Source: Phycisphaerales bacterium
GTDB lineage: Bacteria > Planctomycetota > Phycisphaerae > Phycisphaerales > UBA1924
Assembly: GCA_020427395.1 (NCBI GenBank)
Contig: JAGQON010000009.1
Coordinates: 1 to 64,000, forward strand
DNA length: 64,000 nucleotides
Direction of reading: 5' to 3'
The translations under genes were made by a program, and so were the position numbers. The notes under the pieces are model-generated. The model searched no databases, was not told the DNA's origin, and saw only the letters and a list, made by a program, of their open reading frames with translations. Shown piece by piece: positions 1 through 64,000 of this stretch; the stretch's first letter is position 1; each line of letters starts with the position of its first letter.

Positions 1-1617
1 GATCTGGCTCATGACCAAGCCGCGGGCCTTGAGGTCGAGCTGAATGCCCGTGATGCCATCGCGGGTACCCGAGACCTTGAAGTCCATGTCGCCGAAGAAG
101 TCTTCTTCGCCGATGATGTCGGTCACGAAGACCTCGTTCTCGTCGTTGTCATCGGTGAAGCGACCAACCGAGATGCCGGCGCAGGTGTTGGTGATGGGGA
201 CGCCCGCGTCCATCAACGCCAGACAGCCGCCGCAGACCGAAGCCATCGACGAAGAGCCGTTGGACTCGGTGATGTCGCTCACAACACGGATGGTGTAGGG
301 GAAGTCCTCAGCGCTGGGAAGCACGCCCATCAACGAACGCTCTGCGAGCGCACCGTGACCGACTTCGCGACGACCCGGGCCCATGATGCGCCCGGCCTCG
401 CCCACGCAGAAGGGCGGGAAGTTGTAGTGCAGGTAGAACTTCTTGCTGTACTCGGGCATGAGCCCGTCGACGACCTGCTCATCACGGCCGGTGCCGAGCG
501 TGCAGGACACGAGCGACTGGGTCTCGCCGCGCTGGAAGAGGGCCGAGCCGTGGTTGCGGGCGAACTTGCCCACTTCCATGTGCAGCGGGCGGATCTCCTT
601 GAACCCACGACCGTCGGCGCGGGTGCCTTCCTTGATGATCAGCTTGCGGGTGATCTTCTTCTCGAGCTTGCGGAACGCCTCGCTAGCCTGGCCGCGACGC
701 TTCTTGCTCGCTTCCCATTCGCCGGGTGTGCCCGACTCGTTAACCTTGAAGTGCTCATCGAGCATGGCCTTCTTGATTTGCCCGACCTTATCGCCTCGCT
801 CATTCTTGCTCTTGATCTGGCGGGCCTTGGTCAGTTCCTTCTCGACGAGCTTGGTGACCTCGGCCATGACATCATCGGGGATGATGTTCATGTGGTCGCC
901 CAGACGCTTCTCTTTGCCGACCTTGGCGACCAGTTCCTCGATCAGCTCGAGCACGGGCTTGACGCCGTGCTCATAGCCGAACTCGATGGCCGCGAGGACC
1001 TCATCGTCGGGGACTTCTGCGGCGCCGACCTCGATCATGTTGATCCCGTCCTTGTGGCCCGCGAGCACCAGATCGATGTCCGAGTACTCAAGCTGGGCGT
1101 TGGTCGGGTTGATGATGTGGACGATGCCGTCTTCGGTGTGGATGCGACCGACACGCACAGTCGCGGTCGGGCCCTCGAACGGGGCGTCGCTGATCGCCAG
1201 CACGGCCGATGCGGCCGAGCCTGAGATCACATCGGCGTCGTTCTCGCCGTCGTGGCTCATGACCCAGCACTGGATCTGGATCTCTTCGATAAACCCGTCT
1301 GGGAAGAGCGGGCGGATCGGGCGATCGATCATGCGCATGGTGAGGACTTCCTTCTCATTGGGAGCGCCCTCACGCTTGCGGAAACCGCCGGGGAACTTGC
1401 CGCCGGCTGACAGCTTCTCGCGGTAATCGATCTGCATCGGGAAGAAATCGAGGCCCGGACGCGGATCGGCGCGGACCAGCGAGGCGCCGACGGTCGTGTC
1501 GCCGTGGCTCATCAGCACATAGCCCGAAGCGAGCTTGGCGATCTGCCCGGTCTCGATTCGCATCGTGCGGCCGCCGATTTCTTTCTCGACGACGACGGGT
1601 GTGTTTGTGGTTGTCAT
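1..1617 (-). CDS. pnp: Polyribonucleotide nucleotidyltransferase (PNPase), 3' part cut by window edge
   Basis: 3'-to-5' phosphorolytic exoribonuclease of RNA turnover, normally a trimer in the degradosome. The reading frame is open from the ATG at 1617 to the window edge, giving 539 residues of a protein usually near 700. Both RNase PH-type core domains are present. Near the truncated end the motif GDMDFKVSGT carries the Asp and Lys residues that form the catalytic metal site. The C-terminal KH and S1 RNA-binding domains lie beyond the edge. It follows rpsO on the same strand, the classical rpsO-pnp order, but a strong terminator lies between the two, so pnp probably also has its own promoter within 1618-1850. 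AAGGT sits upstream of the ATG. Confidence 0.96.
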   Translation of the reverse strand, partial: MTTTNTPVVVEKEIGGRTMRIETGQIAKLASGYVLMSHGDTTVGASLVRADPRPGLDFFPMQIDYREKLSAGGKFPGGFRKREGAPNEKEVLTMRMIDRPIRPLFPDGFIEEIQIQCWVMSHDGENDADVISGSAASAVLAISDAPFEGPTATVRVGRIHTEDGIVHIINPTNAQLEYSDIDLVLAGHKDGINMIEVGAAEVPDDEVLAAIEFGYEHGVKPVLELIEELVAKVGKEKRLGDHMNIIPDDVMAEVTKLVEKELTKARQIKSKNERGDKVGQIKKAMLDEHFKVNESGTPGEWEASKKRRGQASEAFRKLEKKITRKLIIKEGTRADGRGFKEIRPLHMEVGKFARNHGSALFQRGETQSLVSCTLGTGRDEQVVDGLMPEYSKKFYLHYNFPPFCVGEAGRIMGPGRREVGHGALAERSLMGVLPSAEDFPYTIRVVSDITESNGSSSMASVCGGCLALMDAGVPITNTCAGISVGRFTDDNDENEVFVTDIIGEEDFFGDMDFKVSGTRDGITGIQLDLKARGLVMSQI

Positions 1618-1853
1618 GTTTTTCTACCTTCCAAATGAGGCGCGTGTGATGCGCCGCGTCGGCCGTGAGGTCGCCGATGATGATGCGTCACCGATCACCG
1701 ATTGATCAGCGCACGCACCGCCAGCTCATGGACCCATCCTCACGCATTTGAGAGGCAGAAGACGAGAAACAGTCGCACGCTGGACTGTCCGTCGTCTGCT
1801 GCCACTCTCAATGGGCCCGGGTCTATCTCGGAACGGCTCTGGGGAGCCGCTTA

Positions 1854-1890
1854 CAACAAAGCCCCGCGTGCACTCTCGTACACGCGGGGC
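1854..1890 (-). terminator. Rho-independent terminator of rpsO
   Basis: Perfect 10-bp inverted repeat GCCCCGCGTG / CACGCGGGGC at 1861-1870 and 1881-1890 with a 10-nt loop. Read on the minus strand it is followed by TTTGTTGT. It lies 14 nt past the rpsO stop and separates rpsO from pnp. Confidence 0.85.
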
Positions 1891-1904
1891 GATTGGTTTG
1901 TCTT

Positions 1905-2174
1905 TTACTTACGCAATCCAAGACGCTGAATCGTGTCGATGTATGCGTTATGGTCTTTCTTGGACAGGTATCGGAGCAGGCGGTTCCGCTTCGAGACCAT
2001 CATGACCAGCCCGCGGCGGTTATGGACATCGCCCTTGTTCTCGCGGAGGTGGGTCGCGACCTGCTTGATGCGTGCGGTCAGCAGCGCGATCTGCACCTCG
2101 GGGCTGCCCGAGTCGCCCTCTTTGCGGGCAAAGTCCTTGATGATCTGCTGCTTCTGTTCAGCTGGCAATGGCAT
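1905..2174 (-). CDS. rpsO: 30S ribosomal protein S15
   Basis: Primary 16S rRNA-binding protein of the small subunit; in many bacteria it also represses its own mRNA. It has 89 residues, the exact family length, with the conserved GDSGSPEVQIALLT and RRGLVMMVSKRNRLLRYL segments. The ATG at 2174 is preceded on the minus strand by GGAAGGAA. It is first in the rpsO-pnp pair, with a promoter candidate about 120 nt upstream and a terminator directly downstream. The leader of about 110 nt is long enough to hold an S15 autoregulatory structure, but none was demonstrated. Confidence 0.98.
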   Translation of the reverse strand: MPLPAEQKQQIIKDFARKEGDSGSPEVQIALLTARIKQVATHLRENKGDVHNRRGLVMMVSKRNRLLRYLSKKDHNAYIDTIQRLGLRK

Positions 2175-2292
2175 GAATTCGTTCTTCCTTCCGTCGCGTA
2201 CGCAGCCGTGGATCGGTTCGCTTAGAACCTGTCACTCCACCACTTACGCCGCCAATCTGGCTGCATGACCCGCTCGTTGCGGATCGGTATCT

Positions 2293-2321
2293 ATTCTAGG
2301 CCTCAAGCAGGACATCGCCAA
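2293..2321 (-). promoter_or_regulatory. Probable sigma-70-type promoter of rpsO
   Basis: On the minus strand TTGGCG (2321-2316) and TAGAAT (2298-2293) are separated by 17 bp. These match four and five of the six consensus bases. Transcription would begin near 2286, giving a leader of about 110 nt. Confidence 0.5.
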
Positions 2322-2362
2322 ACCGAGAAACCGTACGAATTTTGACGATTCTGAGCCCGAAA

Positions 2363-3094
2363 TCAGTCCTCTACCCGGGTGTGCAGGTTGCCCTGCTCGC
2401 TCTCCAGGTGCCCGCCGCGGGACATGATGTCGTCGACCACGCCCTTGTACTGCCCATCGGGCATAGGAGGCTCCTTGCCCATCATGTCGCGGAAAAGGTC
2501 GTCGCTGATGCCCAGGTAGACCCGCATGGCGTAGTCGTAGACGGCGTCGTGCTCGTCTCGGGACAGATCGAGGCGGAGCTCGTTGATGATCTTGGTCCCC
2601 ATGCCGATCCATTCATCGAAGGTCTGCTTGGAGATGTTGCTCTGGATCCATTCCCCCAGCGGGTTGCGGAACGGAGGACGGGCGAGCTGGGTGCCCAGCT
2701 GTCCGGTCTTCTGGCACTTGAAGTCGCCGGCCGGCTCCGGGGCCTTCTTGGGCTCGTTGCGAACCTCCGGGAGCGGCGCATTGATCGACTCAAGCAGGTC
2801 GGCGATCGCGTTCTTGGGCATCAGATCACCACGGGTGGTGGCCTCGATATAGCCTTTGGTTAGCACCACCTTGGCCAGATCGACCTTGCCCGCCTTGATA
2901 TAGGCATCGCCCGCGAGCTGGTAGGCCTTGGTCATCGCCTCGTTGATCTCGGCACACTTGGCGAAGGTCTCACCCGCCTCCTCAAACTGTTCGTTCTGCA
3001 GGAAGGCGTTACCCAGCGAGAAGTAGGCCATGTCGTTGCTGGGGTCATCGGCGATGAGTCGCTGGAACTGGGTGATGCGGGTCTGGGGGTCCAT
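2363..3094 (-). CDS. TPR-repeat protein fused to an Fe(2+)-trafficking (YggX-like) domain
   Basis: 243 residues. The first half (about 1-100) is made of tetratricopeptide-like helices, including DMAYFSLGNAFLQNEQFEEA and KAYQLAGDAYIKAGKVDLA. The second half (about 125-215) reads as a YggX domain: FKCQKTGQLG with the family's N-terminal cysteine, LARPPFRNPLGEWI, SNISKQTFDEW and IINELRLDLSRDEHD. Stand-alone YggX is a protein of about 90 residues linked to iron-sulfur cluster protection and iron trafficking. Here the TPR part would add a protein-protein docking surface. The domain call rests on the order of motifs; the iron role is inherited from the family. The gene is monocistronic, with rpsO downstream and a divergent lipoprotein gene upstream. 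Confidence 0.85.
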   Translation of the reverse strand: MDPQTRITQFQRLIADDPSNDMAYFSLGNAFLQNEQFEEAGETFAKCAEINEAMTKAYQLAGDAYIKAGKVDLAKVVLTKGYIEATTRGDLMPKNAIADLLESINAPLPEVRNEPKKAPEPAGDFKCQKTGQLGTQLARPPFRNPLGEWIQSNISKQTFDEWIGMGTKIINELRLDLSRDEHDAVYDYAMRVYLGISDDLFRDMMGKEPPMPDGQYKGVVDDIMSRGGHLESEQGNLHTRVED

Positions 3095-3262
3095 GCAGGT
3101 CCACTCCTTTGGGTCAAATCCGATTGCGGTTGATCATACGCCTGTGAGTGCCCGAATCTTGAATCAGGGTTCCCAATGAAGTGGAGCACGCATCGTGCAG
3201 GTTCATCGAAGATTGACGCGATTCGCACAGCTTCCTGCTCTCCGAAAGGCGATCATGCTCTT

Positions 3263-4729
3263 ATGCTTCGCTTCATATTCTTAGTTCTTTGTTCTGTATT
3301 GGCTGGTTGTGATGCGTTGGTCGAGCGGGCACCGCAGACGACGGTCAACGGCACGCTGCTCGATCGGGCGACCGCCAGGCCTGACCCTGCGTTCAGCTTC
3401 GAGCTTGTCCGCACGCATGATCTCGGTGAACTTGCGACGGGGTACACCCTTCGGCTCACCAGCCAGACATGGCGGGACGAGTCGGAAGTCTCGCACCCGG
3501 TGTGGACGCACAACCTACAGATCGTCCGTCCAGCCGAGCCAGACTCTACGACGGCGCTGCTCGTGATCTCCGGCGGCAGTAGGACCAATGAGTCGCCCAG
3601 CAAGATCGATGACACCCTGCTGCAGCTCGCGCAGGCCACCCGCTCGGTCTGTGTGCTGCTGCCCAATGTCCCCAACCAGCCGCTCGCGATCATCGATCAT
3701 GAGGACCCGAGTGGCGAGGTGGGTCGACGGGAGGACGACCTGATCGCCCAGTCGTGGGTGCGGGCCATCAGGACGCAGGACGCGGGTTGGGTCGCACAGA
3801 TTGCTATGGTGAAATCGGCCATCGCCGCGATGGACGCGACGCAAGAGTTCCTCGCCCAGCAGCCAGAACCACTCACGATCGATGGCTTTCTGGTGACCGG
3901 TGCCTCCAAGCGAGGTTGGACGACATGGCTTACTGGCGCTGTCGACGATCGAGTTCGCGGGCTCATGCCCATCGTGATCGATACCTTCGACCTCCCCGCT
4001 TCGATCGAGCACCACTGGTCGGCCTACGGCGCGTGGTCTCCGGCGATCCATGACTACACCGATCGCGAACTCTTTCGGCCACTGGGCTCCAAGCGTGGAC
4101 GCGTCGTGCGGGAGAATGTCGACCCGTACCTCTACCGCAACCGCTTCACGATGCCAAAGTTCCTGCTCAACTCAACCGGTGATCAGTTCTTCCTGCCCGA
4201 TTCGGTCCAGCACTACCTCGACGATCTGCCCGGGCTCACGAGACTGAGGTTTGTCCCAAACACCGATCATGACCTCGACTTTGATGGCGATGAGCAGCCA
4301 GAGGGGCACCAGAGCGCAATGGAATCACTTGTGGGATTCAGCGAAGCCGTAGAGCACGATCGCCCCCTGCCATCGCTGCATTGGCTGCACGCGGTCGGGG
4401 TCAATCTCTCGGGCAGCGGACCATGCCGAGCCCAGCTGAGCATCCGCTGCGATCAGCAACCCAAGCATGTCACGCTCTGGGAAGCGTTCAACCCGGACAC
4501 AAGGGACTTTCGGCAATCATCGATCGGGAACGCCTGGTCTGCAACGCCACTGACGCCTACACGCGACCATCGAGCCGTCGGGCATGTCGAGATTCCTGGA
4601 TCGGGCTACCGCGCGTACTTCATCGAAGCCCGGTTCGACATACCGGATCAGGATATGGATGTCACCTTCACAACACCTGTATACATCACACCCGACACGA
4701 TGCCCTTCGCAGGTGCACCGATCAGGTAA
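3263..4729 (+). CDS. PhoPQ-activated pathogenicity-related (PqaA-like) lipoprotein
   Basis: 488 residues from the ATG at 3263. This start was chosen over an upstream in-frame ATG at 3176 because it opens directly onto a lipoprotein signal peptide (LRFIFLVLCSVLAGC), with lipobox LAGC and the lipidated cysteine near residue 16. The mature protein resembles the PqaA family of alpha/beta-hydrolase-like proteins. LLVISGGS lies near residue 95, and the nucleophile-elbow-like VTGASKRGWTTWLTGAVDDRV near residue 215 is followed by PIVIDTFD. PqaA was named for PhoPQ-dependent expression in Salmonella; its enzymatic activity is uncertain, and no PhoPQ system is visible here. It converges on nuoC with 18 nt between the stops. 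Confidence 0.8.
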   Translation: MLRFIFLVLCSVLAGCDALVERAPQTTVNGTLLDRATARPDPAFSFELVRTHDLGELATGYTLRLTSQTWRDESEVSHPVWTHNLQIVRPAEPDSTTALLVISGGSRTNESPSKIDDTLLQLAQATRSVCVLLPNVPNQPLAIIDHEDPSGEVGRREDDLIAQSWVRAIRTQDAGWVAQIAMVKSAIAAMDATQEFLAQQPEPLTIDGFLVTGASKRGWTTWLTGAVDDRVRGLMPIVIDTFDLPASIEHHWSAYGAWSPAIHDYTDRELFRPLGSKRGRVVRENVDPYLYRNRFTMPKFLLNSTGDQFFLPDSVQHYLDDLPGLTRLRFVPNTDHDLDFDGDEQPEGHQSAMESLVGFSEAVEHDRPLPSLHWLHAVGVNLSGSGPCRAQLSIRCDQQPKHVTLWEAFNPDTRDFRQSSIGNAWSATPLTPTRDHRAVGHVEIPGSGYRAYFIEARFDIPDQDMDVTFTTPVYITPDTMPFAGAPIR

Positions 4730-4747
4730 AGTGATGGACTTGAAATG

Positions 4748-5296
4748 TCAGGAGCTGGTGCGATCCACGACGCGGTAGGACTCACGCTCACCTCGACCAC
4801 GCAGCGGGTAGTCCTTGCGGAGCGGGTGGGCCGGGTAGTCTTCCCAGAGCAGGATGCGTCGCAGGTCCGGGTGGTTGCGGAAGCGGATCCCGAACATGTC
4901 GAAGACCTCGCGTTCGGTCCACTCGGCACCGGGCCAGAGGTCACATACCGAATCCACGATCAGCGCCGGGTCTTCCTCGATGCCGTCTGTTGGCAACGAT
5001 GGGTCGAGGAATACCTTGACGAAGAACCGATCGTCACGGCTGTAGGCACACAGGTTGTAGACCACAGCGAAGCGCCCCACCGTCTTGGCGGGGTAGTTGA
5101 GGTAGTCGATGCCGATGACATCGGAGAGGAAGTTGTACTTGCACTCCTCATCGTCACGCAGGAACTTCATGATCGCGTGCAGATCGCCCGGCTCGACGAC
5201 GAGCGTCGGCTGATCCCGGAACTCGCTGGCACGGAGCTTGGCGCTGGGGAATCGGCTCTTCACACGCTTGAATGTCGGGTGGTTGACGGTGCTCAT
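4748..5296 (-). CDS. nuoC: NADH-quinone oxidoreductase subunit C
   Basis: Subunit of the peripheral arm of respiratory complex I. It has 182 residues with the full family signature: [20 protein letters not shown] followed by [20 protein letters not shown] at the C-terminus. It is a single NuoC, not the NuoCD fusion. The ATG at 5296 has AGGGAG upstream. No other nuo gene lies within the window: the upstream neighbour is an unknown protein and the downstream one a convergent lipoprotein gene. This subunit is therefore detached from the usual nuoA-N operon, at least on this side. Confidence 0.96.
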
Positions 5297-5368
5297 GGTG
5301 CTCCCTGACTCTTCGAAGAAATGGGCATCGCGACGCCCATACTACTCTAGCAAGGTTGCCGCTTCGGG

Positions 5369-6052
5369 TCAGGATTCGATAGGAGGACCGGGCTCGATTC
5401 GGGCGATATCGCTGGGGTCCAGGAGCACGCAGCGTCTGGCCGACTCGATCAGCGGGCGGAGCTTCTCATCAAGCATGCCTTGATCGATCGCCCCCGCTCC
5501 TACCGAGGCCGGAACGAGCCGACTCTTGTCCGCATTCCAATCCACCGATCGCATGAACACGCCCCAGACCCGTCCGTGGGCAACCATCTGCTCGCAGAGC
5601 TCGGTGATGCGATCCAGGTGATCCTCGATATCGCGCATCATCGACGGAACCACCCAACCCAGCGGATCGAGCAGGAGCATGGCGCCCTGCCCCGCTCCCC
5701 TCGTGCACCAGTTGAGCGTGCAGACGGCATCGCTGAGCATACCGGTGCTGCTCGGACGGATGACCAGCTGGGTGCCGCTGTTGCCAGCGGTCTCGCTTGC
5801 GTCTCGGAACGCCTGGTCGAACCGCTCCCACCCCAACTGCGACCAGCTCTGGAGCCAGGAACTCGCATCCTCATCGGGCGATGCACCCCGGTGCCCGACA
5901 TCATCTCCGAGCACCACCGCGTCCGGGGTTGGAACCGGCACGATCAGCCCCTCGAGCAGGGATCGCTCGGGCTCAATCGCATGCGTTTCACCCAGAACCA
6001 GATCTCGATACACCTTGCCATGAGGGTCGTCATGCTGGATGAGGATGATCAT
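5369..6052 (-). CDS. Hypothetical protein of 227 residues
   Basis: Not recognised. The ATG at 6052 was chosen over a TTG six bases upstream because AGGG lies seven bases before it. The protein starts MIILIQHDDPHGKVYRDLVLGE and looks like a mixed alpha/beta cytoplasmic protein without signal peptide or membrane segment. The middle contains SGTQLVIRPSSTGMLSD and GAMLLLDPLGWVVPSMMRDIEDHLD, which read like beta-strand/helix units. Codon use matches its neighbours, so it is very probably a real gene. It is transcribed toward nuoC with about 70 nt between; a shared transcript is possible. It is divergent from the small gene at 6251. Confidence 0.7.
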   Translation of the reverse strand: MIILIQHDDPHGKVYRDLVLGETHAIEPERSLLEGLIVPVPTPDAVVLGDDVGHRGASPDEDASSWLQSWSQLGWERFDQAFRDASETAGNSGTQLVIRPSSTGMLSDAVCTLNWCTRGAGQGAMLLLDPLGWVVPSMMRDIEDHLDRITELCEQMVAHGRVWGVFMRSVDWNADKSRLVPASVGAGAIDQGMLDEKLRPLIESARRCVLLDPSDIARIEPGPPIES

Positions 6053-6250
6053 GCACAACCCTATTCACAATCCATTCACAAGCACGCGAAAGCTGCGCTT
6101 CGGGCGCAGAATTCTGTGGGCGTGTTGGGTCCGAAGCGGTTATCCGATGCTTTATCGCGCAGGAAGCTCCCGATATGCAGCGGGCACCCGTGATGAGCAA
6201 GGCCGCTCTCAGGGCTGATATGTTCCACTGCGTGAGTACGGAGACTCGCC

Positions 6251-6526
6251 ATGACCGATCTGTTTTCCTGGACCCGTTCCAACACCAAGCGTGATCTCGA
6301 TCGGGGCTGTGCGCCTCGCGCCGAGCTCTCGATCGAGCAGGTCGTTGATCAGATCATCACGATCAACCGCTCGGCAACCGTCGAGTACCTCAAGCAGTTC
6401 AAGCGTGAGTCGCTGGACAAGTACCTCGATCACCTGCTGGAGTCGCAGAAGCCGCGTGGACGGGAGTCCCACTGGGACCGCCCGGGCGATGCGCCTGCGA
6501 TCATGGTGCGTCGACGCGTGGCCTGA
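6251..6526 (+). CDS. Small hypothetical protein, 91 residues
   Basis: Not recognised. The ATG at 6251 is preceded by GGAG with seven bases between. The protein is soluble, starts MTDLFSWTRSNTKRDLDRG and has a helical centre (IEQVVDQIITINRSATVEYL, then FKRESLDKYLDHLLES) followed by a basic tail ending in VRRRVA. The charge pattern of the helices suggests a small helical regulator or adaptor, which is only inference. A clear Rho-independent terminator follows 75 nt downstream, so the gene seems to be its own transcription unit. Confidence 0.65.
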   Translation: MTDLFSWTRSNTKRDLDRGCAPRAELSIEQVVDQIITINRSATVEYLKQFKRESLDKYLDHLLESQKPRGRESHWDRPGDAPAIMVRRRVA

Positions 6527-6600
6527 GGGCTGATTCAGACACATTGATACCGGTGTGCCGGCTGCGCTAGGGATATCGCAACGAGCACTCTCTCCCTGTC

Positions 6601-6638
6601 GGGCGGATCTGTGGTGGGATCCGCCCGGCTTCTTTTTT
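6601..6638 (+). terminator. Rho-independent terminator after the small gene at 6251
   Basis: Perfect 9-bp inverted repeat GGGCGGATC / GATCCGCCC at 6601-6609 and 6618-6626 with an 8-nt loop, then GGCTTCTTTTTT. Confidence 0.85.
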
Positions 6639-6914
6639 GGCCTTTGGGTGAATTCTGGTCCTGAACGGGTTATCGCGTCTCAAGCCGGTTTGGGGACTCG
6701 TCCGATAAGGGGTAGTGAACGAGGCGTGCTCGGCCGCGGGCGGAGCCCCGCACGCACGCCCCGCGTCCCCCACCACGCCCACAGGACTTTGGGCAGGGAC
6801 GACACAGATCGGCTCGACCGGGCGGAGCCCGCCGACCACGGACGAACACCCCGCGGGTACGCGTTGGGGGGAAGCGTCGCCGAGCGTGCTCGGCTCGCTC
6901 AGCGGAGTGCCGTC
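6639..6914 (+). other. GC-rich leader region before the TolB-like gene
   Basis: No convincing gene. The stretch is open in the frame of the following gene, but both strands are open here because of high GC, and the composition does not look coded. It holds two copies of GGGCGGAGCCC (6738-6748 and 6820-6830) and two of GCGTGCTCGG (6724-6733 and 6884-6893). These are individually able to form short GC-rich hairpins. Probably 5' untranslated and promoter DNA. Confidence 0.4.
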
Positions 6915-8483
6915 ATGCGCCACGCCATCAACACATCGGGATCCACCATGAACACCAAGAACCGCTCTTCCTTGCTGTGCCCTGTTCTCATGATCGCCTG
7001 CGCCGGGTCGCTCGCTGTGCTGCCCGCGTGCGGCGCCAAGCGGACTGGGTTCTTCAACAAAAACAAGCAGTCGCAGATCGAAGCTCAGCAGGCCCAGGCC
7101 CGCACCAGCAGCTACCTCGTTGCGTCAGAAACACCATCACGCAGCACCGCTGGCGCCGGCAACACTCGGTCAAACGTGCACATCGACGAACCCCGTCTTG
7201 GCGGTTCGCTTCAGAGCAACTCCAGCGCCAGCATCACCGCCATGAGCGCGGAGGACACCGCTGGAACCACCCCGATGAGGAAGGTGGCGTCCAGTGAACC
7301 CACCACCGGCTTCAAGGACGAGCAGATCGGTGGCAGCGCCGAGCAGCAGAACATGCGTCTGGGCAACGCGGACGCGGCCACGCCCGTTGCCCGTGACCCC
7401 TATTTCAGCGACAGCACCGAATCGCCTGCGGCCCTCCGCTCGGGCGACATCAGCGCTTTCGTGTATGCCAACGCGATGGGCATCGAGCTGCCAAGCGAGA
7501 CCACCACCGATGCGGTCCGAGCGACGATCAATGTCCGCCAGGTCACCAGCTCGTACGCGGGTTCGGACTTCGACCCAACCGTGACTGCCGACGGGCGTTA
7601 CCTCGTCTTCGCGAGCACCCAGCACCGCCCCACCGCTGATATTTACATGAAGTCCAACAACGGCTCGGTTGTGACCCGCCTGACGGACGACCCGGCGCAG
7701 GATGTCATGCCCGCGATCTCGCCCGATGGCAACTTCATCGCGTTCGCCTCCGACCGCACCGGCAGCTGGGACCTGTTCGTCATGCCCTTCGAGGGCGGCA
7801 AGGTCGTTCAGCTCACCGCCGAGAGCGCCCACGATCTGCATCCGACCTGGTCGCCCGACGGGCGTCAGATCGCGTTCTGCCGTCTCGGGCAGCAGTCTGG
7901 TCGCTGGGAGATCTGGGTTAAAGATGTACTGAGCGACGCGGGTCCCCAGTTCGTCGGCTTCGGTCTCTTCCCCGAGTGGTGCCCGGTGTCGGGCACCGGC
8001 ATCGCCGGCGCGGACCAGATCCTCTTCCAGCGTTCGCGTGAGCGTGGCGATCGCGCCTTCTCGGTCTGGACCCTGGATTACAACCCCGTTCCCGGCACCG
8101 CCGGTCGTGAAACCGAGATCGCCGCGGGCCCCAATCAGGCCCTGATCAACCCTTCATGGTCTCCCGATGGCAAGTTCATCACCTTTGCCGCGGTCCCGAA
8201 CTCTGAGTCGTGGGCGCAGGGCGGCACAGCCCGCCCAGAGTCTTCCACGATCTGGATGGTCTCGACCGCAGGCACCGGCAAGATCAAGCTGACCGATGGC
8301 GACACGATCGACCTGATGCCGGTCTGGGGGCGCAACAACGACATCTTCTTTGTCTCGAATATGGACGGGCAGGACCACCTTTGGTCGATGGAACTCTCAC
8401 CGGCCATCCGTGCCGCGAGCCTGACCATGCCCAACATGTCTGATTCCTTCGCCACTGTTCCCACCGGCGAAAGCAACGAATAA
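6915..8483 (+). CDS. TolB-like PD40 beta-propeller lipoprotein
   Basis: 522 residues from the ATG at 6915, which has CGGAG seven bases upstream; an ATG at 6948 is an alternative. The N-terminus is a lipoprotein signal: SLLCPVLMIACAGSLAVLPAC, cysteine lipidated. A low-complexity Ser/Thr/Ala-rich linker of about 130 residues follows. From about residue 210 there is a beta-propeller of PD40/WD40-like repeats of the TolB type: TVTADGRYLVFAST, AISPDGNFIAFASDRTGSWDL, TWSPDGRQIAF and SWSPDGKFITFAA. TolB propellers link outer-membrane lipoproteins and the Tol system. This protein lacks the TolB N-terminal domain and Tol neighbours, so a cell-envelope scaffold role is only inferred. A second lipoprotein gene follows 114 nt later. 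Confidence 0.85.
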   Translation: MRHAINTSGSTMNTKNRSSLLCPVLMIACAGSLAVLPACGAKRTGFFNKNKQSQIEAQQAQARTSSYLVASETPSRSTAGAGNTRSNVHIDEPRLGGSLQSNSSASITAMSAEDTAGTTPMRKVASSEPTTGFKDEQIGGSAEQQNMRLGNADAATPVARDPYFSDSTESPAALRSGDISAFVYANAMGIELPSETTTDAVRATINVRQVTSSYAGSDFDPTVTADGRYLVFASTQHRPTADIYMKSNNGSVVTRLTDDPAQDVMPAISPDGNFIAFASDRTGSWDLFVMPFEGGKVVQLTAESAHDLHPTWSPDGRQIAFCRLGQQSGRWEIWVKDVLSDAGPQFVGFGLFPEWCPVSGTGIAGADQILFQRSRERGDRAFSVWTLDYNPVPGTAGRETEIAAGPNQALINPSWSPDGKFITFAAVPNSESWAQGGTARPESSTIWMVSTAGTGKIKLTDGDTIDLMPVWGRNNDIFFVSNMDGQDHLWSMELSPAIRAASLTMPNMSDSFATVPTGESNE

Positions 8484-8498
8484 CCCACCCACCCGCTC

Positions 8499-8545
8499 GG
8501 CGTGTCGAAAGACACGCCCTGCGTTTCCAGGGGCAGCTGGCCCCG
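8499..8545 (+). promoter_or_regulatory. Two tandem hairpins between two lipoprotein genes
   Basis: GGCGTGTC-GAAA-GACACGCC (8499-8518) is a perfect 8-bp stem closed by a GAAA tetraloop. GGGGC-AGCTG-GCCCC (8531-8545) is a second 5-bp stem. Neither is followed by a T-run. They could be an mRNA-stability or processing element, a weak attenuator, or the leader of the downstream gene. Confidence 0.5.
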
Positions 8546-8597
8546 GTAAGCATCTCGGACGGGAACGGACGCCCGTCTCAGTATCTGGCAGGACGCC

Positions 8598-9389
8598 ATG
8601 ACAAGTGCACAGACCATGCTCACCACGCTGATCGTCGCGACGATCGTGTGTGCCTCCGCCGTTGTCGGCGGATGCGCCGCGACCAAGCCTCGCGATCAGC
8701 TTTACCCGCCCGGTGTCATCGTTTCGCCCTACGACACAGCGCAGGGCGATGTCCTGTGGGCGGTGATCCCTCCCCTCAACGAGTCGGGCACCTCGGTTGC
8801 CGATTCAGCGGCCATCGGCGACGCCATCGTGGCGTCCGTGCAGGGTGTTCGGGGCGTTCGCTGCCTGCCGATCAACCGCAGCATCGACGCGATGCGTTCT
8901 CTGGGATACATCAACGGGATCGAGAGTTCCAGCGACGCCCACAAGCTCGCTGAGTATCTGGGTGTCGACGCAATCCTGGTCGGATCGATCACCGCGTTCG
9001 ATCCATACGACCCTCCCGTGCTCGGGCTCGCGTTGGCGCTGTATGCCCGCCCAGGCTCGATGGCCCAGGCGTCACAGGCCAAGCTCGACAGCCGCGCACT
9101 CTCGATGGCGTTTACCGACTTCGGCACCTACGACGGGCTCACCTTCGCGGGCGAACCCGTTACGGTCGTCAGCGAGCACCTCGATGCTCGCAACCACGAT
9201 GTGCAGATGGCACTCCGCGAGTATGCCATCGGGCGAAGCGATCACAACAGCGCCCTGCAATGGCGGATCTACATGGCGAGCATGGACCTGTACACGCAGT
9301 TCGCCGCCCATCACTCGATCGGTCGGCTGATCGATGAAGAGTGGCTGCGTCTGGCTCAGCAACAAGCCAGACGGGGCCCGGGCAACTGA
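8598..9389 (+). CDS. Outer-membrane lipoprotein resembling the GNA1162/CsgG fold
   Basis: 263 residues. The signal peptide ends in the lipobox VGGC, cysteine near residue 26. The mature part starts with a beta strand and continues with VLWAVIPPLNESGTSVAD, then a helix AIGDAIVASVQGVRGVRCLP, an SLGYINGI turn and LAEYLGVDAILVGSITAF. This order matches the nucleotide-binding-like fold of CsgG/TolB-N/GNA1162 periplasmic lipoproteins, in which 'the product name plus is-the-dose-known' style helices alternate with strands. The last 60 residues are helical. It lies downstream of the propeller lipoprotein on the same strand and could act with it in the cell envelope. The family call is by pattern only. 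Confidence 0.65.
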   Translation: MTSAQTMLTTLIVATIVCASAVVGGCAATKPRDQLYPPGVIVSPYDTAQGDVLWAVIPPLNESGTSVADSAAIGDAIVASVQGVRGVRCLPINRSIDAMRSLGYINGIESSSDAHKLAEYLGVDAILVGSITAFDPYDPPVLGLALALYARPGSMAQASQAKLDSRALSMAFTDFGTYDGLTFAGEPVTVVSEHLDARNHDVQMALREYAIGRSDHNSALQWRIYMASMDLYTQFAAHHSIGRLIDEEWLRLAQQQARRGPGN

Positions 9390-9424
9390 GGGTGGCTTCG
9401 TGCTCCCCTCTGAGGAGCACGACT

Positions 9425-9694
9425 GTGGATCACCCATCACACCAGTCCGAGACACGCCGAGACCGCCCACATCATGGTGGCGACATGGTGTGCGTGACGC
9501 TGCAGCGTCCTCCCCACTTCTGGCGTTTCGCCTGCGCTCCTGACGGGGCCGGGGATCTGCTCGAACAGCTCGCAGAACTTGCCGATGACCCGAACAACCC
9601 GCTGACATGGGGTGACGCGGAGCTGATCGCGTCCGAAATTGTTGTGCATCATCACCTCGATCCGCCTTCAGGCGGACCTTCGAAAGCCCGATAG
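9425..9694 (+). CDS. Small hypothetical protein, 89 residues
   Basis: Not recognised. The GTG at 9425 was chosen because GAGGAG lies eight bases upstream; an in-frame ATG at 9485 would give 69 residues. The conserved-looking part begins at that ATG: MVCVTLQRPPHFWRFACAPD, then GDLLEQLAELADDPNNPLTW and ELIASEIVVHHHLD. It looks like a small soluble domain with one helix pair. A 6-bp hairpin (TCCGCC-TTCA-GGCGGA, 9661-9676) lies within the 3' end. It sits between a lipoprotein gene and xerC and could share a transcript with either. Confidence 0.55.
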   Translation: MDHPSHQSETRRDRPHHGGDMVCVTLQRPPHFWRFACAPDGAGDLLEQLAELADDPNNPLTWGDAELIASEIVVHHHLDPPSGGPSKAR

Positions 9695-9766
9695 CACGAC
9701 AGACGGAACGCACAGGAGTTTGACCCATTCCTTTTCACCGCTTAGCGGTTCGCCCGGAGCACACGC

Positions 9767-10792
9767 ATGACGACGCTGCCGATTACCAATGAGTTCGCAA
9801 GTTACCTGACCGACGAGCGCCATTTCTCACCCTATACCGCTCGCTGCTATGGCGCTGACTTGCGTCAGTTCATCGAGTACCTCGTCAACGACACTGGCAT
9901 CAATATCGATCAGAACGCCGAGCAGCACGCGCTGAGCACCCGCAAGTCACCCGGCGGTGATATCGCTGGCAGCATTGATCGCCCGACGCTCACGAACATC
10001 ATCTGTGACGCGGACGCGGAGCTGATCCGTGCGTACCTTGGTTTTCTGGGCGAGCAGAGCTACTCGCCGGCCACGATGGCCCGCAAGATCGCGACCCTGC
10101 GATCATTCTTCAAGTGGGGCAACCGCCTGGGCTATACCAAGGCCAACCCCATGACGCTGATCCGTACGCCGCGTCAATCCAAGCGTCTGCCCAAGGCGAT
10201 CACCATTGAACAGATCGAGCGTCTGCTGGCGGCCCCCAACGAGCACGACGTGCTCGGTCGGCGTGACCGCGGCATGCTCGAGACGCTCTACTCAACCGGC
10301 ATCCGCGTTTCGGAACTGGTCGGGCTCAACCACGACGATCTTGACTTTGAGAACGAGGCAATGCATGTCCGCGGCAAGGGGCGCAAGGAACGCATCGTCC
10401 CCCTTGGCTCACACGCGTTGGCCGCGATCCGCCGTTACATCGAGCTGATGAGCAACGACAGCAAGTTCGGACCGATCTGGTCGAACCGTCACAACGCAAG
10501 CGAGGCCCTTCCGCTGTTCCTCAACAAGCATGGCAAGCGACTCTCGTCGCGTAGTGTCCGCCGCAAGCTCGACAAGTACCTGCGTGCCGTGGGTCTGGAT
10601 CCGAGCATTTCGCCCCACACGCTCCGCCACTCGTTCGCGACGCACCTGCTCGACAACGGTGCCGACCTCCGCAGCGTGCAGGAGCTCCTGGGGCATCAGT
10701 CACTCTCGACCACGCAGGTCTACACGCACCTCTCGACCTCGCGTGTCCAGAACGCGTACGACGACGCGCACCCGCGTGCCGAGGCCAGCTGA
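9767..10792 (+). CDS. xerC: Tyrosine recombinase of the XerC/XerD type
   Basis: Site-specific recombinase that resolves chromosome dimers at dif. It has 341 residues. The N-terminal SAM-like DNA-binding domain (about 1-135) includes SYSPATMARKIATLRSFFKW and is interrupted, near residues 40-80, by an Asn/Asp/Ser-rich insertion longer than in typical 300-residue XerC. The catalytic domain has the complete set: Arg in STGIRVSELVGL, Lys in GKGRKERIVPLG, HTLRHSFATHLL with His and Arg, LGHQSL with His, and the nucleophile Tyr in TTQVYTHLS. No phage or integron genes lie nearby, which fits a housekeeping Xer enzyme. XerC and XerD cannot be told apart here. Confidence 0.93.
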   Translation: MTTLPITNEFASYLTDERHFSPYTARCYGADLRQFIEYLVNDTGINIDQNAEQHALSTRKSPGGDIAGSIDRPTLTNIICDADAELIRAYLGFLGEQSYSPATMARKIATLRSFFKWGNRLGYTKANPMTLIRTPRQSKRLPKAITIEQIERLLAAPNEHDVLGRRDRGMLETLYSTGIRVSELVGLNHDDLDFENEAMHVRGKGRKERIVPLGSHALAAIRRYIELMSNDSKFGPIWSNRHNASEALPLFLNKHGKRLSSRSVRRKLDKYLRAVGLDPSISPHTLRHSFATHLLDNGADLRSVQELLGHQSLSTTQVYTHLSTSRVQNAYDDAHPRAEAS

Positions 10793-10809
10793 GCAACCGA
10801 ATCAACTCT

Positions 10810-11280
10810 TTAGTGCGAGATCGCCCCGAGCATTTCCCGGGGCGTTTCTTTGCGCCCAGGGATCTCGAGATCGGGAGCGATCTCGGCCAGTGGTATCAGC
10901 ACGAACGCCCGCTCGTGCATGCGGGGGTGCGGGATGCTCAACCCCGGCTCATCCACGAGCCGGTCGGCATAGATCAGCACATCGAGATCAAGCGTCCGCG
11001 GTCCCCACCGCTCCTCGCCCGAGCGATCTCGCCCGAAGCGTGCCTCTATGGCGAGCAGCTCACCGAGAAGCTCCCGGGGAGTCAGCGAGGTTCGCACATG
11101 GGCAACGGCGTTGAGATAGGGCCCCTGGCCCGGTGGGCCGACAGGGTCGGTCTGGATGATTGTGGAACACTGCACGATGGATGTGTCCGAGAGTTCGTTG
11201 ATGGCACTGAGTGCGCCGGTAAGGTTTGCCTCTCGATCACCGAGGTTTGCTCCCATCGCGATGTATGCGTCGTGTCGCAT
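10810..11280 (-). CDS. folK: 2-amino-4-hydroxy-6-hydroxymethyldihydropteridine diphosphokinase
   Basis: Transfers pyrophosphate from ATP to 6-hydroxymethyl-7,8-dihydropterin in folate synthesis. It has 156 residues, normal for HPPK. Motifs: YIAMGANLGDREANL at the N-terminus, TDPVGPPGQGPYLNAV, RFGRDRSGEERWGPRTLDLD with the substrate-binding Arg/Trp and the magnesium-binding Asp pair DLD, then IPHPRMHERAFVLIPL. It converges with xerC, and its last codons contain a bidirectional hairpin that probably ends the xerC transcript. Upstream lies the terminator of fliA, so it needs its own promoter within about 50 nt. Confidence 0.96.
   Translation of the reverse strand: MRHDAYIAMGANLGDREANLTGALSAINELSDTSIVQCSTIIQTDPVGPPGQGPYLNAVAHVRTSLTPRELLGELLAIEARFGRDRSGEERWGPRTLDLDVLIYADRLVDEPGLSIPHPRMHERAFVLIPLAEIAPDLEIPGRKETPREMLGAISH
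10822..10851 (+). terminator. Terminator of xerC inside the 3' end of folK
   Basis: CGCCCCG (10822-10828) and CGGGGCG (10838-10844) form a 7-bp stem with a 9-nt loop, followed on the plus strand by TTTCTTT. The hairpin overlaps the C-terminal coding region of the convergent folK. Confidence 0.7.
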
Positions 11281-11329
11281 AACGCAGTGAAGGCAAGGGG
11301 CGTGGGCACTTCAAGGCGAGAAACACATG

Positions 11330-11356
11330 AAAAAACCGGCCCATCCGAGGGCCGGT
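11330..11356 (-). terminator. Rho-independent terminator of fliA
   Basis: ACCGGCCC (11335-11342) and GGGCCGGT (11349-11356) form a perfect 8-bp stem with a 6-nt loop. On the minus strand a run of T follows. It lies 24 nt past the fliA stop and ends the flagellar cluster. Confidence 0.9.
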
Positions 11357-11380
11357 CGAGAGAGAATCATCGATTCTGGA

Positions 11381-12232
11381 TCATGAGCCCATTGGCTCGA
11401 GCTCACGCATGCGGTGCTGCATCTGGGCCTTGAGGCGGGCGAGGATGGAAGAGTGCATCTGCGAAACGCGCGATTCGGAGAGATCGAGCGTGGTGCCGAT
11501 CTCTTTCATCGTCATGCCCTCGTAGTAGTAGAGCACGATGATCAGACGCTCGGCCCGTGTGAGCCCCTTGGTCATCAGTTCCTTGAGGTCCTGGCGCTGG
11601 ATGAGCTTGACCGGGCTCTCCTGTGCTTCGTCCTTGATGACATCGATCTCGCGGAGCTCGCGTGAGCCGTCGCTCTGGTAGCACTTGCGGGTGATGCTCG
11701 TGACGCTGACGGCCGTCGAGTCTCGCTTGTACTTCTCGAACTCGTTCTTATCGATCTCGAGGCGACGAGCGACTTCCTGGTCGGTTGGCTTGCGTCCCAG
11801 CTCCATCTGGATCTGCTGCTTGGCGGCCTCAACCTTTGAAGTGCGGTGGCGCACGAGGCGGGGGACCCAGTCCATCGAGCGGAGTTCATCGAGGATGGCA
11901 CCGCGGATTCGCGGGGCGCAGTAGGTTTCGAACTTGACGCCGCGATCGAGGTCGAACGCGTCGATGGCGTCCATGAGCCCGAACAGTCCCGCGGACATCA
12001 GGTCTTCAAGGTCGACCTCATCGGGGAGGCGTTGGTAGATCCGCTCCGCGTTGTAGCGGACCAGATGCAGGAACTTCTCCATCAGGAAGTTTCGCAGCTC
12101 CTCGCTCGGGTCGGACTGATACATGATCCAGACCTCCGGCATTTCGATGTCATCGAAACGCGTCGGGAGGTTGCTGGAAGTTGCGTGCTCTGCGCTATGG
12201 CGCGACGAGAACTTAGACCTGAGGGCTGTCAT
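11381..12232 (-). CDS. fliA: Flagellar RNA polymerase sigma factor FliA (sigma-28 family)
   Basis: Directs transcription of late flagellar genes. It has 283 residues against about 240 in enterobacteria, the surplus being a Ser/Arg-rich N-terminal tail. Region 2: LMEKFLHLVRYNAERIYQRL, then DLEDLMSAGLFGLMDAIDAF and the core-binding/-10 segment KFETYCAPRIRGAILDELRS, the FliA/WhiG signature. Region 3 is VEAAKQQIQMELGRKPTDQE. Region 4 is LTRAERLIIVLYYYEGMTMK followed by the HTH EIGTTLDLSESRVSQMHSSI. It is the last flagellar gene, with an extended -10 promoter, a long structured leader and its own terminator, so it can be expressed separately from the cluster. No flgM was recognised in the window. 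Confidence 0.95.
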   Translation of the reverse strand: MTALRSKFSSRHSAEHATSSNLPTRFDDIEMPEVWIMYQSDPSEELRNFLMEKFLHLVRYNAERIYQRLPDEVDLEDLMSAGLFGLMDAIDAFDLDRGVKFETYCAPRIRGAILDELRSMDWVPRLVRHRTSKVEAAKQQIQMELGRKPTDQEVARRLEIDKNEFEKYKRDSTAVSVTSITRKCYQSDGSRELREIDVIKDEAQESPVKLIQRQDLKELMTKGLTRAERLIIVLYYYEGMTMKEIGTTLDLSESRVSQMHSSILARLKAQMQHRMRELEPMGS

Positions 12233-12257
12233 CGGTCGGCTCCTTGACCATCGACAT

Positions 12258-12364
12258 GCACGGTTTCCCGTGCCTGATCCCGGCGGCGACGCTCCAGTTT
12301 CTGCGTCCCTTACGGCTTGGTCGCCGGGCTTGTGCTGTCTGTTTGGGCGATCCTTGCCCAGACT
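12258..12364 (-). promoter_or_regulatory. Structured 5' leader RNA of fliA
   Basis: Between the predicted start of transcription (near 12364) and the fliA ATG (12232) the minus strand can form three hairpins. They are TGGGC-AAGGATC-GCCCA (12360-12344), a long arm CCCGGCGAC (12328-12320) pairing with GTCGCC and GGG in 12290-12279 around a 29-nt interior, and GCACGG-GAAA-CCGTGC (12273-12258), a perfect 6-bp stem with a GNRA tetraloop. The interior has GGGACGCAGAAACTGG. The pattern suggests a cis-regulatory RNA. No known riboswitch class could be assigned. Confidence 0.5.
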
Positions 12365-12370
12365 GACATG

Positions 12371-12379
12371 ATTATATCA
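12371..12379 (-). promoter_or_regulatory. Extended -10 promoter of fliA
   Basis: TGATATAAT on the minus strand contains a perfect TATAAT with the TG of an extended -10. No good -35 hexamer is seen 17 bp upstream, which is usual for extended -10 promoters. Predicted start about 12364. Confidence 0.6.
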
Positions 12380-12415
12380 GTTACGGAAGTTGGGTGTGGC
12401 AGCGTGCCCACGCTT

Positions 12416-12790
12416 TTATCCTGATTTTTTCATGGTTTGCACGACATCCTGATGCGCCCTGCGGGCAGCCTCGAGTTCGACGAGCTGCTTGGGTTTTCTT
12501 GGCTTGGGACGATCGCTCTTGTAGATCGTCACGAACTCGCGGACACATGTCTCCCCCACCACGCCAAGAACGCGCCCGATGATTGCACAAACAACCATCG
12601 CGAGCATGGCACGGAGCAGGATGACATAGCCGGGATTCTCGGCCATGAGACCGACGATGCAGGCAATCGTGAAGCCCATCATTCCCAAGACGCCTGAGAT
12701 CATGCCTGAAGGCACATCGGCGAGGTACTCGCTCGGATCGGCAAGCCCTGAGTCGTCCAAGATCTCGATGTCTGTAAAATCCTGCGGCAT
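12416..12790 (-). CDS. Unknown inner-membrane protein in the flagellar cluster
   Basis: 124 residues, not recognised. The acidic N-terminus (about 1-28, with TDIEILDDSGLADPSEYL) is followed by two membrane segments: ISGVLGMMGFTIACIVGLMA and YVILLRAMLAMVVCAIIGRV. The C-terminal tail is basic and cytoplasmic (YKSDRPKPRKPKQL, then a helix ending KKSG). It lies between flhG and fliA on the same strand and could be a flagellar accessory or placement factor, which is inference from position only. A 17-bp inverted repeat lies 57 bp upstream of its ATG. Confidence 0.75.
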   Translation of the reverse strand: MPQDFTDIEILDDSGLADPSEYLADVPSGMISGVLGMMGFTIACIVGLMAENPGYVILLRAMLAMVVCAIIGRVLGVVGETCVREFVTIYKSDRPKPRKPKQLVELEAARRAHQDVVQTMKKSG

Positions 12791-12846
12791 GGCACCTTCT
12801 CTATCGGCTCAGGGCGGCGCATTCATCATCGCACCTTGGCGAATCA

Positions 12847-12863
12847 TGCGCACAAAGTGCGCA
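12847..12863. repeat. Inverted repeat TGCGCAC-AAA-GTGCGCA
   Basis: A perfect 7-bp inverted repeat with a 3-bp centre, 57 bp upstream of the start of the unknown membrane protein gene and 83 bp past the flhG stop. It has the size of a dimeric regulator operator. A related repeat occurs at 22688-22704. Confidence 0.5.
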
Positions 12864-12945
12864 AGATCGCCCGCGAGCACTCAACGCAACTCCCGCGCCA
12901 GGTACCGGGAGCGTGCATGATCTGTGGATGGGTTGTGTGTATCGA

Positions 12946-13923
12946 TCAGCGACCGAAGAGCCGCCGTCGGGGCGAGGCGCTGGCGCGCCCTTCGATGCCC
13001 AGCCAGTCGATCAGGGTCGCGGCGAGCTCGCCCATGTCTCGCGAGGCGCTGCACTTGGGTGACTCGATCATGTACGGGGTGCGGGCCTTGATCGCTTTGA
13101 CGACCTTCTTGTCTTTGCGGATGTATCCGATCATCGGCAATGAATAGCCCAGGAACCGATCGCAGACGCCCGAGATGCGGGTGTGCACCGCGATGGCTTC
13201 CTTCTCGTTGATCGCCTGATTCACAATGAGCGCGAGGGTCGGTACTCGGCGTCCGGGCTCGTCGGCATTCTGGGTCACGAGCACCTTGATCAGTGCGTAG
13301 GCATCGGCGATACTGGTCGGCTCTGGAGTGGCGACCACGAGGCACGCATCGGCCGCGTCGATGAACGCGGTCACGCTGGGCCCGAGGCCGGCGCTGGTGT
13401 CGATCATGATGACATCGTTGGACTCATGGAGATCATCGAGGCGGCTGAGCAGCACCTGCCGCTCGTTGTCATCGAGTTCACCGACGCGGCCGATGCCCAC
13501 CGAACCGGGGATGAGGCGGAAGCCGCCTGGGGCGTCGATCGCGAGGTCTTCGAGCGTGAACTCTTCACCGACAGCGGACTCGAGGCGTGCCTTGGGCATG
13601 AGCCCGCAGAGCACATCGGCGTTGGCCAGCCCGATGTCGGCGTCGAGCAGGATGGCGCGGCGGTTGTGCTTGGCCAGGGCGATGGAGAGGTTGACCGATG
13701 TCGTGGTCTTGCCCACGCCGCCCTTTCCAGACGCGATCGCAACCACCGGGATACGGCGCGATGGCGGCGTAAAGCGCCGGTCGTTGGGATCGATCTGCGT
13801 GTGCGGGGCCGGAGCGTTCTGCTCGAGCGAGCTGACGAGCTCACGCAGGCGTGAGGCCTGATCGTCGCCACCAGAGGCGTGCGATGTTTGATCTGAGTTC
13901 TGTGCCGACACGAACTGGCTCAT
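12946..13923 (-). CDS. flhG: FlhG (FleN/YlxH) MinD-like ATPase
   Basis: ParA/MinD-family ATPase that limits flagellar number and partners FlhF. It has 325 residues. The deviant Walker A is IASGKGGVGKTTTSVNLS near residue 58. Then come AILLDADIGLANADVLCGL, the Walker B-like DVIMIDTSAGLGPSVTAFID and the MinD/FlhG motif TPEPTSIADAYALIKVL. The first 25 residues (MSQFVSAQNSDQTSHASGG and on) are polar and may hold the FlhF-activating helix known from this family. The ATG overlaps the flhF stop by four bases (ATGA), so the two are translationally coupled. Confidence 0.95.
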   Translation of the reverse strand: MSQFVSAQNSDQTSHASGGDDQASRLRELVSSLEQNAPAPHTQIDPNDRRFTPPSRRIPVVAIASGKGGVGKTTTSVNLSIALAKHNRRAILLDADIGLANADVLCGLMPKARLESAVGEEFTLEDLAIDAPGGFRLIPGSVGIGRVGELDDNERQVLLSRLDDLHESNDVIMIDTSAGLGPSVTAFIDAADACLVVATPEPTSIADAYALIKVLVTQNADEPGRRVPTLALIVNQAINEKEAIAVHTRISGVCDRFLGYSLPMIGYIRKDKKVVKAIKARTPYMIESPKCSASRDMGELAATLIDWLGIEGRASASPRRRLFGR

Positions 13924-15446
13924 CCGTCAACCTCATCTCTGTGGAGCACGGCCTCAGGGCCGTCGAGCACGCATCGGGCCAATCGATCGGCACGCGCGGG
14001 CTCAATATCGTCGGGGACCTCCTGTCCCAGGGTCACGAAGCTCAACGGGAGACCGATGCGGTCACAGAGCCCCGCGATCGGGCCGGTGGTCACCGCCTCA
14101 TCGAGCTTGGTCAGAATACAACGATCGGGTCGCAGGGCGCGGAAGCGGTCCGCGGTCTTGCGCATGACATTCTCGCCCACGGTGGTTGAGAGCACGAGGT
14201 GCGTCTCGTCGGGCTGGGCGGCCGCGGCGAACTCGGCGAGTTCCTCGATGCGGCGCTGGTCGTTCTGGGAGCGCCCGGCGGTGTCGACGACGATGAGATC
14301 GCATGATCCGAGCTTCTCGATCGCGGCACGCATCTCGTCGGGCGTGTTGGCGACTTCGAGCGGGAGCCCGATGATGCCGGCGTAGGTCTTAAGCTGCTCG
14401 ACGGCCGCGATGCGGTAGGTGTCGGAGGTGATAAGCCCGACCTTCTTGTTGTGGCGCAGCTTGTAGGTGGCGGCGAGTTTGGCGACGGTTGTGGTTTTGC
14501 CAACACCGGTCGGGCCGACGAGCGCGATGACGCGTGGGCGATCGGTCGCCGCGCTGTGATCGATATTGAGGAGTGATTCGGAGCGGGTGCGGATGGTCTG
14601 TTCGATCTCGCGGAGCATGGCCTGGCGGACCACGAGCGGGTCTCGCAGTTCCACTCGATCGAGGCGATCACGCACGCTACCGACGAGCTTTTCGGCAAGC
14701 TCGACGGGGACATCGTTGTCCATCATCTGGCGATACAGAGCGAAGAGTGGCGCGGGCATCTCACCGCTGGGCAGCGCGTCGGCGGATTTGCCGGTTCCCA
14801 CTGCGACAGCGGTCTTTCGTGTTGACTCAAGGACCTGCCCCATCATCTTCTGCATGGACTCGAGCTGCGCTCTCAACTGTGCGTTCTCGTCCTGCGCGGG
14901 CGATGGCTGCGGCTTGGGCTGCGACGCGGGCTTGTGCTGCTGAGGCTCGCGTGGGGGCAGCGGGGCTGGACGTTCGACGCGCACCTCGGTGCGTGGCAAA
15001 CGCGTGGCGGTGCTGGGTGCATCATCGAACAGCGCATCGCGTCCATTGAGCCCACGGGGATCGATCTGCTTCGTGGACTCGGGGGCGGGGCTGACGAGTT
15101 CTTGGTGCGCACCCAGTTGAGCTGCGACGGGCTTGAGTTCGACGGCACTGGCACCGAGGCGCTGGCGGGTGAGCGTGCGTCCACGCTGGACCACGATCTC
15201 CGGGACGCGCTGCTCCTCGCGTTGCTGCGGTGCCATCGCCGGGGCGGGTGTTCGCTGCGAGCGTGGCTTCGAGGCGGGTGATGGTGATGAGGCGGTGATC
15301 TCGACCATGTTCTTGCCGCCGAATCCGAGCCAGGCCCCGACGCGATAGCTACGCGTATGCAGGATCATCGCGTCCTTGCCCAGATCCTTGCGGACCTGCG
15401 CGAGTGCCTGAGCCATGGTTTCTGCGGTGTAGGTCTTGAGTTTCAT
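13920..15446 (-). CDS. flhF: FlhF, SRP-type GTPase for flagellar placement
   Basis: Third SRP-family GTPase; sets the site of flagellar assembly, usually polar. It has 508 residues. The N-terminal B domain starts MKLKTYTAETMAQALAQVRK. A long Pro/Gln/Ala-rich linker spans about 60-195. The N domain follows, and the G domain starts near residue 310: IALVGPTGVGKTTTVAKLAA, ITSDTYRIAAVEQLKTYA, DLIVVDTAGRSQND and LTKLDEAVTTGPIAGL. It precedes flhG with a 4-bp overlap. The gap to flhA upstream is 152 nt and holds a CTGGG/CCCAG hairpin, so a promoter of its own is possible. Confidence 0.96.
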   Translation of the reverse strand: MKLKTYTAETMAQALAQVRKDLGKDAMILHTRSYRVGAWLGFGGKNMVEITASSPSPASKPRSQRTPAPAMAPQQREEQRVPEIVVQRGRTLTRQRLGASAVELKPVAAQLGAHQELVSPAPESTKQIDPRGLNGRDALFDDAPSTATRLPRTEVRVERPAPLPPREPQQHKPASQPKPQPSPAQDENAQLRAQLESMQKMMGQVLESTRKTAVAVGTGKSADALPSGEMPAPLFALYRQMMDNDVPVELAEKLVGSVRDRLDRVELRDPLVVRQAMLREIEQTIRTRSESLLNIDHSAATDRPRVIALVGPTGVGKTTTVAKLAATYKLRHNKKVGLITSDTYRIAAVEQLKTYAGIIGLPLEVANTPDEMRAAIEKLGSCDLIVVDTAGRSQNDQRRIEELAEFAAAAQPDETHLVLSTTVGENVMRKTADRFRALRPDRCILTKLDEAVTTGPIAGLCDRIGLPLSFVTLGQEVPDDIEPARADRLARCVLDGPEAVLHRDEVDG

Positions 15447-15598
15447 AAGCCGTCCTGGCGGTGGGTCAAAATCATCATCGCCCTGGGCAAGATGACCCAG
15501 TCGCGTTCAATCGGTGTGTTCTACCACTTTATCCCGAATGGCACAGAGCGACCACCACGGGTTGGGTATGTGCATAAACCGTGTAGGAATATGTCGTA

Positions 15599-17779
15599 TC
15601 AGGACGCCGCGGCGGTCATGGGCCGCTGGGTCGCCTTGCTGGGCTGATCCGCACCGATGGGTTCAATGAGCGCCAGCGACTCGACATTGATCCCAGGTAC
15701 GATCTCGTTATACCCAAGTACTGCAGCGGCAGGCACATGCGGCTCGATGATCTGCCAGACCGCCTGCCGGACCTGTGGAGACGAAATGACGACCGGCATC
15801 CCCCCCGCCATGGTCACCTTTGACAATCCATCATTGATTGCTCCAGCGATCTCGCGAGCGACCCGAGCGGGCATGTTCATGGAGGTTCCCTGGGCGTTGC
15901 GGTCGATATAGGCGTTGATCTGGTCCTCGAGGTTCGGATCGAGGGTCACGCAATAGAGCTGCAGTTCGCCCTGATCGTCGGGGGTCGCGTACTGGGCACA
16001 GATCGTTCGTCGGAGCCCGTTGCGGACATATTCCACGAGGACATCAAGGTCCTTGGTCTTGGTACCCCAGTCGGCGATGGTCTCGAGGATGGATTCCATA
16101 TCGCGGATGGGCACGCGTTCGCGGAGCAGCGACTGGAGGATCTTCTGCAGCTCGCCGGTCTTGATGACGGCGGGGATGGTCTCTTCGACCAGCTTGCTGG
16201 CCTTCTCTTTGAGCCCCTCGAGCAGGTTGTTGACTTCCTCGCGTGTCAGCAGCTCGTCGGCGTGGGTCTTGACAAGCTCGGTGATGTGGGTTGCGAGCAC
16301 GCTGGTGGGATCGACGACGGTGTAGTTGAGTGCCTCGGCCTGGCGGCGTTGCTGCGAATCGATCCACATGGCATCGAGCCCGAATGCGGGTTCCTTGGTG
16401 GGCAGGCCGTCGATCTTCTTGGTGACCAAGCCCGAATCCATGGCGAGCAGCTTGCCGGGCTCGACCCCGCCGTTGGCGACAACATTGCCCCGGATTTTGA
16501 CGCGGTACTCTCCGGGTGCGTGCTGCATGTTGTCGCGGATGCGCACGGGTGGCATGACAAGACCGAGCTCGACGGCGAGCTGACGACGGACAGCGCTGAT
16601 GCGATCGAGCAGATCTCCGCCCTGGCTGGTATCGATGAGCGGTACGAGCCCGTATCCAACCTCCAGCTCGAGCACATCGACCTTGAGGAGATCTTCGATA
16701 GGTGGTGGCTCGGGTGCGCCTGGCGCGGCGTTCTCCATCTCCTGACGCTTGGCATCGCGCGTTTCGTTTCGTGCCAGGCGGATCATGGTGAAGCCGATGG
16801 TGCCGATGCCCAGCCCGGTCGCGAGCAGCGGCACGGTCGGGAGGGGAGTGAACGCGAGCAAACAGAGGAAGACCGAGGTGATCATCAGCCCGGTGGGCTG
16901 CGCGGTGAGCTGACTGGTGAGTTCGGCACCGAGGTTGTTCTTATCACCCGAGCGGGTGACGATGAGCGCCGCGGCCATGGAGATGATGAAGCTCGGGACC
17001 TGCGAAGTGAGCCCGTCGCCGATGGTCAGTCGTGTGAAGACTTCGGCGGTTTGCCCTGCGGGCCAGCCTCGATCGATGGTGCCGACGGCGAAACCACCGA
17101 GGATATTGACCGCGGTGATGATGATGCCCGCGACGGCGTCGCCCTTAACGAACTTTGAGGCACCGTCCATGGCCCCGTAGAAATCGGCCTCTCGCCCAAT
17201 CTCCTCACGACGCTCGCGTGCCTGATCCTCGGTAATCATGCCGTTGGCGAGTTCGGCGTCGATGGCCATCTGCTTGCCGGGCATGGCATCGAGTGTGAAT
17301 CGTGCGGCGACCTCGGCGATTCGCCCGGCACCCTTGGTGATGACCATGAACTGCACGATCATCAGGATCGAGAAGATGATGACGCCAACGAACAGTGAGT
17401 CGCCCGCGACGAAGCTTCCAAAGGCGCTGATGACCTTGCCGGCCACACCCATGGCTTCTTCAGGGCTCGCTGCGTCGGCGGTCAGGATCAATCGGGTCGA
17501 GGCGACATTGAGGACGAGGCGGAGGAGCGTGGTCGCGAGCAGCAGAGAGGGGAAGACGCTGAACTCAAGCGGGCGTCGCATATAGAGCGTCGTGAGCAGG
17601 ACGATCACGCCGAGAGAGATATTGACCGAGATGAAGATGTCCAGCATCGCCGGCGGGAGCGGGACCAGCAGCACGCCCAACAGCATGACGAAGCCGACCG
17701 GCACGATCAGGGTGCGCAGTTCGGCGACGCGGAGAACCCACGCGGGGATCGTGATCGAGTTGGAGCGACCCTTGGCCAA
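15599..17779 (-). CDS. flhA: Flagellar export gate protein FlhA
   Basis: Core of the flagellar type III export gate, with a nonameric cytoplasmic ring that docks chaperone-substrate complexes. It has 726 residues. Seven to eight membrane segments fill the first 330 residues, including FIMSMAAALIVTRS-like and the conserved cytoplasmic loop with GKQMAIDAELANGMITEDQA. The C-terminal domain is complete (VVDPTSVLATHITELVKTHA, EETIPAVIKTGELQKILQSL). The start is a TTG at 17779 with AGGAGG nine bases upstream and no in-frame ATG nearby. It follows flhB by 56 nt. Confidence 0.97.
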   Translation of the reverse strand: MAKGRSNSITIPAWVLRVAELRTLIVPVGFVMLLGVLLVPLPPAMLDIFISVNISLGVIVLLTTLYMRRPLEFSVFPSLLLATTLLRLVLNVASTRLILTADAASPEEAMGVAGKVISAFGSFVAGDSLFVGVIIFSILMIVQFMVITKGAGRIAEVAARFTLDAMPGKQMAIDAELANGMITEDQARERREEIGREADFYGAMDGASKFVKGDAVAGIIITAVNILGGFAVGTIDRGWPAGQTAEVFTRLTIGDGLTSQVPSFIISMAAALIVTRSGDKNNLGAELTSQLTAQPTGLMITSVFLCLLAFTPLPTVPLLATGLGIGTIGFTMIRLARNETRDAKRQEMENAAPGAPEPPPIEDLLKVDVLELEVGYGLVPLIDTSQGGDLLDRISAVRRQLAVELGLVMPPVRIRDNMQHAPGEYRVKIRGNVVANGGVEPGKLLAMDSGLVTKKIDGLPTKEPAFGLDAMWIDSQQRRQAEALNYTVVDPTSVLATHITELVKTHADELLTREEVNNLLEGLKEKASKLVEETIPAVIKTGELQKILQSLLRERVPIRDMESILETIADWGTKTKDLDVLVEYVRNGLRRTICAQYATPDDQGELQLYCVTLDPNLEDQINAYIDRNAQGTSMNMPARVAREIAGAINDGLSKVTMAGGMPVVISSPQVRQAVWQIIEPHVPAAAVLGYNEIVPGINVESLALIEPIGADQPSKATQRPMTAAAS

Positions 17780-17835
17780 TGCTCGGTGCCTCCTGCACCA
17801 TCAGGTTCCGGCGACATCCTGTCGCCACCAGTAGA

Positions 17836-18945
17836 TTACACGCCCGCCGGCGTGTTCGCGCGTGTTTGCCGCTTGAATTTCGCCTCGGCGCGCGTGTCGA
17901 TCCGGTAGACATAGGCGAGCAGTTCGGCAACGGCCTCGTAGTGTTCCAGCGGAACCTCCTGCCCGACATTGACGCCCCAGTAGAGCGCTCGGGCGAGGGG
18001 TGGTCGTTCCACGATGGGGACATTGCTCTGGCGAGCGAGCTGACGCATCCTCAGCGCGACCAGGTCTGCGCCCTTGGCCGTGACGCGTGGGGCGCCCATC
18101 TTCTCGGGGTCATAGCGGATCGCAACCGAGAAGTGCGTTGGATTGGTCACGATGACATCGGCTTCGGGGACGGCCTTGCCGACCTGCTGCATGATGATCT
18201 CTCGGGCCATCTGGCGGTGGCGGCCTTTGACCTGCGGGTCGCCTTCCATGGTCTTGCGTTCGTCCTTGACCTCCTGCTTGGTCATCCGCAGGTCCTTGGT
18301 GTGTTGCCATCGCTGGTAGAGGTAATCGATGATCGCGATGAAGAGCAGCAGCACGACCAGGATCATTGCGAGCGTAAAGATGAGGCGGAGGACCTGTGAC
18401 AGCGCCATGAGCGGCGTGAGTTTGGGCAGCGACGCGATCGTGTCGAGGCTGGAGATGATGAACAGGGTCGAGACGACGACCATCACGATCAGCTTGAGCG
18501 AGTTGACGACGGTTTTCACAAGCGCTCTGATGCCGAAGATGCGTTTGAGCCCGGCGATCGGCGAGAGTTTGTTGAGCTTTGGTCGGATCGGTTCGGCGGT
18601 GATCAACCAACCGACCTGGATAAAGCCGCCGAGGTAGGCGACCAGCGCCGCGAGCACCATGATCGGCAGAACCACCACGATGGCTTCATAAGCGACCAAC
18701 TTCACGCCGGCGGCGATGCTCTCGGTCGATCGGATGTCGGCTGCGATCTCGCCGCCCAGTGTGCGGCTGAGGATACGGGCAAACATCGCCGCCACGGTTG
18801 AGCCCAGAGCAACAAATATCAGGAGTGAACCGAGGAGAGAGAACGCACCCGAGAGGTCCTGGCTTTTGGCAACCTGACCCTTCTTGCGAGATTCCGCGAG
18901 CTTGCGCGAGGTTGGTTGCTCGCTGCGTTCGCCGAGGTCATCCAT
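17836..18945 (-). CDS. flhB: Flagellar export switch protein FlhB
   Basis: Substrate-specificity switch of the export apparatus. It has 369 residues. The N-terminus MDDLGERSEQPTSRKLAESR plus KKGQVAKSQDL is the typical FlhB start. Four membrane segments lie between about 30 and 215. The cytoplasmic autocleavage site NPTH is intact in DVIVTNPTHFSVAIRYD near residue 270, and PLARALYWGVNVGQEVPLEH follows. The protein ends with a short basic tail. The fliR stop lies 8 bp inside its start, indicating translational coupling. Confidence 0.97.
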   Translation of the reverse strand: MDDLGERSEQPTSRKLAESRKKGQVAKSQDLSGAFSLLGSLLIFVALGSTVAAMFARILSRTLGGEIAADIRSTESIAAGVKLVAYEAIVVVLPIMVLAALVAYLGGFIQVGWLITAEPIRPKLNKLSPIAGLKRIFGIRALVKTVVNSLKLIVMVVVSTLFIISSLDTIASLPKLTPLMALSQVLRLIFTLAMILVVLLLFIAIIDYLYQRWQHTKDLRMTKQEVKDERKTMEGDPQVKGRHRQMAREIIMQQVGKAVPEADVIVTNPTHFSVAIRYDPEKMGAPRVTAKGADLVALRMRQLARQSNVPIVERPPLARALYWGVNVGQEVPLEHYEAVAELLAYVYRIDTRAEAKFKRQTRANTPAGV

Positions 18946-19732
18946 GAGCGTCCCCCGCGAAGCTCCAGACCCATTCGTTCAGGAGCCGGAGCACCTCAAC
19001 GACTTCGTCGCCAGCGACCGTGGCGATGATGCCGATCAGCAGCATCAGGATGGTGAGTCCGGTGAGGATCTGAATCGAGAAGCCGATGCTCATGATGTTG
19101 ATCTGCGGCATGGTCTTCATGATGAAGCCCATGGCGATGAGCAGCATGGAGATCACGCCCAGGATCGGTGAGGCGACGCGGATTGCCAGTTCGAATCCGG
19201 AGTTGATGACGCTGAGCAGCAGCACCAGCGGCGTGTCGGCGGCGGTGAATGTGCCCGAGCCGATCGTGGTGAACGAGTCTGCGATGGTAACGAAGATCAG
19301 CTCGAACCCGCCGATGCCGATGTAGATGAAGATGCTCAGGTAAAAGAGTAGCTGCCCGATCACGCTGGAGTTCGTGTCAAGCTCGGGGTTGAACGATTCG
19401 GCAAGCGAGAGCCCCATCTGGTAGCCCATCATGTAACCGCCCATCTGGATGGCCATCATGGGGATGCCCATGATCACGCCCATGATCACGCCGATGAAAA
19501 GCTCGGAGAACATCATCGGCAGCATCTGCGCAAGCGTGAAGTCCGCGGAGATCGAACTCACCGGCACGAACGGGTAGATGGCGACGGCGAACGAGAATGC
19601 GAGCAGCGCCTTGAAGCTCTGGGGGATGCTCCCGCTGGTGAGCAGCGGCGTGAACAGGAAGATCCCGGTCACGCGCGTCAGGACGAGCATGAACGGGATC
19701 GTGTGCGCCAGGATGGGCGTGAAGTCGGGCAT
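18938..19732 (-). CDS. fliR: Flagellar export gate protein FliR
   Basis: Part of the FliPQR export-gate helical assembly. It has 264 residues, normal length, with six membrane segments. Recognisable pieces are LTRVTGIFLFTPLLTSGSIP near the N-terminus, the loop MGGYMMGYQMGLSLAESFNP and a hydrophobic end LTGLTILMLLIGIIATVAGD. The ATG at 19732 lies 15 nt downstream of fliQ and the 3' end overlaps flhB by 8 bp. Confidence 0.95.
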   Translation of the reverse strand: MPDFTPILAHTIPFMLVLTRVTGIFLFTPLLTSGSIPQSFKALLAFSFAVAIYPFVPVSSISADFTLAQMLPMMFSELFIGVIMGVIMGIPMMAIQMGGYMMGYQMGLSLAESFNPELDTNSSVIGQLLFYLSIFIYIGIGGFELIFVTIADSFTTIGSGTFTAADTPLVLLLSVINSGFELAIRVASPILGVISMLLIAMGFIMKTMPQINIMSIGFSIQILTGLTILMLLIGIIATVAGDEVVEVLRLLNEWVWSFAGDAHG

Positions 19733-19747
19733 CGCCCTCCCGATCGA

Positions 19748-20005
19748 TCAGAAGAGCTGAAGCATCTCAGCGGTGAATACAAGGATGCTGCCCACGATCC
19801 AGGGGAGCAGCAGGATCGCGACGAGGATCACACCGACGATCTTTGGGACGAAGGTCAGGGTCTGGTCCTGGATCGAGGTGATCGATTGGATGAGGCTGAT
19901 CAGCAGACCGATGAGCATGCCCGAGAGCAGCAGCGGCACGGCGATGCGCAGCGTGACAAACAGTGTCTCGCGGATCAGTTCGATCGAGGATTCGTCGTAT
20001 TGCAT
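19748..20005 (-). CDS. fliQ: Flagellar export gate protein FliQ
   Basis: Small gate subunit of 85 residues with two membrane hairpins: IAVPLLLSGMLIGLLISLIQ and IVGVILVAILLLPWIVGSIL. The conserved link ITSIQDQTLTFVPKI lies between them. The start is set at the ATG at 20005 because CAGGAG lies six bases upstream; a TTG at 20011 would add two residues. The 5' end lies inside fliP, with a 31-bp overlap. Confidence 0.95.
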   Translation of the reverse strand: MQYDESSIELIRETLFVTLRIAVPLLLSGMLIGLLISLIQSITSIQDQTLTFVPKIVGVILVAILLLPWIVGSILVFTAEMLQLF

Positions 20006-21042
20006 CGCCAACTCCTGAGGCGTTTGGGTTTCGGCTCCGGTATCAACATCGGGCCCGGGTGCCTGATCTTCACGATGAGCAGCATGGGCAGCAGCATGGC
20101 CGTCGCGGCGCTGGCACGAACAGCGTCGCCCTCCTGCACGAAGCTCTCGAGCAGCGAGCCGACGATGAGTGACCAGCCATCGACCATGACGAAGAGCATG
20201 AGCTTGAACGGAAGCGAGATGAGCACCGGCGGAAGCATCATCATGCTCATGGAAATCAGCAGTGAGGCGATGACCATATCGATCACGAGGAACGGAAGGT
20301 AGACGCGGAAGCCCATCAGGAACGAGACCTTGAGCTCGCTGAGCATGTACGCGGGGATGAGCGACATCGTGGAGACATCGGCGCGTTTGATTGTCTCTGG
20401 CTCGCTGGTATCGATGCCCTGGTAGTTGAGGATCATGTAGAGACTCGACCAGTTATCGGTGGCCTCGATCTGATCGAACATAAAATCACGCATGGGCGTT
20501 GAGGCCCGCTGCCACAGCTCGTCGGGGTTGCTGATCTGCCCCGACTGATAGGGCACCACCGCCTCGTCCCAGATGCGATCGATGGTGGGCTTCATCACGA
20601 GCGCGGTCATGAACAGCGCCAGCCCGGTGATGACCTGTGCCGGCGGCAGCGACTGCGTGCCCATCGCCTGACGCAGCAGCGCCAGCACCACCATGATGCG
20701 CACAAAGCTGGTGGTCATGAGCATCACGGACGGCACGAGGGCGACCACCGTCAGCAGGAGCATGATGTTGAGCGCGACGGAGATGCCCCCGCCGTTGCTC
20801 GATGGTCCTGAGCCGTTGATTGCGCCGCCGGCGTTGCTCGCGCCGTTGATGAGGTTGCCCGCGTCCTTGAGGATATCGAGCGGGTTGATGCTATTGATCG
20901 ATCCGGTCATGCTTGAGGGGATGGCGGGCATCTGCACGGCATCGCTGCTGGGCACGGATGGTCCGAAGCCTTGCGCGAGGACTCTCCCTGTCGGCAGGAG
21001 CATGACACAGATCAGCGAGATGAGGACGGCGAATCGGTTCAT
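19975..21042 (-). CDS. fliP: Flagellar export gate protein FliP with long periplasmic N-terminus
   Basis: Pentameric core of the export gate. It has 355 residues, about 100 more than enterobacterial FliP. A cleavable signal peptide (FAVLISLICVMLLPTGRVLA) precedes an extra Ser/Asn/Gly-rich periplasmic stretch (about 25-90). The conserved domain then begins: LMTTSFVRIMVVLALLRQAM, GTQSLPPAQVITGLALFMTA and FLMGFRVYLPFLVIDMVIAS. The tail after PMLLIVKIRHPGP is a hydrophilic extension, and its last ten or so codons overlap fliQ. It overlaps fliO by four bases (ATGA). Confidence 0.95.
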   Translation of the reverse strand: MNRFAVLISLICVMLLPTGRVLAQGFGPSVPSSDAVQMPAIPSSMTGSINSINPLDILKDAGNLINGASNAGGAINGSGPSSNGGGISVALNIMLLLTVVALVPSVMLMTTSFVRIMVVLALLRQAMGTQSLPPAQVITGLALFMTALVMKPTIDRIWDEAVVPYQSGQISNPDELWQRASTPMRDFMFDQIEATDNWSSLYMILNYQGIDTSEPETIKRADVSTMSLIPAYMLSELKVSFLMGFRVYLPFLVIDMVIASLLISMSMMMLPPVLISLPFKLMLFVMVDGWSLIVGSLLESFVQEGDAVRASAATAMLLPMLLIVKIRHPGPMLIPEPKPKRLRSWRCNTTNPRSN

Positions 21043-21998
21043 GCGTGCTGATTCCCCCGACGCATCGCGGCGAGGCGTTGCCGCAGCACATTGGCCGCGG
21101 CGTGCCCGTCAGTTCCCGAAGACCAGAGCTCGGCTCGATCACCCTCATCAGTCGTGATGGTGCGGACAGGCTCGCTGCGCGGCGTGCGTGGGCGGGCGGT
21201 CATATGGGCCGGCTCGTCGTAGCGGTAGATCGATTCGTCTGTGAGGTCATCTGCGTCCTGCAGCGCGTGCTCGAAGGAGCGGGCAATTGTTTCGCCGCTG
21301 GCGCTACGGGCCTTGAGAAGGACCGACGCGACCTCTTCGGGCTCGGTGAGTTCGCACAGGGTCTGCATGCTGGCGCTCTTGGCGTGCTTGCCGCGTGTTG
21401 CGGCGCTGCTCGCGACCAGCAGGACCCGTCGATCGAACTTGAGCACGACCAGGGTCATGCCCGTACCGATGGGATAGCGACCGATGACCTCGAGTATGCC
21501 GGAGGGGGCGCTGCCGCCTGCGCCGATTTGCCCGGCGAGCCCTCCCTGCGAGCGGGCAAGGCGTTTATAGAACTGCGCAATGCCGAGGATGAGCAGGAGC
21601 ACCCCGCCGAGCGCAATGATGGTCTGTCCCCAGCCGTCGCCAAGCGAGGGGAGTCCCATCGCGTTGGATTCTTCAGCTTCGCCGCCGATGAGCGTGGCGG
21701 GCGTTTGCGTCTGCGAGTTGGCCAGCAGTGGCTCGCTTGCTCGCAGGTCACGCTCGATCATGCCCACGGGCTGCGCGTCGGGCCTCGCTGGCTCCTGTTG
21801 CGAACGGGCCTTGGAGAGCAGCAGCTCGTCGATCGCGGGTCGAGCCCGCTCGCTGTCCGACGGCGCGACCTGCACCGGCGTCTGGACGACGGGTGTGCTG
21901 ACAGGGATCTCGTTGGGTGTCGGGCCGAGCTGCGCGATGGCGGGCATCACGAAGCATGAGAGAATGATCGCTGCGATCGAACGGGGTCGCGTGTGCAT
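21039..21998 (-). CDS. fliO: Flagellar biosynthesis protein FliO
   Basis: Membrane protein that helps assemble the FliP ring. It has 319 residues, long for FliO. There is an N-terminal signal peptide (SIAAIILSCFVMPAIAQ), a polar periplasmic region (about 25-130), and one membrane segment GWGQTIIALGGVLLLILGIA. The FliO cytoplasmic domain follows with ILEVIGRYPIGTGMTLVVLK and FDRRVLLVASS. The last 100 residues are charged and lack recognisable features. The position directly before fliP with a 4-bp overlap supports the call. Confidence 0.85.
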   Translation of the reverse strand: MHTRPRSIAAIILSCFVMPAIAQLGPTPNEIPVSTPVVQTPVQVAPSDSERARPAIDELLLSKARSQQEPARPDAQPVGMIERDLRASEPLLANSQTQTPATLIGGEAEESNAMGLPSLGDGWGQTIIALGGVLLLILGIAQFYKRLARSQGGLAGQIGAGGSAPSGILEVIGRYPIGTGMTLVVLKFDRRVLLVASSAATRGKHAKSASMQTLCELTEPEEVASVLLKARSASGETIARSFEHALQDADDLTDESIYRYDEPAHMTARPRTPRSEPVRTITTDEGDRAELWSSGTDGHAAANVLRQRLAAMRRGNQHA

Positions 21999-22053
21999 GT
22001 CGCCATCCTGGCAGTTGCCGAGCGGGTCCCCCGCTCGTGGTCACGGATCTGCT

Positions 22054-22599
22054 TTAGTCTTCGCTTGCGGTGATGTCCACAACCTCGTTGATACGGACAC
22101 AGAACATGTCGTTGAGCACGAGCACCTCGCCACGGGCGACGCGTCTGTTGTTGACGAAAACATCGACCGGATCGCCCGCGAGCTTGTCGAGCTCGACGAC
22201 CGCGCCGTCGCCGAGGCGGAGTACATCCTCGACGTACATGCGGGTCCGTCCGAGTTCAATGCGGACATCCATGTGGACATCGGAGAGCAGCTCGATCTCG
22301 CTCTTGGCGGCGTTGAGCAGCGCATCGCCGAACTCAGGCCCCGCGAATGGCTGTGCGGAGCCGTCGATGGGTGTAGATCCGCCCCCGGAATCAACCGAGT
22401 CGGCGATCCCCTGGACCTGGTTGATGGCGGACATCGCAGCGGCCAGCGCGGCGGCTTCTGCCGCCGATTGGGCAGCGTCCACTTCGTCTTCGGCTTCATC
22501 GACCGGCTCGCCGGCGGTCTCCCCGGTGGGCCCGAGCTCCTCGCTCGAATCCTCGGGGGTCGGCTCTCCGGGCGTGGGCGTGTCCTGCTCGTCTGCCAT
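22054..22599 (-). CDS. fliN: Flagellar motor switch protein FliN
   Basis: C-ring component that receives switching signals and helps dock export substrates. It has 181 residues from the ATG at 22599, chosen because the sequence further upstream looks non-coding and includes a promoter motif. The N-terminal half is acidic and low in complexity ([20 protein letters not shown]). The C-terminal 75 residues form the SpoA/FliN domain: [40 protein letters not shown] and [20 protein letters not shown]. First gene of the fliN-fliO-fliP-fliQ-fliR-flhB-flhA unit, just after the fliL terminator. No fliM lies beside it. Confidence 0.93.
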
Positions 22600-22653
22600 T
22601 GCGGTTCCAATCCTTGGGGGCGCAGCGCAATCACTCCGATTGCTCGTGAATCG

Positions 22654-22664
22654 GTTATCGGCCG
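22654..22664 (-). promoter_or_regulatory. Sigma-28-type -10 element upstream of fliN
   Basis: The minus strand reads CGGCCGATAAC, containing the full GCCGATAA of FliA-dependent promoters. It lies about 55 bp before the fliN ATG. A clear TAAA -35 is not seen. The identical 11-mer lies at 40350-40360 before the FlgN-like gene. Confidence 0.45.
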
Positions 22665-22687
22665 CACGCGATGAGGGCATCCACTTT

Positions 22688-22704
22688 TTGCGCATATCGC
22701 GCAA
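22688..22704. repeat. Inverted repeat TTGCGC-ATATC-GCGCAA
   Basis: A 6-bp inverted repeat with a 5-bp centre, 24 bp upstream of the sigma-28-like element and directly after the fliL terminator. Similar in size and sequence to the repeat at 12847-12863; possible operator. Confidence 0.35.
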
Positions 22705-22740
22705 TGAAAACCCGGCAGCGCACACCTTGCGCTGCCGGGT
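22705..22740 (-). terminator. Strong Rho-independent terminator after fliL
   Basis: Perfect 13-bp stem, ACCCGGCAGCGCA at 22710-22722 and TGCGCTGCCGGGT at 22728-22740, with a 5-nt loop. On the minus strand it is followed by TTTCATT. It splits the flagellar supercluster into an upstream unit ending with fliL and a downstream unit beginning with fliN. Confidence 0.88.
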
Positions 22741-22763
22741 CGTAACTCGTGTGTTGTCAATGC

Positions 22764-23300
22764 TCAGGAGTCCGCCGGGAAGCCCTTGAGCTCGGGGATG
22801 ATCACGCGTTCAATCCGGGGAAGCCCGTCCGCGTCGTACCCGAATACTTCATTGAGGTACGCGGTGAGCTGCCGGGTCAGTGTCTCGTGCCCGGGCTCCT
22901 TGAGCTGGCGGTCGAGTGCCTTGGCGAAGATCATCGAGATCCCCTCGCTGATGCTTGCTGCGTCACGCTCCATGACTCGCTCGATCTCTGTGACATTCTT
23001 CTGGCGAGCCCGCAGGAAGATCTTGGTTCGCCACTCCCAGACACGCCCGGTCTGCATGTTCTGGTACTGGTCCTCAACCAGCATGATCTCGACCGGGGCT
23101 TCCTCACCGGTGCCCTCAAGACCCTGGAGTTCTGTGGCGTCCGCGGCTTTGGGGCCACCCATCGACTTGATAAGCACGAAGAGCCCCCCCGCTTCCACGA
23201 GCATCAGCACCGCGACGATGAGGATGGTCTTGAACCCGCCGCCCTTCTTGGACGACTCCTCCCCGCCTGCCTCCTGATTATTCTTCTCCTCGTCGGCCAT
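22764..23300 (-). CDS. fliL: Flagellar basal body-associated protein FliL
   Basis: Single-pass membrane protein that surrounds and stabilises the stators. It has 178 residues. The cytoplasmic N-terminus is rich in Glu and Lys, the membrane segment is [20 protein letters not shown] (about 26-45), and the periplasmic domain has the stomatin-like FliL end: a helical region with [20 protein letters not shown] and [10 protein letters not shown] near the C-terminus. It is 18 nt downstream of motB, so motA, motB and fliL form one unit. The strong terminator follows 24 nt after the stop. Confidence 0.92.
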
Positions 23301-23318
23301 CAGAGGACTCCCTTTGCG

Positions 23319-24065
23319 TTAGCCGCCGGCCCCGGTAAAGTTGGGGTCGGGGTGGGTCTGCTCGAGCGTGCGCCCGGTCTGGAATACCTGAACTCGGCGA
23401 TTCGAGGCCCCGCCTTGCCCATCACTGCCGGTGAGCTCGACTGGTTCGGTGTTTCCTGCTGATTCAACCCGCAAGATCGCGGGGTCGACGCCGCCTTCTC
23501 GGACCAGGAAGTCCTTCACGGTCTGGGCCCGCTTATATGCCAGCTCGTCGTAGCCGAGCCCGGACCGTTTCTCTTCCACGCCCCAGGAATGCCCGACAAC
23601 GGGGCAGATATACTTGAGCCCGCGGATCTTGGGTGCGATCTGATCGCGGATCAGGTCCTGCGATCGCTTGCTCAGTTCCCAGCTGCCCGGCTCGAACTCG
23701 ATGCTGGCGCCGATCGCGTGACGAGCACCCTCCTGGACGATGTTGGTCTGGGTCTCGCGACCCGGCACGCTGGGGTTGGTGTTCTCGTTGGTGTTCCGCT
23801 TGTTGTCGTCCCGTTTGGCCTTGCTGTCTTTGTAGCTGACCATCGAGTTGTCGACCTTCTCGAGCAGAGCTGCGAGACCAAGCCCACCGCTGGCGCCCAT
23901 GGCGTCGTTGATCGAGTCGATGATTTCCTTGTACTCGCGGGGCTTCTTGATCTCGGAGAATGCCGCGAGCAGGATAAAGAAGCACAGCAGTAGCGACATC
24001 ATGTCCCCGAATGTCAGAACCCACTCGGGGATCTCGGCTTTGGGGGCTTCCTTCTTTTTCGCCAC
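23319..24065 (-). CDS. motB: Flagellar motor stator protein MotB
   Basis: Stator subunit that anchors the motor to peptidoglycan and carries the proton-accepting aspartate. It has 248 residues. The start is GTG at 24065 with AAGGAGG six bases upstream. The N-terminus ends at EIPEWVLTFGDMMSLLLCFF, which has the essential Asp near residue 22 in the single membrane helix. A plug/linker region follows, and the OmpA-like domain has YICPVVGHSWGVEEKRSGLG, YDELAYKRAQTVKDFLV and GGASNRRVQVF, the expected peptidoglycan-binding elements. Confidence 0.95.
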   Translation of the reverse strand: MAKKKEAPKAEIPEWVLTFGDMMSLLLCFFILLAAFSEIKKPREYKEIIDSINDAMGASGGLGLAALLEKVDNSMVSYKDSKAKRDDNKRNTNENTNPSVPGRETQTNIVQEGARHAIGASIEFEPGSWELSKRSQDLIRDQIAPKIRGLKYICPVVGHSWGVEEKRSGLGYDELAYKRAQTVKDFLVREGGVDPAILRVESAGNTEPVELTGSDGQGGASNRRVQVFQTGRTLEQTHPDPNFTGAGG

Positions 24066-24092
24066 GGCGTACCTCCTTGCGGGCCTGAATGA

Positions 24093-24869
24093 TCAGGCCG
24101 CCTCGCCCTGACTGAACGCTTCACGCGCCGACGGCGGCAGGTAGGTCAGCAGTTTGCTCTCAACGACTCGCGGGTTGTCGCCGGACTGGATCGCCATGAC
24201 GCCCGCGATGATCACGGTCTTCATGAGCACCTCGGCCTGGTCGTTCTGGTAGAGTTTGTCCGCCAGCGGGCCGGCGAACGCGTTGGCGATGACGGCGCCG
24301 TAGAGTGTGGTGATGAGTGCGACGGCCATGCTGGGGCCGATCGCGGCGGGGTCTTCCATCGAACCGAGCATGAAGATCAGGCCCAAGAGCGTCCCGATCA
24401 TGCCGAATGCGGGTGCGTACTTGGCGAACTGATCGAGGATCATCTTGCCCTGCATGTGGCGGTCCATGAGGCCTTCGAGCTCGGTCTCCATGATGACGCG
24501 GATGAGTTCAGGGTCGGTTCCGTCGACGGCCATCTTGATGCCTCGGACGACGAACTCTTCCTTCATATCACCGATATGATTCTCAAGGCTGAGGATGCCC
24601 TCGCGGCGAGCGATCTCGGCGAACTTGACGAGGTCTCGGATCACACCCTCGATATCTGGAGTTTCGTTGAAGACAGACTTCATGATGACCGTGTGTGCCT
24701 TGGTCATCTTTGAGAGCGGGAACGCCGCAATGACAGCACCAGCGGCCCCCCCCACAACGACCACGATAGATGGGATGTTGATCAGCGCGAGCGGATCACC
24801 GCCCAGCACAACAGCCAGCCCCACAGAGAGGAAAGCCACAACAAGTCCGATGATCGTGCCGATATCCAC
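24093..24869 (-). CDS. motA: Flagellar motor stator protein MotA
   Basis: Pentameric ring subunit of the proton-driven stator. It has 258 residues, normal length. The start is GTG at 24869 with GGAGG six bases upstream. Four membrane helices are visible: IIGLVVAFLSVGLAVVLGG, INIPSIVVVVGGAAGAVIAA, APAFGMIGTLLGLIFMLGS and MAVALITTLYGAVIANAFAG. The large cytoplasmic loop between helices 2 and 3 holds charged residues that contact FliG. The motB gene follows after 27 nt. Confidence 0.97.
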   Translation of the reverse strand: MDIGTIIGLVVAFLSVGLAVVLGGDPLALINIPSIVVVVGGAAGAVIAAFPLSKMTKAHTVIMKSVFNETPDIEGVIRDLVKFAEIARREGILSLENHIGDMKEEFVVRGIKMAVDGTDPELIRVIMETELEGLMDRHMQGKMILDQFAKYAPAFGMIGTLLGLIFMLGSMEDPAAIGPSMAVALITTLYGAVIANAFAGPLADKLYQNDQAEVLMKTVIIAGVMAIQSGDNPRVVESKLLTYLPPSAREAFSQGEAA

Positions 24870-25016
24870 CGAGATCCTCCGTGCAACGGGGTAAGCGTCC
24901 GAGCGCCCGCCACACGGTTTGGATATCGACGAGCGAAGGCGTGCCCTTGATGCACAGGGCTGGAATCGCCCGAAAACCGGCGTGTACTTTGATTATCAGA
25001 CGAGAGCGGCTGCCGG

Positions 25017-25214
25017 TCATGCGGGTGCGCAGAGCTGCCGCAGGTGCCTGTTGTACTCGATCACCCGCTTGACGATCTCTTTGGCGGGCTCGCGCACGAC
25101 CAGATGCTCGCCGCTGATGAGCGTGATGATCGTGTCCGGGTTTTCCTCCACGGTCCGAATGAGCTCGGAGTTGAGCACGAAGGCTCGCCCGTTGAGTCGG
25201 GTGACACTGATCAT
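25017..25214 (-). CDS. flbD: Flagellar protein FlbD (small FlbD/SwrD family)
   Basis: 65 residues, the family length, with the signature start MISVTRLNGRAFVLNSELIR followed by TVEENPDTIITLISGEHLVV and the helix EIVKRVIEYNR. This is the small FlbD/SwrD family found next to flgE and motA in many phyla, not the sigma-54 activator of Caulobacter that carries the same name. In Bacillus its homologue SwrD increases motor power. The location between flgE and motA is the canonical one. Confidence 0.93.
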   Translation of the reverse strand: MISVTRLNGRAFVLNSELIRTVEENPDTIITLISGEHLVVREPAKEIVKRVIEYNRHLRQLCAPA

Positions 25215-25241
25215 CGGAACTCTCCTAAACCACCATCGGTT

Positions 25242-26990
25242 TTATCGGCCCAGGACGAGCAGCTGCTGCAACAGCTCGTCGGCGGTCCTGATAACCCGTG
25301 ACGAGGCCGAGTAGCCCGTCGAGGTGAGGATCATGTTGGTGAACTCTTCCCCGAGATCAACATTGGACTGTTCGAGCGCACCGGAAACGATCGTGCCGAT
25401 GCCGAGCGTTCCGGGCGGTGCGATCGAGGCGGGGCCCGAGTTGGGACCGGTCGAGAACAGGTTTCCGCCCTCGTCGACCAGGCCCGCGGGGTTGGTGAAG
25501 TTGGCGAGCACGACCTGACCCATCGTCTTGACGGCACCGTTGGAGAACCGCCCAAAGATCACGCCGTCCTCGCCGGCGGCGAAGGACTCGAGCGTTCCCG
25601 GGGGCAGCCCGTCGATGGTCAGCCCGATGATGCTCGATGGCGACGCGGCGAGCGAGGTGGTATTGCCCTTGTCGGACTGGAGCTGCAATGTCCAGCTCAG
25701 GAGCGGGTCAGCGCCGGTATTGCTGCGATCGATGGTGATCGAGATCTCGGAGTTGTCGGGGTCGGGCTGCCCGTTATTGTCGAACTGCAGCGTGCCGGTG
25801 GTCAGGGCAATCCCGTTGCCGGCGTCGTCCTCGGAGTCGATGAAGTACCTCCAGATGGGGCCAGTGTCCGGTGTTGAGTCGAGCACCATGGTGACATTCG
25901 CCGTCACTTCCGCGCCCAGCGAGTCGTAGCCGACGATAGTTGTTCGGACGCTCTCACCATCGGCGGCAGCGGTCTTGTCGGTGACGAACGGGGCACCAAG
26001 CGATGTTGTGCCGTCGGTATCCAGGAGTTCGATGTCGCCGTTGGCGATGACAAGATCATTGACATCGCCGGTATTGCCAACGATGGTGATGATGCCGGTG
26101 GTGTTATCAACGGTCACTCCCGGTGTGTTGCCATCGGGGTTGGTCCCGCCGGTGCTCTGGATCCCGATGTTCGCGGCCAGGAAATCCATGAAGTCCTGCA
26201 CCGTCGTGGTCGCGGTGATCGTGAAATCCGCATCCGGCAGGTCGGTGCCGCCGCGTGAGGCACCGTTGGTGCCGCGCATGCGGATCGTCTGCCCGACGCT
26301 GAATGCGGAGGTGCCTGAGCCGGGCAGATCTGGATCCTCAACATTGGTGAGCAGCGTGGCCGAACCGATGAAGCCGCCGCTTGTGGTGGAGAAGCCGTTG
26401 GTCGCGTCGCCGAGCAGGTTGATGATCGAGCCCTGGGTTGGGATATCTCCACCCTTGTCCAGGTTTCCAACTAGCGCGATGTTGCTTGTTGACTCGGCGA
26501 TGGTCTGCTTGCCCACGGGGATGTTGATCGGTACAAGCTGACCGGTGAGGATGTTGAACTCGTCATCGACCGCGTAGCCCAGGAGCTTCTCACCGGTGAC
26601 AGTCGCGAGGTTGTCGTCCGAGTCCTGACGGAAGCTGCCTGCGCGGGTGTAGAAGTTAGCGCCGCCGCGCTGTACGAGGAAGAACCCGCTGCCATCGATG
26701 GCGAGGTCACGCAGGTCGCCGGTCCCGTTGAAGCTGGCAGCGCTGAAATCTCGCTGGACGCCGGCGATGCCCACGCCGTTGCCGATCTGCTTGGGGTTCA
26801 CACCGCCGCGGATCTCGCTGGGGCTTGTGCCGAAGCCGAGGTTCTGGGCAAAGAGCGACTCAAAGAGCATGCGGGAGCTCTTGAAGGCGGTGGTGTTGAC
26901 ATTGGCGACATTGTTACCGATGACATCGAGTTTAGCCGAGTGGGCGTTGAGCCCGGTAAGCCCGGTGAAGAGCGCGCTTGAGAGTGCCAT
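25242..26990 (-). CDS. flgE: Flagellar hook protein FlgE
   Basis: Structural protein of the hook. It has 582 residues, longer than the about 400 of enterobacteria because of an enlarged, surface-exposed middle. The N-terminal rod/hook motif is LSSALFTGLTGLNAHSAKLD plus VIGNNVANVNTTAFKSSRML. Next comes GVQRDFSAASFNGTGDLRDL and AIDGSGFFLV. The C-terminal D0 helix is GALEQSNVDLGEEFTNMILT followed by STGYSASSRVIRTADELLQQ. The middle (about 200-430) is rich in Gly, Asp, Thr and Ser, as is common in exported surface domains. It follows flg_new and precedes flbD. Confidence 0.96.
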   Translation of the reverse strand: MALSSALFTGLTGLNAHSAKLDVIGNNVANVNTTAFKSSRMLFESLFAQNLGFGTSPSEIRGGVNPKQIGNGVGIAGVQRDFSAASFNGTGDLRDLAIDGSGFFLVQRGGANFYTRAGSFRQDSDDNLATVTGEKLLGYAVDDEFNILTGQLVPINIPVGKQTIAESTSNIALVGNLDKGGDIPTQGSIINLLGDATNGFSTTSGGFIGSATLLTNVEDPDLPGSGTSAFSVGQTIRMRGTNGASRGGTDLPDADFTITATTTVQDFMDFLAANIGIQSTGGTNPDGNTPGVTVDNTTGIITIVGNTGDVNDLVIANGDIELLDTDGTTSLGAPFVTDKTAAADGESVRTTIVGYDSLGAEVTANVTMVLDSTPDTGPIWRYFIDSEDDAGNGIALTTGTLQFDNNGQPDPDNSEISITIDRSNTGADPLLSWTLQLQSDKGNTTSLAASPSSIIGLTIDGLPPGTLESFAAGEDGVIFGRFSNGAVKTMGQVVLANFTNPAGLVDEGGNLFSTGPNSGPASIAPPGTLGIGTIVSGALEQSNVDLGEEFTNMILTSTGYSASSRVIRTADELLQQLLVLGR

Positions 26991-27035
26991 CTACGGTAAT
27001 CCTTTCTGCACGCGGGGCGGGTACCCCTGCGTTGT

Positions 27036-27536
27036 TCACGAATCGTGCTTGGGCACCGGCATCGCCAGCACTCGCACCAGCGACGCATTTCGCACATTGC
27101 GTGCCGGAGTGATCACCGACTCAGCGAATGCGACGCGTTTGTCCTCATCGCCATATGCCGCATCGCTTTGCGCCCCGACATAGGTATCGATGCCGCTGAT
27201 CGCGACGAGCGGCTCACGAGGGGGGGCTTCGAGCACGACACGATTGCGCACATCCACGCGCAGCGTCTGCCGCCCGTGCAGGATCAGCGCGTGCTCGCTG
27301 CCCGCGGCAGCGGCGACATCGACCGCACGGGCGATCTGATCGCGCTCAACGGCATCGAAGGTCCCCGATACGCTCGGAGCGAACGAGACACCGAGGTCGG
27401 TGCGTGCTCGCCCGCGCAATGCGTCGCTGAGCATCGAGCCGAATCGTTCGGGCAACGCCTCGATCGGCTCACCCAGATCGATGGGACGCACACCGCTGGC
27501 GAGTGATTTGAGCAGTTGGACCTGGTCAGGACTCAT
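27036..27536 (-). CDS. Flagellar operon protein of the flg_new (TIGR02530) type
   Basis: 166 residues. The C-terminal half has the family pattern of this small protein encoded between flgD and flgE in many flagellates: AVERDQIARAVDVAAAAGSE, then ALILHGRQTLRVDVRNRVVL. The motif corresponds to the usual [helix]-KGS-x-S-L-I-L-x(9)-V-x-N-x-T-V-V core. The function is unknown; it may assist hook assembly. Position between flgD (2 nt upstream) and flgE (45 nt downstream) is the conserved one. Confidence 0.75.
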   Translation of the reverse strand: MSPDQVQLLKSLASGVRPIDLGEPIEALPERFGSMLSDALRGRARTDLGVSFAPSVSGTFDAVERDQIARAVDVAAAAGSEHALILHGRQTLRVDVRNRVVLEAPPREPLVAISGIDTYVGAQSDAAYGDEDKRVAFAESVITPARNVRNASLVRVLAMPVPKHDS

Positions 27537-27538
27537 GG

Positions 27539-28150
27539 TCAGACATCGCTGCTGACGGTCTTCTGAACTGGGTCGCGATCGCCCGTGTTGGGGACCTGCT
27601 TGTTGTCGACATCACCGGGGTTGATATCGCCCAGGATCGGTGGCATGAGATCGTCAACGATCGGTGGATCGTCGTCGTTGTTGCCGTTGTGATCATCGTC
27701 GTCATCGATCGGTGGATCGTCGTCGTCGATGATGTCGTCATCGATCGGGCCGACGATCTCGTCGACATTGTGGAAGAACATGCGTGAGCCGTCGAACAGG
27801 TTGAGCACGGGCCCGTCCTGCGTGTTGGAGACCGAGACGACGAGGTCGGCGACGCGCCGGTTGTCGAGCGTGATGCCCGACACGAGCGAGCCGATCAGCG
27901 AAGAGGCCGCGGCGAACTCGCTCTGGTTCACCAGTCGTGAGAGTGAATCGACAACCTGCGTGTCGGACTCGATCGATCGCAGCGTCGAGAGCTGGTTGAG
28001 CATCGACTGCGTGTCGTTGGGTGCGAGCGGGTCCTGATTGGTGAGTTCGGTGAAGATAATCCGAAGAAACTCGCCGCTGCTGAGCGCACTGAACGCGTCC
28101 GTCGAGCTGTTCGCTGAGGATGATGATCCGATGCCGCCGATACTGCTCAT
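27539..28150 (-). CDS. flgD: Flagellar hook-capping protein FlgD with Asp-rich C-terminus
   Basis: Scaffold that caps the growing hook. It has 203 residues. The N-terminal export and capping region is present (SSGEFLRIIFTELTNQDPLA plus PNDTQSMLNQLSTL) and then SLIGSLVSGITLDNRRVADL. The normal C-terminal FnIII/Tudor part is replaced after about residue 135 by a very acidic, Pro-Asp-rich tail with runs such as DDDDPPIDDDDD. The DNA for that tail holds an exact 21-bp direct repeat. The call rests on the N-terminal motif and on position between fliK and flg_new. Confidence 0.88.
   Translation of the reverse strand: MSSIGGIGSSSSANSSTDAFSALSSGEFLRIIFTELTNQDPLAPNDTQSMLNQLSTLRSIESDTQVVDSLSRLVNQSEFAAASSLIGSLVSGITLDNRRVADLVVSVSNTQDGPVLNLFDGSRMFFHNVDEIVGPIDDDIIDDDDPPIDDDDDHNGNNDDDPPIVDDLMPPILGDINPGDVDNKQVPNTGDRDPVQKTVSSDV
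27658..27726. repeat. 21-bp direct repeat in the flgD 3' region
   Basis: CGATCGGTGGATCGTCGTCG followed by T occurs exactly at 27658-27678 and again at 27706-27726, a period of 48 bp (16 codons). The repeat keeps the reading frame and codes for the DDDPPI unit of the acidic FlgD tail. A third, shorter relative starts at 27741. Confidence 0.8.
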
Positions 28151-28162
28151 GACTTGCTCCCC

Positions 28163-29731
28163 TTACGCGATTGCGTCGAGCCCCAGCTCGGTCCAGATGC
28201 TGCGCTGCCCCACCGCCGCCGGGTCTCCATCGATCGAGGCGAAGAGATCGGGCTGATCGGTGTGATCACGGCTGCCGTGGTGCCGCTGATCCGCGCCGTG
28301 ATCTTGGCTGTGATCCCCTTCGGCATCAAACCCACCCTGATTTCCGGGGCCGGGCGAGTTGTATTCGATCAGCACTCGTTCGACCTGAACACCCTTGCTC
28401 TGCAAGGCACGCGCGAGCTCATCGCTCCCCGACTGGAGCAGGTCTCTGGCTTCGGCGCTCTGGGCCGTAAGCCGCAAAGCGATCCGGTCGCCGTCTCGCT
28501 TGATCTGGATGCGCAGCTCACCAAGGCGTTCGGGCGTCAGTCGCAGGGTCATCTCCGAATCGCTGGATCGTAGAAGTGACGCGAGCCCTCGCTGGACCTG
28601 CGCGATCATCTTTTCCTGCAGTCCTCCCTGATCACTCTTGACAGGGCTGGGTGACTGTGTCGCCCGAGTCGTGCTTGAATCGATCCCGGACCGCGCACCG
28701 CCCTCGGCCGCCGTGACGGCACGCGTGGAGATCGCGCCCTCCGCCCGAGCATTCGCACCAGAGCGTATCAGCGACTGCAACGCGTCGGATCGCGTCGTGA
28801 TCGGTTGCTCTCGTGTGCTGGGGATGCTTGCCGCTGTTTCGCTGCGTGCCGAGCGCTGCTGCTGCCCCTCGATCTGTGTCGGGTCGATCTTGGTGCGAGA
28901 CACATCGCTTGCCGGTGTGGGCTGGTTGGGATCGATGCGGATACCCTCGCCATTGCCCTTGCCCTTGGTCGGTTCCGGTGGCGTATCACTGATCGAATCG
29001 AGCGGGTTATGCGTCTGATCGCTTCTCGGCGTCGGTGATGGTCGAACGCCGCCTGGCTGGATGCCGTCGTTGCTCGCCTGCGGGTTGATCGGTCGTGACT
29101 GGTCGCGTGGCCCGATCGGCTCGATCTCACCCAGTCGGGCCTGCACCGACAGCGTGGTCAGGTCCGGGGCGGCGTCTGCCCGTGCGGCCCGCACGAAGCC
29201 CTTGATGCTCAGCTTCGCCTGATCGCTCTTATTCTGGAGCGGATCGAGCTTGGTGATCTCAACCGCCTGCCCGTCCGATTTCTGTGCTGTAACGCCTGAC
29301 TCCGGTTTGCCATCCGCTGACACCTGGACCGATTGAGCGGCTTCCGTGCCGCCAGTTGCCTGTGCTTCGCCCTGTCGCGTCTCCACTCCGTTGAGTCCGT
29401 TCTTTGAACTCTCAGGCTCACCCTGCTGCGCGCCCTCGTCTCCCTGCTGATCACCATTGGCAGACTCTGAACGCACCGATTTCTGATCATGCGGCACTTC
29501 TGCTACATCGGGTGTCTCTTCGGTCGAGTACTCGACGCCTTCGTCGCTCGGGGCTGCCTCCGCCTTACTCGCCGACTCGACCACGAGCGATCGCTCATCC
29601 TGATCGAAGCCCCGCAGGACTTGCGCAAAGCGGGGCGCGTCGGTTGCGCTGGCAGAGCGCAGGATCGGCGTGATCTGCTTGGTGTCGCGGGGCTGGGTTG
29701 TGGTGCTTTGCGTTGTTTGCAGTGTGCTCAT
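28163..29731 (-). CDS. fliK: Flagellar hook-length control protein FliK
   Basis: Molecular ruler and trigger of the FlhB switch. It has 522 residues. Most of the protein (about 40-380) is low-complexity, rich in Gln, Ser, Asp and Thr, as expected for the stretched ruler. The C-terminal domain has the conserved hook-length motif: LLRSSDSEMTLRLTPERLGE, then LRIQIKRDGDRIALRLTAQS and AEARDLLQSGSDELARALQS. The final 40 residues are His/Asp-rich (DHSQDHGADQRHHGSRDHTD). The ATG at 29731 overlaps the stop of the MotE-like gene by four bases. Confidence 0.9.
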   Translation of the reverse strand: MSTLQTTQSTTTQPRDTKQITPILRSASATDAPRFAQVLRGFDQDERSLVVESASKAEAAPSDEGVEYSTEETPDVAEVPHDQKSVRSESANGDQQGDEGAQQGEPESSKNGLNGVETRQGEAQATGGTEAAQSVQVSADGKPESGVTAQKSDGQAVEITKLDPLQNKSDQAKLSIKGFVRAARADAAPDLTTLSVQARLGEIEPIGPRDQSRPINPQASNDGIQPGGVRPSPTPRSDQTHNPLDSISDTPPEPTKGKGNGEGIRIDPNQPTPASDVSRTKIDPTQIEGQQQRSARSETAASIPSTREQPITTRSDALQSLIRSGANARAEGAISTRAVTAAEGGARSGIDSSTTRATQSPSPVKSDQGGLQEKMIAQVQRGLASLLRSSDSEMTLRLTPERLGELRIQIKRDGDRIALRLTAQSAEARDLLQSGSDELARALQSKGVQVERVLIEYNSPGPGNQGGFDAEGDHSQDHGADQRHHGSRDHTDQPDLFASIDGDPAAVGQRSIWTELGLDAIA

Positions 29732-30423
29732 GGTGCTGTTCCGTCGGCGGTCGTGGTCTCAAGACCACGCAGCCGTACGGATTCAAGCAAATCTGCTGCC
29801 AACTGATTCTCGCCCGCCTTGACGAACTCCGTCAGGATCGATGTGCGACCCTGCTCGTCCATCGCGGAGAGGTACGAAACAACCTCTTCGTACTTGCCAT
29901 TCTCCGAGAGCAGCGTCGAGAGGACGGTTTTTGCATCCTTGGCCTTCATCCCGGTCAGGGTACTCAGGGCCTTCTTGAACTGCTTGCCGCCCTCGAGTTC
30001 GGCGAGACGATCTCGCATGGCCTCAAAGTCCGCACGCTCCTCCTCAAGATCGCTTCGCTCACGCGCAAGATCGGTGCGTTCCTGTCGCAGGATTGCCTGG
30101 AGGTTCTCCACCTCGCGTTTCATCCGCTCGAGGCGAGCGCGGTCGACCTGGGTCATCTCGACGCGGACGAGGTTCCGTTCGTCGCTGTTGAGGGCGGAAT
30201 CTGGCAGCGGCTTGGGCTTAGCAGCCTCTTCAGCCGCGGCCGCCTGCTCTTCGGTTTTGATCCGGGCCTGCTCGGCGGCCACGGGTTCGCCGAAGAGCGT
30301 CGTGAGTTCTACCACGCGGTCTTTGCTGATGCGCCCCGACGAAAATAGCCAGCCGATGCCCGCAAGCATCGCGAGCAGGTTCAGGATCAGGATGAGCAGG
30401 ATGGCTCTTTTCATGCTTCTCAT
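29728..30423 (-). CDS. MotE-like / MgtE N-domain flagellar membrane protein
   Basis: 231 residues. One N-terminal membrane segment, AILLILILNLLAMLAGIGWL, is followed by a long charged coiled coil (about 85-155, including RMKREVENLQAILRQERTDL). The C-terminal domain, FKKALSTLTGMKAKDAKTVL then SYLSAMDEQGRTSILTEF, resembles the MgtE intracellular N-domain found in MotE/FliJ-adjacent proteins. In epsilonproteobacteria MotE chaperones the stator protein MotC. Here position between fliJ and fliK, with 4-bp overlaps on both sides, suggests a similar envelope or stator role. Confidence 0.7.
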   Translation of the reverse strand: MRSMKRAILLILILNLLAMLAGIGWLFSSGRISKDRVVELTTLFGEPVAAEQARIKTEEQAAAAEEAAKPKPLPDSALNSDERNLVRVEMTQVDRARLERMKREVENLQAILRQERTDLARERSDLEEERADFEAMRDRLAELEGGKQFKKALSTLTGMKAKDAKTVLSTLLSENGKYEEVVSYLSAMDEQGRTSILTEFVKAGENQLAADLLESVRLRGLETTTADGTAP

Positions 30424-30884
30424 GCCACTTGTCCTTCTTCATCGCGTGTGTAACGCATTACGCTGATCTCATCGAGTTCGCGGGTCTCCCGCCGGTCCTG
30501 CTCACGCTCGAATGCTTCTCGTTGCTGCTCCCGCAACAACTCGACCGCTCGCTTTCTTGCCGACAATCGGGCAAGCTCTGCTCGGGCCGATTCGAGTTTC
30601 CTGTAGACACTCGCCAACTCAAGCACCGCCCGCTGGGCGTCAAAGTTGTGGCGGAGCGAGGCCCCCGCCTGCATTTTGACGGCCTGCAGGTCCACCCTCC
30701 GACCAACGCCGAGTGCCTCAGAGAGTGATTCACGCTCGTCCCGCATCATCAACTGACAGTTTCGGATACGCGATTCGAGTGCCAGACGAGCACGCTCAAG
30801 ATCCGAAACAACCAGCATCTGATCACGCTCCTCTCGTGATCGCTGATCGAGGACGGGCTGCAGTTTGAAGATAAATCTCGCCAT
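30420..30884 (-). CDS. fliJ: Flagellar export protein FliJ
   Basis: Coiled-coil stalk of the export ATPase and escort for chaperones. It has 154 residues, almost all helical, with start MARFIFKLQPVLDQRSREER, which matches the typical F-x-F-x-L-x-x-V-L opening. Heptad-like charged helices cover the rest. It lies 22 nt downstream of fliI and overlaps the MotE-like gene by four bases. Confidence 0.88.
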   Translation of the reverse strand: MARFIFKLQPVLDQRSREERDQMLVVSDLERARLALESRIRNCQLMMRDERESLSEALGVGRRVDLQAVKMQAGASLRHNFDAQRAVLELASVYRKLESARAELARLSARKRAVELLREQQREAFEREQDRRETRELDEISVMRYTRDEEGQVA

Positions 30885-30905
30885 GGCGTCCCGCTACCCC
30901 CGAAA

Positions 30906-32294
30906 TCAGGCCCGTCTCTGCTGATTCTGAGCGCCCATCAGCACCTTGCGCTGTTGGATCATCTCGCCCGCCTGCAGAGCGAGCTTGACCATGAACGACT
31001 TGGCCTGATCGAAGTTACCCTTCTCGGTTGTGCCCTGTGTGAGCAGCTCATTGATCGGGTCGATGAGATCAATCGCGGTATCCGCCACCGGGCTTGAGCC
31101 AGATGCGTACGCCCCGATCTGCAGCAAGTCCTCGATCTCGCGGTACTCGGCCAGCAGCTTCGTCAGTTGCATGCGGGCGGCGATCTGGTCGTTGCCTGAA
31201 ACATCGCCCGCCACGCGAGAGACCGAATCGAGCACATCGATCGCGGGGTAGTGCCCCTTATGGGCCAGCTTGCGGCTGAGCACGATGTGCCCGTCGAGGA
31301 TACCGCGTGCCGCGTCGGACACTGGCTCGGTCATGTCGTCACCCTCGACGAGGATCGTGTACAGCCCAGTGATCGAGCCGGTGCGACCGTCATCGAGCAC
31401 CACACGCCCAGCTCGCTCAAGCAGGGTTGCCAAGGTCGAGAAGACCGACGGCGTGTAGCCCTTGGTCGCGGGCGGCTCGCCTACGCTCAGCCCAACCTGA
31501 CGCTGCGCGTGCGCAAAGCGGGTCACCGAGTCCATCATGAGCAGCACATCCTTGCCCCGATCTCGAAAGTACTCGGCCGCGGTAGAAGCAAGCTTCGCGG
31601 CCCGCACGCGCAACAGCGGCGACTCGTCGCTCGTCGCGACCACCACCAGCGACCGGGAGAGCCCCTCGGGACCGAGCGCATGATGGATGAAGTCGAGCAC
31701 CTCGCGGCCTCGCTCACCGATCAGCGCAATGACATTCACATCGGCATCGGTATTCCGAGCGATCTGTCCCATGAGCGTGGACTTGCCCACGCCCGGTCCA
31801 GCGAAGATGCCCAGACGCTGCCCGCGTCCGACTGGGGTCATGAGGTCGATGGCCCGAACGCCGGTTCTCAGCGGCTCGTCGATGCGCTTCCGTCGCATTG
31901 GGCCGATGGGCGTGGGGTTGATAGGGCGATTGACGCACTCGCTGATCGGACCAAGCTCATCGATCGGTTCTCCCAGACCATTGACAACCCGCCCGAGCAT
32001 GCGACGGGAAATCGGGGCGGCCTGATAGACCTGCACGAGACGGACCTTTGCACCTGGGATGATGCCCGTCGTGTCTGCCAGCAGCATGATGATGGTGTGC
32101 GTGCCCTCGAACCCGACTACTTCGCCGATGACCTCATCTTCTTGTACAGGGGCATCAATGGCGACCAGCGACCCGATCGGGACTGGCAGATCCTTGGCGA
32201 GCAGCGTCAGACCACGAACACTGGCAACACGCCCAGAGATCCCCCGCGGCTCCAGATGCGCGATGGTATCGACCTCGGACGAAAAGAGTCTCAC
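30906..32294 (-). CDS. fliI: Flagellum-specific ATP synthase FliI
   Basis: Hexameric ATPase that energises export. It has 462 residues. Walker A is GIFAGPGVGKSTLMGQIARN near residue 165. Next come IALIGERGREVLDFIHHALG, the Walker B region GKDVLLMMDSVTRFAHAQRQ and the DISA-type FS-TLATLLERAGRVVLDDG segment. The start is GTG at 32294 and overlaps the fliH stop as GTGA. Length and motifs are normal. Confidence 0.97.
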   Translation of the reverse strand: MRLFSSEVDTIAHLEPRGISGRVASVRGLTLLAKDLPVPIGSLVAIDAPVQEDEVIGEVVGFEGTHTIIMLLADTTGIIPGAKVRLVQVYQAAPISRRMLGRVVNGLGEPIDELGPISECVNRPINPTPIGPMRRKRIDEPLRTGVRAIDLMTPVGRGQRLGIFAGPGVGKSTLMGQIARNTDADVNVIALIGERGREVLDFIHHALGPEGLSRSLVVVATSDESPLLRVRAAKLASTAAEYFRDRGKDVLLMMDSVTRFAHAQRQVGLSVGEPPATKGYTPSVFSTLATLLERAGRVVLDDGRTGSITGLYTILVEGDDMTEPVSDAARGILDGHIVLSRKLAHKGHYPAIDVLDSVSRVAGDVSGNDQIAARMQLTKLLAEYREIEDLLQIGAYASGSSPVADTAIDLIDPINELLTQGTTEKGNFDQAKSFMVKLALQAGEMIQQRKVLMGAQNQQRRA

Positions 32295-33067
32295 GCCGCA
32301 TCTCCCTGCGCATCCTGATCGTCTTCATCCTGCACCTCGCCACGCTCGATCTCGAGGCGCGCCTGATGCCCGTTGGGGACCAGAGAATCAACGATGCGCT
32401 GGAGCTGCGTATCGATCGAAGAATCGATAACTCCGCCGCTGGGCGTGCGGGCGACGCATGAGCCGGGCGTCAGCATCGGGTCGGTGGTGATCTGGGCGTG
32501 CTCGCAGGAGGCAAACCGCTCCACAAGCATGGGCAGCTCGTCCTTGACCAGCTGCGCATCGTCGGGGTGCACACTGATCACCAGGCGTGTGGGTTCCGTG
32601 ACGGTGGAAAGGACCGACTCGAGCTGACGCAGTACCGTACCCGGGTCCAGCTCAATGACACGGCGCACGACGCGCGAGGCGATCATCGCCGCCAGCTCGA
32701 TGAGCTGGACGCGGGCACCCTCGAGCATCTCATCGCGTTGCTGTTCAAACGCACCAAGCTGATCGCTCCAGATGGTGATCAGCTGCTGGAAGACCTCGGC
32801 ATGATCCGCCCTCGCCTGCGCGGCTCCCTCTTCATGGCCTTTGCTCAACCCCTCGGCATAGCCAAGCTCGTACCCCTGCTTGTGACCCTCGTCCTTCGCG
32901 GTCGCGACCAGGCGTTCTCGCTCTTTCTGGGCTTCACGGATGATCTGTGTCGCCTTGTCGTTGGCGGCCTTGACGAGCGCATCGCCGCGCACCCTGAGGT
33001 CGCTCAGGTCCATGACGCACGCGTCGCGTGTGTAACTCTCGATATCGGCGCGTTTGATCAGCCCCAT
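32291..33067 (-). CDS. fliH: Flagellar assembly protein FliH
   Basis: Negative regulator and peripheral stalk of the FliI ATPase. It has 258 residues. A helical, Glu/Lys/Ala-rich middle (NDKATQIIREAQKERERLVA, GYELGYAEGLSKGHEEGAAQ) contains the Gly-spaced repeats typical of FliH. The C-terminal half (IELAAMIASRVVRRVIELDP and VISVHPDDAQLVKDELPML) matches the FliH/V-ATPase E-subunit-like domain. An acidic tail (EVQDEDDQDAQGD) ends the protein. It lies between fliG and fliI. Confidence 0.92.
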   Translation of the reverse strand: MGLIKRADIESYTRDACVMDLSDLRVRGDALVKAANDKATQIIREAQKERERLVATAKDEGHKQGYELGYAEGLSKGHEEGAAQARADHAEVFQQLITIWSDQLGAFEQQRDEMLEGARVQLIELAAMIASRVVRRVIELDPGTVLRQLESVLSTVTEPTRLVISVHPDDAQLVKDELPMLVERFASCEHAQITTDPMLTPGSCVARTPSGGVIDSSIDTQLQRIVDSLVPNGHQARLEIERGEVQDEDDQDAQGDAA

Positions 33068-33103
33068 GTCGGCACACCTCCGGGCAGAAAGCCCGAATCT
33101 TCA

Positions 33104-34144
33104 TCAGACAATCATCTCGGAGTCGCCGCCACGCCCTTCAATCATCAGGTCTCCCGATTCCTCGAGGCGGCGGACGATATCGACGATGCGCTGCTGGGCC
33201 GACTCGACATCGCTGACGCGGACAGGCCCCATGAACTCCATATCTTCCTTGACCATGGCCGCCGCACGCTCGGACATGTTCGAGAAGATCTTCTCCTTGA
33301 GCTGCTCGCTGGCGGTCTTGAGCGCGAGCGAGAGCTCGTCGTTCTCGACCTCTTTGAGCACGCTCTGGATGCCCTTGTCGTTGACCAGCTTGATGTCCTC
33401 GAAGACAAACATCAGACGCCGGATCTCTTCGACCAGATCCGGGTCGTCCGCCTCGAGGCCCTCCATAATGGTCTTCTCGGTCGCTCGGTCGGTGAGGTTG
33501 AGGATCTCGGAGACGGTGGGTACGCCGCCCGCCTTCTCCATGCTCTGCATCAGCATGTTGCTCAGTCGCGACTCGAGCCCCCGCTCAACCTCGCGGATGA
33601 CCTCGGGGTTGGTCTGCTCCATGTTGGCGATGCGCTTGATGACCTCGAGCTGCTTCTCCATCGCCAGCCCGCCGAGGATCTCGGACGCCTTGTGGTGAGA
33701 GAGGTGGCAAAGGATGAGCGCGATGGTCTGCGGATGCTCGTCCTGGATGAAGGTCAGCAGGTTGTCGCTCTCGGCCCGCTGCAGGAAGCTGAAGGGCGTC
33801 TTCTGGACCTGCGTCTGGATCTGCGAGAGCATCCTCTCCGCGATCCCCGGGTCCATCGAGTTCTGGAGCAGCAGCTTGGCATACGACAGCGAGCCCTCGT
33901 TGGCGTACTGCGTTGCGATGGAGATGTTGTAGAACTCCGCAACGACCGCGTTCTGCACCTTGTCGGGCACCCGCCCGAGCCCAGCGAGCGAGCGGGTCAC
34001 CTCTTCGACGCGATCGTTAGGCATGTGCTTGAGCACACTGGCCGCGCTGTCCGGGCCGATCGCGAGCAGGAGGATGGCCGCCTTCTCGATTCCGTCGAGC
34101 TCTGAGATACTCTCTGGGAATGGCTCGTTGGGTTTGCGTGGCAT
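33104..34144 (-). CDS. fliG: Flagellar motor switch protein FliG
   Basis: C-ring rotor protein that touches MotA. It has 346 residues with three domains. N: ILLLAIGPDSAASVLKHMPN. M: the EHPQTIALILCHL motif near residue 140. C: the charged torque helix, here SALKTASEQLKEKIFSNMSE-like with ERAAAMVKEDMEFMGPVRVS. Full family length. It follows fliF by 30 nt. Confidence 0.97.
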   Translation of the reverse strand: MPRKPNEPFPESISELDGIEKAAILLLAIGPDSAASVLKHMPNDRVEEVTRSLAGLGRVPDKVQNAVVAEFYNISIATQYANEGSLSYAKLLLQNSMDPGIAERMLSQIQTQVQKTPFSFLQRAESDNLLTFIQDEHPQTIALILCHLSHHKASEILGGLAMEKQLEVIKRIANMEQTNPEVIREVERGLESRLSNMLMQSMEKAGGVPTVSEILNLTDRATEKTIMEGLEADDPDLVEEIRRLMFVFEDIKLVNDKGIQSVLKEVENDELSLALKTASEQLKEKIFSNMSERAAAMVKEDMEFMGPVRVSDVESAQQRIVDIVRRLEESGDLMIEGRGGDSEMIV

Positions 34145-34174
34145 AATGCGGTCGAGTCCTTTACCTGAGACTTA

Positions 34175-35872
34175 TTACTGGTGTCCCTGCTCAGACCATC
34201 GCTCAACGAGCGCTGCGGCGGATTCGGGGTCCTTGTCGATCAGCTCCGACACCTGGTCGCGCAGCTGCTGAACCTCAACCAGCTGATCATCGACCTCGAT
34301 ACCGGTCATCACATGCTCGCCCTCGCCCGCCTCTCCGATCAGCTCGTCACCCATCCCGATATCCTGCGGGATGCCCACCAGCTGCTCGGCGTTTGGCAGC
34401 TCGATCCGCTTGGCGCTGCGCTTGACCATCATCGCCATCATGCCCAGTGAGAGCACGGCCAGGATGGCGACCACGATGGTTTCCACGAGCCGGCCGGCAC
34501 CCGCGAGCATACCGCCGCCGCTTGTGAGCGAGCCGAGCATGCCGACAGAGCCACCGCTCCCGCCAGTCGGGATGTACGCGCCCATGAGCGGGGCCATCTG
34601 CAACGACAGCTCGCCGCTGAGGCGGTTCCCGTCCGCCCCGAGGCTCACGAGGTGCGGACGAACCAATGCCTCGAATGCCTCTCGAGACTGCTCGAAGAAG
34701 GCCTGCGCCTCCTCGCTTGTGACCGGTTCGGGCTCGGCACCATCGGTGGCTGTCCGGCTCCGCTCAATGATCTCGACGATGTACTCCTGCGGGATGATGA
34801 TCGAGGCACTCAGGTGCGTCGGCATGCCGCGTGGATCGATGACGGTCTTGGTCTTGTTTCCGATCGCGGAGGTGTACTCAGTGTCACCGGTGGTTTGTTC
34901 GTTGCTCGAACCGGTGCCACTGCCGTTGTTGATCGACACCGCCTGGTTCGAACGAACGCCTGACTCGGCCCCACGGCTCGCCTCGCGGGAGAGTGTTTCC
35001 ACGGACTTGGAGCTCTTGATCAGCGATACGGTGCCCTCGTCCTTTGGCGTGAAGAGGTTCTCAGTAGACTGAACACTCGTGATATCCACATGGGCCGTCA
35101 CCGAGACGATGACATTGGGGATGTGCCCGAAGATGCCCTCGATCTTCTCACGCGTGTGCTTCTCAACCTGCGTGGCGTACTCAAGGTAGCGACCCGAAGC
35201 CTGGGCATCTTCATCGCTCGATGTGTGCGCCCGACCCGTTGAACCGTCGATCACCTGGACTCGCTCCGGCGAGAGCCCCGAGACGGCCCCCGCGACCAGG
35301 CGGGCGACCGCGTCGACCTTGCCCTGCGAAAGACCGCCGAGCCCAGCGGAGAACACTGTTACAGATGCCGTGGCGGGGCGAGCGGCTCGCCCCAGGCCCG
35401 TTGTCTGCGGCACATCGAGGATGACGCTGGCCTTGGAGACGCCCTGAAAGCGTGCGATGTTCGCAGCGAGTTCGTTCTGCAGCGCGATGAAGTACTGCTG
35501 GCGGTGCTGCTGGCTGGACGCTTTCCAGTCCTGGCTCCCGATGAGGTTGGAGAAGAGCAGCGTGGTATCGCCCGGCAACTGCCCCGACTCGGCGAGATAC
35601 GCCAGCGCGGCCCGCTGCTGCCCTTGCGGAACCACGACCTTGCCATCAATCACCTGCGCATCGTACCCAGCACCCCGGAGGGCTCCGGCGGTATCGATCT
35701 CGCCGCCAACTGGGATCAGGTCCACCATGGCGGGCTTGGCTGCGTACTGGGAGACCAGGAAGAGCGTCATCGTCGCGATGACCGCGAGCGATGCGAGTAG
35801 CAGCTTCTGCGAAGCGGTCATCTTCGCGAACTGCAACTGGATCTGCGACATGACCTGTCGGAGCTGGTCCAT
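34175..35872 (-). CDS. fliF: Flagellar MS-ring protein FliF
   Basis: Forms the membrane MS ring. It has 565 residues from the ATG at 35872, chosen because AGGAGG lies ten bases upstream; the frame is open to 35983 but that stretch looks uncoded. The first membrane segment is KLLLASLAVIATMTLFLVSQ (about 22-41). The ring-building motifs follow: ELAANIARFQGVSKASVILD, ASVTVFSAGLGGLSQGKVDA and VARLVAGAVSGLSPERVQVI. The second membrane segment is LVETIVVAILAVLSLGMMAM near residue 475, with a FliG-binding acidic tail after it. Confidence 0.96.
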   Translation of the reverse strand: MDQLRQVMSQIQLQFAKMTASQKLLLASLAVIATMTLFLVSQYAAKPAMVDLIPVGGEIDTAGALRGAGYDAQVIDGKVVVPQGQQRAALAYLAESGQLPGDTTLLFSNLIGSQDWKASSQQHRQQYFIALQNELAANIARFQGVSKASVILDVPQTTGLGRAARPATASVTVFSAGLGGLSQGKVDAVARLVAGAVSGLSPERVQVIDGSTGRAHTSSDEDAQASGRYLEYATQVEKHTREKIEGIFGHIPNVIVSVTAHVDITSVQSTENLFTPKDEGTVSLIKSSKSVETLSREASRGAESGVRSNQAVSINNGSGTGSSNEQTTGDTEYTSAIGNKTKTVIDPRGMPTHLSASIIIPQEYIVEIIERSRTATDGAEPEPVTSEEAQAFFEQSREAFEALVRPHLVSLGADGNRLSGELSLQMAPLMGAYIPTGGSGGSVGMLGSLTSGGGMLAGAGRLVETIVVAILAVLSLGMMAMMVKRSAKRIELPNAEQLVGIPQDIGMGDELIGEAGEGEHVMTGIEVDDQLVEVQQLRDQVSELIDKDPESAAALVERWSEQGHQ

Positions 35873-36060
35873 TCCTGCGCGGCCTCCTGCCTCCTGGGGC
35901 GCAATCCTTGCACCCCACGGCGCGGAACCCGCGCCTCCGATCGGCATCATCGGCACAAGCGCGCGCGCGGCTTGATAACCCAAGCGGACTTCCCAAACCT
36001 TTTTTTCACAATGGAGCCGGCGTGCATCTCTTGCGCACTACGACGAAGAGCACAGAACGA

Positions 36061-36372
36061 TCAGACACGCATCTGCTTGATCTCGTCGTACGCCTGCATG
36101 ACCTGATTACGCATCGCCTGCAGCATCTTGAAAGCCGTTTCAGCCTTGTCCGTCGCCGCCACAACGCCTTCAAGATCCTTGCGTTTGCCGGTCATGAGGT
36201 CTTCGGCTGCCTGCGAGGCGTCCTGCTGCAAGGCATTGACCTCATTGAGGTTCTGCATGAGCATCTTCTTGAAGTCGGCCCCGCCCTGCGGACGAGATTG
36301 CTGCCCCTGCATGGGGCGAGGCAGGTTCTGGGGGCCGCCTGCGTTTGAGATGAGTCCGAGTGGGTCGCTCAT
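36061..36372 (-). CDS. fliE: Flagellar hook-basal body protein FliE
   Basis: Joins the MS ring to the rod. It has 103 residues, the family length. The C-terminal signature is KAETAFKMLQAMRNQVMQAY followed by DEIKQMRV. The middle has DFKKMLMQNLNEVNALQQDA. It follows flgC by 35 nt in the standard flgB-flgC-fliE order. The 188-nt gap to fliF contains TTGCGCAC at 36031-36038. Confidence 0.93.
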   Translation of the reverse strand: MSDPLGLISNAGGPQNLPRPMQGQQSRPQGGADFKKMLMQNLNEVNALQQDASQAAEDLMTGKRKDLEGVVAATDKAETAFKMLQAMRNQVMQAYDEIKQMRV

Positions 36373-36407
36373 GCGTGTGTCTCTAAGAATGCATCAATCA
36401 CAGTGTA

Positions 36408-36809
36408 TCAGGCAAGCAGTCGCAATGCCTGTGCCACCATGCTCTTCATCGTTTCCGCCGCGGCGATATTCGCCTCGTACGCTCGTGAGGCCTGGAGGCC
36501 GTTCACCCATTCTGTCGTCGAATCGATGTCGGGCACCATCACATAGCCCTCGGCATCGGCGTACTTGTGCCCGGGGCGGAGTTCGCGCCGGAGCGAACCC
36601 TGCTGGATCTCGATCTCCGCCACACGCACGCCCTGCGGGTCGTCCGGGTTGCCAGCCGGCTCGAGCATCGCGGCCCGGCGGAGATACGGGTCGTACTCGC
36701 CCTTCGAGTTCTCCAGCGAGTTCATGTTGGCGATGTTCGCAGCGATAACCTGCATCCGCGTGCGTTGGGCGATCATGCCGGAGGTTGAGATATCAAGTGA
36801 GCCGTACAT
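36408..36809 (-). CDS. flgC: Flagellar basal-body rod protein FlgC
   Basis: Proximal rod subunit with 133 residues. The N-terminal rod motif is LDISTSGMIAQRTRMQVIAA followed by NIANMNSLENSKGEYDPYLR. The conserved DPYLRR and the terminal helix AYEANIAAAETMKSMVAQAL are intact. It lies 16 nt after flgB. Confidence 0.95.
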   Translation of the reverse strand: MYGSLDISTSGMIAQRTRMQVIAANIANMNSLENSKGEYDPYLRRAAMLEPAGNPDDPQGVRVAEIEIQQGSLRRELRPGHKYADAEGYVMVPDIDSTTEWVNGLQASRAYEANIAAAETMKSMVAQALRLLA

Positions 36810-36825
36810 GCCTCAGTTCTCCCTG

Positions 36826-37263
36826 TTAGACCACACGCTGGGCGATCGCGCCCCGGATGAGCCCCTGGTTCTTCCGCATCAGCTCTCCGGCGACCCGGAA
36901 CATCGTGGCGTTTTCGACCATGTCCTGCATCAGTCGCTCAAGATCGCGCTGGTTCCGGTCCTGGAAGAGCACACCGTCGATCGGGGTCTTGGGCTCGAGC
37001 ACCATCTGCCCTCCGACCATACGAACCTCGCTGGACCCGCTCAGGTCCAACTCGCCCGCGAAGCCGCCGTTGGTGTCCCGGCGTCGCTCGATCGCCTTGC
37101 CGAGTGCCCGCTGAAAGGCCTTCGGGTCGGCATCGACCCCCTGATAGTTGGGGGTATCGATGTTCGCGATGTTCTGGGCGATCAGACGCTGACGCTGACC
37201 GGCGAAGAGAAACATCTTCTCCAAGGCGGGCATCGCACCGGCTGTCGCGAGATCAGTAATCAT
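36826..37263 (-). CDS. flgB: Flagellar basal-body rod protein FlgB
   Basis: Proximal rod subunit with 145 residues from the ATG at 37263; GGGAG lies 10 bases upstream, and the sequence further up belongs to the 3' end of the activator gene. The rod motif is RLIAQNIANIDTPNYQGVDA near residue 32, and the C-terminal helix region has LERLMQDMVENATMFRVAGE. It begins the flgB-flgC-fliE-fliF-fliG-fliH-fliI structural run. Confidence 0.94.
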   Translation of the reverse strand: MITDLATAGAMPALEKMFLFAGQRQRLIAQNIANIDTPNYQGVDADPKAFQRALGKAIERRRDTNGGFAGELDLSGSSEVRMVGGQMVLEPKTPIDGVLFQDRNQRDLERLMQDMVENATMFRVAGELMRKNQGLIRGAIAQRVV

Positions 37264-37310
37264 GAACGGGACTCCCAGCTGCTTCGCACGCAAGAAGCGT
37301 GCCGGTTCGG

Positions 37311-38819
37311 TCAGAGACTCTGAGAAACGAGGCTTTCTTCCTTCCACTTCTTGAGCTTCAGCCCCAGCGTGCGAACCCCGATCCCCAGGGCCTTGGCGGT
37401 CTTCTGGCGGTGCCCATTGAAACGCTGGAGGGTTGCCACGATGGTCTCCCGCTCGATATCGGCCAGCGTGCGATCACCCGGCTGGGCATGCTCGACGGCC
37501 TTGTGCACGATACCGTTCGACCCGTGCATGGGCGAGGCCTGGAGCACGGGCTTGGCTTCGGCGAAGGAGTGGGCGTGCGCCTCCCCCGCTATGCTCGCGG
37601 CCCGAAGGGGCGTCGCCTTCGGTGTAGGGCGTGCGCTCATCAGCCACGGCTCGACGAGTGAGGCGTGGATGATTGTCGATTTGGCGTCGCTGAGGACAAC
37701 GGCACGCTCGCAGATGTTCTGAAGCTCGCGAACATTGCCCGGCCAGCTGTATTGCTCAAGAAGTCGCTTCGCGTCGTCGTCAAACGACATCGCCCGTCGA
37801 CCGTCGCGGCGGGCGATCTGATCAACAAAGTATTGCGAGAGCACGCCGACATCGCCCGCCCGTTCACGCAGCGGCGGGATCGTGATCGGGAGCACATTCA
37901 GGCGATAGAAGAGGTCCTGGCGGAACTCGCCCATCGAGGCTGCGTGGGGCAGGTCGCGGTTGCTCGTGGCCAGGATGCGGACGTCGACGCCAATCGTGGT
38001 GCTCGAACCCACCCGCTCGAACGCCCGCTCCTGCAGCACACGCAGCAACTTGGCCTGGATCTGGGGCGAGACCTCGCTCACCTCGTCGAGCAGCAGCGAG
38101 CCATCGTTAGCCAGTTCGAATCGCCCCTTGCGGAGCTTGTCTGCCCCGGTGAAGGCACCCTTCTCGTGCCCGAAGAGCTCGGACTCAAGCAGGCTCTCGT
38201 TGAGAGCCGCGCAGTTGACCGCGAGGAAGGGGTTATGAGCTCTGGGGCTCAGATCGTGCACGGCCCGTGCGACAACTTCTTTGCCCACGCCGCTCTCGCC
38301 GGTGATCAGCACGGTGCCGTGGCTCGATGCCACCGCACGCACCTGCTCGCGGACCTTTCGCATCGCGTCGGACTCGCCGACCAGGCGATCGAGACCGCAG
38401 CGCTGCTCCGGCTCTCCGGTGCCTGCTTTGAGGATAGCGTTCTCACGCACGAGCGACGCGTGCTGGATTGCCCGCTTGACGCTGATGATGAGTTCATCGC
38501 CTTCGAAGGGCTTGGTGATGAAGTCGTATGCCCCGTTCTTCATCGCCTGCACGGCAATCTCGATCGAGCCATATGCCGTCATCAGGATCACGGGCAGCTC
38601 ATCATCGTGCTGGTTGATCTGAGTGGCAAGCTCGAGTCCGGTCATGCCCGGCATGTTGTGGTCGGTAACGACGCAGTCGGGGCGTCGGGTCGTGATCTCG
38701 GCGAGGGCGCTGCGTGCGTCGTTGGCGGTCCGCACGCTGAAGCCCGCTCGTGTAAGAGTCGAGCCCACCGAGTCACGCATCATCTCTTTGTCATCAACCA
38801 CGAGTACGGTTCGTGTCAT
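37311..38819 (-). CDS. Sigma-54-dependent response regulator (FlrC/NtrC type)
   Basis: 502 residues. The receiver domain (about 1-120) has the phosphoacceptor Asp in CVVTDHNMPGM. The AAA+ domain (about 150-390) has Walker A ITGESGVGKEVVARAVH and the sigma-54-contacting motif GAFTGAD. A Fis-type HTH closes the protein: HRQKTAKALGIGVRTLGLKL. In many polar flagellates the FlrBC/FleSR pair turns on middle flagellar genes with sigma-54. The gene lies between its kinase (4 nt upstream) and flgB (47 nt downstream), which supports that role. No clear sigma-54 promoter was found on inspection. Confidence 0.92.
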   Translation of the reverse strand: MTRTVLVVDDKEMMRDSVGSTLTRAGFSVRTANDARSALAEITTRRPDCVVTDHNMPGMTGLELATQINQHDDELPVILMTAYGSIEIAVQAMKNGAYDFITKPFEGDELIISVKRAIQHASLVRENAILKAGTGEPEQRCGLDRLVGESDAMRKVREQVRAVASSHGTVLITGESGVGKEVVARAVHDLSPRAHNPFLAVNCAALNESLLESELFGHEKGAFTGADKLRKGRFELANDGSLLLDEVSEVSPQIQAKLLRVLQERAFERVGSSTTIGVDVRILATSNRDLPHAASMGEFRQDLFYRLNVLPITIPPLRERAGDVGVLSQYFVDQIARRDGRRAMSFDDDAKRLLEQYSWPGNVRELQNICERAVVLSDAKSTIIHASLVEPWLMSARPTPKATPLRAASIAGEAHAHSFAEAKPVLQASPMHGSNGIVHKAVEHAQPGDRTLADIERETIVATLQRFNGHRQKTAKALGIGVRTLGLKLKKWKEESLVSQSL

Positions 38820-38823
38820 CGTC

Positions 38824-39795
38824 TTACCTCATCACGCTCGGTGACGCGCCCGCACCGGGAGCGATCATCCGGATATCAGTTGTTTCAACGGCAGATTCAC
38901 GCACGACCACGACCGGCTGACGCACGGGGAGTACGAGTCGCACCCATGCGCCCCGCTCTTCGCTGTGATTCCCGACCTCAACAAAGCCGCGGTGCGCATC
39001 CAGAATCCGGTGCACAATCGCCAACCCCAGCCCGGTGCCCGTCTCGCGGGTCGTGAAGAAGGGGTTGAACATGCGTTCGATCACCTGCTCGGGTATCCCA
39101 TCACCGCGATCATGCACCGTAATCGACACTCCGGTCTCAGCACGATCATCACGCTGAATCTCGCAAACCCGTGTCTCGATGACAATCCTGCCGCCACCAG
39201 AAACCCGATTGGCCTCACCCGCGTTGCGGAGCAGATTGACAAGGGCCTGCTGGATCAGCCCGGGGTCGCACTCGAGTTCCACGGACTTGAGCTCGCCGTC
39301 CCGCTCGACGCTGCCCACGATCTCGGCGCAGCACGCATCGATCGCGTGGTCGATGATCGAACCGGTCTCGGAAGGCACAAAGCGGGCGCTGGTTTCGCGA
39401 GCGAAGCTCAGGACATCGCCCACGATCTCGTCGAGCCCACGAACCGCCCGCCCGATCTTCTCCACGACCTGCTGCTGGTCGGGGAGGGCTGCGAGGTCCT
39501 CGTGGAGCATGCTCGCGTACAGGCGGATGGAACCCAGCGGGTTGCGGATCTCATGCGATATGCCTGCGGCCATCTCGCCCAGGGCCGCCAATCGGCGAGA
39601 ACGCTGGAGCGCTTCGTTGGCATCACGCAGCTCCGAGTTGAGGCGGGCGACCTCCGAGCGCAGCTGCTCATGGGTCCGCTCGAGCTTTGTCGTGACCTCG
39701 GTAAAGGCCGACATGAGATCGGCGAGATCGGTCGGCGAGAGCGCACCTCCTGCGGAGACGGTCTCGGGCATCAGCTGCATCATGCGTTCGCTCAT
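38824..39795 (-). CDS. Sensor histidine kinase (FlrB type)
   Basis: 323 residues with no membrane segment, so it is cytoplasmic. The N-terminal coiled-coil region (about 20-75) has FTEVTTKLERTHEQLRSEVA. The DHp H-box is MAAGISHEIRNPLGSIRLYA near residue 80. The ATP-binding domain has VNLLRNAGEA (N box), DRGDGIPEQVIERMFNPFF (G1/F) and GTGLGLAIVHRIL (G2). It is the partner of the adjacent sigma-54 activator. The input signal is unknown; export status of the basal body is a known cue for FlrB-type kinases. Confidence 0.92.
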   Translation of the reverse strand: MSERMMQLMPETVSAGGALSPTDLADLMSAFTEVTTKLERTHEQLRSEVARLNSELRDANEALQRSRRLAALGEMAAGISHEIRNPLGSIRLYASMLHEDLAALPDQQQVVEKIGRAVRGLDEIVGDVLSFARETSARFVPSETGSIIDHAIDACCAEIVGSVERDGELKSVELECDPGLIQQALVNLLRNAGEANRVSGGGRIVIETRVCEIQRDDRAETGVSITVHDRGDGIPEQVIERMFNPFFTTRETGTGLGLAIVHRILDAHRGFVEVGNHSEERGAWVRLVLPVRQPVVVVRESAVETTDIRMIAPGAGASPSVMR

Positions 39796-39798
39796 GGC

Positions 39799-40284
39799 TC
39801 AGCCCCGCCGATCCTGCATGATGGGGTTGGGGGTCTGCGATCGCACGGAGTATGCACGCAGGGCGCTGCGGCCCGAACCCATGCTCGCAAGCTGCGAGGC
39901 GAGCTGGTCGCGGGTGAGCTGCATGCGCTCCTGATCCTGTGCATCGCGTTCGCGGAGTCGCTTCATCGTGTGCTCATAGCTTGCGATGCGGCGCAGGGCA
40001 CCGTTGAAGACCTGCGCGCCGAGGGTATCGCGGGCTGATGGATCCTCGATGAAGGCACCGAGCTCTTCGCCCACCCGAACCAGACCCTGCACGATTGGTT
40101 CTCGCTTCGCCACGACCTCAACGATCTGCTGCACCTGACCCGATTCGATCGCGTGCTGCTGCTGGGCACTGACGGCCTCGAGCTGCTCGACAAGCGTCCC
40201 CGTCTCCTCGAGCAACGATTCGAGGCGTGCCTCAAGCATCGCCGCATAGTCTTCTGGTGTCTGGTTCGTACCCGGCGTGGTCAT
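39799..40284 (-). CDS. FlgN-like export chaperone (putative)
   Basis: 161 residues from the ATG at 40284, preceded by GGGGG. The protein is helical and coiled-coil-like, with AMLEARLESLLEETGTLVEQ, LEAVSAQQQHAIESGQVQQI and a middle ALRRIASYEHTMKRLRERDA. The arrangement of two long helices plus a flexible Ser/Arg-rich tail resembles FlgN, the chaperone of the hook-filament junction proteins FlgK and FlgL. Those substrates are not in the window. The call is based on fold type and position as the first gene of the flagellar cluster. Confidence 0.5.
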   Translation of the reverse strand: MTTPGTNQTPEDYAAMLEARLESLLEETGTLVEQLEAVSAQQQHAIESGQVQQIVEVVAKREPIVQGLVRVGEELGAFIEDPSARDTLGAQVFNGALRRIASYEHTMKRLRERDAQDQERMQLTRDQLASQLASMGSGRSALRAYSVRSQTPNPIMQDRRG

Positions 40285-40349
40285 CCGTGACCCCCTGCGT
40301 GACAGTGCGCCGCACGGGACTCCGTTCCCGATCAGCAACGCTCAACCGA

Positions 40350-40360
40350 GTTATCGGCCG
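40350..40360 (-). promoter_or_regulatory. Sigma-28-type -10 element upstream of the FlgN-like gene
   Basis: The minus strand reads CGGCCGATAAC, identical to the 11-mer upstream of fliN. It includes GCCGATAA and lies about 65 bp before the ATG at 40284, giving an estimated leader near 60 nt. No TAAA -35 is evident. A TGTGCGCA half-site (40382-40389) lies 22 bp further upstream. Confidence 0.45.
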
Positions 40361-40399
40361 TTCGCGCGGTTTTCTCCACACTGTGCGCAAAAAACACGC

Positions 40400-42910
40400 T
40401 CAGGGATCAGCGCTTGCCAGCAGCTCGGTGTTTGCCTGGAGCCAGCGTTCCCAGTCCTTGCGATCCATGGGGAGGGTCGGGTCGTCCCACGCCTCATCGG
40501 GAATCATGGCGTAGAAGCGCTTGGCCCGCTCGTTGGCGGTCCGCGCCCGCCCGAGCTGCCCGGTCTTGATATAGGCATTGACGATCTGCACCATGGCGAC
40601 CAGCGAGGCGGGTTCCTCACCGTAACGATCTCTGGCGCGGTCGTAATAGTTGATGGCCCGGTCATACTCGCTCAGGTCGAAAGCGCAGTCGCCAAGATAG
40701 AAGTGCGCATTCCGCTGAGCGATCGACTCGAAGATCCCCAGGGACGACGCCGGGCGTTGATCGAACTGCGCGATCGACTGCTCGAACCCGCTGATCGCTT
40801 CGCGTCGGTGCTTGTTCATCTCGGCTGTTCGCCGGTTGCGCTCCGCGGCCGGCATCGGCTGCTGGAGCGATTCTTCGATTGAATCGGCAAGTCGCCGGTG
40901 GGCATCGGCGAGCTTGAACTCGACCGCTGGCGTCTCCGGATCCTGTGGGTAGCGTGTCCGGAACTCGTCGTATCTTTCGATCGCACGCTCTGGGCGGGCC
41001 GTGCGATCGTACAAACCAGCCAGCTCAAGCAGGGCATCGCGGAAGAGCTGGGTATCAGTGGAACCCATCGAGCCATCGAGCGATGAGACGAGCAACTGCT
41101 CGGCCTGAGCATCGTTGGCGGGGTCCTCGTCGTAGAGGTACGCCTGTGCCAGCGGGACATGACTCGCGTCGGCGAACGCACCGATATCGGCGCCAGCACT
41201 GGATTCCCTCGCATCGATCAGCCCACGGTAGACCTCCGCGGCGGCCTGGTAGTCACCAAGGGCCCGCAGCGACTCGGCCAGGCGGAACAGGGCCTCGGCG
41301 TGGCGCGGGTCTGAGGGCATCGACTCGGCGTAGTTCTTGAACGCGTTGATCGCCTCGGGCTGATCACCCGCCCGATCGAACAGGTCGGCCGAACGCCAGA
41401 GCGAATCAGCAAAGACCGGGAGGTTGGTGACGACATGCCGCTCGGCGTGGAGCGCGTAGTTTGTGGCCGAGGACATAAGGTGCCGCTGGACCTCGGCCCG
41501 GGCTGCTGGATCGAGCCCGAGAAGCGATCGGACTTCATCGATCGGTCGACCGAGCAGTTGTGCGGCCGCTCCTTCGTGCGCCCTCGCCTGGGCAAGATAG
41601 ACCGCCGCAGGAACGGGCTTCCCGCGGTAAAGCTGCTCGGCGAGCATCGCGTACTCGCTGGCATCGAAGGGCTCGCCGAGTGCGAGGGCCTCATCGGAGC
41701 GGGCGAGGAGTGAGTCGAGCACCTCCTGTCGCGAGGGGTACGACTCGATATCGAAATGATCGTAATCACGCACCAGCTGGGCGAAGGCCTGCATCGCCAG
41801 CACTGGCTCATCGAGAGCGGCCTCGGTCTCACCGAGCCCCAGCAGCGCCAACGGGAGGGCATCAGAACCGGCATGGTTGTGCACCACATCGTCGTAAAGG
41901 TCCCGAGCCTCAGCGGTGTTTCCCTGCTCATCCTCGACGATCGCTTTCATCAGCAGGATGCGCGGGTAGTGTGGATCGCCCGAGGCCGAGAGCTCGCGGG
42001 CATATTTCACCTGCTCGTCGGCCTGTGTGATTGCGCCCTGGCGGACATACGCCTGTGCCAGGATCAGATGCAGACGCGAACGGTCGACGGCCTTGGCACC
42101 ATCGAGGCGAGGCAACTCGCGGAGCATGCGGGTGATTACCAGATCGCTGTTGCCGGTGCGGAGCTGCTCCTGACCTTGTGTTTCCAATGCCCAAACCCGC
42201 TCATCCGGGGGGAGATTAGGATCGATCAGCATCTCGGCGATCAGTTCCATCGCCTGCTCGGACATCGGGACTGGCCGGTCGAGCATCGACTCGACGGCCT
42301 TGCGAAAGACCGCGTCGCGGAGGTACCGCTTGGATTCGGTGATCTCGCGGGCTTCCTGCATCGCGAGCTTGAACTGATCGCGGGCAATGTGAGTATTGGC
42401 AAGGGCCGCCAGATCGCGAGCTTCGAGCACACCACCTGAGCGACGGGCTTCTTCGTACTCGCGTATGACGGCGATGTTGTTCCGGTCGTCCTCAATCTCG
42501 AGCTTGCGCTGCCCGTAGTAGATCGATCTGGCCTTGGCGATGTGGTACGAGGCCTGCAACTGCTTTGGGGCATCCGGCTGCTCGACCCACGGGTAGACCT
42601 TGGTATTGAGCAGTTCGATGGCGTCCTGATATTTCTCGTCTTCGATCAGTCGGTTCGCTTGATGGAGAACCGGCGTGATATCCGGGTCCGGGCTTGTGGA
42701 GATGCCCCAAGCGACACCCAGCATCATCAGCCCGCCGGCGACAAGCAGTGTGGGAACCTGCCACGCGTCGCGCCAGCCAGAACGAAGGACCTGGATTGGA
42801 TCGTCGATCGAATCGCCCGAAGCGTTCGATGCGGGGCGATCCTCCTCGACATCGACCGCTGAATCCTCGGGGAAACCCATCTGGTTGAGTTTGTCGATTT
42901 CTTCGCTCAC
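40400..42910 (-). CDS. Large TPR-repeat membrane protein of unknown function
   Basis: 836 residues. The start is GTG at 42910 (MSEEIDKLNQMGFPEDSAVD). A single membrane segment, VPTLLVAGGLMMLGVAWGIS, near residues 53-72 separates a short acidic cytoplasmic end from a long periplasmic part. The latter is filled with TPR-like units, including RLHLILAQAYVRQGAITQAD, PLALLGLGETEAALDEPVLA, HAEALFRLAESLRALGDYQA and NAHFYLGDCAFDLSEYDRAI. Tools of this kind scaffold envelope complexes. The gene sits just upstream of the flagellar cluster on the same strand, but the promoter motif at 40350 suggests separate control. A role in motility is possible but not shown. Confidence 0.8.
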   Translation of the reverse strand: MSEEIDKLNQMGFPEDSAVDVEEDRPASNASGDSIDDPIQVLRSGWRDAWQVPTLLVAGGLMMLGVAWGISTSPDPDITPVLHQANRLIEDEKYQDAIELLNTKVYPWVEQPDAPKQLQASYHIAKARSIYYGQRKLEIEDDRNNIAVIREYEEARRSGGVLEARDLAALANTHIARDQFKLAMQEAREITESKRYLRDAVFRKAVESMLDRPVPMSEQAMELIAEMLIDPNLPPDERVWALETQGQEQLRTGNSDLVITRMLRELPRLDGAKAVDRSRLHLILAQAYVRQGAITQADEQVKYARELSASGDPHYPRILLMKAIVEDEQGNTAEARDLYDDVVHNHAGSDALPLALLGLGETEAALDEPVLAMQAFAQLVRDYDHFDIESYPSRQEVLDSLLARSDEALALGEPFDASEYAMLAEQLYRGKPVPAAVYLAQARAHEGAAAQLLGRPIDEVRSLLGLDPAARAEVQRHLMSSATNYALHAERHVVTNLPVFADSLWRSADLFDRAGDQPEAINAFKNYAESMPSDPRHAEALFRLAESLRALGDYQAAAEVYRGLIDARESSAGADIGAFADASHVPLAQAYLYDEDPANDAQAEQLLVSSLDGSMGSTDTQLFRDALLELAGLYDRTARPERAIERYDEFRTRYPQDPETPAVEFKLADAHRRLADSIEESLQQPMPAAERNRRTAEMNKHRREAISGFEQSIAQFDQRPASSLGIFESIAQRNAHFYLGDCAFDLSEYDRAINYYDRARDRYGEEPASLVAMVQIVNAYIKTGQLGRARTANERAKRFYAMIPDEAWDDPTLPMDRKDWERWLQANTELLASADP

Positions 42911-43010
42911 GGTAGTCCGACGCTCGGTTCGATTGGGTCGCTCGGCGCACGCGCACCGCCGCCCTGATCCGGGGCTGATAACTTGTATCGGACATTCATA
43001 GTGCCCGTCT

Positions 43011-44573
43011 TCAGCCCTCGTCTGAATCGCGAGGATCTGGCTGGGCGGGGCGCGGCATAACCACGAGCGTGCGGGCCGCTCGATCGCCGCGGTGCAGGGT
43101 TTCAGGGTCGATCAGGGCCAGGGCCGCGACCGGGGGCAGCAGCCACTTGATCCCGTTCCGGACCAATGAGGACCACAGGCTCGGACGCACGGGGGCACCA
43201 GGACGGGCGCGAACAACACGGATCCCCACCAGCATCTTGGCGGGCGTGGCTCCGAACAGGGCCTCGGTAAGGGTCGAGTACATCAGCCCGGTGATGATCA
43301 CCAGCGGAAACACGCTCCAGGCGTTGTCCGGACGCATGATCACCGTCAGGGTGAGGATGTCCGCGGCTGAGACATCGACGAGTCTGCCAACGACAGCGGT
43401 TACGAGGACGGCATCGAGCATGGTAGCGATCAGGCGTCGCCCCGGATCGGCGAGTACGACGCCTTCGGGCAGGTGCATCGCGCTTGAGTGATCGGGCATG
43501 ATGACCACGATCAGCACCCCCATCATGATGAGCATCATCATGCCCACCAGGAAACGGAACTCTTCGGGAGACACCGGGGTTGTAGCGATTGGTGCACCGC
43601 GATAGCGCTCTGCGCCGTCGAGCAGACCGAGCTCAAGGATCTCGATCGATGCGGGCGGCTGTTCCAAGGCCCCCTCGGCTGTCTCGCGATCGATGCTGAT
43701 CGCGATGAGGGAACCGCTGGACGAGAGCGCACCGATGGAGGCAGAATCAGGGAGATCAAGCCCGGAGGCAATCTCGAAGAGCCCCGTGGGGGACCACGAT
43801 CGAAGGCGGGTTTTTCCGGGTTCCTGCTCGTCAAGAACGCTCAGGGCGCGTGTGCCAGCGGTGATGCGGATGGCATCGCTGAGTTCGATTGATTCCGGGA
43901 ACTCGCTCCACGCCCCTGTTTCGGGGTCGAACTCGTGCGCGACAAAGCGGAGCCCGGATCGGTCGATCAGGACCGGGTGTTTGCCGATCGCGGTCAGTTC
44001 GAGGCGGGTGGTGTTGATGGATTCCGGGAGATCGACCGACTGCCAGTCGAGGCGATCAAGCACGCTAAGCGTGACGCGATTCTCGTCCTTGATGAGCGCC
44101 CATACCGCGCTGCTCGTGCCCTGCAACCCGATGAGTGAACCGTTTGTGACGATCGCGGGTTCGGTGTCGAAGCGGTCGGCCGAGCTGGCTACCCAGACGC
44201 CCCCGACGGGGCTGGGGGTCAGACTGAGCGAATAAACACGCATCAGGCGACGCTCGTTGGCGTAGACAGGCGGGTAGGCAAGATAGACACGATCGTTCAG
44301 GGCCGCGATCGAGACCGGGAGCTTTCGACCCAGCGGGCGGACAGCCTGCACCAGCCCCGGCTGGGCGGGCTCGTAACGTATGTCCGGGAGTTCATCGCGA
44401 GGCGGGATAAAGACGAGCAGGTGCTCCTGCTGGGTATTGCGGTAGATCGCCCATGCGCGAGAGGCGTCGGCATCGAGCGAGGCGGACATGAGCACGCGAT
44501 CATCCGCGCCGACCGCGCATGTCGCGAACAGCACCAGCACACACAGAAACTGGATCGATTGTCGAAGACGCAT
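43011..44573 (-). CDS. RDD-family membrane protein with a large N-terminal extracytoplasmic domain
   Basis: 520 residues. The signal peptide SIQFLCVLVLFATCAVGA is followed by an extracytoplasmic domain of about 320 residues with strand-rich repeats (FIPPRDELPDIRYEPAQPGL; IAISIDRETAEGALE), perhaps a beta propeller. Then come a membrane helix (FLVGMMMLIMMGVLIVVIMP) and an RDD domain with the typical first Arg and Asp residues in GRRLIATMLDAVLVTAVVGR and LFGATPAKMLVGIRVVRA. RDD domains occur in transporters and exchangers. Its ATG shares a base with the stop of the upstream lipoprotein gene (TGATG), so both act from one mRNA. Confidence 0.8.
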   Translation of the reverse strand: MRLRQSIQFLCVLVLFATCAVGADDRVLMSASLDADASRAWAIYRNTQQEHLLVFIPPRDELPDIRYEPAQPGLVQAVRPLGRKLPVSIAALNDRVYLAYPPVYANERRLMRVYSLSLTPSPVGGVWVASSADRFDTEPAIVTNGSLIGLQGTSSAVWALIKDENRVTLSVLDRLDWQSVDLPESINTTRLELTAIGKHPVLIDRSGLRFVAHEFDPETGAWSEFPESIELSDAIRITAGTRALSVLDEQEPGKTRLRSWSPTGLFEIASGLDLPDSASIGALSSSGSLIAISIDRETAEGALEQPPASIEILELGLLDGAERYRGAPIATTPVSPEEFRFLVGMMMLIMMGVLIVVIMPDHSSAMHLPEGVVLADPGRRLIATMLDAVLVTAVVGRLVDVSAADILTLTVIMRPDNAWSVFPLVIITGLMYSTLTEALFGATPAKMLVGIRVVRARPGAPVRPSLWSSLVRNGIKWLLPPVAALALIDPETLHRGDRAARTLVVMPRPAQPDPRDSDEG

Positions 44574-45445
44574 CAGGGTGCGGGCTCGGTTGCCGGTGCG
44601 GGCTCGTCGAGGGCTTCGTCGAGATCGATCACCTCGTCGACCCGGTAGTTGCGTTGGAGCCGATCAGGTTGGAAGACGATCCCGCGGATCTCGCGAGTCT
44701 CTGGCCCGGAGAGCTCGATGCGGATGAAGCCCTCGTCATTGGGGGTCGTGATCTCGATCTTGCCGGGCACTTGCACGGGCAGGGCACCGGAGACGGCCGC
44801 GTCCTTGTATCGGGTGAGCTCGGCGCTGGCGATGAGCTCGCCGAACTCGTCGAAGGCCTGTGTCTGAGACACGAGCCCAGTGCTCGGATCAAACCATGTG
44901 ACGATGGAGCCCCACTGCGTCGGGGACTGGAATCCGTAGGCCTTGCCGTCACTGCGCCACTGGGTGCCGCCGGCACGGGAGAGCTCGACGGGTGCGACGC
45001 CCGAGAGGGCAATCAGCTCGGCGGGGTGAACGGGCAGCCCGAGAGCCGCGGCCTTCACGCGGGTGACCTTGGACATATCGCCGACAAGCAGGAGCTTGCG
45101 GTCGCTGTCAGCGAGATTGAAGGACCAGTACTGCTCGGGTGAAGCCCCGAAGACAAAGTAGGTCTCGCCGAGCTTGCCGATCGAGAGCGAGACACGATCG
45201 GGCATCAGGATCTGCAGATGCCCCTCGCCCTGCTCCTCGAAGGGATCGCCGTTGTCGTAGGTGCCCTTGGCACGGACGCTGACGCGGGCCCAGAGTGTTT
45301 CGAGCGGTGCGATGCGCTGGTTGTGGGCCTCGGCGAGCTCCTGCGTGCTTGGCGGCGCGGGGAGCTTGGAGACATCGATCTTGCCGGTGTTCTTGCAGCC
45401 GAACATGGCAATAGCGGTGACTGTGAGCAGCGCGTATCGGATCAT
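44573..45445 (-). CDS. LolA-like lipoprotein of unknown function
   Basis: 290 residues. Lipoprotein signal peptide YALLTVTAIAMFGC with the lipidated Cys at residue 17. The mature protein has a half-barrel-like strand pattern: LETLWARVSVRAKGTYDNGD, GEGHLQILMPDRVSLSIGKL, GETYFVFGASPEQYWSFNLA and GSIVTWFDPSTGLVSQTQAF. This resembles LolA/LolB or DUF4292-type carriers, which hold hydrophobic ligands. The tail is Pro/Glu/Ala-rich. It is coupled upstream (4-bp overlap) and downstream (1-bp overlap). Fold assignment is tentative. Confidence 0.65.
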   Translation of the reverse strand: MIRYALLTVTAIAMFGCKNTGKIDVSKLPAPPSTQELAEAHNQRIAPLETLWARVSVRAKGTYDNGDPFEEQGEGHLQILMPDRVSLSIGKLGETYFVFGASPEQYWSFNLADSDRKLLLVGDMSKVTRVKAAALGLPVHPAELIALSGVAPVELSRAGGTQWRSDGKAYGFQSPTQWGSIVTWFDPSTGLVSQTQAFDEFGELIASAELTRYKDAAVSGALPVQVPGKIEITTPNDEGFIRIELSGPETREIRGIVFQPDRLQRNYRVDEVIDLDEALDEPAPATEPAP

Positions 45446-45978
45446 GCGGGCACCTCGTCGAGGTTCATGACCTGCCCGATCTCCTCAGTGGCCTGGGCGA
45501 TGGTCTCGTTGTCGAGCCCGGGGTCGACGACCTCGAACAGGGGGCCGTCGCCGCCCTTGACGCGTTGGCGGAGGACCAGCACGCCCGGCTCACCGTCGCG
45601 GGCGGGGGTCGCGCGTTCATAGACGAGTACCTTCTTCCGCATGAGGATCAGGGCGAGCAGGTAGCGGAAGGCGAGCTGGCGTGGCTCGGTGGCATCGCCG
45701 AGCTGCTCGAACAGGTCCATCATCTCGTCGGGCGAGACGAGGGGACGCTGCGTTTCTTCCTTCTCGGGGAGGGTGCGACGCCAGAATCCAAACAGCGTGG
45801 CGTCTGGAGGCAGGTTGGGGCCCTGAGCCCACGCTTCGAGGGTGTAGGCGACGCGGACGAGGGCCTCTTCCTCGGGAGTCTCGATCAGGGCGGCGATGTG
45901 CTCCTCCCCCACCTCGATCGTTCGACCGGTGCGGGCGCACACATCCTGGGTCTTGATGATGTCGTACGGCATGGACAT
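45442..45978 (-). CDS. Hypothetical protein, first gene of a three-gene coupled unit
   Basis: 178 residues, not recognised. The N-terminus, MSMPYDIIKTQDVCARTGRT, has a lone Cys in a segment that resembles half of a zinc ribbon. The centre, LAFRYLLALILMRKKVLVYE, is a hydrophobic helix followed by basic residues, and the last part is strand-rich (GVLVLRQRVKGGDGPLFEVV). It looks soluble and cytoplasmic. The stop overlaps the start of the lipoprotein gene as ATGA. Together with the lipoprotein and RDD genes it probably forms an envelope-related operon. Confidence 0.65.
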   Translation of the reverse strand: MSMPYDIIKTQDVCARTGRTIEVGEEHIAALIETPEEEALVRVAYTLEAWAQGPNLPPDATLFGFWRRTLPEKEETQRPLVSPDEMMDLFEQLGDATEPRQLAFRYLLALILMRKKVLVYERATPARDGEPGVLVLRQRVKGGDGPLFEVVDPGLDNETIAQATEEIGQVMNLDEVPA

Positions 45979-46014
45979 GGGTTGAGTGTATCACGCCCTG
46001 CGGACCGACGCCGG

Positions 46015-47577
46015 TTACATGGAGGCGATCTGGCGGTCGATCTCTTCGGCAACCGCCTCGGCCTCGCTGCTGCTGGGGGCTTCAACGATCACCCGCATGA
46101 TGGGCTCGGTGTTGCTGGCGCGGACATGGGCCCAGACGCCGCGGGCGTCCCAGTCGATGCGGATGCCATCCTGGAGATCGACCCGACACTCGCTTCGGGG
46201 CTCGTAGATGCCGCGCAGGTGCTGAACAACGGGGTTGGCGTCCTCCTTGCGGGCGAGGGCGGACTTCTTTTTGATGATGGTGTAGCCGTTGGCGTTGACC
46301 TCGTCGGTCGGGCCGAAGGAGTTGACCATCTGCACGAGCTGTGAGACGGTCTTGCCGGTGCGGGCCATGAGCGAGAGGGTGAGGGCCATGCCCGAGAGCG
46401 AGTCGCGGACATAAGTGACCTTGGGCCAGATGACGCCGCCGTTGCCCTCACCGCCCATGACGACATCGCGCCCGGCGGCCTTGAGTGATTTCATGGCCTC
46501 GACGACATTGGCCTCGCCCACGGCGGTGCGGACGACCTCTGCGCCGTAGTGGTTGGCGACATCGTCGATCATGCGGCTGGTGGAGAGGTTGACGACGAAG
46601 ACGGGCTTGTCGTTGCTCGACTCATCGTCATCATCCATGCGTGCTTCCATGAGGGCCATGGCGCAGAGGACGAGCGTGTATTCCTCGCCGATGTACTCGC
46701 CGCGTTCGTCGACGATCGCGAGGCGGTCGGCGTCGGGGTCTTGTGCGAAGCCGATGTCGGCCTTGAGGCCGGGGACGGCATCGCAGAGCCCGCCCTCGCC
46801 GGAGAGGTTTTCTTTGGTGGGTTCGGGGGTGTGTGGGAAGATTCCATTGCCACGGTTATTGAGTTGAATCAGCTCGATCGGACCGCCTCGGTAGAACAAG
46901 TGATCGATACTACCAGAAGAAGCGTTGACCGAGTCAGTAACTACATGAAGACCGCTCGCAGTCGCAACACGATCGTTCCAAGGCATCCCGAACGCACGCT
47001 CAATCGCGTGTTTCACTGCGTAGCAGTGTTTATCATCGGCATCGTCGTCGCAGCAGAATGTCCCGATGTTCCAGTTATCGTTATAGCGTATTGCTCTTTG
47101 TTTGTACTCATTGATGAGTTCATCAGCCATCCATTGACTCGGCGCACAAGCATCGACACCTTCTGGGCCGGGTCGTCCTCGTGCGTCGCTCTTCGTTGAT
47201 TCGATCCATGAGGCAGGCCGCACAAGGACTTTGATCCCATTCCACTCCTGCGGATTGTGGCTCGCGGTGATGATCATCGCACCGTCATACTCGATCGCAT
47301 CGAGTGCAACACCCACGGTTGGGGTCATTGCGACATTCAGGTTGCGAACATGGCAGCCCACAGAGAGCAATCCCGCGCTGACCGCGTGTAGCAACGCACA
47401 GCCACCCATACGCCCGTCGCTAGCGATGATCACATTCGTGCTTCTCTCTTGTGGCGAGCGTGCACGGAGCCAACGACCGAAGCTCGCCGCATACCGCACC
47501 GCGACCTCTGGCGTGAGACTCTCGCCCACGATGCCTCGCAGCCCGCTCACACCCAGAATCAACGGCGCATCACTCAT
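46015..47577 (-). CDS. glmM: Phosphoglucosamine mutase / phosphohexomutase family enzyme
   Basis: 520 residues from the ATG at 47577 (AAGGAG nine bases upstream), against about 445 for ordinary GlmM. The alpha-D-phosphohexomutase set is complete: the phosphoserine loop IITASHNPQEWNGIK near residue 100, the metal loop DPDADRLAIVDE near residue 275, the sugar-binding GGEGNGGVIWPK near residue 380, and a phosphate-binding end with RASNTEPIMRVIVEA. GlmM makes glucosamine-1-phosphate for peptidoglycan, but substrate choice cannot be read from sequence. The extra length is an insertion (about 125-215, with ACAPSQWMADELINEYKQRA and CCDDDADDKHCYAVKHAIE) whose DNA is much AT-richer than the rest. Confidence 0.88.
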   Translation of the reverse strand: MSDAPLILGVSGLRGIVGESLTPEVAVRYAASFGRWLRARSPQERSTNVIIASDGRMGGCALLHAVSAGLLSVGCHVRNLNVAMTPTVGVALDAIEYDGAMIITASHNPQEWNGIKVLVRPASWIESTKSDARGRPGPEGVDACAPSQWMADELINEYKQRAIRYNDNWNIGTFCCDDDADDKHCYAVKHAIERAFGMPWNDRVATASGLHVVTDSVNASSGSIDHLFYRGGPIELIQLNNRGNGIFPHTPEPTKENLSGEGGLCDAVPGLKADIGFAQDPDADRLAIVDERGEYIGEEYTLVLCAMALMEARMDDDDESSNDKPVFVVNLSTSRMIDDVANHYGAEVVRTAVGEANVVEAMKSLKAAGRDVVMGGEGNGGVIWPKVTYVRDSLSGMALTLSLMARTGKTVSQLVQMVNSFGPTDEVNANGYTIIKKKSALARKEDANPVVQHLRGIYEPRSECRVDLQDGIRIDWDARGVWAHVRASNTEPIMRVIVEAPSSSEAEAVAEEIDRQIASM

Positions 47578-47637
47578 CGGATCGGCTCCTTCATCCTTCT
47601 CTACCACTCTAGACCCGCTTGGCCCTACCCTTCACGC

Positions 47638-47928
47638 ATGCCGCAGAGCATCCATGATTTCCTGTTCTCGTACTACGGGCTCGACTGGGCCGCGGCCGTC
47701 TTTATGTTCCTGTCGATGTATCGGCTGGGGGTCCATAAGAAGGACGGGTTCGTCTACGCCGCCCTCGCCTCGATCTGCTGGATCGCGTTCAACATCATCG
47801 CCCATTCGGCGGCCGGGGTGATGGCGAACCTGATTATCGCGATTATGGCGTTCCGTTCGCTCTCCAAGTGGCACGCGAAGGACGAGCGGGGCAACGAAGT
47901 TGTTCTCCCGACTGAATCGGAGCACTGA
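47638..47928 (+). CDS. Small inner-membrane protein, 96 residues
   Basis: Not recognised. The ATG at 47638 lies 61 bp from the start of the divergent glmM. The protein begins MPQSIHDFLFSYYGLDWAAA and has three likely membrane segments: AAVFMFLSMYRLG, GFVYAALASICWIAFNIIAH and MANLIIAIMAFRSLSKW. A charged C-terminal tail follows. The pattern (Asp-Trp, Asn in the second helix) resembles the YgjV/PnuC-like small transporters, with low certainty. It is two bases upstream of the QueD-like gene, so the two are one operon. Confidence 0.7.
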   Translation: MPQSIHDFLFSYYGLDWAAAVFMFLSMYRLGVHKKDGFVYAALASICWIAFNIIAHSAAGVMANLIIAIMAFRSLSKWHAKDERGNEVVLPTESEH

Positions 47929-47930
47929 GC

Positions 47931-48305
47931 ATGTACAGCATCACCGTCACCCACGAGTTCTGCGCCGCCCACACGCTGTCGATCGCGGGAGCCCAGGAGC
48001 CGCTGCACGGGCACAACTTTGTCACAAAGGCGACGATTGCTGGCGATACGCTCGATGCGGACGGGCTGCTGTGTGATTTCCATACGGTGCACGCGGTGCT
48101 GGTGGAGATCTGTGAGCCGTTCACGAACCGGAACTTCAACGAGGTTCCGCCGTTTGATGCAACGAACCCCTCGGCGGAGCTCATCGCCAGGCACATCGCG
48201 GATGAGCTGGCGGGGCGGCTCGATGAGGCGCTGGCACCCAACGCTCGGGTCCAGAGCGTGAGCATCACTGAAGCCCCGGGGTGCGTAGCCGTTTATAGCC
48301 GCTGA
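47931..48305 (+). CDS. 6-pyruvoyl-tetrahydropterin synthase / QueD family protein lacking the catalytic Cys
   Basis: 124 residues, normal for the T-fold family. Zinc ligands are in place: His in FCAAHTLS and both His in LHGHNF. The C-terminal Glu is in SITEAPGCVAVY. In PTPS and QueD a Cys lies four residues before HGHN (C-x-x-x-HGHN); here the spot is Gln in AQEPLHGHNF. The enzyme may be a PTPS-III-like or otherwise altered pterin enzyme, so the gene symbol is withheld. The stop of the small membrane gene lies two bases upstream. QueD would feed queuosine synthesis; a folate role is also possible, as folK is in the same region of the genome. Confidence 0.8.
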   Translation: MYSITVTHEFCAAHTLSIAGAQEPLHGHNFVTKATIAGDTLDADGLLCDFHTVHAVLVEICEPFTNRNFNEVPPFDATNPSAELIARHIADELAGRLDEALAPNARVQSVSITEAPGCVAVYSR

Positions 48306-48468
48306 GGCGGGTTGGGCGGCGCAATTGCTGCCGAGCGTGACTCGGGCGGCACGAATCTGAGACAAAGTCCCCAGACCCACCAAACCCACCCAATGCGCGG
48401 GCCGATCGGAATCGCGAGCATCGGCGCGGACCGGTGCGCACCGTGATCACACACCAAAGGACATGCGC

Positions 48469-48984
48469 ATGAACAACTGGAACACCCCCTTCGGCGGCAA
48501 TACCTGGGGCTTCAACGGCTTCAATGGCTTCCCCGGCAACTGGAACTGGAACAACTTCAACGGCTTCGGCTCGTTCCCGACCAACGGGTTCGGCTTCAAC
48601 GGCTCGAACTTCGGCACCCCCTTCGGCGGGTTTGGCGGGTTCGGCGGCAACACCACCCCCTGGAACTGGAACAACAGCTTCAACGGCTTTGGTGGCTTCA
48701 ATGGCTTCAGCGGCTTCCCCAGCTTCTGGAACGGCTTTGGTGCTCCCAGCTTCAACTGGGGCTTCAACACCCCCTACGGCTTCGGCTTCAACGGCGGGTA
48801 CAACGGCAACTACAACTGGAGCGAGCCAAACGAGTTCACCGGTGAGTTCGAGGGCTACAACAACGGCTTCAACGGCTATGCCCCCTTCCCCGGCGGCTTC
48901 AACCCCGGTTTCAACGGTGGGTTCAATGGCGGCTACAACGGTGGGTTCAACCCCAACTTCAACGGCTACAACCAAGCCGCTTGA
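48469..48984 (+). CDS. Phe-Gly-Asn-rich low-complexity protein resembling FG repeats
   Basis: 171 residues from the ATG at 48469; AAAGGA lies seven bases upstream, whereas the ATG at 48463 is only one base away from it. There is no signal peptide or membrane segment. Almost all residues are Phe, Gly, Asn, Trp, Tyr, Pro and Ser. The motifs FNGF and GFGG recur, ten FG dipeptides are present, and the core has WNWNN twice. There are no Lys, Arg or Asp residues, and the four Glu lie close together in SEPNEFTGEFEGY. The composition resembles FG-nucleoporin and prion-like domains, which form hydrogels or condensates. Codon use is strongly biased and ordered. A strong terminator follows 30 nt later, so it looks like a well expressed single gene. 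Confidence 0.85.
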   Translation: MNNWNTPFGGNTWGFNGFNGFPGNWNWNNFNGFGSFPTNGFGFNGSNFGTPFGGFGGFGGNTTPWNWNNSFNGFGGFNGFSGFPSFWNGFGAPSFNWGFNTPYGFGFNGGYNGNYNWSEPNEFTGEFEGYNNGFNGYAPFPGGFNPGFNGGFNGGYNGGFNPNFNGYNQAA

Positions 48985-49014
48985 TCCGATCCGAGCCAAC
49001 CTGATCAGAACCAG

Positions 49015-49037
49015 CCCGCGTCCGTCGCGGGTTTTTT
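49015..49037 (+). terminator. Rho-independent terminator after the FG-repeat gene
   Basis: CCCGCG (49015-49020), loop TCCGT, CGCGGG (49026-49031), then TTTTTT. Confidence 0.92.
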
Positions 49038-49129
49038 CGTGCATTTATGGCGTGAAGTGCGGACCGGTTCGGCTCTAAGGGCTTGGGAGAACGCCCTTTG
49101 GCGCGTAGAATGCCGTCGGAGGTACGGGG

Positions 49130-50446
49130 TTGTCGACGTTGCGGCATCTGGCATTTGGAGTGATCGTGCTGTGCTCGCTGCATTCGAGTGCACGGGGATC
49201 GCCATTCTGCCCCGCGGATATCAACAGCGACAGCAACCTCAACTTTTACGATGTTTCGCGGTTCGTCGAGCAGTTCATCGGGAACAACCTGGATGCGGAT
49301 CTCAACCACGACGGATCGCTGAACTTTTTCGATATCTCCGCGTTCCTGATCTCCTACTTGGACGGGTGCCCAGACCTCACTGATACCGACGGAGATCGCA
49401 TCCCCGACTTTGCGGAGACCGATGATGGTCGGTACTTCGGCTATCAGCGGGTGGGTACGAACCCGCTGAATCCTGATACAGACGGTGATGGAATCCTCGA
49501 TGGCGATGAGCTGCTGGGGACCGTGGACGGGCTGGATCTTCCCACTCTGGGGGCGGACCCATTGCGCCGGGATATCTTTGTGGAGTGCGATTGGTTCGCG
49601 GGCGACTTTAATGGCTTTGAAGTAAGCCATCGACCCAGCGACGAGGTGATCGATCGCGTGGTCGATGCCTTCGCCATCGCACCGGTAGAGAACCCGTACG
49701 GGGCGGACCCCGGTGTGCAGATCCACTTCGATTACGGGCAGGGCGGGGTGTTCAACGGCGGGAATCAGCTGCCGGGCAATCCGATCTTCATCCTGTTCGA
49801 CTTCGAGTTCAACATCCTCAAGGAGCAGTTCCTGGACGAGAACCGGCGGGCGTACTTCCATTACGCGATCTTTGCCCACCGCTACAACACCTCGACGAAC
49901 AACTCATCTGGGGTGGGCGAGCTCAACGGCAACGACTTCATGGTCACGCTCTCGACCTACGGCACCCCCACCATCATGGCCAACACGATCATGCATGAGC
50001 TGGGGCACAACCTCGGGTTGCGACACGGTGGGTTTGAGGAACTCAACTGGAAGCCCAACTACAACTCGGTGATGAACTACCGCTACCAGTTCGGCGGCGT
50101 GGACCTTGATGGGGACGCGATGGGCGATGGGCTGCCTGATTACTCGATCGGGCTCTTGGCGATGCTCGATGAATCACGGCTGGTCGAGTTTGAGGGGATC
50201 GATGGCGTGACTCCGATCGACTGGGACGGGGACGGCGCGATTGAGACGAACTCGTACGCGGGGAACATCAACTGCGAGTTCGGGATACGCAGTTGCGGCA
50301 ATGGCTCCAACTGCTGGGACAGCGTCTGCTCGAATCTGCGTGACTTTGATGACTGGGGCTCAATCAACTGGGATCGCCTGACCGGGAGCATCGACCGCCA
50401 GCCGAAGCGAGAGATCATCGAGTGCCGCGGACCGATATCACCCTGA
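49130..50446 (+). CDS. Secreted metzincin-type metalloprotease with N-terminal EF-hand/dockerin-like repeats (paralogue 1)
   Basis: 438 residues from a TTG at 49130 with GGAGG about ten bases upstream. The signal peptide is LAFGVIVLCSLHSSARGS. Two dockerin-like calcium repeats follow: DINSDSNLNFYDVSRFVEQF and DLNHDGSLNFFDISAFLISY. A thrombospondin type-3-like stretch has DTDGDRIPDFAE and DTDGDGILDGDE. The protease motif is HELGHNLGLRHGG near residue 300 (HExxHxxGxxH, zinc ligands and catalytic Glu), and a Met-turn candidate SVMNYRY follows 20 residues later. The C-terminal 80 residues hold several Cys. The protein is probably exported and binds calcium. The next gene is its close paralogue. 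Confidence 0.88.
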   Translation: MSTLRHLAFGVIVLCSLHSSARGSPFCPADINSDSNLNFYDVSRFVEQFIGNNLDADLNHDGSLNFFDISAFLISYLDGCPDLTDTDGDRIPDFAETDDGRYFGYQRVGTNPLNPDTDGDGILDGDELLGTVDGLDLPTLGADPLRRDIFVECDWFAGDFNGFEVSHRPSDEVIDRVVDAFAIAPVENPYGADPGVQIHFDYGQGGVFNGGNQLPGNPIFILFDFEFNILKEQFLDENRRAYFHYAIFAHRYNTSTNNSSGVGELNGNDFMVTLSTYGTPTIMANTIMHELGHNLGLRHGGFEELNWKPNYNSVMNYRYQFGGVDLDGDAMGDGLPDYSIGLLAMLDESRLVEFEGIDGVTPIDWDGDGAIETNSYAGNINCEFGIRSCGNGSNCWDSVCSNLRDFDDWGSINWDRLTGSIDRQPKREIIECRGPISP

Positions 50447-50515
50447 CTTCCTGCTCAGCTTCCGATAAAACTGGTTGTTTTTCGGTTTCCTGACCTGAAC
50501 GGGAGGATTACGCCC

Positions 50516-50543
50516 TTGATTCGGCCACAAACCCAGTTATATT
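50516..50543 (+). promoter_or_regulatory. Probable sigma-70-type promoter of protease paralogue 2
   Basis: TTGATT (50516-50521) and TATATT (50538-50543) with a 16-bp spacer, in an AT-richer gap between the paralogues. Start about 50550, leader near 75 nt. Confidence 0.55.
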
Positions 50544-50625
50544 CGGCACTTGAGAGATTATTGCCCTTAGGATCGCGATGATCGCCAACCCACGACAGAC
50601 CCGTATATCTATGGAGCGGAGAGAC

Positions 50626-51948
50626 ATGAATCGAATGAAAACCCTGCTGATGATCAGTGCCATGTGCACGAGCCCCTTTGCTCTGGCTGGTGGCTCGCAG
50701 ACCTGTACCGCTGACTTTACGGGCGATGGCTCTCTGGACTTCTTTGATGTCTCGGCGTTCCTGGTTGGCTACCAGTCGCAGGATCCGATCAGCGATCTGA
50801 ATAACGATGGGCTGTTCAACTTCTTCGATGTCTCGGCGTTCCTCATCGCGTATCAGGACGGCTGCGATCTGGTGGATTCGGACAACGACCGCATCCCCGA
50901 TCTCTACGAGACCAACGACGGCGTCTACATCAACGAGAAGGCCACCGGGAGCGATCCGTTCGACGCCGATACCGACGATGACGGGATCAGAGACGGCGAT
51001 GAGGTGCTGGGCACCATCGATGGGCTCGATCTGCCCGCGATGGGTGCCAACCCCGTCCGGCGTACGATCTTTGTCGAGGTGGACTGGAACGAGGGCTTCG
51101 TGGAGGGCGAAGAGCGAAACTTCCGCCCCACCGAAGCCGGCGTGCAACGGATCGTTGATTGCTTTGCCGATGCGCCCGTGGAGAACCCCTACGGTGGTGC
51201 GCCTGGCATCGACATCATCATCGACTACGGGCAGGGCGGGGCGTTCACCGGCGGTGCGGCGCTCCCCGGCGACCCGTCGGTCTCGATCCAGTTTGACAAC
51301 GAGTTCAACTTCATCAAGTCGATCTTCTTCGACTCGAACCGTAACGGATATTTCCACTACTGCCTGAGCGCTAACCGGTACAACTCGCCGGACAACGGCT
51401 CATCGGGCATCGCCGAGCTGAATGGCGACGACTTCATGGTCACTCTGGCGGGCTTCTACAGCGACTACAACTTCTCCCAGACTTTCGTGCACGAGATCGG
51501 GCATAACCTCGGGCTGCGTCACGGCGGCTTTGAGAACCGCAACTGGAAGCCGAACTACAACTCGGTGATGAACTACCGCTTCCAGTTCCCGGGCAAGGAC
51601 ATCGACGCCGATACCATCGGGGACGGGGTTCTGGACTATTCGACGGGTGACTACTTCAACATCAACGAGGCCAGCGTCCGTGAGATCGACGGCGTGGCGG
51701 GCATCGGCGTTGACTTCAATGGCAACAGCGTGCTCGAGCCCCTGTCGTACCAGGCGAATCTGAACTGCTTCGCCGTGTACGCCGCCCCCTGCGCCACGAT
51801 GGACGGCTGCGATGACGACACCTGCGATGTTCTCCAGGACAGCAACGACTGGGCGAACCTGAACTACTTCGGGATCACCCAGAGCACGGATCGCCGCCCC
51901 GAGGCGGTCGAGATTATCGAGTGCGACAACCCGCCCTCAACCCGCTAA
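50626..51948 (+). CDS. Secreted metzincin-type metalloprotease with N-terminal EF-hand/dockerin-like repeats (paralogue 2)
   Basis: 440 residues from the ATG at 50626 (GGAGAG upstream). Signal peptide LLMISAMCTSPFALAGG. Repeats: DFTGDGSLDFFDVSAFLVGY and DLNNDGLFNFFDVSAFLIAY, then DSDNDRIPDLYE and DTDDDGIRDGDE. The catalytic motif is HEIGHNLGLRHGG, with SVMNYRF as Met-turn candidate. The Cys-rich C-terminus (NCFAVYAAPC, GCDDDTCDV) matches paralogue 1 in layout. The identity along the length is high enough by eye to mark a tandem duplication, but the promoter regions differ, so the two may be used under different conditions. Confidence 0.88.
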   Translation: MNRMKTLLMISAMCTSPFALAGGSQTCTADFTGDGSLDFFDVSAFLVGYQSQDPISDLNNDGLFNFFDVSAFLIAYQDGCDLVDSDNDRIPDLYETNDGVYINEKATGSDPFDADTDDDGIRDGDEVLGTIDGLDLPAMGANPVRRTIFVEVDWNEGFVEGEERNFRPTEAGVQRIVDCFADAPVENPYGGAPGIDIIIDYGQGGAFTGGAALPGDPSVSIQFDNEFNFIKSIFFDSNRNGYFHYCLSANRYNSPDNGSSGIAELNGDDFMVTLAGFYSDYNFSQTFVHEIGHNLGLRHGGFENRNWKPNYNSVMNYRFQFPGKDIDADTIGDGVLDYSTGDYFNINEASVREIDGVAGIGVDFNGNSVLEPLSYQANLNCFAVYAAPCATMDGCDDDTCDVLQDSNDWANLNYFGITQSTDRRPEAVEIIECDNPPSTR

Positions 51949-51984
51949 TTCGGTCCCTGCCAGCACGATTGTGACGCACCCGGC

Positions 51985-52013
51985 ATGACAAGGCGGGTGT
52001 TGTCTGCTAGATT
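51985..52013 (+). promoter_or_regulatory. Possible sigma-70-type promoter of the GNAT gene
   Basis: ATGACA (51985-51990) and TAGATT (52008-52013) with a 17-bp spacer, 25 bp before the GTG start. Confidence 0.4.
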
Positions 52014-52037
52014 CTCACCACACATACGGAGCTGCCA

Positions 52038-52523
52038 GTGGTGAAAGTCACGCACATCTCGATGGACCACCCGCTCTACGAGCAGGAGAAGGCCTTACGC
52101 ACCAGCGTGCTGCTGGAGCCGATCGGGTACTCTTTTCAGGACTACCTCGACATGGCCCCCGGTCGCGAGGAAGTTTCGGAACATTTCGTCGCGATCGTGG
52201 ACCACCCGAGCGGGACGCGCGTGGTCGGGACGGCAACGCTTTACATCAGCGAAGACGAGCATGGCGAGCGTGTTGGAAAGGTCCAGCAGGTGTGCGTCGA
52301 TCCACAGCGGCAGGGCGAGGGGATCGGCCAGAAGCTGATGATCGCGATGGAAGCCCGCGGCTTTGGGGATCTCGGGCTGACCCAGCTGTACTGCCACGCC
52401 CAGCTGTCCGCGCTGGGGTTCTATGAGCGCCTGGGCTGGTCGTGCGAGGACCAGACCTTCCTTGAGGCTGGGATCGAGCACAAGCGCATGTTCATCGCGG
52501 CTCCCAAACCCGCTGAGTCCTGA
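52038..52523 (+). CDS. GNAT-family N-acetyltransferase
   Basis: 161 residues from the GTG at 52038. The acetyl-CoA-binding motif A is VGKVQQVCVDPQRQGEGIGQ near residue 80, where QRQGEGIGQKL is the pyrophosphate loop. Motif B ends with LGFYERLGWSCED. Substrate unknown. The overall form, with LYISEDEHGERVGK before motif A, is that of the ElaA/YjcF group. It precedes the Fur gene by 67 nt. Confidence 0.88.
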   Translation: MVKVTHISMDHPLYEQEKALRTSVLLEPIGYSFQDYLDMAPGREEVSEHFVAIVDHPSGTRVVGTATLYISEDEHGERVGKVQQVCVDPQRQGEGIGQKLMIAMEARGFGDLGLTQLYCHAQLSALGFYERLGWSCEDQTFLEAGIEHKRMFIAAPKPAES

Positions 52524-52590
52524 TTCCACGCTATTTTGTCGTCGCACCCTCGAAACGAGCCTGAAATCCGGGCATAATACTGTTGTGCAG

Positions 52591-53043
52591 ATGAAGCATC
52601 ACCATCACGACCATGGGATCGCGCAGGATTCGCTTCGCGAGATCTTCGCAAAGCGAGGGCTACGCACAACGCGACAGCGTGAATCGGTCTACCGCGCCTT
52701 GTGCCAGTGCAATGAGCACCCCACGGCCGAGCAGTTGCTCTCACGGGTCCATGCGATCGACCCCGAGGTCTCGCAAGCGACCGTTTACAACACCCTGGAC
52801 ACACTCGTCGAGTGCGGGCTTGCTACCAGGATCCCGGCCTCTTCTAGCGGCGGTGCTTGCCGCTACGACCCGGATACAGACGAGCATGTCCATCTGGTGC
52901 TCGCCGACGGACGGATTCTGGATGTGCCCGACGATCTCTCCAAGCGGCTGATCGATGCCGTACCCGCGGAACTGCTCCAAGAGCTTTCCGATCGCCTTGG
53001 CGTGACCTGCTCTGGGATCAAGATCGAGCTCAGCGGCTCCTGA
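52591..53043 (+). CDS. Fur/PerR-family metalloregulator with His-rich N-terminus
   Basis: 150 residues. The start is set at the ATG at 52591; a GTG two codons upstream also exists. A -10-like CATAAT at 52572 places the transcript start only a few bases before the gene. The N-terminus has MKHHHHDHG, unusual for Fur. The winged HTH is typical: LRTTRQRESVYRALCQCNEH, PTAEQLLSRV, VSQATVYNTLDTLVECGLA. The dimer domain begins YDPDTDEHVHLVLADGRILD; the CxxC pairs that hold structural zinc in Fur are missing. It may use the His-rich tail or another site, and could sense iron, peroxide, zinc or manganese. Confidence 0.88.
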   Translation: MKHHHHDHGIAQDSLREIFAKRGLRTTRQRESVYRALCQCNEHPTAEQLLSRVHAIDPEVSQATVYNTLDTLVECGLATRIPASSSGGACRYDPDTDEHVHLVLADGRILDVPDDLSKRLIDAVPAELLQELSDRLGVTCSGIKIELSGS

Positions 53044-53358
53044 TCAGTCTACTTGCAATGCACGGTGAAGCAACTGCTCGTCCATCAGCACATCGATGGG
53101 TTCGCGGCGGGTGTCTCGTGCGCAGCGACGGACCGCGATGACCTGCGAGCGGCCTAGTCGCATACGACTCGCGAGCGAGCGGAACGCATGTTCCTCGGGG
53201 CGGAGCCGGGCTCTGCGTCTGAGCAGGATCATGAGCCATGCGACGCCGACGACGATCGGGATGATCGCTGCGAGGATTGCGACGATCTGTGTCGGCGATT
53301 GCGGCTGGTCCTGCGATTTGGGCGGGACATACAGGGTTGTGGGTTCGCTCGTCTGCAT
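53044..53358 (-). CDS. Small single-pass membrane protein, 104 residues
   Basis: Not recognised. The N-terminus is periplasmic and Pro/Gln/Ser-rich (PPKSQDQPQSPTQ), the single membrane segment is IVAILAAIIPIVVGVAWLMI, and the C-terminal part is basic and helical with RPEEHAFRSLASRMRLGRSQ. It ends exactly next to the fur stop (convergent) and starts 4 bp after the stop of the 710-aa HEAT-like gene, so the two are one operon. Confidence 0.7.
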   Translation of the reverse strand: MQTSEPTTLYVPPKSQDQPQSPTQIVAILAAIIPIVVGVAWLMILLRRRARLRPEEHAFRSLASRMRLGRSQVIAVRRCARDTRREPIDVLMDEQLLHRALQVD

Positions 53359-53361
53359 CGA

Positions 53362-55494
53362 TCAGCCCTGTGCGTTCCCTGATTGGCGGGAGCTGCCGGA
53401 CGCCGATTGAATCTCGGCGCTGAGACGCCGGATGCAGCGGGAGGCGCGGGATCGCAGTCGCTCGTCCTGATCAACCGAGGCGAGTTCCTCGAGCTGCGAG
53501 ATGATCGGCCGCCAACCCTTGCTCAGCTTTTCTCGGTGCTGCTGGGCGATGGTGCGTTGCGCGACCCATGTGCCGGCGAGGCGGTGCATTGGGCGAGGGT
53601 CGCCCAGGAGTTCGATCAGCGATTCGTTGGCGGCCCGATCGATCTGGGTGCTGCTCCCGTTGTTGGCGAGGATCAGGCGACGGACGGCGTTGGCTCGCAC
53701 TCGGTGATGGTCGTCGTCTTTATACTCGACGAGTTTCACCGGGTCGATCTCGATGCATTCCACCGCGTTGGCACGGGTCCGCTGATCACGATCGCTCAGG
53801 GCTTCGCTGAGTACATATCGCGCGGCGTTGGAATCGACGCGTGCCAGGGCCGCGACGGCGCTGGCCCTGGCCCGTTCGGGCTGGTTCTCCCCCTGCACGA
53901 CGCCGATGAGGTCGAGCTCGAAACGGCGTTCGACACCCAGAGCACGGATCATGGCGATCGCACCGTCACAGCTGGCTCGGATGCTCAGACGATCCCGCAT
54001 CGCTCGGGTAAAAGCGGCGGGGTCAGACTCGAGGAGGCGACGCGCCCGCTGCCTGGAAACAGGGTGCGATGCATCATCAATGGTGAGGCGTGCAAGCTCG
54101 TCGCTGGCCAAGCGTCGCAGGGACGCGTGCGGAGAACGGGTGTTCTGTGCGCAGAGTCTCGCACGGGCTGCGCCTGCTGGCGAATCGAGCCGCGGCGGGT
54201 CGATGCCGATGGTTGTCCATCGCGTGGCCGCGTGACGAGCCACGACGGGATCCGGATCGAAGAGGAAGTCCTGGAGGTCGAGTGACGAGCAGAGGGCCGA
54301 GCAATGGAGTCGAACGCGTGTGGACTCGTCGGCCAGGAGCGGTTCGAGAAGCGCACGACTGGTTGATTCGTCCTCTCCGATCAGGTTGCTCATCGCGATG
54401 AGGCCGATGCGTGCCTGTTCCGTGAGCGATCCGAGCTCTGATCGCTTGGGCAAGAGGCCATTCGCTTTATCGCTGCCGCGCATTCTGGCAAGTGCTGAGA
54501 GCTTATCGGCCCGTGCGGGGCGGAGGGCGAGCGTGCTCTTGGCCAGGACGATCTCGTGCTCGATGGCGGAGTCGGTGCTGCACAGGCGGTCGAGGGCGGC
54601 GGTGCTGATCGCGCTGATCGGGAGCCAACGCAAGGCTCGCTCGCGGAGCAGCGGGCAGTCGGTCCTCTTGAGCACACTGCGCAACGGTGCGTGGCTTGGG
54701 TGCTCGCGTTCGCTGAGCAGCCGTTTCATCCGCGTGGTGATCTCGCGCTCCATGGGCGTGGCGATCGATCGATCCATGAGCAGCAAGGCCGCGATGAGCG
54801 GCGATCGGCACCTGTGGGCTGCGAAAGCCCATGCCGCATCAGAGATCGCGCTCAGGAGCACGCACCGCTCCAACTCGATGACCTCGGGCTCGGCGGGGAG
54901 GGCATCGACGGGGATCTTTGCGATGGCGGCATAGTGCTCGCCAAGCAACCGCGAAGGAAGGTGCGAGAGCAAACGCAGGGCCATGCGGAGGAGCGTCTCG
55001 TCGGCGGCCTTGCGGACACGCTGCTCTTCGTCACGGAGCAGCGTGCAGACAACCTTGCCCAGTCCTGGGTCCGCGCTGTCGTGAGCGATGCTGATGGCCG
55101 CGATGCGAGATTCGACTTCGGGCGATGCGCTGAGTTCGCCAACGGCCGCGAGCCATCGATCACGGCCGAGCGCGAGGGCCAGCGGGCGCATTTCCGTGGA
55201 GAGATTGGGCCATGCCCTCGCAAGCGCGATCAATGCTTCATCGGCGTGGCGTGATCGCCAGCGAGTGGGTATCCGCGCGATGAGTTCGATCGGGCCTGAT
55301 GCAGTACCTTTGCCTACGCTCGCGTCGCGCGCGTCCTGGTGAGCGGCTAACTCGATCAGCATCAGGGCTATCTGATCTCGTGATGACTTGTCGGCATGAC
55401 GCAGCGTTCGACCGAGCGCGACAATCCGATCTCGTGTGCCGAGTCTTGACGCTTGTTCAAGCGTTGATGTGGAGATGGATCGCGCTGAACTCAT
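53362..55494 (-). CDS. HEAT-like helical repeat protein, 710 residues
   Basis: Not assigned to a named family. The protein is almost wholly alpha-helical and rich in Ala, Leu and Arg, with repeated helix pairs such as DAREAS-type units seen in ARASAVAALARVDSNAARYV, DRDQRTRANAVECIEIDPVK and HHRVRANAVRRLILANNGSS. The last three are clear HEAT repeats with the R-x-x-A pattern. No signal peptide or membrane segment is seen. Such solenoids bind proteins or DNA. It is probably co-transcribed with the 104-aa membrane protein downstream, and its upstream flank is the AT-rich island. Confidence 0.75.
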   Translation of the reverse strand: MSSARSISTSTLEQASRLGTRDRIVALGRTLRHADKSSRDQIALMLIELAAHQDARDASVGKGTASGPIELIARIPTRWRSRHADEALIALARAWPNLSTEMRPLALALGRDRWLAAVGELSASPEVESRIAAISIAHDSADPGLGKVVCTLLRDEEQRVRKAADETLLRMALRLLSHLPSRLLGEHYAAIAKIPVDALPAEPEVIELERCVLLSAISDAAWAFAAHRCRSPLIAALLLMDRSIATPMEREITTRMKRLLSEREHPSHAPLRSVLKRTDCPLLRERALRWLPISAISTAALDRLCSTDSAIEHEIVLAKSTLALRPARADKLSALARMRGSDKANGLLPKRSELGSLTEQARIGLIAMSNLIGEDESTSRALLEPLLADESTRVRLHCSALCSSLDLQDFLFDPDPVVARHAATRWTTIGIDPPRLDSPAGAARARLCAQNTRSPHASLRRLASDELARLTIDDASHPVSRQRARRLLESDPAAFTRAMRDRLSIRASCDGAIAMIRALGVERRFELDLIGVVQGENQPERARASAVAALARVDSNAARYVLSEALSDRDQRTRANAVECIEIDPVKLVEYKDDDHHRVRANAVRRLILANNGSSTQIDRAANESLIELLGDPRPMHRLAGTWVAQRTIAQQHREKLSKGWRPIISQLEELASVDQDERLRSRASRCIRRLSAEIQSASGSSRQSGNAQG

Positions 55495-55770
55495 GTTTTG
55501 ATTATGTTTGGTATACGACCGACTTCTCCAGAATTGTATCGAGATTCTCTAGGTGTTGTGGATGAACTGTGTAGAAATCTGATATGTTGTGGTCGATTAG
55601 TGGAAACTGTCCAAAAGCATCTACTTTCTGAAAATGAACTTGGTGAAACCATGTTCGTCCCATAAGGTACTCACTTCGTCGATTTTTCGTCATCCACACG
55701 AAAAATCTGGGCTCAAGCGGTTTGTGCACGCTTGAAACATCACTCCCCACCTCGGCATGGGAAGGAATCC
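55495..55770. other. AT-rich island between the HEAT-like gene and the DUF2617-like gene
   Basis: Hand count gives 72 G+C of 180 bases (40 %) for 55501-55680, against 60-65 % in the rest of the window. No gene could be supported. On the minus strand 55502-55792 is open for 96 codons with text such as RTWFHQVHFQKVDAFGQFPL and ISDFYTVHPQHLENLDTILE, which could be the relic of a foreign gene. The right part holds two inverted repeats: GATTTTTCGT/ACGAAAAATC (55681-55690 and 55698-55707) and CAAGCG/CGCTTG (55714-55719 and 55729-55734). It must contain the divergent promoters of both neighbours. Confidence 0.55.
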
Positions 55771-56325
55771 ATGACCCAAATAAAAACCGCACACATCAAC
55801 AGCACTTGTCTCCAAAGTTACCAGAGCGTTCTCTATTCCCGCCCGCTGCACCCCGAGCTGTTCAGCTCGCTGGATCATCGGAGTATCACGTTCGGCCCAT
55901 ACCAGTTCGAGTGCTGGCTGATGGAGGGTCGACACATGTGCCGCTTTGAGATCAGCGGCGCCTGTGCCTGCGAGGTCGTCTCGGAGTCGATGCGTGGCAT
56001 GCCCGATACGGGTGTGGTCGAATCGCTGCTCTGTGCAGGCGAGCGCGAGTTTGAGTATCGCTTCCCCCGCTCACAGCTCAACTACATGACCAGCGTCCAG
56101 ACCGAACAGCTCAGCAACAACCTGTACCTCTCAACCTATGAGGAGCTGGATGACTTTGCTCGGGAAGACGACTCGATGGTCCACCGCTGGGAGGATGAGA
56201 TCGGGCCGTGCATGAGCATCCTGAGTTACCAGCGGTTCGTGAAGGAAGTTCATGTTCAGAGCTACCACTTCATTGCCCGCGAGGGGCTGGTGCTTCGGAC
56301 GCAATCGCTCTTCGAGCATGTTTGA
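55771..56325 (+). CDS. DUF2617-like hypothetical protein
   Basis: 184 residues from the ATG at 55771, with AAGGA five bases upstream. The opening segment, SVLYSRPLHPELFSSLDHRS, resembles the R-P-x-HPELF motif of the DUF2617 family. It is followed by strand-rich text (ITFGPYQFECWLMEGRHMCR) and HFIAREGLVLRTQSLFE at the end. No catalytic site is known for the family. Cytoplasmic, acidic. The gene has its own terminator 34 nt downstream and an AT-rich region with two hairpins upstream. Confidence 0.6.
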   Translation: MTQIKTAHINSTCLQSYQSVLYSRPLHPELFSSLDHRSITFGPYQFECWLMEGRHMCRFEISGACACEVVSESMRGMPDTGVVESLLCAGEREFEYRFPRSQLNYMTSVQTEQLSNNLYLSTYEELDDFAREDDSMVHRWEDEIGPCMSILSYQRFVKEVHVQSYHFIAREGLVLRTQSLFEHV

Positions 56326-56358
56326 CCCTGATTTCATGTAATGACCATCTCCGCAAAG

Positions 56359-56383
56359 ACCCGGCGAATGCCGGGTTTTTTTC
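56359..56383 (+). terminator. Rho-independent terminator after the DUF2617-like gene
   Basis: ACCCGGC (56359-56365), loop GAAT, GCCGGGT (56370-56376), then a run of T. Confidence 0.92.
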
Positions 56384-56681
56384 GTTGGACTGCTGAGGAT
56401 GGGCTTGGGGATGGTCGATGTTGGGGCTATGCTCTGTGCGATGCACGCGAATCGCCCATCACGGCAGACCGGCACGCGCCTGGAGGAGATCCAGAGCCGC
56501 CGAATTATGTGGCCCCGCTGAGGGCCCAGGGTGATCCTTCACCCCTGCCGATCCTCGCGGGGCTCGTGCCGATGACTTGCTCGGCACGCATGAGACGCGT
56601 TCACCCCCACGAATACTGACCTGAATACGATCACACACGCGGCGATCATTACCGATCGGGTGCGTGCAGGAGCCGACAGCG
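56384..56681 (+). other. Leader and promoter region of ileS
   Basis: No gene recognised. A 40-codon frame opens at 56398 but has no family resemblance and no good ribosome site. No T-box was found: the anticodon-loop and AGGGTGGNACCGCG elements are absent, although AGGGTGATCC occurs at 56529. The region must hold the ileS promoter, which could not be identified. Confidence 0.35.
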
Positions 56682-59597
56682 ATGTCTGACACACAGACCG
56701 ACAAGCCGAACTACAAAAAGACCGTGAACCTGCCCAAGACCGGGTTCCCGATGAAAGCGAACCTGATCCAGAATGAGCCGGCGACGCTCAAACGCTGGGA
56801 TAAGCTCGACGGCAAGGGCGGGCTCTACCAGGCAATGCGTGCCAAGGCCCAGACCTTCGATAAGAAGTTCGTCTTCCACGACGGGCCGCCCTACGCCAAC
56901 GGCTCGATCCACCTCGGGCACCTGATGAACAAGTGCCTCAAGGACTTCGTGGTGCGCAGCAAGTTCATGGATGGCTACAACACCGGCTTCGTCCCGGGTT
57001 GGGACTGCCACGGGCTGCCCATCGAGCACAAGGTCATGACCGATCTGGTCGAGTCGGGCGCCGCCAAGAAGCTTGACGAGCTCGATGACGACACCCGGCG
57101 TATGGCCGTCCGCAAGGAGTGCAAAAGCTACGCGAGCAAGCAGGTGAAGCTCCAGACCGGGCAGATGCAGCGTCTGCTGACCGTCGCGGACTACGAGAAC
57201 CCGTATCTGACCATGGTTCCGCGCTACGAGGGCGCGGTGCTCGATGTGCTTGCGGGTTTGTGCGAGCAGGGGCTGGTCTACAAGGCGCTCAAGCCCGTGC
57301 ACTGGTCGGTCGCCAACGAGACGGCGCTGGCGGACGCGGAACTGGAATACCAGGACCGCGAGGACCTGTCGGTCTATGTCGACTTCGAGGCCGCCGACGC
57401 GGACGCGGTGTATGACGCCTTCGGGCTGACGGGCGATGATCGTCCGGGGGCGACGCCGAGCTTCATGATCTGGACGACGACTCCATGGACGCTCCCGGCA
57501 AACCTGGCAATCGCGGTGCATGAGAAGTTCGAGTATGCGCTGGTGCGGGTTGATGGCAACATCACGGTGATGGCCGTCGATCTGGTGGCGAAGGTCTGTA
57601 AGGCGGCCAAGGCCGAGGATGTGCAGACGCTCGCGACGACAATGGGCGAGAAACTGGTCGGGCTGCGTTACAAGCACCCGTTCCGCGACGCCGCCCCCAC
57701 ACCCGTCAACGAGCCCGATGCGGATACGAGCGTGTGTTATAGCGTGGTCAGCGCCGACTATGTCACGCTCGAGGACGGCACCGGGCTGGTGCACACCGCA
57801 CCGGGCCACGGTGCGGATGACTACCTGACTGGCCTGCGTGTCGGGCTGCCGGTCTACTGCCCGGTGCGTGGAGACGGCACCTACGACGAGTCGGTTCCCG
57901 AGTGGCTCGTCGGCAAGTCGATCTGGAAGGCGAACGACGAGGTCGCCAAGCACCTGACCGAGTCAGGACATATGTTCTACGCCCACAAGTTCATGCATAG
58001 CTACCCGCACGACTGGCGCTCCAAGACACCGGTGATCTTCCGCTGCACCGAGCAATGGTTCGTGGATGTCAACAAGCCGACCAAGCGTGACGGCATGGGC
58101 CTGCGTGAGATGGCGCTGGCCGCGACAGGCGAGGGCGGATCGGTCAACTTCGTGCCCGCGTGGGGCCGCAACCGGATGCGGGGCATGCTCGACTCACGCC
58201 CCGACTGGTGCATCTCGCGCCAGCGGGCATGGGGCCTGCCCATCCCGGCATTCACGATGCCCGACGGCAGCGCGTTCATGACGACCGCATCGGCGCAGGC
58301 CGTGGCGGACCTTGTGCGTGTCAAGGGGTCTGACGCGTGGTTCACCATGACGCCCAGCGAGCTGCTCGCGGGCTACGACGCGTCCAACGACCCGAACGCG
58401 CCGGCGGCGCTCAAGGACGGGCGTGTCGGCTTCGATCAGCTCCGCAAGGGGCAGGACATCCTTGATGTCTGGTTCGAGTCAGGCTCATCGTGGAACGCGG
58501 TTATGCGCGATCGCTCGGACGGCGAGGACTATCCGATCGATCTGTACCTCGAGGGCTCCGATCAGCATCGTGGGTGGTTCCAGCTCTCGCTGCTGCCCTC
58601 GCTGGGTGTGATGGGCGAGCCGGCGTTCCGGACCCTGCTCACGCACGGGTTCATGGTGGACAAGGACGGCAAGAAACTCTCCAAGTCTCAGGGCGCGGCG
58701 CTCAAGGATCTGTTCGATCGCTACGGTGCCGATGTTCTCCGCTGGTGGGTCTGCTCGATTGCCTACGAGAATGATGTCAAGGTGGACGAGGAGTTCTTCA
58801 AGCTCGCGGGCGAAAGCTACCGCACGATCCGCAACCGCCTGCGTTTCCTGCTGAGCAACCTCGACGGATTCACGCCTGACGATTCGCTCACCTTCCCCCC
58901 CACCTCGCTGGAGGCGTTCGTTCTCGGTGAGTTTGAGAAGACACGCGCGAAAGTCATCGAGGCATACGAGCGGTACGCGTTCCACGAGGTGCACAAGCTG
59001 CTCTACAACTTCTGTAACAACACCCTCTCTGGCGAGTACCTGACGGCAGTGAAGGACCGGCTTTACTGCGACGCATTGGATTCGGTGCGTCGGCGTCGTT
59101 CGCAGCAGGCCATGTTCGTGATGTGCGACGGGATCTGCAAGCTGCTGGCTCCGGTGATGTGTCACACGGCCGACGAGGCATACCGTGAACTGCACGGCGT
59201 GGATCAGCAGGACACGGACACCTGCGTGCACCTGACGGGATTCCCCGGCGGCGTTGGCGTTGTTGCCGACGAGCACTGGGGTAAGGTCCGCGAGACGCTC
59301 GAGGGCGTGATGCGCGTGCTGGAAAGCGCCCGATCGGAGAAGGGCATCGACAACCCGCTGGATGCGGGGCTGGTGGTTCCAGATCCCAGCGGCGTGCTCG
59401 CGAAGTTCGATTCGGTTGACCTGGCCGACTATTGCGGCGTCTCTCGCCTCGCTCTTCGGGACGATGGCGAGGTCGAGGTGCTCGATCTGCGCGATCAGCC
59501 GCGGTGCGAGCGTTCTTGGAAGCGGGACGGCACTGTGAAGCTTCGAAGCGACGGGGGCATGCTCTCGGATCGCGACGCGGCGGCGTTGGGGGTCTGA
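56682..59597 (+). CDS. ileS: Isoleucyl-tRNA synthetase
   Basis: Charges tRNA-Ile. It has 971 residues from the ATG at 56682, with AGGAG nine bases upstream; a GTG at 56664 is less likely. The class I HIGH motif is GSIHLGH in PPYANGSIHLGHLMNKCL near residue 70. The editing domain has WTTTPWTLPANLAIAVHEKF with the threonine-rich peptide. KLSKSQGAALKD is the KMSKS loop near residue 660, and WFESGSSW lies before it. The anticodon-binding domain has YRTIRNRLRFLLSNL. The C-terminal zinc finger, CxxC...CxxC in most bacterial enzymes, is reduced here to CERSW and LSDRD, with one of four Cys left. A terminator follows 41 nt later. Confidence 0.97.
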   Translation: MSDTQTDKPNYKKTVNLPKTGFPMKANLIQNEPATLKRWDKLDGKGGLYQAMRAKAQTFDKKFVFHDGPPYANGSIHLGHLMNKCLKDFVVRSKFMDGYNTGFVPGWDCHGLPIEHKVMTDLVESGAAKKLDELDDDTRRMAVRKECKSYASKQVKLQTGQMQRLLTVADYENPYLTMVPRYEGAVLDVLAGLCEQGLVYKALKPVHWSVANETALADAELEYQDREDLSVYVDFEAADADAVYDAFGLTGDDRPGATPSFMIWTTTPWTLPANLAIAVHEKFEYALVRVDGNITVMAVDLVAKVCKAAKAEDVQTLATTMGEKLVGLRYKHPFRDAAPTPVNEPDADTSVCYSVVSADYVTLEDGTGLVHTAPGHGADDYLTGLRVGLPVYCPVRGDGTYDESVPEWLVGKSIWKANDEVAKHLTESGHMFYAHKFMHSYPHDWRSKTPVIFRCTEQWFVDVNKPTKRDGMGLREMALAATGEGGSVNFVPAWGRNRMRGMLDSRPDWCISRQRAWGLPIPAFTMPDGSAFMTTASAQAVADLVRVKGSDAWFTMTPSELLAGYDASNDPNAPAALKDGRVGFDQLRKGQDILDVWFESGSSWNAVMRDRSDGEDYPIDLYLEGSDQHRGWFQLSLLPSLGVMGEPAFRTLLTHGFMVDKDGKKLSKSQGAALKDLFDRYGADVLRWWVCSIAYENDVKVDEEFFKLAGESYRTIRNRLRFLLSNLDGFTPDDSLTFPPTSLEAFVLGEFEKTRAKVIEAYERYAFHEVHKLLYNFCNNTLSGEYLTAVKDRLYCDALDSVRRRRSQQAMFVMCDGICKLLAPVMCHTADEAYRELHGVDQQDTDTCVHLTGFPGGVGVVADEHWGKVRETLEGVMRVLESARSEKGIDNPLDAGLVVPDPSGVLAKFDSVDLADYCGVSRLALRDDGEVEVLDLRDQPRCERSWKRDGTVKLRSDGGMLSDRDAAALGV

Positions 59598-59638
59598 TAA
59601 CCCAGTTGTGGCATCGGTCTGTGCCGCGTTGAATAGAA

Positions 59639-59673
59639 GCAACACCCGCTCTGAGAGCGGGTGTTGCCGTTTT
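59639..59673 (+). terminator. Rho-independent terminator after ileS
   Basis: A 13-bp perfect stem, GCAACACCCGCTC (59639-59651) and GAGCGGGTGTTGC (59655-59667), with loop TGA, followed by CGTTTT. Confidence 0.92.
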
Positions 59674-59721
59674 GCCACAAGATCCCGAACACGCGAGGGA
59701 TTCGGGCCGAAATCGGGGTTG

Positions 59722-60615
59722 ATGAGCACCAACCAAGACAACCAGAACAACAACCCGCACGGCGATGATTCGCGTTCGAGCCCGGTTCCAGAGAAACGAA
59801 CCATCCGCCCGCCGGGGGTTCGCGATGTGCGCGATCCCTCATCGAGCCCCGATACCGCGGATCAGTTGACGGTCCTGGCGCATGACCTGAGCAACATGCT
59901 CGACGGTTCCATGCGCTGGCTCTCGCTCGCGGCCGCGGCGATGCCAGAGCAGGAAGCCGAGCTTGCCCCAAACGACCTCACCAAGGCCCGCGAGCAGATC
60001 GGGACGGTGCTCTCGACGCTGGAGCGGATGAGCAGCATGGTCAACGCGGCGATGCGTTCCAGATCGGTGCCGATCGGATCGCCGGTGCTGGGCGTATCCG
60101 AGGCTGTGAATATCGCGATGGCGATTGATCACGCTGTGGATGTTGTACGCCCGATGGCGAACGCCGTTGGTGCCAGTATCAAGGTTCGCATCGATCCTCG
60201 TGCCGGTCGGTTGCCGGCTGGTCCGCTGTACACCGTGGTGCTCAACGGGCTGTTCAACGCGGTGCAGTCGATCGGATCGGCGACGAGCACCGACTCGCTC
60301 GACCCGGGCGGGACGGTCGAGGTTGTGGCGCGGATCGATTCCAAGCGGGAAGAAACGGTGATCGAAGTCATCGACGACGGCATCGGGCTCGACAGCAAGG
60401 TCCGCAACAACAAGGCATTCAAGCACGGCGTGACGACGAAACCCGAGCATTCGGGCATCGGGCTCGCGATGGCGCATCAGATCGTTGAACAGCTCGAGGG
60501 TGTCATCACGCTCATCGAGCGTGATGACCGGACGCGATCCACCCGCCCAGGAGCGATCCTCCGAGTATGCGTCCCGATACCCGCCGAAGACGCGATGGAT
60601 ATGGAGATCGGGTAA
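59722..60615 (+). CDS. Soluble sensor histidine kinase (NtrB-like)
   Basis: 297 residues from the ATG at 59722. The N-terminal 50 residues are polar and disordered (DNQNNNPHGDDSRSSPVPEK). The H-box candidate is TVLAHDLSNMLDGSMRWLSL near residue 57. The ATP-binding domain contains GLFNAVQSIGSATSTDSL (N box), VIDDGIGLDSKVRNNKAFKH (G1) and HSGIGLAMAHQIVEQLEGVI (G2). There is no membrane segment or PAS domain. It lies three bases before the activator gene and should phosphorylate it. Confidence 0.88.
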   Translation: MSTNQDNQNNNPHGDDSRSSPVPEKRTIRPPGVRDVRDPSSSPDTADQLTVLAHDLSNMLDGSMRWLSLAAAAMPEQEAELAPNDLTKAREQIGTVLSTLERMSSMVNAAMRSRSVPIGSPVLGVSEAVNIAMAIDHAVDVVRPMANAVGASIKVRIDPRAGRLPAGPLYTVVLNGLFNAVQSIGSATSTDSLDPGGTVEVVARIDSKREETVIEVIDDGIGLDSKVRNNKAFKHGVTTKPEHSGIGLAMAHQIVEQLEGVITLIERDDRTRSTRPGAILRVCVPIPAEDAMDMEIG

Positions 60616-60617
60616 GC

Positions 60618-62045
60618 ATGAGCAAGCCCACTCGCATCCTGGTCATCGATGACGACCCGATCGTTGCAGATTCGCTGGCTGAGTTTTTCAACAGCGAGGG
60701 CTGCATTGCGGTTGCGGTCTACTCGCCCAGTGAGGCGTTGGGCGAACTGCAGCGCGCCGAATCGAACGCCAAACCCTACCAGGTTGCGATGTGCGATATC
60801 AACCTGCCCGAGATGGGCGGGCTTGAACTGCTTCGGTCAATCGTTCGGTCACACGCCCAGGTATCGGTGATCATGCTCACCGGCTACGGCACGGTCGAGT
60901 CGGCGGTGCAGGCGCTTCGGAGCGGCGCGGTGGATTTTCTCACCAAGCCGATCGTGGACGAAGAACTGCGCATCTCGCTCGAGCGGGCCCTGCGTCAGCA
61001 CGAGCTCAAGCGCGAGAACACCACGATGAAGTCGCGGTTGGAGCACAGCTTCGGGCTGGGCAATATGGTTGGCAGCGACCACCGCATGCAGAAGATCTAC
61101 GAAACGGTGCACGCCGTGGCACCATCCCGGACGACGGTGCTCATGACGGGCGAATCGGGCGTAGGCAAGAGCATGATCGCCCGGGCGATCCACCAGGAAT
61201 CGAACCGCAGCACCGAGCCTTATGTCGAGCTCGCATGTGGATCGATCCCCGAGACGCTGCTCGAATCGGAGCTGTTCGGGCATGTGAAGGGCGCGTTTAC
61301 CGGGGCACATGCGGACAAGGCAGGGAAGTTCTTGGCCGCAGACGGCGGCACACTCTTCCTCGATGAGATCAACAGCGCCTCACCGGCGATGCAGCTCAAG
61401 CTGCTGCGTGTGCTGCAGGAGCGGAAGTTCGAGCCAGTGGGTTCGAACGAGACCATCGAGGTCGATGTCCGCGTGATTCTGGCGAGCAACCAGGATCTGG
61501 AAACACTTGTCGCCAATGGCGAGTTCCGCCAGGACCTCTACTACCGGATCAATGTCGTCAAGATCGAGATGCCCCCGCTGCGTGATCGCGTGGGTGACAT
61601 CGCGATGCTGGCCCAGCACTTTCTCGATTTGCAGGCGAACGAGCTCGGGCGTCAGTTTTCGGGTTTCACTTCCGATGCCCTCGATGCGCTGCGCCGGTAT
61701 GGCTACCCGGGCAATGTGCGTGAGCTGAGTAACATCATCGAACGGGCGGCCGTGCTCTCGCGGAATCCGACGATCGGCGTAGATGACTTGCCACCCCATG
61801 TCCTCGATTCGGAGTTTTCGTCCGGACCACTGCCCATGTCGAGTGATCCGAGTGAGGATTGGGTGCCCATGACCCTCAGTGATGCGATGATGCTCCCTGA
61901 GCGGGCGATCATACTGCGTGCGCTGGAGGCGAACGAATGGAATCGTCAGCAGACGGCCGATGTGCTGGGCATCAACCGAACCACGCTGTACAAGAAGATG
62001 AAGCAGCTGGGCATCGACCCGGATGATCACGCTCAGGCGGGGTGA
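60618..62045 (+). CDS. Sigma-54-dependent response regulator (NtrC/PilR type)
   Basis: 475 residues from the ATG at 60618. Receiver: RILVIDDDPIVADSLAEFFN and phospho-Asp in VAMCDINLPEMGG. AAA+: MTGESGVGKSMIARAIHQES and the sigma-54 loop KGAFTGAHAD, then GTLFLDEINSASPAMQLKLL. HTH: NRQQTADVLGINRTTLYKKM. It is partnered by the soluble kinase directly upstream. The pilT gene converges 40 bp away, so control of pili (PilSR-like) is one possibility; regulation of flagella by crosstalk with the 37.3-kb activator is another. Confidence 0.92.
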   Translation: MSKPTRILVIDDDPIVADSLAEFFNSEGCIAVAVYSPSEALGELQRAESNAKPYQVAMCDINLPEMGGLELLRSIVRSHAQVSVIMLTGYGTVESAVQALRSGAVDFLTKPIVDEELRISLERALRQHELKRENTTMKSRLEHSFGLGNMVGSDHRMQKIYETVHAVAPSRTTVLMTGESGVGKSMIARAIHQESNRSTEPYVELACGSIPETLLESELFGHVKGAFTGAHADKAGKFLAADGGTLFLDEINSASPAMQLKLLRVLQERKFEPVGSNETIEVDVRVILASNQDLETLVANGEFRQDLYYRINVVKIEMPPLRDRVGDIAMLAQHFLDLQANELGRQFSGFTSDALDALRRYGYPGNVRELSNIIERAAVLSRNPTIGVDDLPPHVLDSEFSSGPLPMSSDPSEDWVPMTLSDAMMLPERAIILRALEANEWNRQQTADVLGINRTTLYKKMKQLGIDPDDHAQAG

Positions 62046-62084
62046 TCCATACCGGATCGCTTCAGACCAGACCGAATCACGACT

Positions 62085-63227
62085 TCAACCCTTCAGACGC
62101 CCAACGAGATTGGCTGCCTTGACTTCGACGCCCTTGAGGATGGAGTTGAGCATATCCCTGTTTGGTGCGTACTCCCTTGCCGTTTGCATGGTCACCCATT
62201 CCTTGTTCACCAGCTCGGCGAAGTAATGCGTGAACAGGACCATGCCATCTTCCCGGCTGGTCGCGATGACCGCGGGAAGATCCGAATCTCGCTCGTCGCG
62301 GATCAGCTCGCGCACCGTTGGAGATGTGAGCAGGACCTCGACCGCTGGCACAACCTTGGTTCCTGTCTGCTCATCATTTGAGGGCACGAGCCGCTGAGCG
62401 CAGATCGCCTTGAGAGTCGCGGCCAACGAGTTGCGGATGAAGGTTCGTTCGTCCTGCGGGAAAAACTCGAGCATGCGTCCGAATGCGCCCATGGTGTCCG
62501 AAGTGTGCAGCGTCGCGAACACGAGGTGCCCGGTTTCTGCGGCCTGGATGGCGCTGAGTACGGTCTCCTGGTCACGCAGCTCGCCGATGAAGATCACATC
62601 GGGGTCCTGACGCACGACATGACGCAGCGCTTCATGAAAATCGGTGACATCGATGCCGATCTCGCGCTGGGAGATGATCGATTGCTTCGGGATGAACCGG
62701 TACTCAACCGGGTCTTCGATCGTGATGATGTTGACTGCCCGCGTGGCGTTGATCTCGTCGAGCATGGCGGCCAGGGTTGAAGACTTGCCCGAGCCCGTGA
62801 CGCCGACGATCAGCACCAGCCCGTCTCGTTCGCGGTGAACGATGTCGGAGTAGACCTTGGGGAGGTGCAGCTCGGCGTAGCTGGGGATCTCGGCCTTGAC
62901 ACGCCGGATGGCGGCGTGCGTGTGGTTGCCGGATCGGAGCATGTTGATGCGGAAGCGATCGCCGGGGCCGCCATCTGGGTCTTCGATGTGCCATGCGAAA
63001 TCGAGGTCGCCGGTCTCCTCGAACTTCTTCTTCTGGACCTCGGTCAGCAGCGGGTCGAGCAGGTGGTCCGCTTCGTCCTCTGAGACCGGGTCGGCCTCGA
63101 TAGGGCGGAGCTCGCCACCGATCCGGTAGGTTGGTGGGATGCCCACCTTAATGTGGAGGTCGGATGCGTCGAGACGACCCATCGCGGCGAGCAGTTTCTT
63201 GATGTTCAACGCTCCGCGGATCATCAT
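62085..63227 (-). CDS. pilT: Type IV pilus retraction ATPase PilT
   Basis: Hexameric ATPase that pulls pili back and drives twitching motility. It has 380 residues. The N-domain has LDASDLHIKVGIPPTYRIGG. Walker A is IVGVTGSGKSSTLAAMLDEI near residue 130. Next are the Asp box FIGELRDQETVLSAIQAAET and the His box GHLVFATLHTSDT. VRELIRDER corresponds to the AIRNLIRE motif of PilT rather than PilB. The start has GAAAGGGGG upstream. No other pil gene lies in the window. Confidence 0.95.
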   Translation of the reverse strand: MMIRGALNIKKLLAAMGRLDASDLHIKVGIPPTYRIGGELRPIEADPVSEDEADHLLDPLLTEVQKKKFEETGDLDFAWHIEDPDGGPGDRFRINMLRSGNHTHAAIRRVKAEIPSYAELHLPKVYSDIVHRERDGLVLIVGVTGSGKSSTLAAMLDEINATRAVNIITIEDPVEYRFIPKQSIISQREIGIDVTDFHEALRHVVRQDPDVIFIGELRDQETVLSAIQAAETGHLVFATLHTSDTMGAFGRMLEFFPQDERTFIRNSLAATLKAICAQRLVPSNDEQTGTKVVPAVEVLLTSPTVRELIRDERDSDLPAVIATSREDGMVLFTHYFAELVNKEWVTMQTAREYAPNRDMLNSILKGVEVKAANLVGRLKG

Positions 63228-63499
63228 GGCCCCCTTTCAAGCGTTGTGCCTTGTACGGATTCTAACCGCAAGGCAGGGAAAATGACCATGCGAACCTTAC
63301 GAATGACCGGATTCGCCCAGAATCGGCTCCCCCCACCGCTCGATCCGGAGATGACCTGCATGCATCTGCTCACATTCTCCCGGTTGGCATCGAACTTTCG
63401 CTCCCGGTGTCCTCACTTCGGTCCCTGGGAACCTTTAATCTGATGCTCCGCACACCCGCGGCGGCTTGGCGTGTTTATGAGAGTTCAAGGAGGCACACG
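63228..63499. other. Divergent intergenic region between pilT and the MBL-fold gene
   Basis: 272 bp that should hold both promoters. No RNA gene, repeat or clear promoter hexamer pair was seen. Confidence 0.3.
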
Positions 63500-64000
63500 A
63501 TGTTCATGCGGATGATCTATGACGAGAAGCTTGCTCAGGCCGCGTATCTGATCGGCTGTCAGGGGAGCGGCGAGGCCGTCATCATCGATCCTGAGCGGGA
63601 TATCGATCGCTATATCGACCTTGCGGAAGCCAATGGGCTCCGCATCGTGGCAACCGCTGAGACGCATATCCATGCAGACTTTGTCTCTGGCTCACGCGAG
63701 CTGGCCGAGCGTATTGGTGCGAAGGTCTATGTTTCCGATGAGGGGGATGCGGACTGGAAGTACCAGTGGCTCGACAAGAAAGTTGGCGGGGGCATCTACG
63801 AGCACCAGCTGCTCAAGGATGGCGATTCGTTCCACATTGGAAACATTGAGTTCAGTGTCGTGCACACCCCCGGTCACACGCCGGAACACATCGTGTTCCT
63901 CGTCATCGACCACGGCGCGGGTGCAAGCGATCCCGTGGGCATGGTCTCTGGAGACTTTGTGTTCGTGGGCGACCTGGGGCGCCCCGATCTGCTCGAGTCG
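63500..64000 (+). CDS. MBL-fold hydrolase of the persulfide dioxygenase/rhodanese type, cut by window edge
   Basis: 167 residues before the edge, from the ATG at 63500 with AAGGAGG six bases upstream. The metallo-beta-lactamase motif ETHIHADFVSGS has H-x-H-x-D, with Phe after Asp instead of the second His seen in glyoxalase II, as in the ETHE1/CstB-type group. The next ligand His is in VHTPGHTPEHIVFLV, and SGDFVFVGDLGRPD carries the bridging Asp. ETHE1-like enzymes oxidise glutathione persulfide, and longer members have rhodanese domains beyond the part visible here. Length of the complete protein is unknown. Confidence 0.88.
   Translation, partial: MFMRMIYDEKLAQAAYLIGCQGSGEAVIIDPERDIDRYIDLAEANGLRIVATAETHIHADFVSGSRELAERIGAKVYVSDEGDADWKYQWLDKKVGGGIYEHQLLKDGDSFHIGNIEFSVVHTPGHTPEHIVFLVIDHGAGASDPVGMVSGDFVFVGDLGRPDLLES

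Follow-up and report, generated by a model that had tools for sequence, protein, structure and literature searches.

Positions 48469-48984 (+) of the window, by which we mean the whole 64,000-nt stretch of DNA analysed here, hold an open frame for a protein of 171 residues with a highly unusual make-up (G45 N39 F33 P13 W9 T8 S7 Y7 A4 E4 Q1 M1), which raises the question of whether this is a gene at all and, if so, what such a protein could do. The first-pass annotation had taken it for a deliberately expressed gene, as opposed to random low-complexity DNA, and had likened its product to FG-nucleoporins. Its description of the frame was accurate: the protein carries ten FG dipeptides and two WNWNN blocks (residues 25 and 65) and has no Lys, Arg or Asp; Cys, His, Leu, Ile and Val are missing as well. 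With local background frequencies, the absence of L, I, V, M, K and R across 170 residues has a log10 P of about -32.5. The good ribosome site that had been claimed was confirmed as AAAGGA (48456-48461, +), which precedes the ATG at 48469 by 7 nt and an alternative in-frame ATG at 48463 by only 1 nt. Because of this spacing, and because the orthologues keep a purine-rich site (AAAGG or AGAAGG) at a comparable distance ahead of the equivalent Met, the start at 48469 is better than that at 48463. The claim of a strong terminator stood only in part. The putative intrinsic terminator, an 8-bp GC-rich hairpin with a T-run (49013-49038, +), is at chance level when taken alone (2 found versus 1.9 expected), but a hairpin and T-run of differing sequence occupy the same place, 24-49 nt past the stop codon, in 16/16 members of the host genus (15 in one check, plus G010).

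Syntenic copies of the gene were found in 16 of the 21 genomes of the host genus, and the five genomes without one are just 56-84% complete. A direct search of 101 genomes gave three clear same-genus copies, a single-protein scan of the genome contigs returned no match, and the profile contained no conserved stretch usable for searching. The anchors that worked were the neighbouring genes for QueD and an MBL-fold hydrolase. The upstream queD/PTPS-like gene (47931-48305, +; Pfam PF01242, E 6e-27), which has relatives in 53/61 genomes, led to 13 copies in the same place, the window's own included; two more genus copies were found with a profile and one (G010) with a DNA pattern. The commonest gene order is a small membrane protein, queD, the aromatic-rich gene and the MBL-fold hydrolase; in G020 and G010, gpsA lies upstream instead of queD, and atpG lies past the hydrolase. 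In the window, the position of the relatives' hydrolase is occupied by two adjacent, similar zinc-metalloprotease-like genes (49130-50446 and 50578-51948, +) with a HELGHN/HEIGHN motif and Asp-rich dockerin-like repeats. The listed neighbours include no maturase that would suit the idea of a RiPP precursor. The related contigs are Phycisphaerales metagenome-assembled genomes, in agreement with the planctomycete source that had been proposed.

A comparison of synonymous and non-synonymous change, suggested by the first-pass annotation, gave dN/dS values of 0.15-0.37 for the closer orthologue pairs, in which the differences concentrate at third positions. Further overlapping frames are open on both strands, including an Ala/Val/Glu-rich frame of 259 aa antisense to the gene (48265-49044, -), which results from the codon usage of the gene and is an annotation trap; since it is mostly the third positions of the FG-containing frame that vary between close orthologues, these overlapping frames are by-products. 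The frame 48469-48984 (+) is a real gene under selection.

Beyond the host genus, ten proteins of the same kind were identified in ten other Phycisphaerales genera, mostly out of reach of ordinary similarity search. The copies in G169 and HyVt-447, each in another genus of the same taxonomic family, adjoin the same hydrolase block, and HyVt-447 and G115, the latter also of this taxonomic family, have identical proteins. Degenerate DNA patterns combined with a composition filter brought the remaining eight to light, each in a different genus; seven belong to the same taxonomic family and one (G294) to another family of the order. These eight are longer on average (164-426 aa), contain more aliphatic residues, lie mostly at other places and end in REAA, RDAA, CAA, RDVA, RNVA or NVG. 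The longest, in G155 (locus L201, 1366-2643, +), is a 426-aa protein with 27 FG dipeptides that ends in QRDAA and is the most FG-nucleoporin-like member; the relative in G102 (locus L194, 1324-2193, +), the only member ending in VG, has a central L/I/Q-rich stretch, QALSQLLFALSQQTQWQLQSQQFALTQIIQALTLIQQ, that might form a helix in the disordered chain. The distant relatives may all be homologous or may in part be convergent. The genus profile recovered no member from another genus at E 0.01, searches using the distant proteins returned one self-match and one spurious match, and a phylum-wide pattern search of 324 genomes, with a pattern that detects only some members, found no such composition at its matches and none outside the order. 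The family is undescribed and lies within planctomycete bacteria, and no match to it was found in Pfam, NCBIfam or PDB. A phage or virus origin was considered and dropped, there being no phage or viral match. We also observed by eye that a three-gene block of the window (43011-45978, -) resembles one in locus L175 (10601-13445, +); the aromatic-rich gene of G144 lies near such a trio, and in both loci the two are a few kb apart.

Sequence in this family drifts fast and composition is kept. The 16 genus proteins are 22-30% aromatic and 20-32% Asn plus Gln, have almost no aliphatic residues, and contain between them one Lys and no Arg; with neither residue in most genus members there are no tryptic peptides, and standard (tryptic) proteomics would therefore miss the protein. 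Aromatic residues are spaced more evenly than in shuffled sequences in 25 of the 26 members (the same evenness is reached by a fraction <=0.038 of the shuffles, and by <=0.001 in 15/16 genus members), and adjacent aromatics are strongly depleted, the even spacing being partly a consequence of short repeats. Among the 16 genus proteins, TP[F/W] (63 seen versus 3.1 expected), WN (171 versus 54) and GF (188 versus 71) are enriched, and an N-terminal MFNTPF is fixed in most members. FG is near the expectation from composition (86 versus 71) and drops as low as two in several of the orthologues; FxFG is rarer than expected (4 versus 10.9) and absent from the window protein, and GLFG does not occur in any of the 16. 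The conserved features are thus composition, even aromatics, TP[F/W], WN, GF and a C-terminal -QAA; the FG dipeptides are not among them. On another contig of a genus member (G016:C56, 10112-10195; locus L210), overlapping TTCAACCGCTT(T/C) 12-mers encode an FNRF repeat. AlphaFold predicted no secondary structure for the window protein (mean pLDDT 48, pTM 0.13), a disordered result that is also what the program gives by default when a low-complexity sequence has few aligned relatives. The prion-like composition reported earlier is upheld, and full disorder is predicted; the even spacing of the aromatics, TP[F/W], WN, GF and the -QAA end had gone unmentioned in the earlier reading. By eye, neither the window protein, which has no Lys or Arg and no hydrophobic stretch, nor its orthologues show a signal peptide or membrane segment, which again agrees with the earlier reading. 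A curli-type amyloid was rejected: the CsgA repeat S-X5-Q-X-G-X2-N-X3-Q had no match in the 26 proteins.

How the gene might be controlled is suggested by its upstream region. Comparing the upstream regions together gave CCAAAC...CGCCGATC, and in the window the promoter-like element, which lies 87 nt ahead of the start codon, consists of AAAC (48382-48385, +), a 17-nt spacer and CGATC (48403-48407, +). AAAC-N17-CGATC is present in 17 of the 26 members, nine having no match: every one of the 15 genus members whose upstream sequence is long enough carries it, as do HyVt-447 and G294, always with a spacer of exactly 17 nt. Spacings other than 17 nt occur in 0-3 of the 26 members, and shuffled sequences match in 0.18 members on average; the motif is also matched by 3% of random 250-nt stretches. 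As the genus sequences themselves served to define the motif, only the constancy of the spacing and the two outside matches count as independent support. No sigma-70 promoter scored above shuffles upstream of the gene. An AAC/CGA pair at a distance of 17 nt resembles the promoters of ECF sigma factors, which are characterized by an AAC-type -35 and a CGA- or CGT-type -10 element with a fixed spacing of 16-17 nt, and from this likeness we infer that the element may be ECF-like and that expression may depend on stress. The codon adaptation of the gene is 0.82, compared with 0.67-0.83 in 14 ribosomal proteins, 12 of which it exceeds, the other two being about equal to it; the other open reading frames of the window have a median of 0.64, and only 0.05% of simulated genes with ribosomal-protein codon frequencies reach this value. 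Judged by its codons, the protein is probably very abundant.

The other end of the gene also has a distinctive signal. The Gln-Ala-Ala tail (codons 48973-48981, +), a possible ssrA-like degron, is QAA in all 16 members of the genus and also in G169, and of the 26 members 22 end in AA, three (distant ones) in VA and one in VG, compared with an AA end in 5 of 383 other open reading frames (1.3%). In E. coli, a terminal Ala-Ala is the main element recognized by ClpXP (PMC7652416), and the tmRNA tag of the host is AEPQYALAA.

Taken together, the sticker-and-spacer features, the putative ECF-like promoter and the ssrA-like tail make a reversible, conditional condensate the most economical reading, which we favour tentatively, granting it somewhat less than an even chance. 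We propose that evenly spaced Phe, Trp and Tyr would act as stickers, and Asn, Gly, Ser, Pro and Gln as spacers, in a stand-alone, fully disordered cytoplasmic chain; uniform aromatic stickers and polar spacers drive the phase separation of prion-like domains (PMC10491635). The protein would self-associate into a condensate or soft gel; transcription of its gene by an alternative, ECF-like sigma factor would confine its production to particular conditions; and its exposed -AA end would be a built-in degron through which ClpXP could clear it, giving a reversible pulse of sticky protein. Several points weigh against this proposal: the tail has Gln in place of the Leu of the ssrA tag, not all members end in AA or carry the promoter-like motif, prompt degradation would be wasteful for a protein that is required in large amounts, and such codon bias would also fit an exported structural protein. 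The wider proposal is possible but doubtful: Phycisphaerales would possess an undescribed class of purpose-built condensate proteins, nearly devoid of basic and, in the host genus, aliphatic residues, whose expression depends on an alternative sigma factor of their own and whose condensates ClpXP dissolves by way of an ssrA-like tail encoded in the genome; these would be regulated, fully disordered organelle-formers.

The excess of TP[F/W], the N-terminal MFNTPF and the fixed -QAA can also be read as docking sites for a partner such as an adaptor, a chaperone or a shell, which would make the protein a flexible multivalent hub or client and not a condensate former; no partner gene of matching distribution was identified, the neighbours being ordinary housekeeping genes, and we regard this as rather unlikely. 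A slightly less likely explanation is that the protein forms an adhesive or structural gel outside the cell or on its surface, where cell lysis or some unconventional export route would release it. Its composition does resemble that of sticky structural proteins, its predicted expression is high and folding would not be required, but no signal peptide or membrane segment is visible in it or its orthologues, and a conserved -AA end of the kind seen in ClpXP substrates points to the cytoplasm. It is improbable that the protein is a filler for which composition is the sole requirement, whether an amino-acid reserve or a bulk stress protectant: composition is indeed better conserved than sequence, codon adaptation is high and a degron-like end might permit the recovery of amino acids, but Trp and Phe would be an expensive store, and neither even aromatic spacing nor fixed motifs would be needed. 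An FG-nucleoporin-like selectivity barrier on internal membranes, the idea put forward in the first-pass annotation, is very improbable. The ten FG dipeptides of the window protein, the 27 in the distant G155 copy and a charge-poor, cohesive composition speak for it; against it, FG is neither enriched nor conserved, FxFG is missing from the window protein and GLFG throughout, no anchor domain is indicated (no predicted secondary structure, no Pfam match), and no pore or karyopherin gene came to notice in those stretches of the window that were looked at. Nothing was found to support the suggested tie to internal membranes. Finally, a chance open frame or DNA repeat in GC-rich, repetitive DNA, which the openness of both strands might suggest, is ruled out for practical purposes by the orthologues, dN/dS, the third-position pattern, codon bias, the improbable absence of residues, the conserved Shine-Dalgarno site and terminator, and TRF arrays that are weak and degenerate at most.

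The family would provide a simple natural test of sticker-and-spacer rules in bacteria: the protein is short and stand-alone, composition and aromatic spacing are kept despite drift, and the gene has a promoter-like element and a terminator to itself as well as a degron-like end. It is also an example of families that escape ordinary similarity search, most of the members in other genera having been recovered only with degenerate DNA patterns and a composition filter.

Bacterial condensates have mostly been described as parts of multi-domain proteins. Prion-like domains of the hnRNPA1/FUS type are likewise disordered, with polar spacers, uniform aromatic stickers and few charges, whereas the window protein is a whole, stand-alone bacterial protein that favours Phe and Trp over Tyr and has no Arg and no RNA-binding domain, the likeness involving no demonstrated sequence relation. 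FG nucleoporins are also Phe/Gly/Asn-rich, charge-poor and disordered; the window protein differs in being single and short, without FG enrichment, FxFG, GLFG or an anchor domain. Clostridioides difficile spores contain a protein described as Asn-rich and gel-forming (PMC5241399), which is likewise a small, lineage-specific bacterial protein, the likeness being one of description only; that protein has a spore function. Planctomycetes are not known to form spores. With ssrA/tmRNA-tagged and other Ala-Ala substrates of ClpXP, the window protein shares the Ala-Ala end that is also that of the host tag; in contrast to ssrA-tagged substrates, the tail of this family is encoded in the genome and is preceded by Gln (Arg-Glu/Asp in other genera).
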